Origin: an uncultured Alphaproteobacteria bacterium
GTDB lineage: Bacteria > Pseudomonadota > Alphaproteobacteria > Sphingomonadales > SMXR01
Length of the DNA: 48,516 nucleotides
Direction of reading: 5' to 3'
Assembly (NCBI GenBank): GCA_937126915.1
Contig: CAKZLM010000064.1
Location: forward strand, 1-48,516
How positions within the stretch are numbered: the first letter of the stretch is position 1; the number at the start of each line of letters is the position of its first letter. Shown piece by piece: positions 1 to 48,516 of the stretch. A program made the position numbers and the translations under genes. The notes below the pieces were generated by a model that was not told the DNA's origin, did not search any database, and worked only from the letters and a program-made list of their open reading frames with translations.

Positions 1-1563
1 TGCCCATTCAAATCACTAAAACCGTTGGCTTAAAAGCCCATGGTCAAACCCCGCTTGATGTAAAAACCATCCAAACCATGCTGAACAATCTAAAGGACAA
101 GCGCAATAGACCATTTTATCAAGGCCGCATTGATGGAAAATGCGGTCCCAAGACTTTGTTCGCGATTGAAGAATGCCAAGGATGTTACAACATTCGCCCT
201 ACAGGCAGGATTGAGCCAAACAGCACCACTTTCAAACGTATGTGCCAAAAGCTTCCAAGGCCAGTTATGGTTAAGCTAGAAGAGCAACAGGAAAAAACAA
301 AATCCAATAACAGTTGCTCCTCCTCATCAAATTCCTCGACAAGCGATCAGCAGAATGACGTACCACCGCAAGCTTCAGGAAACATCTATAACGCAAGTGC
401 TATTGTGGCCTCCAATAAGAAATTGGCAAGAGATATTGTCCAAACATGGCCCTTACCTAAAAAGGAGGCGATTGAGTTAGCGCGCTTGGTCGAGCGGGCT
501 GGCGGTGATACCCCAATTCCTCTTAAAGACTTTGGTAAACTAACCGTTAAAATTGAAGATGATGGCGGCTTTCGAGTTAAGTTTTCCATTCCTCCTCAAT
601 TTTATCAACACAATACTTATTTATCAACACAATACTTATTTCCGCGCTGCCTTGGTCGAAAAGGTCAATGAAAGTTTCGCTGGTTCCAGCATCTGGCAAA
701 TTCGCAGTGCAGATAATCTCCTATTTTACTCATCCATCAAACACAGTGTTTTTGCCAGAATTGGTAACTTATCCGCAGAAGACAAAAAAGTTATCAAGTT
801 ACCTGCCAACGCGAGCTTGGTGCAGGAGCAATGTGCAGTTGCAGCCGTCAAGGTGATTAAGGAGAAGAAGAAAGTGCTTACTAGGGAGCTTCAAAATGAT
901 ATTGCCAGTACTAGCATGGCAGTCGCGGAAGGTATTTGGAATGACTTGTTAGAAAACACAACAGAACTGAAGACTCACTTTGCTAAAGAAGCCAGAATTG
1001 TAACAGCTCATTTTAAAGCAATGGAGATTATATATACTTCAGGTAAAATTATTGTGAGTGGCGACGGTACTGTTAAAGAAGAAGTCGTTGTGGCAGAAGT
1101 TTCTTCATTCTTAGGAGCTTGGCTGATTGAGGCTGCAGGGAGAGGAATTGTCAGAGGTGGCGCTACAATTGTTGCCGTGAGTGCTTCAACTGCGGTGGGG
1201 ACACTAGCAGTTGTTGTTGGCACTGCTTTTCTTTTGATGTATATTTGGTATGATTGGGATAAATGGGTGGCAGAAAACGCTCCTGAATTTTGGGAGCGTA
1301 TTAAAGATGGTACCATTCTAACATATCTTGAAAGAGTTGGGGCAATAACTAAGTTGAAAAAGCTGGTAAGAGATTGGGAGCGTGACATGAAAGATAGTTT
1401 GGAAGAGATGATAGCCCCAAAAATTGAACATGCGATTGAGGACTATGTCGAACTCCATGCAAAAGGCACTATCTCAGAAGGGATGATGGTCACAAACTGG
1501 ATTGATCGGTATATAAATATATTCTTACGTGCAGCAGGTATACCGATTTTCAATGAAAAGTAA
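1..1563 (+). pseudogene. Frameshifted peptidoglycan-binding-type effector/toxin candidate (5' end one base outside window)
   Basis: Two overlapping frames make up one broken gene. The first frame is open from base 3 and reads PIQITKTVGLKAHG; bases 1-2 are TG, so the start codon is probably an ATG beginning one base before the window. It ends at 671. The second frame carries the rest and stops at 1563. Removing one copy of the 19-bp repeat at 602-639 joins them into about 514 residues. Residues 1-75 look like a peptidoglycan-binding module (YQGRIDGKCGPKTLFAIEE). A Ser/Asn/Gln-rich linker follows (about 90-120). DNA 1100-1260 encodes a long Gly/Ala/Val hydrophobic stretch ending in MYIWYDWDKW. 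The C-terminus is charged and helical. Similar N-termini occur in some type VI secretion effectors, and the glycine-rich membrane segment suggests a pore former; both points are inference. A small membrane protein follows directly. No family is firmly recognised. Confidence 0.6.
602..639 (+). repeat. 19-bp perfect tandem duplication causing a frameshift
   Basis: Bases 602-620 and 621-639 are identical 19-mers (TTATCAACACAATACTTAT). Nineteen is not a multiple of three, so the second copy moves the reading frame. With a single copy the upstream and downstream frames become continuous through the peptide QFYQHNTYFRAAL. This could be a recent slippage event, a reversible on/off repeat, or an assembly error. 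Confidence 0.9.
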
Positions 1564-1623
1564 ACTTTCACCTTTATCTCTCCTTATCATTCATACTATG
1601 GTCTGATGAGGAGGGGTAAGCTT

Positions 1624-2109
1624 ATGGAAGAAAATTGCCAAAAAAACATCGTTTATAAAAAATCATGGATTAAGCCTTTCCTATTGGTGCTTATGTCGCT
1701 TATTGTAATTTATTTTTGTCTATTTGCTCTTTCAATTGATGATTCCCCTAAAGTGTTTATTTTTATAATGCTTTTCTGCATCATCATCGTGTTTTTATTA
1801 CCTTATATAAACCGTTTAATTTCACCGACCTTTCTATGCATCAACAACCAAGGCATCAACTATTCTGGCATTGAGATAGAATGGAAGGATATTCACGAGA
1901 TAATCATGAACCCTGTGCCTGGAATATTGCTTGTTGCAGATAAAATTCATATTGTTTATGGGGATAAAAAAGTTAAACGTTTGATGTATTATTTTAATCG
2001 TAAAAAAACGCATCAGAAAATAAACATAGATGGGTATTATCTAAGAGGTTCCATCTGGGACATTTATGAAACCTTGCAAAAATATCATCAGAAATATCAT
2101 AAAGAATAG
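1624..2109 (+). CDS. Small two-helix membrane protein, candidate immunity protein
   Basis: This 161-residue protein is not assigned to a named family. Two hydrophobic helices lie near residues 18-37 and 43-63, separated by a short loop (SIDDSPK). A cytoplasmic-looking beta-rich region follows (GINYSGIEIEWKDIHEI), which resembles small bacterial PH-like domains on two-helix membrane proteins; that likeness is a judgement by eye. An upstream in-frame ATG at 1606 exists, but an AGGAGG at 1609-1614 is well spaced for the ATG at 1624, so I chose 1624. It begins 60 bp after the broken effector gene, in the same orientation. Inner-membrane proteins in this position commonly protect against membrane-targeting toxins, so an immunity role is plausible but unproven. 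Confidence 0.6.
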   Translation: MEENCQKNIVYKKSWIKPFLLVLMSLIVIYFCLFALSIDDSPKVFIFIMLFCIIIVFLLPYINRLISPTFLCINNQGINYSGIEIEWKDIHEIIMNPVPGILLVADKIHIVYGDKKVKRLMYYFNRKKTHQKINIDGYYLRGSIWDIYETLQKYHQKYHKE

Positions 2110-2265
2110 CTCCTATAATGGTTCCCGGTGTTTCGCATCACATCACCTAACATAGCGTGCGGCGCTTGAAAGTATTCAAGAAAGACTGTGAGAAAGTTGA
2201 GGTCATTATCAGCAGGGAGGCCAAAATATGAAAAACAGTATACTGTCCCCAGTTTTCCCAGATTT

Positions 2266-2519
2266 CAAAAGCTTCCAAAGACAGTCTTGGTTTGGCTCGA
2301 AGAGCAACAGGAAAAAGCAAAGCCTAATATTAGTACCTCAACATTTTTAAAATCCTCGACAAGCGATCAACAAAATGACGTACAATCTCAAGCGTCAGGA
2401 AACATTTATAGCGCTAGTGCTATTGTGGCCTCCAATAAAAAATTGGCAAAAGATATTATCCAAACATGGCCGATCCCAAAAAAGAGGCAATTGAGTTAGC
2501 GCGGTTGGTTGAGCGGGCT
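2266..2519 (+). pseudogene. Orphan decayed copy of the effector middle region
   Basis: This stretch repeats 246-500 of the upstream effector gene. The translated linker segment from QKLP to PKK matches at 55 of 73 positions by hand count (for example SSTSDQQNDV and SAIVASNKKLA). Relative to the first copy one base is missing near 2485, so PKKEAIELARL becomes PKKRQLS and stops at 2499. Similarity ends abruptly at 2519 (GAGCGGGCT). The N-terminal peptidoglycan-binding part and the whole C-terminal part are absent. It is open from 2188, but the first 26 codons have no counterpart in the first copy. Such orphan modules are typical of polymorphic toxin loci. Confidence 0.8.
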
Positions 2520-2651
2520 AGTATGAATGCCTTATGTCTAATTGTCTTGTTGGGGGTTTAGGGGTGAGTCTCAGATAGGTCTTGTCTAGAACGATCATGT
2601 TACTTAGCACCACGAATTTTCAAAGTTTTTAAGTTTCTTGTCATTTCCCTC

Positions 2652-2680
2652 TTGACGGATGGGGGGCAGGGGATTAAATA
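2652..2680 (+). promoter_or_regulatory. Promoter of tRNA-His
   Basis: TTGACG (2652-2657) and TAAATA (2675-2680) are 17 bp apart, a good housekeeping promoter match. The start of transcription would fall about 12 bp before the mature tRNA. Confidence 0.6.
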
Positions 2681-2699
2681 GGCGCCCACTGCCTTTGTG

Positions 2700-2776
2700 G
2701 CGGGTGTAGCTCAGTTGGTTAGAGCGCCAGATTGTGATTCTGGATGTCGCCGGTTCAAATCCGGTCACTCGCCCCA
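2700..2776 (+). tRNA. tRNA-His (GTG anticodon)
   Basis: A full cloverleaf is visible. The acceptor arm GCGGGTG pairs with CACTCGC, with one G-U pair. The anticodon loop TTGTGAT is closed by CCAGA/TCTGG. The T arm contains GGTTCAAATCC and the CCA end is encoded. The base before the gene (2699) is G and the discriminator is C, which gives the G-1:C73 pair diagnostic of histidine tRNAs. Confidence 0.97.
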
Positions 2777-2948
2777 TTTTCCTCCTCTTGGTGGTTTTGG
2801 TAACAAAATTTGCCGCAAAAAGGGGATGAAAACTGTGTGACTGTTAGGCCCACATGCCGTTTTTGAAAAGAAAAGGCAAAAAAAGTGACTTTGATGCTTT
2901 TTTATGCTGGTTTTTTTGAAAACACCTGTGCTATAGGGGGCCAACTCA

Positions 2949-2991
2949 GAATTTCACGGGGCCCTGATTGGGGGTCTTTTTTTTGAAATTC
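2949..2991 (+). terminator. Probable intrinsic terminator nested in a larger inverted repeat
   Basis: GGCCCT (2960-2965) pairs with GGGGTC (2971-2976), using two G-U pairs, and is followed directly by eight T (2977-2984). Outside it GAATTTCA (2949-2956) pairs with TGAAATTC (2984-2991), giving a second, mutually exclusive structure because its right arm uses the end of the T run. It could end transcription from the tRNA-His promoter. Confidence 0.45.
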
Positions 2992-3008
2992 GGTGGAGTC
3001 ATCTAAGG

Positions 3009-3044
3009 CCCAACAAGAGGAAAGCCGTTTCGGTTTGTGTTGGG
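3009..3044 (+). other. Hairpin upstream of tRNA-Leu
   Basis: CCCAACA (3009-3015) and TGTTGGG (3038-3044) are perfect complements. The loop itself can pair (AAAGCCG with CGGTTT). No T run follows, so it is not a simple terminator. It lies in the roughly 295 bp between the two tRNA genes, where I see no coding gene. A short structured RNA or processing signal is possible. Confidence 0.4.
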
Positions 3045-3071
3045 AACTGGATGACAAAAAATGAGAATTCT

Positions 3072-3157
3072 GCGGGCGTGGCGAAATTGGTAGACGCGCT
3101 AGATTTAGGTTCTAGTATCCTTAGGATGTGAAGGTTCAAGTCCTTTCGCCCGCACCA
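3072..3157 (+). tRNA. tRNA-Leu (TAG anticodon)
   Basis: The acceptor stem GCGGGCG/CGCCCGC is perfect. The anticodon loop TTTAGGT is flanked by CTAGA/TCTAG. A long variable arm typical of leucine tRNAs is present, the T arm contains GGTTCAAGTCC, and CCA is encoded. It ends 35 bp before tig with no terminator between, so the two are probably co-transcribed. Confidence 0.97.
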
Positions 3158-3192
3158 TTTTTTTAACAGTTAAATGAAACAGGCGGTATCCA

Positions 3193-4746
3193 ATGAATAT
3201 CGAACTTAAAAAGAACGAGGGCCTTTCTCGCGAATATAGCGTGGTTGTTCCTGCTGCTGACGTTGACGCAAAAGTTGACGAAGAATTAGGCGCCATTAAA
3301 GGTCAAATTAACATGCCGGGTTTCCGCCCTGGTAAAGCCCCGATCAGCCTTTTGAAAAAAACCCATGGCAAAGCCATTCGTGGTCGTGTGCTTGAAAACC
3401 TTATCACCAGCACGTTAGAAAACCTTTATAAAGACGAAGACATTAAGCCTGCTATGCAGCCTAAGTTGGACGTTCAGTCTTTTGAAGAAGACGGTGATCT
3501 TGAGTTTTCTTTTGAATTAGAAATTTTGCCAGAAATTACGGCACCTGATTTCTCTAAATTAAAGTTAGAGCGTATGGTTGTTGAAGTTGCTGATAAAACC
3601 GTTGATGAAGAAGTTGCTAACCTTGCCAAAGGTCAGAAAAGCTTCAAAAAAGCCGCCAAAACTCACAAAGCCAAAAACGGTGATGCCGTATTGATGGACT
3701 TTGTTGGTAAAGTTGACGGTGTTGAGTTTGACGGTGGTAAAGGTGAAGGCCATCAACTAGAGCTTGGCTCTAACACTTTCATTCCAGGTTTTGAAGAGCA
3801 GTTGGTTGGTGCCAAAGCGGGTGACGAAGTTACTGTTAAAGTAACATTCCCTGCTGAATATCACTCTGCTGACTTGGCCGGTAAAGACGCTGAGTTTGAT
3901 TGTACCGTTCATGAAGTTCGCAAGCCTGAAGACACCAAAGTGGACGATGACTTTGCTAAGAACATGGGCCTTGAAAGTCTTGATTCATTAAAAGAAGCGA
4001 TCAAAGGTCAATTGGCTCAACAGCATGAAGGTTTAAGTGCCGCCGTATTGAAGCGTGGCTTGCTAGATGCTTTGGCTGCTGAGGTTGATTTCCCTGTGCC
4101 TGCTGGCATGGTTGATTTGGAATTCCGTCAAATTTGGGAACAAATCAAAATGGATGCCATCCGTTCTGGTGAAGCCAAGCCTGAAGACTTTGAAGGTAAA
4201 GAAGGCCCTGAAGACGACGCAGAAGCTGCTGAATATAAAAGCATTGCCGAGCGCCGTGTTCGTTTAGGACTATTGCTTTCAGAAGTTGGTCAACAACGTG
4301 ACGTTCAAATCACCCAAGAGGAAGTGAACCGTCGCTTGATGCAAGAAGCGTCTCGCTATCCGGGCCAAGAGCAACAAGTTTTTGAATATTACAAAAACAA
4401 TGAAAATGCTTTGGCTTCTCTTCGTGCACCAATTTACGAAGAAAAAGTATGTGAGTTGATCTTGAGCGAAGCTAAAGTGACTGAGAAAAAAGCCACTTTG
4501 GAAGAGCTAGAGGCGGCCTTTAATGCTGCTGAAGAAGACGAGGTTGAAGAAACCAAGAAAAAGTCTAGCAAGAAAAAAGCTCCTGCAAAGAAAGCTGCGG
4601 CTAAGAAAGCGCCAGCAAAAAAAGCCGCTGCGAAAAAAGACGACGCTAAAAAAGCGCCGGCTAAAAAAGCTGCGGCCAAAAAGCCTGCTGCGAAGAAGCC
4701 TGCAGCTAAAAAAGCGCCAGCTAAGAAAAAAGCTGCAGATAAATAA
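3193..4746 (+). CDS. tig: Trigger factor with Lys/Ala-rich C-terminal tail
   Basis: Trigger factor is the ribosome-associated chaperone that receives nascent chains at the tunnel exit. The ribosome-binding signature GFRPGKAP is at residues 43-50. An FKBP-type prolyl isomerase domain follows at about 155-245 ([14 protein letters not shown]), then the helical C-terminal arms. At 517 residues it is about 85 longer than the E. coli protein. The excess is a tail: an acidic stretch (about 447-454) then some 63 residues made almost only of Lys, Ala and Pro (repeats of [10 protein letters not shown]), like histone H1. The tail is in the same frame with no sign of a frameshift. tRNA-Leu lies just upstream and a strong terminator follows, so tig is separate from clpP. 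Confidence 0.97.
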
Positions 4747-4768
4747 GCAACTTTTTCGACCTAATTTG

Positions 4769-4803
4769 AACGGGACGGGTTTAAAACAACCTGTCCCGTT
4801 TTT
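4769..4803 (+). terminator. Intrinsic terminator after tig
   Basis: AACGGGACGGG pairs with CCTGTCCCGTT over 11 bp with one G-U pair. Five T end the structure. It lies 22 bp after the tig stop codon. Confidence 0.92.
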
Positions 4804-4918
4804 ATATGGAAATATGATCTGATCAGCGATAAGCTGAAAAGCGAATCAAGGGGGGCAGGGATATCTGCCATTCTTTCACTAAATGACAATTAACAATAAA
4901 AGATAATGGAATTTCGGT

Positions 4919-5551
4919 ATGAGTGATTATTTAGACGTTTATAACAGTACGTTGGTGCCAATGGTGGTGGAGCAAACCAACCGTGGTGAACGCTCGTTTG
5001 ATATTTATTCACGTCTATTAAAAGAGCGCATCATTTTCTTAACAGGACAAGTAAACGATACCGTGGCCAGCTTGGTAACGGCGCAATTATTATTTCTTGA
5101 GGCTGACAATCCCAAGAAAGACATTGCACTATATATTAACTCGCCCGGTGGTGTCGTAACCTCAGGCTTGGCGATTTATGATACCATGCAATATATCCGC
5201 CCCAAAGTAGCAACCATTTGCATTGGTCAGGCTTGTTCTATGGGGTCATTATTGTTGTGTGCGGGCGAGGAAGGTATGCGTTACAGTACGCCTAATTCAC
5301 GGATCATGGTTCACCAACCATCAGGCGGTGCTCAGGGCCAAGCCAGTGATATTCAAATTCAAGCAGAAGAGATTTTAAAGCTTCGTAAGCGCTTGAATGA
5401 AATTTATGTCAAACACACGGGCCAAACCATTAAGGCCATCGAGAAAGCCTTGGATCGTGACAATTATATGAGCCCAGACGAGGCAAAATCTTTTGGGTTG
5501 ATTGATGAGATTTATGAAAAACGTCCAGGTAGTGACGACTCAGAAAAATAA
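4919..5551 (+). CDS. clpP: ATP-dependent Clp protease proteolytic subunit ClpP
   Basis: This is the serine peptidase that forms the double-ring chamber of the ClpXP/ClpAP proteases in the cytoplasm. The family signature is intact: Ser107 in GQACSMGS, His132 in [10 protein letters not shown], and the triad Asp in the segment [11 protein letters not shown] (Asp181). The oxyanion segment [10 protein letters not shown] is also present. Its 210 residues are normal for the family. The first residues ([16 protein letters not shown]) match the usual short propeptide region. It lies between the tig terminator and its own terminator, so it is probably transcribed alone or with read-through to clpX. The start has only a weak ribosome-binding site. 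Confidence 0.98.
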
Positions 5552-5596
5552 TCGGTTGTTTTGATCTTAAATTAAATTAAGTAAGCTAAAAAAGGT

Positions 5597-5634
5597 GAGG
5601 GACGGGCTATTTTCACGGCTGGTCCCTCTTTTTT
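5597..5634 (+). terminator. Intrinsic terminator after clpP
   Basis: GAGGGAC (5597-5603) and GTCCCTC (5622-5628) form a perfect 7-bp stem followed by six T. A competing outer pairing of AAGGTGA with TCACCTT also exists. Confidence 0.85.
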
Positions 5635-5687
5635 CACCTTAGTTTGTTAAAAAACAGGGTTAAGAAGCAGAAAAAAGCACTAATCTG

Positions 5688-5716
5688 CTTGAAAATATCA
5701 TATTCCCCATCATTTA
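5688..5716 (+). promoter_or_regulatory. Possible heat-shock (RpoH-type) promoter of clpX
   Basis: CTTGAA (5688-5693) is followed 17 bp later by CATTTA (5711-5716). CCCCAT at 5705-5710 would give an 11-bp spacer. Both resemble RpoH promoter patterns but neither is perfect. The site is 68 bp before the clpX start. Confidence 0.35.
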
Positions 5717-5783
5717 CTCTTGTAAGAGACAAACATGAAGGGCTACGATAGAAACGATTCAACGGAAAATTGGTAAGAAATAC

Positions 5784-7043
5784 ATGACTAAAGATAACCA
5801 AAGCGATAGCAAAAATACCCTTTACTGTTCTTTCTGCGGCAAAAGCCAGCATGAAGTGCGTAAATTAATCGCTGGCCCCACAGTGTTTATTTGTGACGAG
5901 TGCGTCGATTTGTGCACCGACATTATTAAAGAAGAGAACAAAAATAATGTTGTCAAGGGTGGCGAAGGTGTTCCTGCCCCAAAAGAAATTCTGTCGGTGC
6001 TTGATGATTATGTCATTTGTCAGTATCAAGCCAAGCGCGTTCTAAGCGTGGCGGTGCATAACCATTACAAACGTATTGAACATGGCAATGCGGACAAAGC
6101 CGATGTTGAACTATCGAAATCAAACATTTTGGTTGTTGGCCCCACTGGTTGCGGTAAAACGCTTTTGGCGCAAACCCTAGCACGCATTTTGGATGTGCCT
6201 TTCACCATGGCTGATGCCACCACCTTAACCGAAGCGGGTTATGTGGGGGAAGATGTTGAAAATATCATCTTAAAACTGTTGCAAGCAGCTGACTATAATG
6301 TTGAACGCGCCCAACGTGGCATTGTTTACATTGATGAGGTTGATAAAATTAGCCGCAAGTCTGATAATCCATCCATTACCCGTGATGTGTCGGGTGAGGG
6401 TGTTCAGCAGGCGCTGTTGAAAATTATGGAAGGCACCGTTGCCAGTGTGCCGCCTCAAGGGGGCCGCAAGCACCCGCAGCAAGAGTTTTTGCAGGTTGAT
6501 ACCACCAACATTCTCTTCATTTGTGGTGGTGCCTTTGCTGGTATTGATAAGATCATTTCTGATCGCCATGAAAACAAATCTATTGGCTTTGGTGCCCGTG
6601 TTGAAGCGCCAGATGAACGCCGCGTTGGTGATATTCTAAATTCTATGGAACCAGAAGATCTCTTGAAATTTGGTTTGATCCCTGAATTCGTTGGTCGCTT
6701 GCCTGTTCTGGCAACCTTGGAGGACTTGGATCAAGATGCTTTGATCAAAATTTTGACGCAGCCGAAAAATGCTTTGGTTAAGCAGTATGAGCGGTTGTTC
6801 CAAATGGAAGACACCAAGCTATCTTTTACTGAAGATGCCCTGCAAAAAATTGCAAAACGCGCCATTGAGCGTAAAACCGGTGCCCGTGGCTTGCGCTCAA
6901 TTCTTGAGGCAACTTTGCTTGATACCATGTTTGAATTGCCATCTTTAGAAGGCGTTGAAGAAGTTGTGATCAACAAGGAAGTTGTCGATGGTGATGCTAA
7001 GCCATTGTATATCTATGCAAAATCTAAAGAGGAGGCAAGCTGA
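5784..7043 (+). CDS. clpX: ATP-dependent Clp protease ATP-binding subunit ClpX
   Basis: This is the AAA+ unfoldase that recognises tagged proteins and feeds them into ClpP. The N-terminal zinc-binding domain has Cys15, Cys18, Cys37 and Cys40. Walker A is GPTGCGKT (119-126), the pore loop is GYVG (152-155), and Walker B is VYIDEVDK (181-188). The RKH loop (GGRKHPQQ), the sensor regions and the small AAA+ domain (KTGARGLRS) are all present. Its 419 residues are standard. It follows clpP after a terminator and 150 bp of spacer, so it probably has its own promoter. No terminator is visible between clpX and lon, so some read-through into lon is possible. Confidence 0.98.
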
Positions 7044-7133
7044 CCTTCTTTAAGCTAACTCTGGGGGGAGGAACCGATCGTGTCTTGAGGAAAGATCATA
7101 TCAGGTTCAAGCATAAAGAAGTGCCTTCTCGCT

Positions 7134-7162
7134 CTTGCGGCATTTATAGGTAATCACCATAT
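7134..7162 (+). promoter_or_regulatory. Heat-shock (RpoH-type) promoter candidate of lon
   Basis: CTTGCG (7134-7139) and CCATAT (7157-7162) are 17 bp apart. This fits the alphaproteobacterial RpoH pattern, with an invariant CTTG and a C-rich/TAT minus-10 element. It lies 60 bp before lon, a classical heat-shock gene. Confidence 0.5.
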
Positions 7163-7221
7163 AAAAATGACGCACAAACAAACATGAGAATCATCTCACA
7201 ATAACATTTGAACGACGAGTG

Positions 7222-9624
7222 ATGACTATGGAACAAATCTATCCAGTTCTACCCTTAAGAGACATTGTTGTTTTTCCACACATGATTGTGCCTCTTTTTG
7301 TTGGCCGCGAAAAATCTGTCAAAGCCTTGGAAGAGGTGATGAAGGAAGACAAGCAAATCTTGCTCGTTGCGCAACGTAATCCAGGCGATGACGACCCAAC
7401 ACCTGAAGATATTTATGATGTGGGCACCATCGCCACTGTGTTGCAACTGTTAAAATTACCTGATGGTACAGTGAAAGTATTGGTTGAGGGGGTAAAACGG
7501 GCAAAGATAGTTGAATTTACACCACGCCAAGATTTCTTTGAAGCGATGTCTGTGGTTGTGGGTGAAGATGAAGAGATTACCGAAGAGGTTGAGGCTTTAT
7601 CACGCACGGTTGTGACCCAGTTCGATTCGTATGTGAAATTAAACAAAAAAGTCCCGCCTGAAGTGCTTGTTTCTATCGGTCAGATTGATGATCCGCGCAA
7701 ATTGGTTGATACAATAGCCTCGCATTTAGCCCTGAAAATTGCCGATAAGCAAAACTTGCTGCAAACCCTAAGCGTGCGTGAGAGATTAGAGCTGGTTTAT
7801 GCTGCGATGGAAGGCGAAATTGGTGTTCTTCAAGTTGAAAAACGCATTCGGGGCCGTGTGAAACGGCAGATGGAAAAAACCCAGCGTGAATATTATTTGA
7901 ATGAGCAATTAAAAGCCATTCAAAAGGAGCTGGGTGAGGGCGAAGATGGCCGTGATGAGCTCAATGAATTAGAAGACAAAATTAAAAAGACCAAGCTTTC
8001 TAAAGAGGCGCGTGAAAAGTGCGACGCTGAATTGAAAAAGCTTAAGTCTATGTCGCCAATGTCGGCTGAGGCGACGGTTGTGCGTAACTATCTGGATTGG
8101 ATGTTAAATATCCCTTGGGGTAAATCCTCTCGGGTTAAAAAAGATATTATCCGTGCCCAAAAGATCTTGGACCAAGATCACTATGGCTTGGAAAAAGTGA
8201 AAGAGCGCATCATTGAATATCTAGCCGTACAGCAACGTATTAATAAAATTAAAGGCCCCATTCTTTGTTTGGTTGGCCCGCCAGGTGTTGGTAAAACCTC
8301 ACTTGGAAAATCTATTGCTAAGGCCACAGGGCGCGAATTTATTCGTTTCTCGCTGGGTGGTGTGCGTGATGAGGCTGAAATTCGTGGGCATCGTCGCACT
8401 TACATCGGGTCGATGCCCGGTAAAGTTATCCAAAATATGAAAAAAGCCGGCAAGGAAAATCCGTTGTTCCTGTTGGATGAGATTGACAAAATGGGTCAAG
8501 ACTTCCGTGGTGATCCTGCATCGGCTTTGCTAGAGGTTTTGGACCCTGAACAAAATAATAAGTTCAATGATCACTATCTTGAAATTGATTATGACTTGTC
8601 GAAAGTAATGTTTGTGACCACGGCTAACAGCCTGAACATGCCACAACCATTGTTGGATCGTATGGAGATTATTAATCTTTCTGGTTATACCGAAGATGAA
8701 AAGGTTGAAATTTCTAAGCGCCACTTGATTACAAAGCAGATAAAAGATCATGGCTTAAAAGAGCATGAATGGTCTATTTCTGAAGGAGCCTTGCGTGATT
8801 TGATCCGTTATTACACCCGTGAAGCCGGGGTGCGTAAGTTAGAACAAACAATTGCCAGCCTTATTCGTAAGGCAACCAAGGAAATTGTTGAAGGTTCCAC
8901 AGACAGTGTGAAAGTAACCGCGCAAAATCTTGGTAAATATGCTGGTGTTCGTAAATATCGCTATGGCCAAGCGGAAACCGAAGACCAAGTGGGTGTAACC
9001 ACAGGTCTTGCTTGGACCAGTGTTGGTGGTGACATTCTTTCTATTGAAGCTGTGACGGTTCCTGGTAAAGGCATGGTGAAACAAACTGGTAAGCTGGGCG
9101 ATGTGATGAAAGAATCAATCGAAGCGGCGCGTAGCTTTGTGCATTCACGCTGTATCGACTTTGGTATTTCGCCTAATTATTTCAAAAGCCGTGATATTCA
9201 CATCCACGTTCCTGAAGGGGCGACACCAAAGGATGGTCCATCGGCGGGTATTGCCATGGTAACATCTATTGTTAGTGTTTTAACAGGTGTTGCTATTCGC
9301 AAAGACATCGCAATGACCGGTGAGGTGACATTGCGCGGTCACGTTCTACCTATTGGTGGATTGAAGGAAAAATTATTAGCAGCTCTTCGTTCTGGTATTA
9401 AAACAGTGTTGATTCCTATTGATAATGAAAAAGACCTTGCTGAAATACCTGATAAGGTGAAAAAGGGCTTGGAAATTATCCCGGTGAAAATGGTTGATGA
9501 CGTTTTAAAACATGCTTTGGTCGAGGAATTGATTCCCATTGAATGGGATGAAGAAGCTGAAAATTTGAAAGCAATTGGTGATGAAAATGGCCCAGATGGA
9601 GAATCTGGGGTGTTAAGACACTAA
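7222..9624 (+). CDS. lon: ATP-dependent protease Lon (La)
   Basis: Lon is the cytoplasmic AAA+ serine protease that degrades damaged and regulatory proteins. The N-terminal substrate domain starts YPVLPLRDIVVFP. The coiled-coil region includes EYYLNEQLKAIQKELGE. Walker A is GPPGVGKT (352-359) and Walker B is LFLLDEIDK. In the protease domain the catalytic dyad is Ser674 (PKDGPSAGIAM) and Lys717 (GGLKEKLLA). Three adjacent starts are possible: GTG 7219, ATG 7222 and ATG 7228. I took 7222, which gives 800 residues, but the ribosome-binding site is too weak to decide. It has an upstream heat-shock-type promoter candidate and a perfect terminator behind it. Confidence 0.98.
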   Translation: MTMEQIYPVLPLRDIVVFPHMIVPLFVGREKSVKALEEVMKEDKQILLVAQRNPGDDDPTPEDIYDVGTIATVLQLLKLPDGTVKVLVEGVKRAKIVEFTPRQDFFEAMSVVVGEDEEITEEVEALSRTVVTQFDSYVKLNKKVPPEVLVSIGQIDDPRKLVDTIASHLALKIADKQNLLQTLSVRERLELVYAAMEGEIGVLQVEKRIRGRVKRQMEKTQREYYLNEQLKAIQKELGEGEDGRDELNELEDKIKKTKLSKEAREKCDAELKKLKSMSPMSAEATVVRNYLDWMLNIPWGKSSRVKKDIIRAQKILDQDHYGLEKVKERIIEYLAVQQRINKIKGPILCLVGPPGVGKTSLGKSIAKATGREFIRFSLGGVRDEAEIRGHRRTYIGSMPGKVIQNMKKAGKENPLFLLDEIDKMGQDFRGDPASALLEVLDPEQNNKFNDHYLEIDYDLSKVMFVTTANSLNMPQPLLDRMEIINLSGYTEDEKVEISKRHLITKQIKDHGLKEHEWSISEGALRDLIRYYTREAGVRKLEQTIASLIRKATKEIVEGSTDSVKVTAQNLGKYAGVRKYRYGQAETEDQVGVTTGLAWTSVGGDILSIEAVTVPGKGMVKQTGKLGDVMKESIEAARSFVHSRCIDFGISPNYFKSRDIHIHVPEGATPKDGPSAGIAMVTSIVSVLTGVAIRKDIAMTGEVTLRGHVLPIGGLKEKLLAALRSGIKTVLIPIDNEKDLAEIPDKVKKGLEIIPVKMVDDVLKHALVEELIPIEWDEEAENLKAIGDENGPDGESGVLRH

Positions 9625-9655
9625 AAAAAAGTGTCGTCAAGTGAAAAAAACTTGG

Positions 9656-9680
9656 AAAACCGCCATTTTTGGCGGTTTTT
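9656..9680 (+). terminator. Intrinsic terminator after lon
   Basis: AAAACCGCC and GGCGGTTTT form a perfect stem with a loop of six bases (ATTTTT), ending in five T. It lies 31 bp after the lon stop codon. Confidence 0.93.
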
Positions 9681-9684
9681 CTCT

Positions 9685-9712
9685 TTGACAAACCAAAATA
9701 ATTTCCTAAACT
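9685..9712 (+). promoter_or_regulatory. Promoter of hup
   Basis: A perfect TTGACA (9685-9690) is followed 16 bp later by TAAACT (9707-9712). It begins 4 bp after the lon terminator and would give a leader of about 75 bases. Confidence 0.65.
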
Positions 9713-9728
9713 CATTCCTATTAGGAAA
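9702..9728 (+). promoter_or_regulatory. Inverted repeat overlapping the hup promoter, possible operator
   Basis: TTTCCTAA (9702-9709) and TTAGGAAA (9721-9728) are exact reverse complements separated by 11 bp. The left arm covers the start of the minus-10 element and the right arm spans the expected transcription start. A dimeric regulator bound here would block the promoter. Alternatively it is a hairpin at the 5' end of the transcript. Confidence 0.45.
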
Positions 9729-9793
9729 ACAACTGACAGTCTTGATTCTAACATTTCGTTATTGTGGGGGCTGTCCATAAAGGGGGTTTTATC

Positions 9794-10069
9794 GTGAATA
9801 AAAACGACCTTATCGCTAGCGTAGCAGACGCTGCTGGATTATCTAAAGCTGACGCAGGTAAAGCTGTTGATGGCGTATTCTCTTCAATCACTGGTGCTTT
9901 GTCTTCTGGTGACGAAGTTCGCTTGGTAGGTTTCGGTACTTTTTCTGTAGCTAATCGTGCAGCAACAACTGGCCGTAACCCGCGCACTGGCGAAACCATT
10001 CAAATTCCTGCTTCTAAACAACCTAAGTTTAAAGCTGGTAAAGCATTGAAAGATGCTGTGAACGGTTAA
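9794..10069 (+). CDS. hup: DNA-binding protein HU
   Basis: HU is a small dimeric nucleoid protein that bends and compacts DNA. The 91-residue product begins [14 protein letters not shown] after a GTG start. It contains the family signature GFGTFSV and the DNA-contacting arm [19 protein letters not shown]. The GTG at 9794 is preceded by AAGGGGG at a good distance (9779-9786). The earlier GTG at 9764 would add ten residues that no HU protein has. The codons are strongly biased (GCT, GGT, CGT), as expected for an abundant protein. It has its own promoter and terminator and so is a single-gene unit. Confidence 0.97.
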
Positions 10070-10091
10070 TCTTAGATTTACTAATCTTATT

Positions 10092-10126
10092 AAAAAGGCA
10101 CTTATGGTTTCATAGGTGCCTTTTTT
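10092..10126 (+). terminator. Intrinsic terminator after hup
   Basis: A long hairpin pairs AAAAAGGCACTTATG with CATAGGTGCCTTTTT, with one G-U pair and a GTTT loop. It ends in six T. Confidence 0.93.
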
Positions 10127-10256
10127 AATGCTCTAAATGCGCCTAATATGGGGCTTTATTTACAAAATTTTGTCTGGGAATAGGGTTTTTAACATATTGT
10201 TTTTATTCAATTATTTAAAATAATGAAAAAAAATCATAAAAAGTGAAAATTAAGTC

Positions 10257-10285
10257 TAGACAAAGTGCCAATGTACGCCTAAAAA
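10257..10285 (+). promoter_or_regulatory. Promoter of the tRNA-Val/tRNA-Asp unit
   Basis: TAGACA (10257-10262) and TAAAAA (10280-10285) are 17 bp apart. A very AT-rich run upstream (10190-10255) could act as an UP element. Transcription would start about 14 bp before tRNA-Val. Confidence 0.5.
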
Positions 10286-10305
10286 GAGCGCCGTTCGGAA
10301 CGAAT

Positions 10306-10381
10306 GGGCGATTAGCTCAGTTGGTAGAGCATCTCGTTTACACCGAGAGGGTCGGCAGTTCGAGCCTGTCATCGCCCACCA
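10306..10381 (+). tRNA. tRNA-Val (TAC anticodon)
   Basis: The acceptor GGGCGAT/ATCGCCC is perfect. The anticodon loop TTTACAC lies between TCTCG and CGAGA. The T arm contains GTTCGAGCC and CCA is encoded. Confidence 0.97.
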
Positions 10382-10402
10382 TTCCGCCGAAAGCACCCAT
10401 GC

Positions 10403-10479
10403 GGGGGTGTAGCTCAGTTGGTTAGAGCACTGGCCTGTCACGCCAGGGGCCGCGGGTTCGAGTCCCGTCACTCCCGCCA
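10403..10479 (+). tRNA. tRNA-Asp (GTC anticodon)
   Basis: The acceptor GGGGGTG/CACTCCC has one G-U pair. The anticodon loop CTGTCAC is closed by TGGC/GCCA. The discriminator is G and CCA is encoded. It follows tRNA-Val by 21 bp and is probably cut from the same transcript. Confidence 0.97.
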
Positions 10480-11006
10480 TTATGTCCTTATCTATCCGTT
10501 GTTCTTATATATTCCAGCAAGACACATATTTCGCTCTTAATGCAGCGAATCAAATCACCTTGGTATTCCTCAACAGATACTATCAATTAACTTTAGTTTC
10601 ATTTTCAGAGCATTTTTTTGTTTTCTTTATGGGGCATAGTGTCGCGATTAATTTTGGTTATCTTTAGGGGTATAAAGGCTCTAAAAAGTCTCCACTAAAT
10701 TTTGTATAAAAAGCTCATAACTAACGAATTTTGTTGGAAAATAAGGGTAATTGGGCTAAGTGTTAGGGGAGAACTGAGGCTGGACTGTAATGAGGTGTAG
10801 GCGGTATCTAAAAAATACAGCATTTTTTATGAGAATTTTTTTACGCTCATAAATGACTTTTTTATGGTCTAAACTTTGAATGAGGGGTGGTAATTTGTTC
10901 CCATGCGTGCTATCGCCACGTCAAATTATCACATGATTGTCCGATATTTTACTATTGGGTGAAATGTTGCGGGGCAATCTAAAACATACCAATGCGGATA
11001 TAATCT
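10480..11006 (+). other. 527-bp non-coding stretch before the nuo operon
   Basis: No convincing gene is present. The AT-rich sequence has two small overlapping stems: AAAAAAT/ATTTTTT (10810-10828) and TTATGAG/CTCATAA (10827-10852). The nuo promoter must lie here, but I could not fix it. A perfect TATAAT at 10999-11004 sits two bases before the nuoA start codon and lacks a minus-35 element. The ribosome-binding site of nuoA is weak (GCGGAT). Confidence 0.6.
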
Positions 11007-11372
11007 ATGGACGCTTTGCTATCTGAATATTTTCCGATTCTGATCTTTTTAGGAATCGCGATTGTCATGTCAGCCGCCTTTGTTGGGTTGGCCGTCTTAA
11101 TTGCCAAACAAAACCCCGATCAAGAAAAACTATCGGCATACGAATGTGGCTTTGAAGCCTTTTCTGACAGCCGTGGTAAGTTTGATGTGCGTTTCTATTT
11201 GGTTGCCATTCTATTCATCATTTTTGACCTTGAGGTGGCGTTCTTGTTCCCTTGGGTGGTGTCGTTAGATGCCATTGGTCCTTATGGTTTCTGGTCAATG
11301 ATGGTGTTCTTGGGTGTGTTAACCGTTGGGTTTGTTTACGAATGGCGTAAAGGAGCTTTGGAATGGGAGTAG
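11007..11372 (+). CDS. nuoA: NADH-quinone oxidoreductase subunit A
   Basis: This is a membrane-arm subunit of complex I, at the junction with the quinone site. Its 121 residues contain three hydrophobic helices (about 8-32, 63-85 and 90-112). The conserved loop [24 protein letters not shown] carries the cysteine that labels the family in its active/deactive switch. It is the first gene of the operon. Its last codons overlap nuoB by 10 bp, indicating coupled translation. Confidence 0.97.
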
Positions 11373-11914
11373 ATAATAAAATCCAGCCGGGCAAGTCTAT
11401 GCCGATTAATCCGTTGGCAGAAGACCCATATTTCAAAGGCCTAAACGAAGAGCTAACCGAAAAGGGCTTTGTTGTGACCAGCGTGGATAATTTGATCCAG
11501 TGGTCTCGTACGGGGTCGCTTTGGTGGATGACATTTGGTTTGGCGTGTTGTGCTGTTGAAATGATGCATTCATCCATGCCGCGTTATGACCTTGAGCGTT
11601 TCGGCATCGCACCTCGTGCAAGTCCTCGCCAATCAGACGTCATGATCGTTGCAGGTACATTGACCAATAAAATGGCTCCCGCGTTGCGTAAGGTTTATGA
11701 CCAAATGTCTGAACCGCGTTATGTGATCTCAATGGGATCATGCGCTAATGGTGGTGGCTATTATCACTATTCTTATTCTGTTGTGCGCGGTTGTGACCGT
11801 GTGGTTCCGGTTGACATTTATGTGCCGGGATGCCCACCAACCGCTGAGGCTTTATTATATGGCTTTATGCAATTGCAGAAGAAGATTCGTCGTACCGGCA
11901 CGCTGGTTCGCTAA
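11363..11914 (+). CDS. nuoB: NADH-quinone oxidoreductase subunit B
   Basis: This subunit carries the terminal [4Fe-4S] cluster N2, which hands electrons to quinone. The ligands are Cys62-Cys63 (LACCAVEMM), Cys127 (GSCANGGG) and Cys157 ([13 protein letters not shown]). The hydrophobic loop around SLWWMTFGL faces the quinone tunnel. At 183 residues it is slightly long at the N-terminus, as in other alphaproteobacteria and mitochondria (PSST). The gene overlaps the end of nuoA. Confidence 0.98.
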
Positions 11915-11949
11915 TTTTTGTCTTTAACGACAATTAAGAGTATAGATAT

Positions 11950-12567
11950 ATGAATAACGAGCTTAAAAAACTGGCTGACTATATCTCAACCCAAATGGAT
12001 AACTTGGTTATTTCAACCGAGGTTGCCCACGGTGAGTTGACTATTGTTGCCCGTGCAGACAAGATCGTCCAGTTCCTGACTTTTTTACGAGATGATCTTG
12101 AATGTCAGTGCCAAACTTTGGTGGATGTTTGCGGTGTTGACTACCCTGAGCGTGCCAAGCGTTTTGACGTGGTATACCACTTGTTGAGCTATACCAAAAA
12201 CCATCGCCTACGGGTGAAGATTGAAACCGATGCGCAAACCCCTGTTGATAGTGTGGTAAGCGTTTATAACTCGGCCAATTGGTTTGAGCGTGAAGCATGG
12301 GATATGTATGGCATTTTGTTCAACAATCACCCCGATCTTCGTCGTATTTTGACCGATTATGGCTTCCAAGGTCACCCGCTTCGTAAAGACTTCCCGTTAA
12401 CGGGCTTTGTTGAGGTTCGCTATTCTGAGGAAGAAGAGCGTGTGGTTTATGAACCTGTTGAATTGCGCCAAGATTTCCGCTCATTTGACTTTATGTCGCC
12501 GTGGGAAGGGACCGATTATAAATTACCTGGCGACGAAAAAGCCGACGCAGAAGAGGGGGCTAACTAA
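11950..12567 (+). CDS. nuoC: NADH-quinone oxidoreductase subunit C
   Basis: This is the 30-kDa subunit of the peripheral arm, next to NuoD. The family signature is visible as [19 protein letters not shown]-like sequence (here [12 protein letters not shown]), then [39 protein letters not shown]. The protein has 205 residues and ends in an acidic tail. It is a separate gene from nuoD, as in alphaproteobacteria and mitochondria; in E. coli the two are fused. Its TAA stop shares one base with the ATG of nuoD. Confidence 0.97.
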
Positions 12568-13745
12568 TGTCTGAAGTTGATATTAAAAATTATAGCCTCA
12601 ATTTTGGTCCACAGCACCCGGCAGCGCACGGCGTGCTTCGTCTGATTCTTGAGTTAGACGGTGAAGTGATTGATCGTGCTGATCCGCACATTGGTCTTCT
12701 GCACCGTGGTACTGAAAAATTAATCGAATATAAAACATATTTACAAGCGGTTCCTTATTTTGACCGTTTAGATTATGTGGCACCAATGAACCAAGAGCAT
12801 GCCTTTGCCTTGGCCGTTGAAAAATTAATGAACATTGAAGTGCCAGAGCGCGGCCAATATATCCGTGTTCTATATTCTGAAATTGGTCGTGTTTTGAACC
12901 ACATTTTGAACTTAACCACACACGCCATGGACGTTGGTGCCATGACGCCAATTTTGTGGCAGTTTGAAGAGCGTGAAATTCTAATGGAATTTTATGAGCG
13001 CGTTTGTGGTGCGCGTATGCACGCGGCTTATTTCCGTCCTGGTGGTGTTCACCAAGATATGCCTGCTGGTTTGGCAGAAGATATCATGGCATGGACCGAG
13101 CGTTATCCTGCCACCTTGAAGGAAATGGAAGACCTTCTTCTAGGCAACCGTATCTTTAAGCAGCGTAATGTGAACATTGGTGTTGCAACCGCTGAAGAAG
13201 CCATGGATATGGGTTTTTCGGGTGCCATGTTGCGTGGTTCTGGTGTGCCGTGGGATTTGCGTAAATCGCAACCTTATGACGTTTACGATAAAATGGACTT
13301 TGACATTGTAACCGGTAAGCACGGTGACTGTTATGACCGTTTTGTGCTTCGCTGTGAGGAAATTCGTCAATCATTGCGTATCATTCGTCAGTGTATTGAG
13401 GAAATGCCAACGGGCCCGGTTACCTCTGATGACCGTAAAGTATCACCCCCTAAGCGCGGTGAAATGAAACGTTCAATGGAAGCGATGATTCACCATTTTA
13501 AACTTTACACTGAAGGCTACAAGGTGCCTGAGGGTGAGGCTTATGCCGCTGTAGAGGCGCCAAAGGGTGAGTTTGGTGTGTATCTGGTATCAGATGGCAG
13601 TAATAAGCCTTATCGCTGTAAAATTCGTGCCCCTGGGTTTGTTCACATGTCAGCCATGGACTTTTTGTGTCGTGGTCACATGTTGGCAGATGCGCCAGCG
13701 GTATTGGGATCAATGGATATTGTGTTTGGTGAGGTGGACCGATGA
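12567..13745 (+). CDS. nuoD: NADH-quinone oxidoreductase subunit D
   Basis: This is the 49-kDa subunit that forms the quinone-binding pocket with NuoB. The first strands hold the quinone-site histidine segment ([15 protein letters not shown]). The conserved segments [30 protein letters not shown] and [10 protein letters not shown] are present. The C-terminus has [22 protein letters not shown] and ends VFGEVDR, as usual for the family. Its 392 residues are typical. The stop overlaps the nuoE start by 4 bp (ATGA). Confidence 0.98.
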
Positions 13746-14350
13746 CAGGTGCAGCATTAAAAAGCACGGAAACATTTGAATTTACGCCTGAAAATAATGA
13801 ATGGGCGCAAGGTCAAATTAAAAAATACCCTGAGGGTAAGCAAGCAAGTGCTGTCATGCCTTTATTGCATCGTGCGCAGGAACAAAATAATGGCTGGTTA
13901 TCAACCGCTGCCATTGAATATGTTGCTGACTATTTAGACATGCCCAAAATGCGGGTGATGGAGGTTGCTACCTTCTATACCATGTATAACCACAAACCAG
14001 TGGGCAAGCATGTGATTGAAATTTGCACGACCACCCCATGTTGGTTGCGTGGCTCAGACGATATTGTGGCCGCCGCAACAGATGAGTTGGGTGTCAAAAT
14101 GGGTCAAACCACTGACGATGGTGAGTTTACCTTGCTTGAGGTTGAGTGTGCGGGTGCCTGCGTAAACGCGCCTGTTTGTGCCATTCATAAAGAATATTAT
14201 GAAGATTTAACGCCTGATAGCATGCGTCAGATCATCAAAGATTTAAAAGCCGGCAAAGAGTTGAAAGCTGGTCCACAAAATGGTCGCCATCGCAGTGAAC
14301 CATTAGGTGGGCCAACCACTTTGGCTGACTTTGTGAAAGCGGAAGGATAG
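13742..14350 (+). CDS. nuoE: NADH-quinone oxidoreductase subunit E
   Basis: This is the 24-kDa subunit with a thioredoxin-like fold carrying [2Fe-2S] cluster N1a. The ligands are Cys95 and Cys100 (CTTTPCW) and Cys136 and Cys140 ([10 protein letters not shown]). The N-terminal helical region includes [14 protein letters not shown] and [14 protein letters not shown]. It has 202 residues. The C-terminal 40 or so extend past the core and contain a Gly/Pro-rich stretch ending [11 protein letters not shown], which is seen in alphaproteobacterial members. Confidence 0.97.
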
Positions 14351-14358
14351 GAAAGACG

Positions 14359-15645
14359 ATGTTGCAAGATAAAGATCGTATTTTTACCAATCTTTACGGA
14401 TTTCAGTCCTTTGGCTTGAAAGCGGCGAAAGCCCGTGGTGATTGGGATGGAACCAAGGCTTTGCTTGAAAAGGGTAAAGACTGGATCATCTCTGAAATGA
14501 AAGACAGTGGCCTGCGTGGTCGTGGCGGTGCGGGTTTCCCCACTGGCCTTAAATGGTCTTTCATGCCTAAAGAAAATCCTGATGGTGGCCCAAGCTACCT
14601 TGTGGTTAACGCCGATGAAGGTGAGCCGGGAACCTGTAAAGACCGTGAAATTATGCGTCATGACCCTCATAAATTAATCGAGGGTTGCTTGATCGCTGGT
14701 TTCGCCATGAATGCTTCTGCGGCTTATATTTATATCCGTGGTGAATTTCATGAAGAAGCAGACGCTCTAGAAGTGGCCATTGAGGAAGCTTATGCTGATG
14801 GTTTGATCGGGAAAAACGCTTGTAAGTCTGGTTATGACCTTGACGTTTACGTTCATCGCGGCGCTGGTGCTTATATCTGTGGTGAAGAAACCGCATTGAT
14901 TGAAAGCTTAGAAGGTAAAAAAGGCCAGCCTCGCTTGAAGCCGCCATTCCCTGCGAATGTGGGTGTTTGGGGTCGTCCAACCACGGTAAACAATGTTGAA
15001 TCAATTGCTGTGGCACCGACCATTTTGCGTCGTGGTGCTAGTTGGTTCTCAGGCCTTGGTCGCCCGAACAACACCGGCACCAAGCTTTTCTGTATTTCTG
15101 GTCACGTTAACAATCCTTGTAACGTGGAAGAAGAAATGGGTATTCCTCTTAAAGAATTGATCGAAAAGCATTGCGGCGGCGTTCGCGGTGGTTGGGATAA
15201 TCTTATGGCGGTTATTCCCGGTGGTTCTTCGGTTCCTGTGTTGCCAAAAGACATTTGCGACACCGTGTTGATGGACTTTGACAGCCTGCGCGATGTGCAG
15301 TCTGGCCTTGGTACAGCGGCAGTGATTGTGATGGACAAGTCAACCGATATCGTTCGGGCTATTACCCGCCTTTCTGCTTTTTATAAGCATGAAAGCTGTG
15401 GTCAATGTACGCCATGTCGTGAAGGCACTGGCTGGATGTGGCGCATGATGGAGCGTTTATGCGCGGGTAATGCCGAACTAGAAGAAATTGATATGTTGCT
15501 TGATGTCTCTAAAAAGATTGAGGGCCACACTATTTGTGCGCTTGGTGATGCCGCTGCGTGGCCTATTCAGGGCTTGATGCGTCATTTCCGAGGTGAAGTT
15601 GAACAACGGATCGCAGACTATAAGTCTCGCGTCGCGGCTGAGTAA
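14359..15645 (+). CDS. nuoF: NADH-quinone oxidoreductase subunit F
   Basis: This 51-kDa subunit oxidises NADH using FMN and holds [4Fe-4S] cluster N3. The nucleotide-binding loops are [16 protein letters not shown] and the FMN region [15 protein letters not shown]. The cluster ligands are Cys347, Cys350 and Cys353 ([12 protein letters not shown]) and Cys393 ([10 protein letters not shown]). Its 428 residues are typical. It lies 8 bp after nuoE. Confidence 0.98.
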
Positions 15646-15662
15646 GATAGGGGAAGAAATAG

Positions 15663-17711
15663 ATGCCAACGCTTACTGTAAACGGCCAAGAAGTTACGGT
15701 TGAAGACGGCGCAACAGTTTTGCAAGCTTGTGAAGCTGCTGGTGCTGAAATTCCGCGCTTCTGTTATCATGAACGCCTATCAATTGCGGGTAACTGTCGC
15801 ATGTGTTTGGTTGAGATGGAAAAAGCACCGAAGCCAATTGCTTCATGCGCCATGCCTGCTGGTGATGGCATGGTTATCCATACTGACACAGAATATGTGA
15901 AAAAAGCCCGTGAAGGTGTGATGGAATTTTTGCTGATCAACCACCCGCTTGATTGTCCTATCTGTGACCAAGGCGGCGAGTGTGATTTGCAAGACCAATC
16001 TGTGGCTTATGGTACCGGTGAAAGCCGTTATCAAGAGAATAAACGCGCTGTTAATGATAAAGACATTGGCCCGTTAATCTCGACCACCATGACCCGTTGC
16101 ATTCACTGCATGCGCTGTGTACGCTTCTCTACCGAAGTGGCAGGCTTTCAGGAAATGGGATCCATTTGGCGCGGTGAACACACTGAGGTAACCACTTATT
16201 TAGAAGGCTTATTAGACAGCGAAATGTCTGGTAACGTGATTGATTTGTGCCCTGTGGGTGCGTTGACATCAAAACCCTATGCCTTCACCGCCCGTTCGTG
16301 GGAGCTGAAAAAAGTTGAAACTGTTGACGTAATGGATGCGGTTGGTTCTAACATTCGCCTTGATACCCGTGGTAACGAAGTTATGCGCGTGTTGCCCGTG
16401 TTGAATGAAGAAATTAACGAAGAGTGGATTTCTGATAAAACCCGCTTCCATTATGATGGTTTGAAAAAGCGTCGTTTGGATCGTCCTTACGTTCGTAAAA
16501 GTGGCAAATTGCAAGCTGTTGAGTGGGGCGACGCCTTCTTAGCCATGCAAAAAGCACTAAAAGGCGTTAAGGGTGATCAAATTGCTGCTGTTGTTGGCCC
16601 AATGGCAGACATGGAAAGCATGTTTGCCCTTAAGGGTTTGTTAAACAGCATGGGATCTGAGAAAATTGAAAGTCGCCTTTGTGGTGCTGAAATTGATACC
16701 AAAGTTCGGGCAAGCTATTTGTTCAATACCACCATTGAAGGCATTGAGCAGGCTGACTATTGCTTGATCATTGGTGCCAACCCACGTTTAGAGGCAACCT
16801 TGGTAAACAGCCGTTTGCGTAAAGCGGTTGTTGAAAATGGCTTGGCTGTCGCTAATGTTGGCCCTGAACTTGATTTAACCTTTAGTGTTAATGAGTTAGG
16901 GGATGATCCTAAAGTGCTTGAAAGTATTCTTTCTGGTGATCATGATGCTGCTAAGGCGCTGAAAAAAGCTAAGAAACCAATGCTTATTTTAGGTGAGGGT
17001 GCGCTGCGACATAAATCTGGTAAGGCGATTTTGGCCCATGCCCGTGACATTGCTGATACTTATGGTTTGATCGCTGACGGTTGGAACGGCTTTAACGTCC
17101 TTCATTCTGCCGCAAGCCAAGTGGGTGCTCTTGATTTGGGACTCACTGTTGAGGGTAACATGGCGGCACTTCGTGATGATGCAGCGAACATTAAAGTGTT
17201 CTTTAACCTTGGTGAGGATGACACTGATTTGTCGGCCTTTAATAAGTCTTTCAAGATTTATATCGGCAGCCATGGTGATGCAGGTGCGGCAAGTGCTGAT
17301 GTTGTGTTGCCGGGCTCTGCTTATTCAGAAAAGTCAGGCACCTACATTAATATGGAAGGGCGTGTTCAGCGCTCTGCTAAGGCAGTGTTCGCACCGGGTG
17401 CTGCCCGCGAAGACTGGAGCATTTTCCGCGCCTTTTCTGAGGTGATCGGCAATGCCTTGCCTTATAATGATTTAAATGAACTTCGCAAACATATGGCTGA
17501 TGTTTGTCCGCATGTGATGACGTTGGATGTTGCGCCAACGGCTGAGTGGAATAAATTTGGCCGTAAAGCTAAGATTGCAGGTGAAGCATTGAGTGTGGGC
17601 GGTGATAATTATTATCGCAGCAACCCAATTGCCCGCGCATCAAAAATTTTAGCGGATTGTGAAAATGCCCGCAACGGCATCATCGAGGAGGCTACGGGAA
17701 CAAATGGATAG
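15663..17711 (+). CDS. nuoG: NADH-quinone oxidoreductase subunit G
   Basis: This is the 75-kDa iron-sulphur subunit. The ferredoxin-like N-terminus carries a [2Fe-2S] cluster on Cys34, Cys45, Cys48 and Cys62. A [4Fe-4S] cluster is bound by His94, Cys98, Cys101 and Cys107 ([14 protein letters not shown]). Another begins at Cys146, Cys149 and Cys152 (CIHCMRC), with its last ligand in [10 protein letters not shown]. The C-terminal half is molybdopterin-oxidoreductase-like but catalytically silent. It has 682 residues. The end overlaps the nuoH start by 8 bp. Confidence 0.98.
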
Positions 17712-18741
17712 TTGGTTTTATTCAGTCTTTGAATTTCTGTTTGCTGGTTGGCTTCCGGAAATTTTGCACACACCAGTTTGGATTGTGATGCTGATCTTGG
17801 CAATTGTGTTGCCATTGTTGATCGCGGTTGCTTTCTCGGTGTATTTTGACCGTAAAATTTGGGCAGCGATGCAAATGCGCCGTGGTCCAAACGTGGTTGG
17901 CCCGTTTGGTTTACTGCAATCGTTCGCAGATGGCTTGAAATTATTCTTAAAAGAAACAATTGTACCATCACAAGCAAACAAAGGCATCTTCATCCTAGCG
18001 CCTATGTTGACCTTCATTCTAGCCCTTATTGGTTGGGCGGTTATTCCGTTCGATGCCAAAATGGTGCTGTCTGACATTAACGTAGGTGTTTTATACATTT
18101 TTGCCATTTCATCTTTGGGTGTTTACGGCATTATCATGTCAGGGTGGGCGTCAAATTCTCGCTATGCCTTCTTAGGGTCGCTTCGTTCTGCGGCACAAAT
18201 GGTGTCTTACGAGGTATCCATTGGTTTTGTCTTGGTAACCGTGTTGGTGTGGGTTGGCTCGCTAAACCTGACTGATGTGGTTGAGGCACAAGCTGGTGGC
18301 ATTCAAAATTGGTTCGTGTTGTCACACTTGCCAATGTTTGTGATCTTTTTGATCAGCGCCTTGGCTGAAACCAACCGTCCGCCTTTTGATTTACCAGAGG
18401 CAGAGGCAGAATTGGTTGCAGGTTATCAGGTTGAATATTCATCAATGGCGTTTGCGCTGTTTTTCCTAGGTGAATATGCCAACATCTTGTTGATGTGTGC
18501 TTTGATGAGCATTCTATTCTTGGGTGGTTGGTATGCACCATTCCCGTTCTTGGAGTTTATTCCGGGTTGGGCATGGATGTTTATCAAAATCGCCTTCTTC
18601 TTCTTCGTGTTTGCTTGGGTTAAAGCAACAGTGCCGCGTTATCGCTATGACCAGTTGATGCGTCTTGGTTGGAAAGTGTTCTTACCATTGTCATTGGCTG
18701 CTGTGGTGATTTACTCAGGCATCAAAGTCTATTTATTCTAA
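17704..18741 (+). CDS. nuoH: NADH-quinone oxidoreductase subunit H
   Basis: This membrane subunit links the proton-pumping arm to the quinone site. It has about eight hydrophobic helices. The conserved loops are [19 protein letters not shown] and [19 protein letters not shown], the latter with the Glu-rich segment facing quinone, followed by [12 protein letters not shown] start it at ATG 17704 ([11 protein letters not shown]). An in-frame upstream start at 17659 would lie well inside nuoG and add 15 polar residues not typical of the family. The length is then 345 residues. Confidence 0.96.
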
Positions 18742-18763
18742 GGGTGGATAGGGGAATATCACT

Positions 18764-19252
18764 ATGACTGGTTTGATAAGATCTGCGAAAAGCCTTCTGT
18801 TGCTAGAATTTCTAGCGGGCATGTGGCTGACGTTGAAATATTTCTTCCGCCCGAAAGCCACGCTTAACTACCCTTATGAAAAAGGTCCGTTAAGCCCACG
18901 CTTTAGAGGTGAGCATGCACTACGTCGTTATCCTAATGGGGAAGAGCGTTGCATTGCGTGTAAATTGTGTGAGGCGATTTGCCCTGCACAAGCCATCACT
19001 ATTGAGGCAGAACCGCGTGAAGATGGCAGCCGCCGCACCACACGTTACGACATTGACATGACCAAATGTATTTATTGTGGTTTTTGTCAAGAAGCGTGCC
19101 CGGTGGACGCCATTGTTGAGGGGCCAAACTTTGAGTTTGCCACCGAAACACGGGAAGAGTTGATGTATAACAAAGAGAAACTGTTGGAAAATGGCGCGCG
19201 TTGGGAACGTGAAATCGCGCAAAATATTGCAGCAGATGCGCCTTATCGCTAG
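18764..19252 (+). CDS. nuoI: NADH-quinone oxidoreductase subunit I
   Basis: This is the 23-kDa (TYKY) ferredoxin-type subunit carrying two [4Fe-4S] clusters (N6a and N6b) between NuoG and NuoB. The two motifs are [16 protein letters not shown] and [16 protein letters not shown]. The N-terminal amphipathic segment ([18 protein letters not shown]) and [16 protein letters not shown] are typical. It has 162 residues and sits 22 bp after nuoH, with a good GGATAGGGG ribosome-binding site. Confidence 0.98.
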
Positions 19253-19282
19253 GCACAAAAGGGAACGGAGAAAGAGAGCATC

Positions 19283-19897
19283 ATGATTGAAGCATTAGCA
19301 TTCTATCTGTTTGCAGGGATTACCGTCTTTTCTGGTTTTATGGTGATTTCATCAAAAAACCCGGTTCATTCGGTTTTGTTCCTGATTTTGGCCTTTTTTA
19401 ATTCTGCCGGATTGTTTGTTTTGTTAGGGGCTGAGTTCCTAGCAATGATCCTTGTGGTGGTTTATGTGGGCGCAGTGGCGGTATTATTCCTGTTTGTGGT
19501 AATGATGCTGGATATTAATTTTACCGAGTTGCGTCAGGGCGTTTTACAGTATCTGCCCATTGGAGCGTTGATCGGTATCGTATTGGCCCTTGAATTGGTC
19601 TTTGTTGTAACATCAGGTGCGTTTGATCCTGCCAGCCTTGGTGCGGCGGTTCAGCACGCGACCCCTGCGGTTAATGATGTTAACAACACCGATGCGTTGG
19701 GTCGGTTAATCTATACAGATTATATTTATGTGTTCCAGGCCGCTGGCTTGGTGCTGTTTGTTGCCATGGTTGGCGCCATCGTTTTGACTCACCGCCGTCG
19801 TGCTGGTGTGAAACGTCAAGACATTGGCGAGCAATTGGCGCGTACAGCAGGTGACGCAATTGAGGTGAAAAGTGTTGAAAGTGGCAAGGGCATATAA
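19283..19897 (+). CDS. nuoJ: NADH-quinone oxidoreductase subunit J
   Basis: This is an antiporter-adjacent membrane subunit with about five helices. The conserved third helix with the pi-bulge segment is visible as AEFLAMILVVVYVGAVAVLFLFVVMML. SSKNPVHSVLFLIL marks helix two. The last helix includes FQAAGLVLFVAMVGAIVL before the basic HRRRAGVKRQ. It has 204 residues, with a polar C-terminal tail. Confidence 0.96.
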   Translation: MIEALAFYLFAGITVFSGFMVISSKNPVHSVLFLILAFFNSAGLFVLLGAEFLAMILVVVYVGAVAVLFLFVVMMLDINFTELRQGVLQYLPIGALIGIVLALELVFVVTSGAFDPASLGAAVQHATPAVNDVNNTDALGRLIYTDYIYVFQAAGLVLFVAMVGAIVLTHRRRAGVKRQDIGEQLARTAGDAIEVKSVESGKGI

Positions 19898-19935
19898 CCC
19901 GCGCCTGATGATAGCAAACTAAGGTATCGAATATT

Positions 19936-20244
19936 ATGGAAATCGGACTTGGACATTATCTGACGGTTGCGGCAATCCTGTTTACCATCGGGATTTTCGG
20001 CATCTTCCTAAATCGGAAGAACGTCATTGTAATTTTGATGTCAATTGAATTGATGTTGTTGGCTGTGAATATCAACTTGGTGGCTTTCTCAAGCTATCTG
20101 CATGATATGGTTGGTCAAATCTTTGCCCTGTTTGTGCTTACCGTTGCGGCTGCTGAGGCGGCAATTGGTCTAGCCATTCTGGTTATTTACTTCCGTAACC
20201 GCAAAACCATCGCGGTTGACGATGTAAACATGATGAAAGGGTAG
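19936..20244 (+). CDS. nuoK: NADH-quinone oxidoreductase subunit K
   Basis: This small three-helix membrane subunit is homologous to MrpC and takes part in proton transfer. Two buried glutamates typical of the family are present: Glu38 ([13 protein letters not shown]) and Glu74 ([12 protein letters not shown]). Its 102 residues are the normal size. It lies 38 bp after nuoJ and 4 bp before nuoL. Confidence 0.97.
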
Positions 20245-20248
20245 GGCT

Positions 20249-22186
20249 ATGATGTATAAAGCAATTGTTTTCTTACCCCTTATCGGCTTTTTGATCGCTG
20301 GCTTGTTTGGCAATCAAATTGGTAAAAAAGCTAGCCAGATTGTAACCTCAGGCTTGTTGGTTATTTCTGCTCTTTTATCATGGGTGGTTTTCTTTGACGT
20401 TGCCTTAGGCGGTAATGTTCACAATGTCACCGTTGCAACTTGGGTGTCATCAGGTGATTTAAACTTTAACTGGGCTTTGAAGATTGACACCTTAACCGCC
20501 ATTATGTTGGTGGTGGTGAACACCGTGTCGTCTTTAGTGCATATTTATTCTGTTGGCTATATGAGCCACGACCCACACAACCCACGCTTCTTTGCTTATT
20601 TGTCGCTGTTTACCTTCGCTATGTTGATGTTGGTAACCTCTGACAATTTGGTGCAAATGTTCTTTGGCTGGGAAGGTGTTGGTGTTGCCTCATACCTATT
20701 GATTGGTTTCTGGTACAAAAAACCATCTGCCAATGCCGCGGCGATTAAGGCCTTCGTGGTCAACCGTGTCGGTGACTTTGGCTTTACCCTAGGTATATTG
20801 GCGTCCTTCTTGGTATTTGATAGCGTTCAATTCTCAGAAATTTTCCCTCAGGTTGAGGGCATGGCGGGTAAAACCTTTAGCTTCCTTGGTGCTGAGTTTG
20901 ACATTATGACCACCATCTGTGTGTTGCTATTTGTTGGTGCCATGGGTAAATCAGCCCAACTTGGCCTGCACACATGGCTACCTGATGCGATGGAGGGGCC
21001 AACCCCCGTATCAGCACTGATCCACGCAGCAACGATGGTAACCGCCGGTGTGTTCTTGGTGGTGCGTACATCGCCAATGTTTGAATTTGCCCCTGATGCC
21101 TTGACTTTGGTGACAATTGTTGGTGCCACCACGGCCTTCTTTGCGGCAAGCGTTGGTTTGGTACAAAACGACATTAAACGCGTGATTGCGTATTCTACCT
21201 GTTCACAGCTTGGTTATATGTTCTTTGCAGCGGGTGTGTCGGCTTATGGCGCGGCGATCTTCCACTTGTTTACACACGCATTCTTTAAGGCGATGTTGTT
21301 CCTAGGTGCAGGTTCTGTTATTCACGCCAGCTCTGACGAGCAAGACATGCGTAATATGGGTGGACTTAGAAAACAAATTCCTTTGACCTATACCATTATG
21401 ATGATTGGTACCTTGGCGATTACTGGTTTCCCAATGCTTTCTGGTTATTTCTCGAAAGATATGATCATTGAAAGTGCCTTTGCGGCGGGAACGGGCGCTG
21501 GTAACTATGCCTTCATTATGGGTGTGGTTGCGGCTTTGATGACCAGCTTCTATAGCTGGCGTTTGATCCATATGACCTTCCATGGCAAAAGCCGTGCTTC
21601 ACAAGAAGTGCAAGATCATGTGCATGAAAGTCCACCTGTGATGACCATTCCATTGATCATCTTGGCTGTTGGAGCTTTGGCTGCTGGTGGTGTGTTCTAT
21701 GGTTATTTCGTTGGTGATAACTATGCAACCTTCTGGAAAGATGCCATTTTCTTAGTTGGTGACAATGTTATGGAAGCGGCCCGTCAGGTTCCTGCCATCG
21801 TTGTGTACGCGCCAATGATTGCGATGATTGTTGGTTTCTTGTTTGCTTACCTTTTCTATATCCGTAAGCCGCACTTACCATCTGAAATGGCTAAAAACCA
21901 CAAAGGGTTATATAACTTCTTATTGAACAAATGGTACTTTGATGAATTGTATCACTTCATCTTTGTGCGCCCTTGTTTCTGGCTGGGTCGTGTGTTCTGG
22001 AAAAAAGGCGATGGCGCTTTGATTGATGGCTTTGGTCCTGATGGGGTTTCTGCCATGGTAATGCGCATTGCTGCCAAAGTACGCACCCTTCAAACAGGCC
22101 TGATCTATCACTATGCCTTTGCCATGGTGATCGGTGTTGCCTTTATCGTTACTTATTTCTTTATTACCACACAAGGGGGACACTAA
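20249..22186 (+). CDS. nuoL: NADH-quinone oxidoreductase subunit L
   Basis: This is the distal antiporter-like proton-pumping subunit with the long lateral helix. The proton-channel motif [19 protein letters not shown] contains the key Glu. [29 protein letters not shown] and [16 protein letters not shown] match the family. The long C-terminal amphipathic helix and last transmembrane helix follow (about 520-640). It has 645 residues. ATG 20249 and ATG 20252 are adjacent alternatives. It ends 3 bp before nuoM. Confidence 0.98.
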
Positions 22187-22189
22187 GTC

Positions 22190-23707
22190 ATGGCGATGAG
22201 TGAAATGCCTTTGTTAAGTTGGCTATTGATCATTCCTCTAATCGGGGCTTTGTTCATTTTATTCCAACCCAATGACAGTGAAATTGGCAAGCGCAATGCC
22301 CGTTTGGTGGCGTTCTTTGTGACCATTGTTAACTTCGTTGTTAGTCTGGCCTTGTGGGCTGGTTTTGATGAAACCACCGCTGACTTCCAATTTGTTGAGC
22401 ATATGCCATGGATTGGCAATAACATTGCTTATCATTTGGGGGTTGATGGTATCTCGGTCTTATTTGTTATTTTGACCACCTTCATCATGCCTTTCTGTAT
22501 TGTGGCCAGCTGGAACAGCGTTGAAAAGCGCGTTAAAGAATATATGGTGGCATTCTTGGTGCTTGAAACACTGATGATTGGTGTGTTCGTTTCCTTGGAT
22601 ATCTTCTTATTCTATATCTTCTTTGAAGCGGTCTTGATCCCAATGTTCTTGATCATTGGTATTTGGGGTGGTCCACGTCGTATTTACGCCAGCTATAAAT
22701 TGTTCCTATACACCTTGTTAGGGTCAGTGTTGATGTTGGTGGCTGTATTGTACATGTACAATGTGGCGGATACGTCTAGCATTCCTGAATTGATGACCTA
22801 TTATTTCAATGCCGATGTTCAAACATGGTTGTGGTTGGCTTTCTTTGCATCTTTTGCGGTGAAAATGCCAATGTGGCCTGTTCACACATGGTTGCCAGAT
22901 GCTCACGTTGAGGCCCCAACCGCTGGTTCGGTTATCTTGGCAGGTGTGTTGTTGAAAATGGGTGGTTATGGCTTCCTACGCTTTAGCTTGCCGATGTTCC
23001 CCATCGCCAGCCATGAATTGGCGTGGTTGATCTTTGCTTTAAGCCTAATCGCCGTCGTTTACACATCGCTTATTGCTTTGGCTCAGGAAGATATGAAAAA
23101 GCTTATCGCTTATTCATCTGTGGCGCATATGGGCTTTGTGACCATCGGTATTTTCGCTTTTAACGTTCAAGGTATTGAAGGTGCGATCTACCAAATGCTT
23201 AGCCATGGTATCGTATCAGGTGCCTTATTCTTGTGTGTCGGGGTTGTTTATGACCGCTTACACACACGTGAAATATCGCGTTATGGCGGCTTGGTTAACA
23301 ATATGCCGCTTTATGCCCGTGTTTTCATGATCATGATGTTGGCGTCTGTTGGTTTGCCAGGTACATCCGGTTTCGTTGGTGAGTTTTTGGTTTTCGTGGG
23401 TGTTTATGAAGCATCCAGCACAGTTGCTTTCATTGCCCTTTCAGGTGTGATCCTTGGTGCAGCCTACATGCTTTACCTATACCGCCGCATTGTGTTTGGT
23501 GAATTGGATAAAGACGATACAGCTAAGATGAAAGACATGGACCCTCGTGAGCGCCTCATGTTTGCACCTTTGGTTGTGATGGTGTTCTGGATGGGTGTTT
23601 ATCCGCCAACCTTCTTAAACAGCATGGAAGTTTCTGTGGAAAACTTAATCGAACGATTTAATTCACGGGTTGAGCAGCATGCCCAATCTGTTGGTGCAGG
23701 AGAGTAA
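22190..23707 (+). CDS. nuoM: NADH-quinone oxidoreductase subunit M
   Basis: This is the middle antiporter-like proton-pumping subunit of complex I. Diagnostic segments are [21 protein letters not shown] with the key Glu, [31 protein letters not shown], and [13 protein letters not shown] with a conserved Lys before it. It has 505 residues and about 14 hydrophobic helices. It sits between nuoL and nuoN with 2-3 bp gaps, so the three pump subunits are translated together. Confidence 0.98.
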
Positions 23708-23709
23708 GT

Positions 23710-25164
23710 ATGAACATGACATCTGTACCTAATTTAATTCCGGTTCTGCCTGAGATTATTTTGGCCTTGGGTGCCATGGCTTGGTTGATGCTGGGTGTTA
23801 TCAAACGTGACAGCGACACAACGGGTGTTGTTTCTACCCTCAGCATTGCAACGCTTTTGGGCGCTTTGGTAGCGGTTGTTATGGTGACCGATGGTGACCA
23901 AACTGTTGTGACCATGAACGGCATGTTCATCATGGATCCATTTGCCTCTTTCATTAAAGTGTTGATCCTTGTGGGTGCCGCAGCAACCTTGATGGTTGCT
24001 CGCCCGTTTATGACCATGCACCACCTAAACCGATTTGAGTTTCCAGCCATGGTATTGCTTGCCACATTGGGCATGTTGATGATGGTTAGCTCAAACGACT
24101 TCCTAAGCCTATATATGGGACTTGAGTTGCAATCTCTAAGCCTCTATGTCTTGGCAGCGTTTTCGCGTGATCGTGCCCGTTCTACCGAGGCTGGCTTGAA
24201 ATACTTCGTTCTAGGTGCCCTGTCGTCTGGTACGTTGCTTTATGGTATTTCGTTGATTTACGGGTTCTCTGGCAACATTGAATACAGCGTGGTTGCCACT
24301 TTGGGCGAGGGCGATGCGCCTATCGGCCTGGTGATTGGTTTGGTATTTGTTTTGGCTGGTTTGTCCTTCAAGATCAGCGCTGTTCCGTTCCACATGTGGA
24401 CACCTGATGTTTATGAAGGTGCGCCAACGCCTGTGTCGGCCTTTTTTGCTGCGGCACCAAAGGTGGCGGCCTTTGCCTTGTTGATGCGTGTGCTGTTTGA
24501 TTCTTTCCCATCTTTGGGTGATGAATGGCGCCAAATTGTGATCTTAATGTCTGTTTTATCCATGTTTATCGGTGCGTTTGTAGCCTTGATGCAAACCAAT
24601 CTAAAACGATTGATGGCATACAGCTCTATCGGTCATGTGGGTTATGCCTTATTGGGTGTGGCTGCTGGCACGTCTGAAGGTGTACAAGGTGTGTTGGTTT
24701 ATCTAGCAATTTACCTAACCATGTCATTGGGTGCTTTTGCGGTGATTTTAAACCTACGCCACAAAGACGGTATCACTGAAGAAATTGCTGATCTGGCTGG
24801 ATTGATGAAAACCCGTCCAGGGTTGGCCATTTGCATGGGCATTTTTATGTTCTCATTGGCAGGTATTCCACCAATGGCAGGCTTTATGGGTAAGCTTTAT
24901 GTCTTTATGGCAGCTGTTGATGCTGGCCTAATTACCCTTGCTGTTATTGGTGTGGTTACCAGTGTTGTTGGTGCGGTTTATTATCTCCGCATTGTAAAAG
25001 TGATGTTTATGGACGATCCTAAACTAGATTTTGTTGAAACTGATGGCCGTGCTGCTAGTATGGTTTTGACGGTTTCTGCTGTGTTTAACAGCCCAGTTTT
25101 CTGGATTGTTGCATCGCCAATTTTAGCATGGGCAGGATGGGCAGCAGCATCATTAGTAGGATAA
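23710..25164 (+). CDS. nuoN: NADH-quinone oxidoreductase subunit N
   Basis: This is the third antiporter-like subunit, next to NuoK. Typical segments are LYMGLELQSLSLYVLAAFSRD with the key Glu, STEAGLKYFVLGALSSG, and FHMWTPDVYEGAPTPVSAFFAAAPKVAAFAL. AYSSIGHVGYALLG is the later lysine helix. It has 484 residues. It ends the nuo set, but birA begins only 11 bp later, so the operon continues. Confidence 0.98.
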   Translation: MNMTSVPNLIPVLPEIILALGAMAWLMLGVIKRDSDTTGVVSTLSIATLLGALVAVVMVTDGDQTVVTMNGMFIMDPFASFIKVLILVGAAATLMVARPFMTMHHLNRFEFPAMVLLATLGMLMMVSSNDFLSLYMGLELQSLSLYVLAAFSRDRARSTEAGLKYFVLGALSSGTLLYGISLIYGFSGNIEYSVVATLGEGDAPIGLVIGLVFVLAGLSFKISAVPFHMWTPDVYEGAPTPVSAFFAAAPKVAAFALLMRVLFDSFPSLGDEWRQIVILMSVLSMFIGAFVALMQTNLKRLMAYSSIGHVGYALLGVAAGTSEGVQGVLVYLAIYLTMSLGAFAVILNLRHKDGITEEIADLAGLMKTRPGLAICMGIFMFSLAGIPPMAGFMGKLYVFMAAVDAGLITLAVIGVVTSVVGAVYYLRIVKVMFMDDPKLDFVETDGRAASMVLTVSAVFNSPVFWIVASPILAWAGWAAASLVG

Positions 25165-25175
25165 GAGTGAAATAA

Positions 25176-25937
25176 ATGTTGGCTTCTGATTTTTTTGTGC
25201 CGAAAGGGTATGACGTTAAACTGTTGGAAACAGTGGATAGTACGAATGAAGAAGCAAAACGACATTATGAAAAAAATGGCGCGACTGACCCGACGTGGTT
25301 TGTCGCGCTTTCTCAATCTGCGGGGCATGGTCGTCGTGGTCGTGAATGGGTATCACAGGAAGGTAATATGTTTGCCAGCCTTTTGGTTTGTCCCAATGTG
25401 CGAGCACAAAAGGCCGCGGAATTAAGTTTCATTACCAGCCTTGCGGTTTCTGATGCCATTAAAAACCTCTCAGGCATTGGTATGCAGGAAATTAATGTGA
25501 AATGGCCCAATGATGTTTTAATCGATGGGAAAAAGGTTGCGGGAATTTTACTTGAAGCTGTCGGTAATCCTGAAAACCCGTCGATTATTGTGGGGGTAGG
25601 GGTTAATGTGGCGCATCACCCTGATGATGTTAACTATCCAACTAATGATCTGCAACGTATTGGTGGGTTCAAATATTTGCCGTCGGATGTTTTTGTTCGC
25701 ATGGCTGAGGCCTTTGAATTTTTCTATAAATTTTGGCAAGCCTATGGTTTTGCTTCCGTTAAGCGCTTATGGATGGCTGAGGCTTACGGCGTTGGTAAAA
25801 CCATTACTGTTAACCTGCCGTCTGGTTCAGTTGAAGGTGTTTTTGAAGATTTGTCTGATGATGGTGGCCTTGTGTTGAAAAAGCCCGATGGCAACCAAGA
25901 AATTATTTATGCTGGTGATGTGTTTTTTAATTTATAA
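25176..25937 (+). CDS. birA: Biotin--[acetyl-CoA-carboxylase] ligase (class I, no DNA-binding domain)
   Basis: The enzyme activates biotin with ATP and attaches it to a lysine of biotin carboxyl carrier proteins. The catalytic loop is GHGRRGREWVSQEGNMFASL. The ATP/biotin site KWPNDVLIDGKKVAGILLE and GVGVNVAHHP are clear, and a small C-terminal beta domain follows. Its 253 residues start directly with the ligase fold. There is no N-terminal helix-turn-helix, so it should not act as a repressor as in E. coli. A biotin enzyme such as propionyl-CoA carboxylase would work in the same pathway as the epimerase gene three genes downstream. Confidence 0.95.
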   Translation: MLASDFFVPKGYDVKLLETVDSTNEEAKRHYEKNGATDPTWFVALSQSAGHGRRGREWVSQEGNMFASLLVCPNVRAQKAAELSFITSLAVSDAIKNLSGIGMQEINVKWPNDVLIDGKKVAGILLEAVGNPENPSIIVGVGVNVAHHPDDVNYPTNDLQRIGGFKYLPSDVFVRMAEAFEFFYKFWQAYGFASVKRLWMAEAYGVGKTITVNLPSGSVEGVFEDLSDDGGLVLKKPDGNQEIIYAGDVFFNL

Positions 25938-25976
25938 GCCCTATAACCACCGCAACATCATAACAAGGGACAAGAC

Positions 25977-26750
25977 ATGCTTTTAGCCATTGATGTTGGT
26001 AATACCAATTTGGTTTTTGCGATTGTTGATCAACAACAGATCCGTCACCAATGGCGCATTTCTACCAATGACCGAAGAACAGCCGATGAATATGGCGTTT
26101 GGTTAAGTGAGTTATTGGGTCTTGAAAATGTTGATCAGAATGAAATTGATGGTGTGATTATTTCCAGCGTGGTGCCCGCCACCAATCGTGCATTAGAAGA
26201 TTTGTGTCAAAAGTATCTCAAACAAACCCCGCTGTGGGTTGGTGACATGAAAACCAAATTAGGTATTGATATTTTGGTACACAACCCGTCAGAAGTGGGT
26301 GCTGATCGCTTGGTTAATGTTGTAGCAGCCTATGAGAAATATCAAAAGGCGGCGATTATTCTTGATTTTGGCACCGCCACTACCCTCGATGTTATGAGTG
26401 ATGAAGGCGCTTATTTGGGTGGAATTATTTGCCCTGGTATTAATTTATCCTTAAAGGCACTGTATGATGCGTCTGCCAAGTTACCGATGATTTCTATTGA
26501 AGAGCCGAAACATAAAACCATTATTGGCAAGTCAACGGTTGAAGCTATGTCTTCAGGTATTTATTGGGGCTATATCGCCATGATCGAAGGCTTGGTTCAG
26601 CGGTTAAAGGCGGAACATGGAGAAATGCCGGTCATTGCCACTGGGGGCTTGTCTTCGGTTATTGCCAAAAAGGCTAACATCATTAATCATGTTGAACCAG
26701 AATTAACGGTGCTGGGATTAAAAGCCATTTGGCAAATGAATAAGTCATAG
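25977..26750 (+). CDS. coaX: Type III pantothenate kinase
   Basis: This enzyme phosphorylates pantothenate, the first step of coenzyme A synthesis. It belongs to the ASKHA fold. The phosphate loop is AIDVGNTNLVFAI. NPSEVGADRLVN is the pantothenate/metal motif, and ILDFGTATTLDVMS is the second nucleotide motif. Its 257 residues are typical. The AAGGGACAAG ribosome-binding site is good. It lies 39 bp after birA. The nuoN-birA-coaX-rnj order is a familiar alphaproteobacterial arrangement. Confidence 0.96.
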   Translation: MLLAIDVGNTNLVFAIVDQQQIRHQWRISTNDRRTADEYGVWLSELLGLENVDQNEIDGVIISSVVPATNRALEDLCQKYLKQTPLWVGDMKTKLGIDILVHNPSEVGADRLVNVVAAYEKYQKAAIILDFGTATTLDVMSDEGAYLGGIICPGINLSLKALYDASAKLPMISIEEPKHKTIIGKSTVEAMSSGIYWGYIAMIEGLVQRLKAEHGEMPVIATGGLSSVIAKKANIINHVEPELTVLGLKAIWQMNKS

Positions 26751-26767
26751 AAAGATAAAAAAACTAA

Positions 26768-28441
26768 ATGAAAAAATATAATGAAAACAATGATCTATTG
26801 TTTTGTCCCCTAGGTGGTTCTGGCGAAATTGGTATGAACTTAAACCTTTACTGTAGTGAAGGTAAATGGTTGATGGTCGATTTGGGTATGACCTTTGCCA
26901 ATGACTATTACCCAGGCATTGACCTGTTGTACCCCGATCCAAGCTTTATTGAACAGCGCCGTGACAAATTGGTGGGAATTATCCTAACCCACGGTCATGA
27001 AGATCATATTGGTGCCGTTGCACAATTGTGGCCTTCTCTACGTGCGCCTATTTATGCGACCCCATTTACGATGGAGTTGGTTAAAGAAAAATTAGCCGAG
27101 CAGGGGCTGTTAGAACAAGCTGATTTGCATGTTATTCCTATGGGCGGAACAGTTGACCTGCCTGCCTTTAAGGTTTCATGGGTGCCGTTGGCTCATTCCA
27201 TTGCTGAGGGCAACGCCGTTAAAATTGACACCAAGCACGGTGTTTTATTCCACACGGGTGACTGGAAGTTGGATGATCGTCCGTTAATTGGTGAACCTAC
27301 GCCGGGCCATGAATTGGCAAAGTTAGGCCAGCAAGGCGTTTTGGCGATGGTTGGCGACTCGACCAATGTCTTTAACCCTAATGTTTCTGGTTCTGAAGGG
27401 GAGGTGCGTGATAATCTGATCGGCTTGGTGGCAGAGCAAAAGGGACGGGTTGTTGCTTCCACATTTGCATCCAACGTGGCGCGGTTAGAAACATTGGGCG
27501 AGGTGGCTAAGGCCTGCGGTCGCCATGTGGCACTTTTGGGGCGCTCAATGGACCGCATATCAAAAGCCGCAAAAGCCACGGGCTATTTAGAAGACTTCCC
27601 GCCCATTATTCATGAAGATGATATTGATAATATCCCCAAAGACAAATTGATGATCATTTGCACTGGCTGCCAAGGTGAAAGCCGCGCCGCCCTTAGCCGC
27701 TTGGTCAATGATGATTTTCACTTTGCCTCGCTTTCGCCCAATGATACGGTGATTTTATCATCAAAAATCATTCCGGGGAATGAGTTAACCATTGGTCGAT
27801 TGATCAATCAAATGGTCGATCAGGGTCTAAAGGTAATAACGGAAAAAGATGCCTTTGTGCATGTGTCTGGTCATCCGGGCCAGCCTGAACTGGCGGATAT
27901 GTATGATTGGATTAGACCACATATTGCCATTCCTGTTCACGGCGAAGCCCGCCACCTTGAACGCCACAAGGCCTTTGCCCTTGATAGCGGGGTTAAGCAT
28001 GCCCATGCGCCGCGCAATGGTCAAATTATTCGCCTAAGTTACGAGAAAGGGGCCGAAGTTGTTGGTGAAGCACCAATTGGCCTGCTTGCCCTTGATGGCA
28101 GTCGTTTGGTGCAGGCAGATGGACCATCAATTAATGAACGCCGCCGCCTTCAGCACAATGGTATCGCTATGATATCGCTTGCAATGAATAAGCGTGGCGA
28201 TTTGGTCAGTGACCCGATTGTGTCGATCCATGGTATTCCGGGCTGGCATCATGATGATGATTTATTTGATTTAATTCTTGATATTATTGATCGTGTGCTA
28301 GAGCGTGCAACACGAAACCAACTAAAGCAAGATTATGCCTTATCCGAGAGCATTCGTATAAAGGTTAGAAAACTAATTCGGGAAACCACCCGTAAAAATG
28401 CTCAAGTGATTGTTCATTTACAAAGAATTGACGGAGAGTAA
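26768..28441 (+). CDS. rnj: Ribonuclease J
   Basis: RNase J is a metallo-beta-lactamase/beta-CASP nuclease with 5'-3' exonuclease and endonuclease activity, used for RNA decay and rRNA maturation. The zinc motif is HGHEDH (His75, His77, Asp79, His80). PLAHSIAEGN and HTGDWKLDD supply further ligands. The beta-CASP segment includes GDSTNVFNPN and HVSGHPGQPELADMYDWIRP. Its 557 residues are normal. There is almost no ribosome-binding site (A-rich leader after coaX), so translation may depend on coupling. The first residues MKKYNENNDLLFCPLGG fit the family. Confidence 0.95.
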   Translation: MKKYNENNDLLFCPLGGSGEIGMNLNLYCSEGKWLMVDLGMTFANDYYPGIDLLYPDPSFIEQRRDKLVGIILTHGHEDHIGAVAQLWPSLRAPIYATPFTMELVKEKLAEQGLLEQADLHVIPMGGTVDLPAFKVSWVPLAHSIAEGNAVKIDTKHGVLFHTGDWKLDDRPLIGEPTPGHELAKLGQQGVLAMVGDSTNVFNPNVSGSEGEVRDNLIGLVAEQKGRVVASTFASNVARLETLGEVAKACGRHVALLGRSMDRISKAAKATGYLEDFPPIIHEDDIDNIPKDKLMIICTGCQGESRAALSRLVNDDFHFASLSPNDTVILSSKIIPGNELTIGRLINQMVDQGLKVITEKDAFVHVSGHPGQPELADMYDWIRPHIAIPVHGEARHLERHKAFALDSGVKHAHAPRNGQIIRLSYEKGAEVVGEAPIGLLALDGSRLVQADGPSINERRRLQHNGIAMISLAMNKRGDLVSDPIVSIHGIPGWHHDDDLFDLILDIIDRVLERATRNQLKQDYALSESIRIKVRKLIRETTRKNAQVIVHLQRIDGE

Positions 28442-28445
28442 ATCC

Positions 28446-28850
28446 ATGATTGGACGTTTAAACCATGTAGCCATTGCTGTACCTGACCTAGAGGCTGCTG
28501 TGGCGCAATACCGCGATACCCTTGGTGCTGATGTATCAGACCCGATTGATCTTCCTGATCATGGAGTAACCACGGTTTTTGTCAATTTGCCTAACACCAA
28601 AATCGAATTGTTGCTGCCTTTGGGCGAAAACAGCCCGATCCAAGGCTTTTTAAACAAAAATTCCTCGGGTGGTATTCACCATGTTTGTTATGAAGTTGAT
28701 GATATTTTGGCAGCGCGTGATAAACTAGTCGCAGATGGTATGCGCATTTTGGGCAGTGGTGAGCCTAAAACGGGAGCCCATGGCAAGCCTGTTTTGTTCT
28801 TACATCCAAAAGATTTTAGCGGTACGTTGGTTGAACTGGAAGAGGTTTAA
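28446..28850 (+). CDS. mce: Methylmalonyl-CoA epimerase
   Basis: The enzyme interconverts the R and S forms of methylmalonyl-CoA in propionate metabolism. It is a member of the vicinal-oxygen-chelate fold. The metal ligands are His in RLNHVAIAVPDL, His in GGIHHVCYEVDDI and the terminal Glu in GTLVELEEV. Two beta-alpha-beta-beta-beta modules are visible across 134 residues. I chose ATG 28446; an upstream ATG at 28410 lies inside rnj and adds residues foreign to the family. It follows rnj by 4 bp. Confidence 0.93.
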   Translation: MIGRLNHVAIAVPDLEAAVAQYRDTLGADVSDPIDLPDHGVTTVFVNLPNTKIELLLPLGENSPIQGFLNKNSSGGIHHVCYEVDDILAARDKLVADGMRILGSGEPKTGAHGKPVLFLHPKDFSGTLVELEEV

Positions 28851-28852
28851 AC

Positions 28853-29095
28853 ATGGATATTGTGGCAGGGGTCGTTATTTTTTTGGTTTCATGGTGGATG
28901 GTTTTATTCACGCTGTTGCCTGTGGGGGTTCGCTCTCAAGAAGAAGCGGGCGATGATATTGAACCGGGCACTGAACGTGGCGCCCCTGTAAAACCAATGT
29001 TGCTGAAAAAAATGATCGGTGCCACCATTGGCGCAACCGTGATTACCCTGCTGTTCCATTTTGCGTTTGAATATAACTGGGTTCAATTGTCTTAA
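28853..29095 (+). CDS. DUF1467 family two-helix membrane protein
   Basis: This 80-residue protein has a hydrophobic helix at residues 3-23 (GVVIFLVSWWMVLFTLLPVGV) and another at about 53-72. Between them is a polar loop with EEAGDDIEPGTERGAP. The WW, LP.GVRSQEE and PGTERGAP features mark the DUF1467 family, which is largely alphaproteobacterial and of unknown function. It starts 2 bp after the mce stop and is the last gene before the terminator, so it is expressed with the long nuo-to-mce unit. Confidence 0.85.
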   Translation: MDIVAGVVIFLVSWWMVLFTLLPVGVRSQEEAGDDIEPGTERGAPVKPMLLKKMIGATIGATVITLLFHFAFEYNWVQLS

Positions 29096-29175
29096 AGGGC
29101 ATCGAGATTAAAAGGCTGCAGCTTTTAGTCTTAAGTGCTGGCTAACACATCATAAAACTGGCCACCGGACATAAA

Positions 29176-29207
29176 AAAAGCAGGGCGCTGTTTCAGGCCC
29201 TGCTTTT
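29176..29207 (+). terminator. Intrinsic terminator closing the nuo-birA-coaX-rnj-mce unit
   Basis: AAAAGCAGGGC and GCCCTGCTTTT form a perfect 11-bp stem around a 10-base loop. T residues follow on this strand and A residues precede it, so it could act in both directions. No comparable structure was found between nuoA and this point. Confidence 0.92.
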
Positions 29208-29270
29208 CGCGTTTTACCGCTTTTCTCACATGCTGCGTCAATTATATTTTCTTTACAGCATTTTCTCCCC

Positions 29271-29301
29271 CATGTGGTCCTCCCTTAACTTTGGCCACAT
29301 G
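29271..29301 (+). repeat. Inverted repeat CATGTGG / CCACATG
   Basis: CATGTGG (29271-29277) and CCACATG (29295-29301) are exact reverse complements with a 17-bp spacer. The core TGTGG/CCACA recurs 110 bp downstream with closer spacing. Confidence 0.6.
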
Positions 29302-29412
29302 CAGCAGAACATCTATCGATCACTGCTTGCAGCCTTTTTCTAGCCACATTTCGCGCATTTGTCATTAACCTTTTCGTAAGGATTTGATTTTACATCTACG
29401 ATCTGCTTATTT

Positions 29413-29430
29413 TGTGGTATTAAAGCCACA
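29413..29430 (+). repeat. Inverted repeat TGTGG / CCACA
   Basis: TGTGG (29413-29417) and CCACA (29426-29430) are separated by 8 bp, the layout of a dimeric regulator site. A further lone GCCACATT is at 29343-29350. The site is about 120 bp before proS. Confidence 0.5.
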
Positions 29431-29549
29431 TTCGATAGAACTTGCACTTCTTATTCCTTCTATGCAAAAAGGTGATTGCTCTTTTGGGTCTAGTTTGGCA
29501 AAAAAGCGAGTAAGCAAGTTTATATAAACACAATTTTGGGAAGTTCGGC

Positions 29550-30869
29550 ATGAAGCTGTCACGTTATTTTTTACCCACCATTAAAGAAAACCCTGCAGAG
29601 GCACAAATTGCCTCACATCGATTGATGTTGCGCGCTGGGTTAATTCGTCAATCCAGTGCGGGTATTTATTCATGGTTACCGCTTGGTTTACAGGTGTTGA
29701 AAAAAATTGAACAAATTGTTCGTGAAGAACAAGTGCGTGCGGGTGCCCAAGAATTGTTGATGCCGACCATCCAATCGGCAGACCTTTGGCGTGAAAGTGG
29801 TCGTTATGATGATTATGGTCGTGAAATGTTACGTATTACCGATCGTCACGAACGTGATATGCTTTATGGCCCAACCAATGAAGAATTAATCACTGATATT
29901 TTTCGCTCTAACGTTAAATCCTATAAGGACTTGCCGTTAAATCTGTTTCACATTCAATGGAAATTCCGTGATGAGATTAGACCGCGTTTCGGGGTGATGC
30001 GTGGACGTGAGTTTTTGATGAAAGATAACTATTCTTTCGATATTGACGAGGCTAGTGCGCGCCATTCTTATAACGCTATGTTTATCGCTTATTTGCGCAC
30101 CTTTGCCCGCATGGGGTTAAAGGCAATTCCAATGCGCGCTGACACAGGCCCTATTGGGGGTGATTTAAGTCATGAATTTATCGTGGTGGCCCCAACGGGC
30201 GAAAGCGAAGTTTTCTATCATAAATCGTTTGATGATCTGGATGTCATGTCTGAAACCAGCGATGTTAATTTTGACGGTGACCTACAGCCTCTTGTTGACC
30301 GTTGGACAGCGGAATATGCCGCGACAGACGAAATGCATGATGCCACTGCTTGTGATGTACCTGAGGCCGAACTGATTAATGGTCGCGGTATTGAAGTTGG
30401 TCATATTTTCTTCTTTGGGGATAAATATTCCACCCCCATGGGTGCTTTGGTACAAGATAACACAGGCCAGAAAATTCCTGCCCAAATGGGATCATACGGC
30501 ATTGGTGTGTCGCGCTTGGTGGGCGCTATTATTGAAGCCAGCCATGATGATGACGGCATCATTTGGCCTGAGGCGGTGGCACCGTTTAAGGTGGGCATCA
30601 TTAACCTTCGCCATGGTGATGAAGGAACCACGGGTGTGTGTGATGACCTTTATGCCAAGTTACAAGCCGCTGGTGTTGAGGTTTTATATGATGACCGTGA
30701 TGAGCGCGCCGGATCGAAGTTTTCAAACATGGACTTAATTGGTGTTCCATGGCAGATTGTTATTGGACCACGCGGCGTGAAAAACGGAATGGCCGAATTA
30801 AAATGCCGCGCAACCGGTGAAAAGTCTGAGGTATCTTTGGATACCGTGCTTGATCAATTTATTGGATAA
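29550..30869 (+). CDS. proS: Prolyl-tRNA synthetase (short form)
   Basis: This class II aminoacyl-tRNA synthetase charges tRNA-Pro. Motif 1 is in [19 protein letters not shown], motif 2 in [23 protein letters not shown], and motif 3 in [14 protein letters not shown]. The C-terminal anticodon-binding domain covers about 345-439. At 439 residues it lacks the roughly 180-residue editing insertion of the E. coli enzyme, as is normal for alphaproteobacteria. Correction of mischarged alanyl-tRNA-Pro would then need a separate protein. It opens the proS-lolC-lolD cluster. Confidence 0.97.
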
Positions 30870-30910
30870 GAAAAGCCAATTCACCAATATGCAAGGGGGA
30901 TGCGTTTAAC

Positions 30911-32155
30911 ATGGTTTCAGCCTTTGAATGGGATGTTGCATCACGCTATCTTCGCGCCCGCAAAGGGGATCGATTCATTTCGATCATCGCGGGCTTTTCG
31001 TTGGTTGGCATTTGTTTGGGTGTTGCGGTGTTGATCATTGTGATGTCTGTGATGAATGGCTTTCGTGAAGAATTGGTTGATCGCATGTTGGGCACCAACG
31101 GTCATGCTTGGGTTTCAGGCTATGGTGGTAAACTGGAAAATTACCAAGACCTGAAAGCTGCGATTGATCAATTAGAAGGGGTAAAAACCAGCCATCCTGT
31201 TGTTCAAGAGGGGGCCATGGTCATGCATAATGGCCGCAATGATGGTGCCTTGGTTCGCGGTATGGAAATTGACACCTTCATTAATCACGACATGATTAAG
31301 GACAATGTGACCGCAGGGACATTAGAAGATTTTGAACTGGTTAACAGCATTGCCCTTGGCAGCCGTCTTGCGCGCCGTTTGGGGCTGGAAGTGGGGGATA
31401 CCGTTACCTTGCTAAGTGGTAATGGCGCCAGTACCCCCTTTGGCACGGCACCTCGTATGGCAGGTTTTACTCTTGTTGCCACCTTTGAGGTGGGTATCTA
31501 TGAATTTGATAATAATTTGGTGTTTTTGCCGTTAGAAGATGCACAGCGCTATTTCAAAATGGGTGACACCGTTACAGGTATTGAAGTTTTTACCGAAGAC
31601 CCTGAATTAATTGATAGCATCACCCCGCAAATGGCTGAAATTGTCCGTGGTCAGGGTGTGGTCAGCGACTGGCGCATGCAAAACGCTTCCTTTTATGCCG
31701 CGCTTGAGGTTGAGCGTAATGTGATGTTCTTAATCCTAACGCTGATCATCATCATTGCTGCCTTTAATGTGATCACCAGTTTAATCATGATGGTGAAAGA
31801 AAAATCACGTGATATTGCTATTTTGCGAACCATGGGTGCAGGGCAGGGCAGCATCATGCGTATTTTTATGATTGCAGGGGCATCTGTGGGTGTCATCGGT
31901 ACGGGTCTAGGGTTTTTGTTGGGGGTTTTAATCATTGCTAACTTGCAAACCATTCAAGGCTGGATAGAAGCCATGACGGGGGCTGAATTATGGAACCCTG
32001 AAATTCGCTTTTTAACCGAAATTCCAGCCAGCATGGACGTGGCTGAGGTGATGTTGGTGATCGCTATGTCGCTTGCTTTATCCTTCATCGCTACGCTTTA
32101 CCCATCGTGGCGCGCCAGCCGTATCGACCCTGTTGAAACCTTGAGGTATGAATGA
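30911..32155 (+). CDS. lolC: Lipoprotein-releasing ABC transporter permease (LolC/LolE family)
   Basis: This inner-membrane permease extracts lipoproteins and passes them to LolA for transport to the outer membrane. It has an N-terminal segment FEWDVASRYLRARKGDRFISIIAGFSLVGI with the first membrane helix. A large periplasmic domain follows (about 50-270). Three C-terminal helices form the FtsX-type domain, with the coupling motif KEKSRDIAILRTMGA. It has 414 residues. Only one permease gene is present, so the transporter is probably a homodimer with LolD. The stop overlaps lolD by 4 bp. Confidence 0.94.
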   Translation: MVSAFEWDVASRYLRARKGDRFISIIAGFSLVGICLGVAVLIIVMSVMNGFREELVDRMLGTNGHAWVSGYGGKLENYQDLKAAIDQLEGVKTSHPVVQEGAMVMHNGRNDGALVRGMEIDTFINHDMIKDNVTAGTLEDFELVNSIALGSRLARRLGLEVGDTVTLLSGNGASTPFGTAPRMAGFTLVATFEVGIYEFDNNLVFLPLEDAQRYFKMGDTVTGIEVFTEDPELIDSITPQMAEIVRGQGVVSDWRMQNASFYAALEVERNVMFLILTLIIIIAAFNVITSLIMMVKEKSRDIAILRTMGAGQGSIMRIFMIAGASVGVIGTGLGFLLGVLIIANLQTIQGWIEAMTGAELWNPEIRFLTEIPASMDVAEVMLVIAMSLALSFIATLYPSWRASRIDPVETLRYE

Positions 32156-32832
32156 TGAGTGCGGTATTAAGTATAGAAGATATTCATCAAACCTTTTACC
32201 AAGGTGAAACCGCGATTGAGGTTTTAAAGGGCATTACCCTTGCCGTTCAGGCAGGTGAGGTTGTTGGTTTGGTCGGGCAATCGGGTTCGGGTAAGTCAAC
32301 GCTATTACACATTGCAGGCTTGTTAGAACGCCCTGAAAAAGGCCAGATCAGCATAAACGGTAAAGCCATTACAAGTAATCGTGATGGAGCGCGCACGCGT
32401 GAGCGTTTATCGCATATTGGTTTTGTTTATCAATTTCATCATTTGCTGCCAGAATTTACCGCCCTTGAAAATGTTATTATGCCGCAACGCATTGCCAACC
32501 AAACATGGGAAAAGGCAGAAGAGCGAGGATTGTTGTTATTGGATAAGATGGGCTTGTCAAACCGTTTGGATCATATTCCTGCGGAACTGTCCGGTGGTGA
32601 GCAGCAACGGGTGGCGATTGCCCGCGCTCTTGCCAATAAACCGACGCTTTTGTTAGCTGACGAACCAACAGGTAATTTGGATGAGAAAACATCCAACATA
32701 GTGATGGATGAATTGATCAGCCTTTCCCATGATACAGGCGTTGGAGCGCTGATCGCGACCCATAATATGGATTTGGCAGACCGTATGGATCGCTGCTTTA
32801 CCTTGACCGATGGCAAGCTAAGTGCTCGTTAA
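32152..32832 (+). CDS. lolD: Lipoprotein-releasing ABC transporter ATPase LolD
   Basis: This is the cytoplasmic ATPase that powers lipoprotein release. Walker A is GQSGSGKST (residues 42-50). The Q-loop segment is GFVYQFHHLLPEFTALENV, which contains the family-typical LLPEFTALENV. The ABC signature is LSGGEQQRVAIARAL and Walker B is LLADEPTGNLD. The H-loop is ATHNMDLA. Its 226 residues are typical. It is translationally coupled to lolC. Two start codons lie in tandem (ATGATG). Confidence 0.96.
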   Translation: MMSAVLSIEDIHQTFYQGETAIEVLKGITLAVQAGEVVGLVGQSGSGKSTLLHIAGLLERPEKGQISINGKAITSNRDGARTRERLSHIGFVYQFHHLLPEFTALENVIMPQRIANQTWEKAEERGLLLLDKMGLSNRLDHIPAELSGGEQQRVAIARALANKPTLLLADEPTGNLDEKTSNIVMDELISLSHDTGVGALIATHNMDLADRMDRCFTLTDGKLSAR

Positions 32833-32903
32833 TTCTAACACATTGTTATCTCTGTGAAATAATGTTATTCTTTGTGTGTGGAAACATGCGAGGGGAGAGC
32901 ATT

Positions 32904-33308
32904 ATGACTGACTTATCATCATTAAATTGGCTAGCAATTCTTGTGGCGGCCTTTGCACACATGGTTATTGCAGGTATTTGGTATGGCCCTATTTTCGGGC
33001 AGGCGTGGATGGATGAAAATGGCTTTAAGGCGGAAGACCTTGCTGATAACAGCAAGGGGGCGATGTTACGCAGCACCATTTCTTATTTTATTCTTGCTTT
33101 AGGCATGGCCTATTTAATGCCGGCCATGGGGTTAAGTGGTTGGTTTAATGGAGCCTATATGGGCGCTGCTATGGCTGTTTTTATTCATGGAACAGCGGGT
33201 TATCCCAATTATACCTTTGAGATGAAAAGCAATAAATTATTTTTCATCCATTTAGGCAATTCTGTGCTTGGCATGGCGGCAATGGGTGCTATTCTAGGGG
33301 CAATGTAA
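32904..33308 (+). CDS. DUF1761 family four-helix membrane protein
   Basis: This 134-residue protein has about four hydrophobic helices. It begins with NWLAILVAAFAHMVIAGIWYGPIFGQAWM, the characteristic start of DUF1761 proteins, whose function is unknown. The conserved IWYGPIFG turn and the GTAGYPNYTFEMKS segment are visible. I start it at ATG 32904 after GAGGGGAGAG; the earlier ATG at 32862 has no good ribosome-binding site and adds polar residues. It lies between lolD and dnaE, and nothing in the sequence links it functionally to either. Confidence 0.82.
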   Translation: MTDLSSLNWLAILVAAFAHMVIAGIWYGPIFGQAWMDENGFKAEDLADNSKGAMLRSTISYFILALGMAYLMPAMGLSGWFNGAYMGAAMAVFIHGTAGYPNYTFEMKSNKLFFIHLGNSVLGMAAMGAILGAM

Positions 33309-33344
33309 TCAACCCCTAACCGTTGCTTAAGGAGAGATCAGCCC

Positions 33345-36300
33345 ATGGCTGATAACCCATTGTTTGTGCATTTGGCTGTTCACACGGCTTATTCTTTATC
33401 AGAAGGCGCTATTCACGTTAAAGCACTGCCTGCCTTATGTCAGGAAATGGGCATGCCTGCTGTGGCGATGTCTGATACGAACAACATGTTTGCGGGGTTA
33501 GAGTTTTCTGAAACCCTTAAGGGGCAGGGAATTCAACCCATTGTGGGGGTGACACTTTCTTTTAAAAACCCATATAAGCACGTTGATCCGGGATCTGTTA
33601 AGGCACAGGAATTTGATCAAATTCGCCTTTATGCGCAAAATGATCCCGGTTACCGCAATTTGATGGTTTTGGTCTCCCGTGCTCACCTTGATTCGGCTGA
33701 TATGGAAGACCCGCATATCACCCTTGATGATTTGAAAGAATTATCATCTGACTTAATTTTTTTAAGTGGCGGCACTCATGGTCCCTTATCCAGTCTTTTA
33801 TTGGCAGGCGAGGTTGCAGATGCACTATCGTTGGCGCTGGACTTTAAAGCCGTTTTTGGGGACCGCTTTTATATTGAATTACATCGCCATGGATTAGATA
33901 TACAAAAGGCTGTGGAAGAAGACCTGCTTGATATAGCCTTTGACAGAGACATTCCTATCGTTGCCACCAATGATGTCTATTTCAAAGATGAAGCCATGTT
34001 TGAGGCCCACGATGCGCTACTTTGCATTGCATCGGGCCGTTATGTGATGGAAGAAGACCGCCGTAAGCTAACCCGCAATCACAATTTTAAAACTGCGGCA
34101 GAAATGGTTGAGTTGTTTAAAGACCTTCCAGAGGCTATTGAAAACTCAGTGAATATTGCAAGGCGTTGTGGCTTTGGTGTCGAGAAAATTGACCCCATTT
34201 TGCCAAACTTTGCCGCAGGAAGTGATATTTCTGAGGCTGAGATGTTGCGCCTAGAAGCGGAAAAGGGATTAGAAGAACGCTTAGAAGCGCATGTCTTTAC
34301 TGATGAGATGGATGAGGCTAAGCGCGCAGAGGTCAGAAAGGAATATGATGACCGCCTAACTTATGAGTTAGGCATTATCAATCAAATGGGTTTCCCTGGA
34401 TACTTTCTAATCGTTGCTGACTTTATTCAATGGTCAAAAGATAATGATATTCCTGTAGGGCCAGGCCGTGGTTCTGGTGCGGGCTCAGTGGTGGCATGGG
34501 TTTTGAAAATTACAGATCTGGACCCGTTGCGTTTTGGCTTACTATTTGAGCGTTTCTTGAACCCTGAACGTGTTTCCATGCCTGACTTTGATATCGATTT
34601 TTGTCAGGAAAAGCGTGATCGCACCATTCGTTATGTGCAGGAAAAATATGGTCATGATCAAGTGGCGCAAATCATCACCTTTGGTAAACTACAAGCGCGG
34701 GCTGTGTTGCGTGATGTTGGCCGGGTTATGCAAATGTCTTATAACGCCACGGATAAACTTTGTAAGCTTATTCCCGGTGATGCGGCTAATCAGGTATCAC
34801 TGGCTGATGCGCTGGAACAAGAACCAAAATTAAAGTGGGAACGCGAGAATGACGAGTTAACAGGCCAAGTTATTGATCGCGCCTTAAAGCTGGAAGGTTT
34901 ATTCCGCCATGCCTCAACCCACGCGGCGGGTGTGGTGATTGGCGACAGGCGCCTTGATAAGTTGGTGCCGCTATACCGCGATCCGCGCTCAGACATGCCT
35001 GTAACCCAGTTTAACATGAAATGGGTTGAGCAAGCAGGCCTCGTAAAGTTTGACTTTTTGGGGTTAAAGACCCTTACCGTTATTCAAAAAGCCGTGGATT
35101 TTGTGGCTGAACGCGGCATCCATTTGGACATGGAAAAAGTACCGTTGGATGATCCACGCACCTTCGAGATGTTATCAGCTGGTGATACCGCTGGTGTTTT
35201 CCAGCTGGAAAGTGCTGGCATGCGTCAGGTTCTAAAGGGGCTTAAGCCTAACCAGTTTGAAGATATTATCGCGGTGGTGGCGCTGTATCGCCCCGGTCCG
35301 ATGGACATGATCCCAACATACATTAACCGTAAGCATGGCCTTGAAGAGCCTGATTATCTGCACCCTTGGTTAGAGCCCATATTGAAAGAGACTTATGGTG
35401 TGATGATCTATCAAGAGCAGGTTATGCAAATTGCTCAGATCTTGGCGGGATATAGCCTTGGCGGTGCAGATTTATTACGCCGTGCCATGGGTAAGAAAAT
35501 TGCCGCTGAAATGGAAGCGCAGCGTGATATCTTTACCAAGGGTGCTGAGGAAAAAGGCGTTGATCCGGCTGTGGCAGGGGATATTTTTGACCGTGTGCAG
35601 AAATTTGCCAGTTATGGCTTTAACAAGTCACACGCCGCTGCTTATGCTCTAGTTTCCTACCACACGGCTTATTTGAAGGCTAATTACCCAGTTGAGTTTA
35701 TGGCCGCAATTATGTCGTTGGATTTGAATAACACGGATAAATTAGCGTTTTTCAAAAAAGAATTACAGGCCATGAAGATTGACCTGTTAACGCCTGATGT
35801 TAATGAATCAAACGTGGTGTTTAAGGTTGAGCGTGATGAAAAACTAAAACCCACAGAAGATAACCGCCAACAAGGATTATCAGTGCGTTATGCCTTAGCG
35901 GCAATTAAATCTGTGGGTGAAAAGGCGATGGCCAGCATTGTTGCAGAACGTGAGGCCAATGGGCTTTATAAATCGCTCATAGATTTTGCTGAACGTATTG
36001 ATGTCAAGGTGGTTAATAAGCGCTTGCTTGAAAATTTATCGGCGGCAGGGGCCTTTGACACCTTGGCAGAGAGCAGGGCACAGGCATATGAAGCAGTAGA
36101 AGTGATTATGCGCCACGCCCAAGACATGACTCGTGAGAGAGAAAGTGCTCAAGAAAGCCTGTTCGGCGGTGACGGTGGCGGCATTCAAAAACCACAAATG
36201 CCCGATGTTGATGATTGGTCGCAAAGTGATTTATTGGCCTATGAAAAAAAGGCGATTGGGTTTTATCTTTCCAGCCATCCCCTAGAGATTTACGAAAAAA

Positions 36301-36944
36301 TTCTGACTAAACGCCAAGTTGTTCCTATTCCTGAGGCGTTGAATAATCCCAAATATTGGAGCAGCAAAGAAGGCCAGAAGCAGCAATGGGGCAAAGGTAA
36401 AAAAGGCCGTGGCGCCCCCAAACCTAACACGGTTCGTGTTGCTGGTGCAGTTGAGGGTTATTCCGTTAGACGCTCAAAGAAAACCAACAAGCCGTTTGCT
36501 TATTTATCGCTCACGGATCTTCATGGTGGTGTTGAAGCGCTGGTTTTCCGTGATATGTTGGAAGTGTGTGAAAAAGTGGTTGAAACGGGCAGTCCTGTAA
36601 TTTGTGAGTTGGAATTGCAAAAACGTGATGATGATGACAGCTTGTTCATCAATGTGCGTGGTATCCAAGCCCTTGATGAGGTTGCAGCTAATACCGCCAT
36701 TGACCTTGATATTTATCTAAAACCCGGCATTGCCCACAATGGCAAAGGCGCACATCCTGTTGAATCACTGCGTGATATCCTCAATAAATCATCTGGTGGT
36801 CGCAGTAAGGTGAGCCTTTATGTGCCGTTTGGTGATAATTCCCGTGAAGCGGTGATTGCTTTACCGGGCGGCTATAAATTAACGCCAGAATTAACATCTG
36901 CCATCACTGCAAGTCGTGCAGTGGCTGAGGTTGAGGAGCGTTAG
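33345..36944 (+). CDS. dnaE: DNA polymerase III alpha subunit
   Basis: This is the catalytic subunit of the replicative polymerase. It starts with a PHP domain (VHLAVHTAYSLSEGAI). Polymerase active-site acidic residues are in PDFDIDF (413-419, Asp416 and Asp418) and KFDFLGLKTL (Asp570). GPGRGSGAGSVVAW and NKSHAAAYALVSYHTAYLK are hallmarks of the palm and fingers. A helix-hairpin-helix region and an OB fold (about 1020-1110) follow. At 1199 residues it is slightly longer than the E. coli protein, including a Lys/Gly-rich insert (KGKKGRGAPK). A strong AAGGAGAG precedes ATG 33345. Confidence 0.98.
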   Translation: MADNPLFVHLAVHTAYSLSEGAIHVKALPALCQEMGMPAVAMSDTNNMFAGLEFSETLKGQGIQPIVGVTLSFKNPYKHVDPGSVKAQEFDQIRLYAQNDPGYRNLMVLVSRAHLDSADMEDPHITLDDLKELSSDLIFLSGGTHGPLSSLLLAGEVADALSLALDFKAVFGDRFYIELHRHGLDIQKAVEEDLLDIAFDRDIPIVATNDVYFKDEAMFEAHDALLCIASGRYVMEEDRRKLTRNHNFKTAAEMVELFKDLPEAIENSVNIARRCGFGVEKIDPILPNFAAGSDISEAEMLRLEAEKGLEERLEAHVFTDEMDEAKRAEVRKEYDDRLTYELGIINQMGFPGYFLIVADFIQWSKDNDIPVGPGRGSGAGSVVAWVLKITDLDPLRFGLLFERFLNPERVSMPDFDIDFCQEKRDRTIRYVQEKYGHDQVAQIITFGKLQARAVLRDVGRVMQMSYNATDKLCKLIPGDAANQVSLADALEQEPKLKWERENDELTGQVIDRALKLEGLFRHASTHAAGVVIGDRRLDKLVPLYRDPRSDMPVTQFNMKWVEQAGLVKFDFLGLKTLTVIQKAVDFVAERGIHLDMEKVPLDDPRTFEMLSAGDTAGVFQLESAGMRQVLKGLKPNQFEDIIAVVALYRPGPMDMIPTYINRKHGLEEPDYLHPWLEPILKETYGVMIYQEQVMQIAQILAGYSLGGADLLRRAMGKKIAAEMEAQRDIFTKGAEEKGVDPAVAGDIFDRVQKFASYGFNKSHAAAYALVSYHTAYLKANYPVEFMAAIMSLDLNNTDKLAFFKKELQAMKIDLLTPDVNESNVVFKVERDEKLKPTEDNRQQGLSVRYALAAIKSVGEKAMASIVAEREANGLYKSLIDFAERIDVKVVNKRLLENLSAAGAFDTLAESRAQAYEAVEVIMRHAQDMTRERESAQESLFGGDGGGIQKPQMPDVDDWSQSDLLAYEKKAIGFYLSSHPLEIYEKILTKRQVVPIPEALNNPKYWSSKEGQKQQWGKGKKGRGAPKPNTVRVAGAVEGYSVRRSKKTNKPFAYLSLTDLHGGVEALVFRDMLEVCEKVVETGSPVICELELQKRDDDDSLFINVRGIQALDEVAANTAIDLDIYLKPGIAHNGKGAHPVESLRDILNKSSGGRSKVSLYVPFGDNSREAVIALPGGYKLTPELTSAITASRAVAEVEER

Positions 36945-36948
36945 ATCA

Positions 36949-37647
36949 ATGTCTGAAATGAAGAAGCCCAAAGAGATTGCTCCAGCAAAACTATCAGCCA
37001 CACTTATTTTGATGCGGGACAGCAGCAATGGGCCTGAAATTTTGTTAACCGAGCGCCCGACCAATATGAGCTTTGCTGCTGGAAATGTCGTTTTTCCAGG
37101 GGGCAAGGTCGATAAAGCTGATTTTAAGGCTGCTGAAGCAATTGTCCAACAAAATAACCCGCTTGATGATATAGAGGATGCCGCGTGTCGTATTGCTGCC
37201 TTGCGAGAGCTAGAGGAGGAAACAGCATTAAGCATCGCGCAACAAAATCTTGAGCATATGGCTTATATGGCGCATTGGATAACCCCCATTGTGATGCCAA
37301 AGCGCTTTAGCACTCATTTTTATCTTTTTCCTTATGAGGGTAGCCAAACTGAGCAATTGGTTAGCCCTAATGAAGTTGTGCGGCTTTATTGGCAAACTGC
37401 CGAAGAGGCTCTAGCTAATTTGAGTGTTGGGAAGACCACCATGATGTTTCCAACCCGCCTAAATATTGAATTGATAGCACGGTTTTCAAAGGTGGAAGAG
37501 GCGTTGGCCTTTGCCCATGATCACCCTGTTGTTCCTGTTTTACCAGAGGTTTATAAACGAGATGGTTCGATTTGGGCGCGTATCCCTGAAGAAGCGGGGT
37601 ATGGTGTTACCGAGTTTCCGCGTGATGATCTTATTATTGGTCATTAA
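36949..37647 (+). CDS. NUDIX hydrolase (NUDT19-like type)
   Basis: This predicted diphosphohydrolase has 232 residues. The N-terminal strand region is SATLILMRDSSNGPEILLTERP, followed by FPGGKVDKADF. The catalytic helix reads RELEEETAL, which keeps the Arg-Glu and Glu-Glu metal ligands but has Ala in place of the usual Gly. The spacing between GGKVD and the helix is long (about 40 residues), as in the coenzyme A-type NUDT19/RP2 group. The substrate is therefore uncertain. ATG 36949 was chosen, 4 bp after the dnaE stop; an earlier in-frame start at 36916 lies inside dnaE. Confidence 0.8.
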   Translation: MSEMKKPKEIAPAKLSATLILMRDSSNGPEILLTERPTNMSFAAGNVVFPGGKVDKADFKAAEAIVQQNNPLDDIEDAACRIAALRELEEETALSIAQQNLEHMAYMAHWITPIVMPKRFSTHFYLFPYEGSQTEQLVSPNEVVRLYWQTAEEALANLSVGKTTMMFPTRLNIELIARFSKVEEALAFAHDHPVVPVLPEVYKRDGSIWARIPEEAGYGVTEFPRDDLIIGH

Positions 37648-37810
37648 GGTATTTTCCCTCAATAAAATTCACGCAAGAATAATACAATTACGTGCTAGTC
37701 GATGACTGATTCATAAAAATACGGGGAAAAGCGTTATTTTATTAGGCTTTTGGCTTTTTTTTCTTGCTCTTTCACTAAAAGCGGGGTAAGCACCCGCCAT
37801 TGTAAACACA

Positions 37811-37879
37811 CACAGGGCAAAGTCCATAAGGCAAATTCCTTTGGCCCACCGGTGTCTGATATCAGATACACGCCCTGTG
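37811..37879 (+). promoter_or_regulatory. Structured 5' leader of rpsB-tsf, candidate S2 autoregulatory element
   Basis: CACAGGGC (37811-37818) pairs perfectly with GCCCTGTG (37872-37879). Enclosed are two further stems: CCATAAGG with CCTTTGG (37824-37844) and the perfect palindrome TCTGATATCAGA (37855-37866) extended by GTG/CAC. The result is a three-way junction ending 15 bases before the ribosome-binding site. Ribosomal protein S2 is known to control its own mRNA through a leader in E. coli. Upstream (37727-37760) a weak AAAAGC/GCTTTT stem with a T run may end the NUDIX transcript. Confidence 0.55.
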
Positions 37880-37907
37880 GAGGATGAACCGGATAGGAGA
37901 ATTAGAC

Positions 37908-38732
37908 ATGGCTCTTCCTGAGATTTCCATGCGTCAGCTGTTAGAAGCAGGCGTACACTTTGGTCACCAAAAACACCGTTGGAACCCACGCATGGCGCCT
38001 TTCATTTATGGTGCCCGTAACAATGTTCACATCGTTGACCTTAGCCAAACTGTTCCTGCACTTCACCGTGCATTGACACAAATTCGTGACATCGTTTCTG
38101 GCGGTGGTCGCGTATTGTTCGTTGGTACTAAGCGTCAAGCTTCTGGCACTATTGCTGAAGCTGCTAAACGTTGTGGTCAATATTATGTAAATCACCGTTG
38201 GTTGGGTGGTATGTTGACCAACTGGAAAACCATTTCTGAATCAATCAAACGTCTAAAAGATTTGGACGAGCAGTTGGGCGCAGAAGTTACTGGTTTGACC
38301 AAAAAAGAAACTCTTCAAATGACTCGCCTTCGTGACAAGCTAGAATTGTCTTTGGGTGGTATTCGTGACATGGGCGGTCGCCCTGACGTTATTTTCGTTG
38401 TTGACACTAACCGCGAAACTATTGCCATTCAAGAAGCCAAGAAATTGGGTATTCCTGTTGTTGCTGTTTTGGATACTAACTGTGATCCTCGCGGTATTGA
38501 TTTCCCAATTCCTGGTAACGACGATGCAACTCGCGCTATTAAATATTACTGCGACATGGTTGCTAGCTCAGTTCTAGATGGTATTCAGCAAGAATTGGCT
38601 GATCGCGGCGTTGATGTTGGTGCTTCTGAAGAAGTTCCTGCTGAAGAAGCTGCTGCGGCTCCTGCTGCTGAAGAAGCTCCTGCTGAGGAAGCGAAAGCTG
38701 AAGAAGAAACCGAAGAAAAAGCTGCTGAATAA
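37908..38732 (+). CDS. rpsB: 30S ribosomal protein S2
   Basis: S2 is a late-assembling small-subunit protein needed for S1 binding. The signature segments are [22 protein letters not shown] near the N-terminus, [13 protein letters not shown] (residues 94-106) and [12 protein letters not shown]. The core ends near residue 238. Residues 240-274 form an acidic tail of Ala, Glu and Pro. ATG 37908 has AGGAGA at 37895-37900; an earlier ATG at 37884 overlaps the leader and is not S2-like. It is followed by tsf 42 bp later. Highly expressed codon pattern (GCT, CGT, GGT). Confidence 0.98.
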
Positions 38733-38774
38733 CGCGGTTTGATTTTATCGATTTTAACTTGATAGGAAATTATT

Positions 38775-39701
38775 ATGGCACAAATTACTGCTGCTTTAGT
38801 TAAAGAATTGCGCGAGAAAACTGGCGCTGGCATGATGGACTGTAAAAAAGCGTTAAGCGACACTGATGGTGACCTAGACGCTGCGGTTGATTGGTTGCGT
38901 AAAAAAGGTTTGTCTGCTGCAGAGAAGAAATCATCTCGTGTTGCTGCTGACGGTCTAGTTGGCGTTGCTGCTGGCGGTACCGCTGGTGCTGTTGCAGAGA
39001 TTAACTCTGAAACTGACTTCGTTGCGCGTAACGAATTGTTCCAAGACTTCGTTCGTAACGTTGCTGAGTTGGCTTTGGCTAACGAAGGCGACCAAGACGC
39101 TGTTTTGGCTGCTGGTTACCCTAACACTGACCGTACAGTTGCTGAGCAATTGACACACAACATTGCAACAATTGGTGAGAACCAAAGCGTTCGTCGTATG
39201 GAATGCCTAAGCGTTACTGACGGTGTTGTTGCTCCTTACGTTCACAATGCTGCTGCTGAAAACGTTGGTAAAATCGGCGTTTTGGTTGCTCTAGAATCAA
39301 CTGGTGATAAAGCGAAGTTGGAAGCTTTGGGCAAGCAAATTGCGATGCACGTTGCTGCTGCTTCTCCTTTGGGTCTAACCGAAGCTGACATTGATCAAGA
39401 AGTTGTTGCTCGTGAGGAAGCTATCTTTAAAGATCAAGCATTGGCTTCTGGTAAGCCCGCTGAAATCGTTGAGAAAATGATGGTTGGCCGTATGCGCAAA
39501 TACTTTGAGCAAGTTGTTCTTTTGAAGCAAACTTTCGTTATCGATGGCGAGCGTTCAATTGAAAAAGTTGTTGCTGATTTGGCAAAAGAGTTAGGCACTG
39601 ACGTTAAGTTGACCGGCTATGCTCGTTTCCAATTAGGCGAAGGTATTGAAAAAGAAGAAAGTGATTTCGCTGCAGAAGTTGCTCAAGCCGTTAACGGTTA
39701 A
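38775..39701 (+). CDS. tsf: Elongation factor Ts
   Basis: EF-Ts is the nucleotide exchange factor that recycles EF-Tu. The N-terminal UBA-like domain carries [19 protein letters not shown], and the nucleotide exchange core holds the TDFVARN motif that contacts EF-Tu. A dimerisation region and a coiled-coil part follow. It has 308 residues. Codon use is strongly biased to GCT/GTT/CGT, as in rpsB. It shares the rpsB leader and ends at a strong terminator. Confidence 0.98.
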
Positions 39702-39722
39702 TTCTTTTTACCTTAAAAAATG

Positions 39723-39755
39723 AAAGGCTGGGTGTTTTAGCACCCAGCCTTTTTT
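39723..39755 (+). terminator. Intrinsic terminator after tsf
   Basis: AAAGGCTGGGTG and CACCCAGCCTTT form a perfect 12-bp stem with a six-base loop, followed by more T. Confidence 0.95.
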
Positions 39756-39856
39756 ATTTTTATTGGTTGTTTGGGTTATTTAACCCTAGCGTTTCAGAAC
39801 AGTTCGGGCTAATCTCTGGCTAACTTGAAACAGTTTAAAATTAAGGGGCAGCTTTC

Positions 39857-40582
39857 GTGAAAACGGATGTGACAAAATTTAAACGGGTTTTGCTAAAATT
39901 AAGCGGTGAAGCCCTTATGGGGGATGGTGAGTTTGGTATTGACCAAACCACAGTTTCTCGAATTTCTAATGAAATTAAAGCTGTTGTCGACTTGGGTGTT
40001 GAAGTTTGTGTTGTTGTTGGAGCAGGAAATATTTTCCGTGGCCTATCTGGCGCATCACAGGGTATGGATCGCGCCTCGGCTGACTATATGGGTATGCTGG
40101 CAACGGTGATGAATGCCATTTCCATTCAAAACGCTCTTGAAACTATTGGTGTTGATACCCGTGTGCAATCAGCCATCCCAATGGATGCGGTTTGTGAACC
40201 CTATATTCGCCGTCGTGCTATGCGTCACCTTGAAAAAGGACGTGTGGTTATTTTTGGCGCTGGAACTGGTAATCCGTTTTTTACAACTGACACCGCTGCT
40301 GCTTTACGTGCCGCAGAAATGGGCTGTGATGCCTTATTAAAAGGGACCCAGGTTGATGGTGTTTATACCGCAGACCCTAAGAAAGACCCTGATGCAACGC
40401 GTTTTGAGCGTTTGACGCATTTAGAAGTTTTGCAAAAAGATTTGAAAGTAATGGATGCTTCCGCCATTTCAGTTTGCCGTGAAAATGATATCCCAATTGT
40501 GGTCTTTTCCATACACACGCCGGGATCATTCGCTGGTATTTTAGGCGGTGAGGGCACCTGTACAATTGTTGAAGAAGGATAA
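39857..40582 (+). CDS. pyrH: Uridylate kinase
   Basis: UMP kinase makes UDP, feeding RNA, DNA and envelope sugar synthesis. It belongs to the amino-acid-kinase fold. [14 protein letters not shown] is the N-terminal phosphate site. [14 protein letters not shown] and the UTP/GTP-sensing region are present, and [21 protein letters not shown] is the family motif. It has 241 residues. The start is GTG 39857, supported by AAGGGGC 8-9 bases upstream. Its promoter must lie in the 100 bp after the tsf terminator. A GGGTTA/TAACCC inverted repeat (39773-39786) is there and could be a control site. Confidence 0.97.
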
Positions 40583-40587
40583 GAGGA

Positions 40588-41136
40588 ATGAGCGAACCTG
40601 ATATGAAAGATATCGAGCGCCGTATGTCTGGTGCTGTTGATAATTTAAAAACCGAAATGGGCGGTCTTAGATCGGGCCGTGCTTCTGCCGCCTTGTTAGA
40701 GCCGGTGATGGTTGACGTTTATGGTTCTCAAATGCCGATTAATCAGGTTGGTACCGTTTCTGTACCTGAACCACGCATGTTATCGGTTTCTGTTTGGGAT
40801 GCCAACAATGCGGCGGCGGTTGAAAAGGCCATTCGCAATTCAGGTCTTGGCCTAAACCCAATGGCAGAAGGTGCTGTAATCCGCATCACCATTCCTGAGT
40901 TGAACGAAGAGCGTCGCAAGGAACTTGGTAAGGTTGCAGGTAAATATGCCGAGCAAGCGCGTATTTCTGTGCGCAATGTGCGTCGTGATGGTATTGAAAA
41001 GGTTAAGAAATCTAGCGACCTAAGTGAAGACGAACAGCATATGTGGACCGATGAGATTCAAGGTTTGACGGATAAATATATTGGTCAAATTGATGATATG
41101 CTGAAACACAAAGAAGAAGAAATTATGCAGGTTTGA
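40588..41136 (+). CDS. frr: Ribosome recycling factor
   Basis: RRF splits post-termination ribosomes with EF-G. The three-helix bundle segments are [23 protein letters not shown], then the small domain with [15 protein letters not shown], and the last helices from [33 protein letters not shown]. It has 182 residues, within the family range. It is 5 bp after pyrH. The last codons lie inside a hairpin with the features of an intrinsic terminator. Confidence 0.97.
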
Positions 41137-41150
41137 TGCCTGCATTTTTT
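41125..41150 (+). terminator. Terminator-like hairpin spanning the frr stop codon
   Basis: ATGCAGG (41125-41131) and CCTGCAT (41139-41145) pair perfectly around a 7-base loop that contains the TGA stop. Six T follow (41145-41150). A ribosome finishing frr would prevent the hairpin from forming, so read-through into uppS may depend on translation. Confidence 0.7.
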
Positions 41151-41167
41151 CTGTGTGGTGAGTCTCC

Positions 41168-41881
41168 TTGACGTTACAAGATATAAATATCCCCCGTCAT
41201 GTTGGTGTAATTATGGATGGCAATGGGCGCTGGGCTAAAAAGAGATTTTTGCCGCGCCTTGCTGGTCATAAGGCCGGAATGGAGGCAGTGCGTCGTTGTG
41301 TTGATGCCTGTGGACGCCTTCATGTTGGGTATCTTACGCTTTATGCTTTTTCTTCCGAAAATTGGCGTCGTCCCGAGGAAGAGGTAAGCGGGTTAATGAC
41401 CTTGCTTAGAACCTATCTCAAAAAAGAAATTACAACCCTGCATGAGAAAAATGTTCGCATGAACTTTATTGGTGATCACGAACCGCTCTCTAAGGATATT
41501 CGCACCCTTATGGATGATGCGGTTGCTAAAACCAAAGATAATACAGGGCTTACGCTAACCATTGCGTTAAACTATGGGGCGCGTGCTGAGATTGTTTCTA
41601 CGATAAAAAAGGCTGCCCAGGCTTGTTTGGATGGTAAGTTAAAGCCTGAAGACTTGGATGACGACTTTGTTCAGCAAAATCTTCATACCCATGATATGCC
41701 AGACCCTGATTTAATTATCCGAACCAGTGGTGAGCAGCGGCTAAGTAATTTCTTGATGTGGCAAGCTGCTTATTCCGAATTTGTTTTCTTGGATGAATAT
41801 TGGCCTGAATTTGGTGAAGAATTGCTGCTAAAGGCATTTAAAGAATATACCGATCGCGAACGACGGTTTGGAGGGGTTTAA
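41168..41881 (+). CDS. uppS: Undecaprenyl diphosphate synthase (cis-prenyltransferase)
   Basis: The enzyme makes the C55 lipid carrier for peptidoglycan and other wall polymers. The catalytic Asp17 is in VIMDGNGRWA. HKAGMEAVRR and TLYAFSSENWRRP are typical. SGEQRLSNFLMWQAAYSEF near the C-terminus holds the Mg2+/IPP-binding residues. The start is TTG 41168: an in-frame stop lies three codons earlier (41159), and the first ATG downstream would cut off the catalytic motif. The ribosome-binding site is weak. Length is 237 residues. Confidence 0.95.
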   Translation: MTLQDINIPRHVGVIMDGNGRWAKKRFLPRLAGHKAGMEAVRRCVDACGRLHVGYLTLYAFSSENWRRPEEEVSGLMTLLRTYLKKEITTLHEKNVRMNFIGDHEPLSKDIRTLMDDAVAKTKDNTGLTLTIALNYGARAEIVSTIKKAAQACLDGKLKPEDLDDDFVQQNLHTHDMPDPDLIIRTSGEQRLSNFLMWQAAYSEFVFLDEYWPEFGEELLLKAFKEYTDRERRFGGV

Positions 41882-41884
41882 GAG

Positions 41885-42700
41885 ATGGAACAACAAGCAG
41901 GCAAATATAAAGACCTTCTGGTGCGCATTATTTCTGCCTTAGTGATGTTGCCTGTTGCTGTTTCTGCCCTTTGGTTTGGCGGATGGGCGTTAGCTTTGTT
42001 GTTGATCATTGGTGGCTATTTGATGTTGGTAGAATGGTTTGGCCTTGTGAAAGTTAAGCTTGGCAAGGCAACCAAAGCTGGTAGTGCGGCTATTTCACTT
42101 GGGTTAGTGCTATATTGGTATGTTCCTGAAAATCTTATTGGTGGTTTGTTTTTCTTCTGTGGTATGGGTTTTTTAACTGCAGGTGCTGTGCGAACAACTG
42201 ACTTTACGCGCTCACTCAAATGGATTGTATTGGGTGTGGTTTATGTGGCGCTGCCGCTTTTATCCATTGCCTATATCCGTGATGCCGCTGGCTTTACATG
42301 GGTGATGTGGTTGTTCCTTGTGGTTTGGGCTACTGATGTGGGTGGCTATTTTGCAGGTCGAACTATTGGCGGCCCTAAATTAATGCCAAAAATTAGCCCT
42401 AAAAAGACCTGGGCAGGATTGCTTGGTGGTATGACCTTGTCTGTTATTGTGACATGGATAATGATGCAATGGGCATGGCTGACACCTATCCCATTGTTCC
42501 CTTGGGCGGCCTTACTGTTGCCTGTTTGGGCGCAAGTTGGAGACATGTTAGAGAGTGCCTTGAAGCGTCATTATGACATTAAAGATTCAGGCTCAATCAT
42601 TCCAGGCCATGGTGGTATCTTGGACCGGGTTGATGGATTGGTCTTTGTTGCACCTGTTGTTGCCTTAATGTTTGGTCAGCATTATCAATATGTTATGTAA
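41885..42700 (+). CDS. cdsA: Phosphatidate cytidylyltransferase
   Basis: The enzyme forms CDP-diacylglycerol from phosphatidate and CTP for phospholipid synthesis. It is an inner-membrane protein with several hydrophobic helices in 271 residues. The complete CDP-DAG synthase signature is present near the C-terminus: SALKRHYDIKDSGSIIPGHG followed by GILDRVDGLVFVAP, and ISPKKTWAG before it. It starts 3 bp after uppS, so the two are coupled. Confidence 0.96.
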   Translation: MEQQAGKYKDLLVRIISALVMLPVAVSALWFGGWALALLLIIGGYLMLVEWFGLVKVKLGKATKAGSAAISLGLVLYWYVPENLIGGLFFFCGMGFLTAGAVRTTDFTRSLKWIVLGVVYVALPLLSIAYIRDAAGFTWVMWLFLVVWATDVGGYFAGRTIGGPKLMPKISPKKTWAGLLGGMTLSVIVTWIMMQWAWLTPIPLFPWAALLLPVWAQVGDMLESALKRHYDIKDSGSIIPGHGGILDRVDGLVFVAPVVALMFGQHYQYVM

Positions 42701-42721
42701 CTTATTTAAAGTGAACAAATC

Positions 42722-43876
42722 ATGCGTACAGTCACCATATTAGGATCTACAGGGTCAATTGGCACCAATGCGTTAGACATTGTACGCCACCACCCTGATC
42801 GCTATCAAGTGGCTGCTTTGACCGCTTATGGTAATGCTGATTTATTGATTGAGCAGGCGAAAGAATTTAATCCACATTGTGTTGTGATCGGTAAAGAGGG
42901 GCTTTATCAATCTGTCAAGGAGGCCCTTGCAGATACCAGGGTTGAGGTATTGGCCGGTGATGCCGCCATTGTTGAAGCCGCAGAACGCCCATCTGACATT
43001 GTTATGGCAGCCATTGTTGGGGCTGCAGGATTGCGACCAACGCTTACTGCTATTCGCCGTGGTGCTTTGGTTGGTTTGGCTAATAAAGAATGTTTGGTGT
43101 GTGCTGGTGACCTTGTGATGGAAGAGGTGACAAAGCATAAAGCAACGCTTTTACCTGTGGATAGTGAGCATAACGCCATTTTCCAAGTGTTTGACTTTGA
43201 TCAGGCCCATCATGTTGACAAAATTCACCTAACTGCCTCAGGCGGTCCATTTAGAACCTTTAGCTTAGACCAGATGCGCGGCGTAACACCTGAGCAGGCG
43301 GTTGCCCATCCTAATTGGGATATGGGGGCAAAAATATCTGTCGATAGTGCTACCATGATGAATAAGGGGCTTGAGTTAATTGAAGCCTTTCACTTATTCC
43401 CGGTTGGTGAAGAGCAAATTGAAATATTGGTTCACCCACAATCGGTTATCCATTCGATGGTGGAATATGAAGATGGATCTGTATTAGCGCAGCTTGGCTC
43501 GCCGGATATGCGCACCCCCATTGCCTATAGTATGGCGTATCCAGAACGCATTATGGCACCTGTTAAGCGGCTTAATTTTGCTGAAATAGCCCGCCTTGAC
43601 TTTGAAGCCCCCGATGAAACGCGTTTTAGATCATTAAAATTAGCCCGCGAAGCCCTAAAAGAAGGGGATAGTGCGACCACTATTTTAAATGCTGCCAATG
43701 AGGTAGCCGTGGCGGCTTTCTTAAAATCGGGTATTGGCTTCTTGGATATCCCAGAAATTGTCGAAGAAACGCTGAATAAACTGGACAGAGGCCCCATTGG
43801 GCGATTAAAAGAAGTGCTAAATTTTGACACATTAGCAAGGCAATATGCCGCTGAGTTGGTCAACAAGAAACAATAA
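42722..43876 (+). CDS. dxr: 1-deoxy-D-xylulose 5-phosphate reductoisomerase
   Basis: This is the second enzyme of the MEP isoprenoid pathway, making MEP with NADPH and Mn2+/Mg2+. The NADPH-binding motif is ILGSTGSIGTNALDIVRHHPD. LANKECLVCAG and PVDSEHNAIFQ are the metal-site segment, and the substrate-binding part includes SGGPFR and NWDMGAKISVDSATMMNKGLE. A C-terminal helical domain follows. It has 384 residues. It supplies precursors for UppS, two genes upstream. Confidence 0.97.
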   Translation: MRTVTILGSTGSIGTNALDIVRHHPDRYQVAALTAYGNADLLIEQAKEFNPHCVVIGKEGLYQSVKEALADTRVEVLAGDAAIVEAAERPSDIVMAAIVGAAGLRPTLTAIRRGALVGLANKECLVCAGDLVMEEVTKHKATLLPVDSEHNAIFQVFDFDQAHHVDKIHLTASGGPFRTFSLDQMRGVTPEQAVAHPNWDMGAKISVDSATMMNKGLELIEAFHLFPVGEEQIEILVHPQSVIHSMVEYEDGSVLAQLGSPDMRTPIAYSMAYPERIMAPVKRLNFAEIARLDFEAPDETRFRSLKLAREALKEGDSATTILNAANEVAVAAFLKSGIGFLDIPEIVEETLNKLDRGPIGRLKEVLNFDTLARQYAAELVNKKQ

Positions 43877-43884
43877 GTGGGAAG

Positions 43885-45003
43885 ATGATGGAAGCTCCGG
43901 GCTTTTTATTCAGTTTAATCAGTTTTATCAGCATGTTTACCGTTCTGGTTTTTGTCCATGAATGGGGGCATTATTATGTGGCCCGCCGCAACGGGGTTAA
44001 GGTTGAAGTGTTCTCTATCGGCTTTGGTCCTGAAATTTTTGGCTGGTACGACAAAAATGGCACCCGTTGGAAGATCAGTTGGGTGCCATTGGGCGGCTAT
44101 GTTAAATTTTTTGGCGATGCCGGTGCAGCCAGTAATGCGGATAACAGTGCACTGGGTCAAATGACTGAAGCTGAAAAACAACAATCGTTTCATTTCAAAA
44201 GTTTAAAGCAAAAAGCGGCGATAGTTGCCGCTGGTCCCTTGGTTAATTTATTATTGGCTGTGGCTATATTCGTTGGCTTTGGCCTTGCATATGGTGAGCG
44301 TTACGCCTTGCCTGTTATTGACCAAGTGGTTCAGGGCTCGGCTGCAGAAGAGGCTGGTTTCCAATCAGGTGACCGGATCATTGCCTTTAATGGCAAAGAG
44401 ATTGAGAAGTTTTCAGATGTGGTGACAGCAACCATGCTGAATATGGATCAACCAGCCAATGTAACCCTTGATCGGGGTGGCGAAATTGTTGAAACCGTGA
44501 TTACGCCGAAAATTGCCGAAACCACCGATAATTTTGGCGTTGTACATAAAGTACCTCGATTGGGCATCATTCGCGCGAATTTGATCGAAAATAAACAGCT
44601 TGGCCCTATTGATGCCTTAATTTGGGGGGTACAAAATACCCTGCGCACAATGGATATGATGTTAACCACTGTGGGGCAGGTGATTGTGGGTGTTCGCCCC
44701 ATCACAGATATGGGTGGTCCAGTGAAAATTGGACAGGTTGCTGGGCAAGCAGCATCCCTTGGAATGATAAGATTTATCGAATTAATGGCATTAATTTCGA
44801 TTAATTTGGGTTTAGTGAACCTTTTTCCGATTCCAATGCTTGATGGTGGGCATTTAGTCATGTATGGGATTGAGGGAATTCGTAAGAAACCGGTTCCAGC
44901 CAAAGCGCAAGAGTTTGTGTTTTTGGCAGGGATGATTTTCTTACTGTCATTAATGGTTGTAATGACCTATAACGACCTTGCTGGATTGGGGCTGTTCTCA
45001 TAA
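43885..45003 (+). CDS. rseP: Site-2 zinc metalloprotease RseP
   Basis: This inner-membrane protease cleaves membrane segments of anti-sigma factors and signal peptides. The zinc motif HEWGH (His25, Glu26, His29) is in the first helix. The third ligand is Asp320 in NLFPIPMLDGGH. One PDZ domain lies between (about 130-205, with VVQGSAAEEAGFQSGDRIIAFNG). It has 372 residues. Tandem ATGs at 43885 and 43888 leave the start open by one codon. bamA follows after a 90-bp gap. Confidence 0.96.
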   Translation: MMEAPGFLFSLISFISMFTVLVFVHEWGHYYVARRNGVKVEVFSIGFGPEIFGWYDKNGTRWKISWVPLGGYVKFFGDAGAASNADNSALGQMTEAEKQQSFHFKSLKQKAAIVAAGPLVNLLLAVAIFVGFGLAYGERYALPVIDQVVQGSAAEEAGFQSGDRIIAFNGKEIEKFSDVVTATMLNMDQPANVTLDRGGEIVETVITPKIAETTDNFGVVHKVPRLGIIRANLIENKQLGPIDALIWGVQNTLRTMDMMLTTVGQVIVGVRPITDMGGPVKIGQVAGQAASLGMIRFIELMALISINLGLVNLFPIPMLDGGHLVMYGIEGIRKKPVPAKAQEFVFLAGMIFLLSLMVVMTYNDLAGLGLFS

Positions 45004-45093
45004 AAACGTCTGGCTAGGGAAAATGAAATAATTGCGACGATGGCTACCAAACGAGTGCTGTTTGACAAGTTATAAAAGATGATAAGGAAAGCG

Positions 45094-47451
45094 ATGACAA
45101 TTCGCACGAAGATGACAAAAATTGCCTTACTAGGATTGGCCCTTTTCATGGGTGCCAATATGGCAAGCGAAGTAAGAGCACAGCAGGGGCAAGCACAAAC
45201 GACGCAACCAACGGCAGGCGCCACTGATTTGCGTATTGCGCGTGTTGCGGTTATTGGTAACGAACGTATTGAAGCCAATACCATTGCAACCTATCTTACC
45301 GTCGGTATCGGTGATCCTTTTAATCCTGAAGAAATTGATAATAGTCTGAAAACCTTATTTGCCACGGGTTTGTTTTCAGATGTTGTGATTGAGCGTGATG
45401 GCAACACCCTTCTTATTCGCGTGACCGAAAACCCGATTATTAACCGCGTTATTTTTGAAGGTAACAGCCGCCTTAAGCGCGATAAATTGCTAGAAGAAGT
45501 ACAGCTTCGCCCCCGTATGATTTATACACGTGCGCGGGTGCGCCAAGATACCAAGCGTATCATGGACCTATATCGCAAGTCAGGGCGTTTTGCCGCGGTG
45601 GTTGAGCCTAAGATTATTCAGCTTGAACAAAATCGTGTGAACCTTGTTTTCGAGATTTCAGAAGGCCCGAAAAGCCGAATCAGCCGTATTAACTTTATCG
45701 GTAATGAGATTTTCTCTGACCGTGTTTTGCGGGGTGAATTGTTCACCAAAGAATCGCGCTGGTGGAAAATTTTATCGTCAAATGACACTTATGACCCCGA
45801 TCGCATGGGCGGTGACCGCGAAGTTTTGCGTCAATATTATTTGCAAAATGGTTATGCCGACTTCCGTATCGTCTCTGCGGTTGCAGAATTGACTCCAGAT
45901 CAGCAAGACTTTTTCGTCACCTTCGTTGTTGAAGAGGGTGAGATTTTTACCTTTGGTGAATTAAAGGTTGAAAGTGATATTCCTGAGCTAAACCCTGCCT
46001 TTATGCATGGTTTTATTCAGATGCTTCCGGGTGATACGTACAACGCTAAACGCATTGAAGACACTATTGAATCAATGAGCCAAATTGGCGGTGTCTTGGG
46101 TTATGCCTTCTTGGACGTAAACGCCAATTTTGAGCGCACGCCTGGCAAAAATGAATTAAATATCACCTTCAAAATTAATGAAGCTCCGAAAACCTATGTT
46201 GAGAAAATCGTACTTAACGGTAACGTTCGTACCCGTGATCATGTTATCCGTCGCGAGTTCCGCTTGGCCGAGGGCGATTCCTTCAACACCCTGAAAGTGC
46301 GACGTTCAGAAACCCGTTTACGTGGTCTTGGGTTCTTTAAAGAGGTAACCTTGGAAGAAGTACAAGGCTCAGGTTCTGACCGTGTGATTATTGATGTAAC
46401 TGTTGAAGAGCAAGCCACAGGCCAGTTAGAATTGGGTGGCGGTTTCTCTAGCCTCGATAACTTCTTCGTTAATTTTACCATTGCTGAAACCAACTTGTTT
46501 GGTAAAGGCCAGCAATTGCGGTTGAGCACCCTTTTATCTGGGCGCCAAAAAACCGTTAATCTTAGCTTTACCGAACCTTATTTGTTTGGCTCAAACATTG
46601 GTGGTGGGATTGATTTATTCCGCTCTGACTTTGATTATATTCGTGAAAGTGGTTATCGCACCGTATCAACGGGAACGTCGTTCCGTGTTGGTTTCCCTTT
46701 ATCAGAATACATTCAAACCGGTCTGCGTTACACCATTCGTAATGATGATGTAACCGTTGGCAGCTCGCTTAATTCGCCGTTCTTGCGCGACTCTCAAGGC
46801 TCTAGCGTTACCTCTTTGGTGGGTTATACTTTGCGCTATGACACGGTTGATAACTATATGTATCCTAGCCGTGGTACCCGTATGACCTTCTCGCAAGATT
46901 TTGCTGGTATTGGCGGCAGCATTCGTTATTTGAAGTCAAACTTCAATTATGATTTCTATAAACCTCTACCACTTGGCTTTATCTATCACTTAGGGGCTGA
47001 AGGTGGTTATGTTTATGGTTTAGGACAGGAAGTGCGTATTAATGATCGCTTCTTCCTTGGTGGCCCACAAATGCGTGGTTTCCAGACCAGTGGTCTAGGT
47101 CCACGTGACACATCAACCAATTATGCTATTGGTGGTAACATTTTCTATGTGGCTTCAACAGGGTTCCAAATTCCTGTTGGTTCCGCCGCATCTGAAATGG
47201 GTCTGCAAGTTCACACCTTCTTAGATGTTGGTTCACTTGCAGGGGTTGACCTGAAAGCATTTGATGATAATGGTATTCCCATTGACAATAGCACCGTGTT
47301 TAGTAACGGAAGTCCTAGAATTTCTGTCGGTGTTGGCGTAGGGTGGGATTCGCCATTTGGTCCATTCCGTATTGATATGGCTCAGGTTATTAGTAAACAG
47401 CCATTTGATAGAACTGAATTTTTGCAATTTAACATTGGTACTAGGTTTTAA
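45094..47451 (+). CDS. bamA: Outer membrane protein assembly factor BamA
   Basis: BamA inserts beta-barrel proteins into the outer membrane. A signal peptide (KIALLGLALFMGANMASEVRA, cut about AQQ) is followed by five POTRA domains (about residues 45-430). The 16-strand Omp85 barrel follows, with the lid motif MRGF in GGPQMRGFQTSG and the terminal aromatic signal NIGTRF. I chose ATG 45094 because AAGGAAAG lies correctly upstream; the ATG at 45079 overlaps that site. Length is 785 residues. TTGACA and TATAAA upstream (45062-45076) are too close together to be one promoter. Confidence 0.97.
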   Translation: MTIRTKMTKIALLGLALFMGANMASEVRAQQGQAQTTQPTAGATDLRIARVAVIGNERIEANTIATYLTVGIGDPFNPEEIDNSLKTLFATGLFSDVVIERDGNTLLIRVTENPIINRVIFEGNSRLKRDKLLEEVQLRPRMIYTRARVRQDTKRIMDLYRKSGRFAAVVEPKIIQLEQNRVNLVFEISEGPKSRISRINFIGNEIFSDRVLRGELFTKESRWWKILSSNDTYDPDRMGGDREVLRQYYLQNGYADFRIVSAVAELTPDQQDFFVTFVVEEGEIFTFGELKVESDIPELNPAFMHGFIQMLPGDTYNAKRIEDTIESMSQIGGVLGYAFLDVNANFERTPGKNELNITFKINEAPKTYVEKIVLNGNVRTRDHVIRREFRLAEGDSFNTLKVRRSETRLRGLGFFKEVTLEEVQGSGSDRVIIDVTVEEQATGQLELGGGFSSLDNFFVNFTIAETNLFGKGQQLRLSTLLSGRQKTVNLSFTEPYLFGSNIGGGIDLFRSDFDYIRESGYRTVSTGTSFRVGFPLSEYIQTGLRYTIRNDDVTVGSSLNSPFLRDSQGSSVTSLVGYTLRYDTVDNYMYPSRGTRMTFSQDFAGIGGSIRYLKSNFNYDFYKPLPLGFIYHLGAEGGYVYGLGQEVRINDRFFLGGPQMRGFQTSGLGPRDTSTNYAIGGNIFYVASTGFQIPVGSAASEMGLQVHTFLDVGSLAGVDLKAFDDNGIPIDNSTVFSNGSPRISVGVGVGWDSPFGPFRIDMAQVISKQPFDRTEFLQFNIGTRF

Positions 47452-47453
47452 TT

Positions 47454-48041
47454 ATGAAAAAAATGACATCTCTTTTTACTGCAGCATTTCTAGCGATTGG
47501 TCTGCTTATCTCTCAAGCGCCAGCAATGGCTCAATCTGTGGACGCCAAAATTATTACAGTTGATTTTGATCGTGTAACCCGTGATGCTCTTGTTGCTAAA
47601 GACGTTGCTGCACAACTTCAAAAAGAACGTTTGGCAATTGAAGCCCGCGCTAATAATCTTCAAACCAGCTTACAGGCAGAGCGTCAAGCGTTGGAAAGTC
47701 AACGTAACATCATCGCCCAAGAAGCCTTTCAACAAAAGGCACAAGAGTGGGAAGCAAAAGGCCGTCAAGCACAGCAAGAGGTTGCTAGCTTGAACCAGCG
47801 TTTGCAAGCATCTGCTCAGCAAGCCAACCTTGAAATCCAACGTGGCCTTCGTCCTATTATCCAAGACGTGATGACCCAAAAAGGTGCGACGATGGTTTTA
47901 GATAAAGCCCTTGTTTACCATTCTGTTGGTGGCATGGACGTTACCACTGAGGTGATCGATCTATTGAACCAAAAAATGACCACTTACCAGATTCAATCTG
48001 TGAATGCTGGTGGTGAAGCTGCTGCTCCTACTCAAAACTAA
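47454..48041 (+). CDS. OmpH/Skp-family periplasmic chaperone
   Basis: This periplasmic chaperone of the OmpH/Skp family escorts unfolded outer-membrane proteins to BamA. A signal peptide (FLAIGLLISQAPAMA, cut before QS) is followed by the beta-strand KIITVDFDRVTRDA. A long helical hairpin rich in Gln, Glu and Ala (about residues 55-135) forms the tentacles. A strand segment VMTQKGATMVLDKALVYH returns to the body. It has 195 residues. It is 2 bp after bamA, so it is coupled with its client machine. A terminator follows 30 bp later. Confidence 0.88.
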   Translation: MKKMTSLFTAAFLAIGLLISQAPAMAQSVDAKIITVDFDRVTRDALVAKDVAAQLQKERLAIEARANNLQTSLQAERQALESQRNIIAQEAFQQKAQEWEAKGRQAQQEVASLNQRLQASAQQANLEIQRGLRPIIQDVMTQKGATMVLDKALVYHSVGGMDVTTEVIDLLNQKMTTYQIQSVNAGGEAAAPTQN

Positions 48042-48071
48042 GGTTTGATAGGACAACAATCTTTGACAGAT

Positions 48072-48100
48072 AAGGACCAGCCTCAAAACTGGTCCTTTTT
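48072..48100 (+). terminator. Intrinsic terminator after ompH
   Basis: AAGGACCAG and CTGGTCCTT form a perfect 9-bp stem with an eight-base loop, ending in five T. It separates the bamA-ompH unit from fabZ. Confidence 0.93.
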
Positions 48101-48127
48101 CTTTATCAAAAAGTGAAAGGATGTATC

Positions 48128-48516
48128 ATGGCTGACATGGGTGTGATTGAAATTCAAGAAATTATGACCTTAATTCCGCATCGTTATCCCTTATTGTTGG
48201 TGGATAAAGTAAAAGACTTGGTCCCTGGTGAATCAGGCACAGGTATTAAATGCGTCACCATGAACGAACAGTTCTTCCAAGGCCACTTTCCCGGTGAACC
48301 GGTAATGCCTGGCGTATTGCAGGTGGAGGCCATGGCCCAAACTGCGGGTATTGTGGCAATGACGACCCTTGAAAATGCCTCTGATAAATTGGTGTTTTTC
48401 ATGAGCATTGACGGTGTAAAGTTCCGCCGTAAAGTAGGCCCCGGGGATGTTCTGGAAATGAAAGTCGTTGTCGAAAAGGCTCGTGGCCGCGTTTGGCAAT
48501 TTAAAGGCGAGGCTTA
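48128..48516 (+). CDS. fabZ: 3-hydroxyacyl-[acyl-carrier-protein] dehydratase FabZ (3' end outside window)
   Basis: The enzyme removes water from 3-hydroxyacyl-ACP in fatty-acid elongation. The hot-dog fold active site is complete: His53 in [12 protein letters not shown] and Glu67 in [12 protein letters not shown]. The start is [26 protein letters not shown], which is typical. ATG 48128 has AAGGAT upstream. The first 129 codons are in the window; about 20 residues are missing at the end compared with the usual length. In most proteobacteria it follows lpxD, which is absent here. Confidence 0.96.

Follow-up and report, generated by a model that had tools for sequence, protein, structure and literature searches.

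Genes of the lipid A pathway were not found in the genome bin (G000; 2.79 Mb, 176 contigs, 99.09% complete) that holds the window, the whole stretch of 48,516 nucleotides analyzed here; serine palmitoyltransferase (SPT) is present, LptD is kept, and LptF and LptG (LptFG) are only of the clade whose genes neighbor spt. From these gene contents we consider it probable (roughly 0.78) that sphingolipid replaced lipopolysaccharide (LPS) and that the Lpt bridge persisted behind a front end dedicated to sphingolipid, which it would transport. The first-pass annotation had noted the missing lpxD; beyond it, we find that LpxC and LpxA are lost across the order, that the junction without lpxD recurs, and that the LPS-transport parts that were kept are of a sphingolipid-linked type.

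The ompH-fabZ junction and the lipid A genes

The end of the window was read, from protein sequence and gene order for uppS, cdsA, dxr, and rseP, as an envelope block with the order uppS-cdsA-dxr-rseP-bamA-ompH-fabZ (Table 1). The first-pass annotation held that the usual order is broken at 48042-48127, and this was confirmed: the 86 bp between ompH and fabZ contain one good terminator and no LpxD reading frame. Relatives of bamA found by tblastn (44-53% identity) lie on three Kordiimonas contigs, one Kordiimonadaceae contig, and one unclassified alphaproteobacterial contig (L001-L005). The truncated fabZ, a fatty-acid synthesis gene that is required whether or not lipid A is made, matches TIGR01750 above the cut-off at C64:48146-48514 and the Pfam FabA-like domain with an E value of 6.2e-29.

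Table 1. Features at the fabZ end of the window
Feature	Position	Strand	Evidence
bamA, outer-membrane protein assembly	45079..47451	+	open frame, 790 aa; tblastn relatives
ompH/skp chaperone gene	47454..48041	+	Pfam OmpH, E 6.6e-20
ompH-fabZ spacer, 86 bases, the place of lpxD in LPS-making alphaproteobacteria (lpxD scar)	48042..48127	+	
intrinsic-terminator-like hairpin	48072..48097	+	9 pairs, 5 G-C, loop 8, T-rich tail
fabZ, ATG at 48128, cut by contig end	48128..48516	+	TIGR01750 and FabA-like domain

When positions 46500-48516 were scanned for terminators, 5 sites were found against 2.1 (sd 1.3) in shuffles, the hairpin in the spacer being the strongest; the folding energy of the whole 86-base spacer is -22.0 kcal/mol. 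Because 30 bases lie between the end of the hairpin and the start of fabZ, the gene is probably read through the hairpin or from an upstream promoter. Attenuation of fabZ by the stretch from the hairpin to the fabZ start (48072-48127) is possible.

The first-pass annotation had also pointed to the place just after fabZ as one to inspect for lpxA. Contig C64 stops inside fabZ, so the next gene lies outside the window, and the part of this question that could be followed was followed on contig C161 of the same bin. The start of this contig falls within a copy of fabZ with 83% identity to the window end over 381 aligned bases, an identity from which C161 is taken to be a co-binned relative or variant; the copy has two stops near its start. 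After fabZ, C161 carries a citrate synthase gene (Pfam) and then two more frames, which we read as gltX and comEC, and no lpxA-like frame was found in this stretch. Contig ends that overlap at ∼83% identity were seen between window positions 48138-48516 and L077:1-379 and between L044:1-501 and L078:10143-10643. The bin appears to combine sequence from two related strains or species.

For comparison, 14 genomes of the window's order were studied closely (G000-G013; G011 and G298 are one assembly, of which G011 alone was counted). Three further Kordiimonas-like genomes (G296, G297, and G299) were found via the BamA loci L001 (uncultured Kordiimonas), L003 (K. laminariae), and L005 (unclassified alphaproteobacterium); they were counted apart from the order's 14 and left out of the LpxC search described below, and they group with order members in the LptF/LptG and LptD trees. 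These 17 genomes are called related here, with G004 and G297 near-identical in LptFG and LptD. The window's order includes Kordiimonas sediminis, whose contig NZ_BNCI01000002.1 (L004, in G298) shares its LptD coordinates with G011:C2, and GTDB places Kordiimonas in Sphingomonadales. A panel of 47 genomes was made up of the 17 related genomes plus 20 LpxC-positive and 10 LpxC-less genomes of other families, the latter two sets hand-picked, mostly for low contig number.

Comparison of the fabZ neighborhoods of 29 genomes showed that lpxD precedes fabZ in none of the 17 related genomes. The order bamA-ompH-fabZ is present in 15 of them, and in the other two, G005 and G012, none of the references used matched the gene that occupies the ompH position. 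A gltA gene facing fabZ is in view in 12 related genomes and on C161 of the window's own bin. At the BamA loci L001 and L003-L005, as well as at L002 (Kordiimonadaceae), ompH is followed by fabZ, with a second ompH-like frame in L002; lpxD is kept in L006, a Rhodospirillaceae contig. The lpxD-fabZ-lpxA order that the first-pass annotation called usual was seen after ompH, as ompH-lpxD-fabZ-lpxA-lpxI, in the LpxC-positive genomes G309, G420, G340, G473, and G356, and LpxC-positive G325 has the same order from lpxD onward. Among LpxC-less genomes of other families, G336, G338, G357, and G375 have bamA-ompH-fabZ, and G379 and G365 have bamA-fabZ.

The search of the genome for lpxD, lpxA, lpxC, and lpxB that had been proposed was run, and none of these genes was found in G000. 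Family searches for LpxD (PF04613), LpxC (PF03331), and LpxB (PF02684) gave 0 matches each in G000, and each recovered its own family in the Escherichia coli and Caulobacter controls. The LpxD and LpxB searches covered G000 alone; those for LpxC and LpxA covered 296 genomes of the order. LpxC was found in 0/296 order genomes, including the single-contig G004 and G005, and in 0/273 of those with ≥90% completeness and ≤5% contamination. The LpxA C-terminal family PF13720 was likewise above its cut-off in 0/296 order genomes, G000 included, with one sub-threshold match in G198 (23.5 bits against a cut-off of 24.5). In a class-wide sample, 156 of 190 genomes contain LpxC, and at least 3 of the 34 that lack it are members of the window's order. 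Given 0/296 in the order against 156/190 in the class, the lipid A pathway therefore appears to be lost order-wide. Of the two explanations in the first-pass annotation, it is thus lipid A loss that these searches support: the lpxD gap marks a loss of lipid A synthesis, of a kind already known for sphingomonads.

Sphingolipid genes and the retained Lpt parts

Contig C115 of the window's bin carries a run that comprises an LptF-type gene (at the contig start), a DAGK-family lipid kinase, a gene unmatched in Pfam, and spt, with genes for an acyl carrier protein, an NAD-epimerase-like reductase, and a fatty acyl-AMP ligase in the same stretch. Its SPT has PDB entry 2x8u, a Sphingomonas enzyme, as its best PDB match (E 3.8e-175), passes NF047599 (620.9 bits, cut-off 500), and lies just below the cut-off of NF047603 (650.7 against 670 bits). 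On contig C153, LptG is accompanied by a Polysacc_synt/MatE-type flippase and a fatty-acid hydroxylase; a further protein there has a weak GNAT match and may be the ceramide synthase. The LptF ends of C153 and C115 share 83% DNA identity over 501 bases, so the bin seems to mix two close relatives; that the two contigs are continuous is presumed. The gene order in Caulobacter is Aas-CerR-AcpR-Spt according to the available text of PMC11324152.

Across the panel, SPT was called at scores of at least 456 bits, against at most 253 for other enzymes of the superfamily. It is present at 576 bits or more in 14/14 order genomes and in 3/3 Kordiimonas-like genomes, and elsewhere in 6 of 10 LpxC-less and 2 of 20 LpxC-positive genomes. 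In the three genomes scanned, a gene for a DUF2141 protein lies between the lipid kinase and lptF (L080:6343-6864, L083:6637-7275, and L127:10704-11333), and in G001 it sits where lptF would come next; this protein may be part of the sphingolipid pathway.

The Lpt searches covered LptD, LptF, and LptG. LptD was found in all 17 related genomes (14/14 order and 3/3 Kordiimonas-like; split over two contigs in G001), in 19/20 LpxC-positive genomes, and in 6/10 other LpxC-less genomes, and LptFG in 16/17 (13/14 and 3/3), 20/20, and 6/10, respectively. In the window's genome, LptD lies on C78 (189.7 bits against a Pfam cut-off of 22.4), LptF scores 199.6 bits with PF03739 (cut-off 27.9; 3 matches in G000), and LptG scores 245.6 bits with TIGR04408 (cut-off 240). 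Both NCBIfam models used, TIGR04408 (LptG) and TIGR04407 (LptF), are equivalogs of LPS export; with TIGR04407 (cut-off 230), the LptF fragment of G000 (210 bits) and the full-length LptF of G004 (228.8 bits) both fall below. No LptFG was found in G001, a 160-contig draft of the window's family that has SPT and LptD, and on its spt contig LptFG is absent from the expected place.

One class relative, the closed, single-contig genome G365, has SPT and gave no match to LpxC, LptFG, or LptD, so a recognizable Lpt system is not required for a sphingolipid gene set in a class relative. Its single contig of 5.4 Mb (L049, L129) carries bamA, and its outer membrane is perhaps built without the Lpt system.

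In 11 LPS makers, whose lptD loci were first chosen by coordinates that suggested linkage, lptF and/or lptG precede lptD, with pepA in front in 10 of the 11; coordinates suggest lptFG-lptD linkage in G327 and G460 as well. In five LPS makers (G313, G339, G350, G473, and G481) lptFG are not beside lptD, and an lptD without neighboring lptFG is thus not alone a mark of LPS loss. The arrangement pepA<lptD> without lptFG was found in 12/14 order genomes, in 3/3 Kordiimonas-like genomes, and in G336, G338, and G357; G005 and G010 have neither pepA nor lptFG in a short lptD flank. The absence of LPS-type lptFG between pepA and lptD is like a second scar.

Of the 16 related genomes that have LptFG, 13 (10/13 order and 3/3 Kordiimonas-like) instead encode it at a distance of 0.2-4.3 kb from spt; on C115 of the window's bin, LptF and spt are 2.8 kb apart. 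The two are unlinked in G012 and G013, and linkage is not resolved in G002. In other families, LpxC-less genomes show spacings of 2.7 kb (G338), 4.9 kb (G336), 6.0 kb (G375), and 12.5 kb (G357), with linkage again not resolved in G379; in LPS makers the spacing is 3 kb in G325 and 12.9 kb in G473. The window's genome thus has the linkage with aasR-cerR-acpR-spt that characterizes Caulobacter-type LptF2/LptG2. G003 has, at L116 (G003:C3) and away from its spt, two additional LptF-type genes that belong to the sphingolipid clade.

LptF/LptG clades and their residues

A quick IQ-TREE phylogeny with long branches was built from 89 LptF and LptG proteins; it excludes one LptF fragment of <200 amino acids (L078), LptFG of G329 and G460, and a weak third match in G480. 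LptF falls into an LPS clade (support 96, starred) and a sphingolipid clade (98, starred), and LptG does the same (98, starred, and 87, unstarred, respectively). The 18 LpxC-less genomes that have SPT and LptFG (13 order members and 5 from other families) are all placed wholly in the sphingolipid clades, and this placement holds for the LptFG of G012 and G013 that are unlinked to spt and for G296, G297, and G299. G325 and G473, which have both LpxC and SPT, contain one LptFG pair of each clade type and a single LptD. Sixteen genomes represented in the tree are LpxC-positive and lack a strong SPT; their pairs belong to the LPS clades, and G321 has a further pair that falls in neither clade type. 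The LptFG genes of G361, which has neither LpxC nor a strong SPT, are LPS-type.

The LptD tree, which leaves out the split LptD of G001, showed no split by cargo. In it, G336 and G375 lie among LPS makers (support 85-92), and the order forms a clade of its own with G338 (95, starred). Since G336 and G375 stand apart from the order's clade, LPS was lost more than once if this tree reflects descent.

The further pair in G321, an LPS maker by LpxC that also has an lptD-linked pair, is highly divergent and lies at L140:6997-17369 (G321:C2). Its same-strand run includes a serine-palmitoyltransferase/BioF-like enzyme, an inositol-phosphate synthase, an SDR, a CDP-lipid cytidylyltransferase, a GT4 glycosyltransferase, and a PIP-synthase-like enzyme, several of these assignments being below NCBIfam cut-offs. 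This locus, from one genome, suggests a phosphoinositol-type (sphingo)lipid with its own LptFG and would fit permease pairs dedicated to a cargo.

Charge was compared between the clades after the tree and a strict 75% filter, which returned five columns of clade difference in LptFG (one of them a gap column); most columns were thus chosen by the data, and the counts exclude the divergent G321 pair (L128). At the LptG column of E. coli K40, the residue is basic in 17/19 LPS-clade rows against 0/23 sphingolipid-clade rows, and at that of K41 in 16/19 against 2/23; in the sphingolipid clade these columns are acidic in 15/23 and 14/23 rows. The D37 column is acidic in 18/19 LPS-clade rows and in 2/23 of the sphingolipid clade. 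The available text of PMC6744409 gives K40, K41, and D37 as LptG contacts of LPS (to the 4'-phosphate, the inner core, and the glucosamine disaccharide, respectively), and that of PMC5548808 reports that K40E/K41E had no effect on E. coli growth. Other contact positions in LptG from the literature (K34, K62, and R136) gave no separation of the clades, and at R133 the trend is opposite (basic in 7/23 sphingolipid-clade and 0/19 LPS-clade rows). Mean net charge of LptG is -3.7 in the sphingolipid clade against +1.1 in the LPS clade. Sphingolipid-clade LptF gains basic residues at several columns, among them that of K30 (basic in 23/26 rows against 2/19 in the LPS clade), so charge is rearranged and not plainly lost. 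None of the traits of LPS-type LptFG (placement in the LPS clades, lptD adjacency, and the basic headgroup pair of LptG) was found in the window's genome.

A candidate route for sphingolipids

Based on these data, we propose that lipid A synthesis was lost in an ancestor of the order that contains Kordiimonas sediminis, the absent lpxD being one footprint of that loss, and that the outer leaflet would be supplied by sphingolipids made from the aasR-cerR-acpR-spt genes. Ceramide-based lipids would be flipped, with the Polysacc_synt/MatE-type flippase gene after lptG in the window's bin as a candidate, and LptB together with the sphingolipid-type LptF2G2 would then receive them. They may pass along the Lpt bridge to the LptD that formerly served LPS, which would place them in the outer leaflet. 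The second LptFG front end, predicted to be older than the loss, would have let LPS be dropped. Counting against this proposal are G365, with SPT and no Lpt match; the lack of an LptFG match in G001; the five LPS makers whose lptFG also lie away from lptD; the unchanged growth of E. coli with K40E/K41E; the basic residues gained by LptF of the sphingolipid clade; and the unstarred support of 87 for the sphingolipid clade of LptG in a quick tree. The chances appear even for the wider proposition that a single shared LptD works with cargo-specific LptF/LptG front ends (for LPS, for ceramide, and possibly for phosphoinositol-sphingolipid) and that a second front end permits the loss of LPS, repeatedly.

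The strongest competitor, which we nonetheless regard as unlikely, agrees that LPS was lost and gives LptFG and LptD another cargo, a capsule-type glycolipid or other envelope lipid, with the closeness to spt reflecting a general neighborhood of envelope genes. It is favored by the LptFG of G012 and G013, which are not near spt, by the spacing of more than 12 kb in G357 and G473, by the second LptFG pair of G321 in an operon that contains a glycosyltransferase, and by the fact that ceramide transport is deduced from sequence. It is opposed by LptFG that lie <5 kb from spt in 13/16 related genomes, by the recurrence of this linkage in LpxC-less G336, G338, and G375 (6 kb) and in the LPS maker G325, and by an LptFG clade that tracks SPT, not LPS, across the panel. 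That the Lpt parts are leftovers of little function after LPS loss is far less probable still: LptD is retained in 14/14 order genomes, one LptFG clade was lost while the other was retained, and lptF and lptG are followed by the flippase gene in an operon-like array in the window's bin. In its favor are the lack of an LptFG match in G001 and the less basic LptG of the sphingolipid clade.

The least probable reading, to which we give almost no weight, is that lpxD has moved, as the first-pass annotation allowed, or that lpx genes were missed because the draft leaves their region unassembled, as a bin of many contigs and a window that stops at a contig edge might suggest. Relocation is rejected on the lack of LpxD, LpxC, and LpxB in a 99%-complete bin and on LpxC and LpxA at 0/296, single-contig G004 and G005 included for LpxC; the 17/17 related genomes without lpxD before fabZ also speak against it. 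An assembly gap as the cause of the missing lpxD is rejected on the order-wide pattern.

Replacement of LPS by sphingolipid, our preferred reading, has parallels in known systems. Kawasaki et al. (1994), a reference in PMC11324152 and PMC11087976, reportedly described Sphingomonas paucimobilis as a sphingomonad that lacks LPS and bears glycosphingolipids. The window's genome resembles sphingomonads in having SPT and in that no LPS genes were found; it differs in being a draft, grouped with Kordiimonas and known from its genes alone. When the literature on Lpt in LPS-less alphaproteobacteria and on LptG residues was searched, with few subscription journals covered, the Caulobacter LptF2/LptG2 work was found. 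As described in the available text of PMC11324152, the Caulobacter crescentus sphingolipid cluster CC_1168-CC_1152 includes LptC2, LptF2, and LptG2, and the transport role of LptF2/LptG2 is a proposal that its authors did not investigate. Orthologs of these putative transport genes are reported there for S. wittichii and Z. mobilis, both LPS-less, at dispersed genomic positions, whereas the genes lie together in most genomes here; that text makes no mention of a loss of LPS-type LptFG. The window's genome shares with Caulobacter a neighborhood that unites aasR-cerR-acpR-spt with genes for a lipid kinase, LptFG, and a candidate flippase; Caulobacter, however, makes LPS and has both pairs, whereas here the spt-linked pair occurs alone with LptD. 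Compared with the E. coli LptB2FGC-A-DE exporter, the LptF/LptG and LptD families are likewise above their Pfam cut-offs, but there are no lipid A genes for the cargo, and the K40/K41 positions of LptG are replaced, often by acidic residues.

PMC11324152 states, in its available text, that the route of bacterial sphingolipids to the outer membrane is unknown, and in that of PMC11087976 the authors identified no sphingolipid transporter. The retention of LptD and of sphingolipid-linked LptFG extends the Caulobacter proposal, as available from PMC11324152, to LPS-less lineages. A large lineage without lipid A genes in which LptD is accompanied by the spt-linked LptFG clade alone provides a candidate sphingolipid transporter, and the LptFG clades form a natural contrast set for substrate contacts with which the transport question becomes testable. 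The order also suggests how replacement of an "essential" lipid, LPS among them, could come about.
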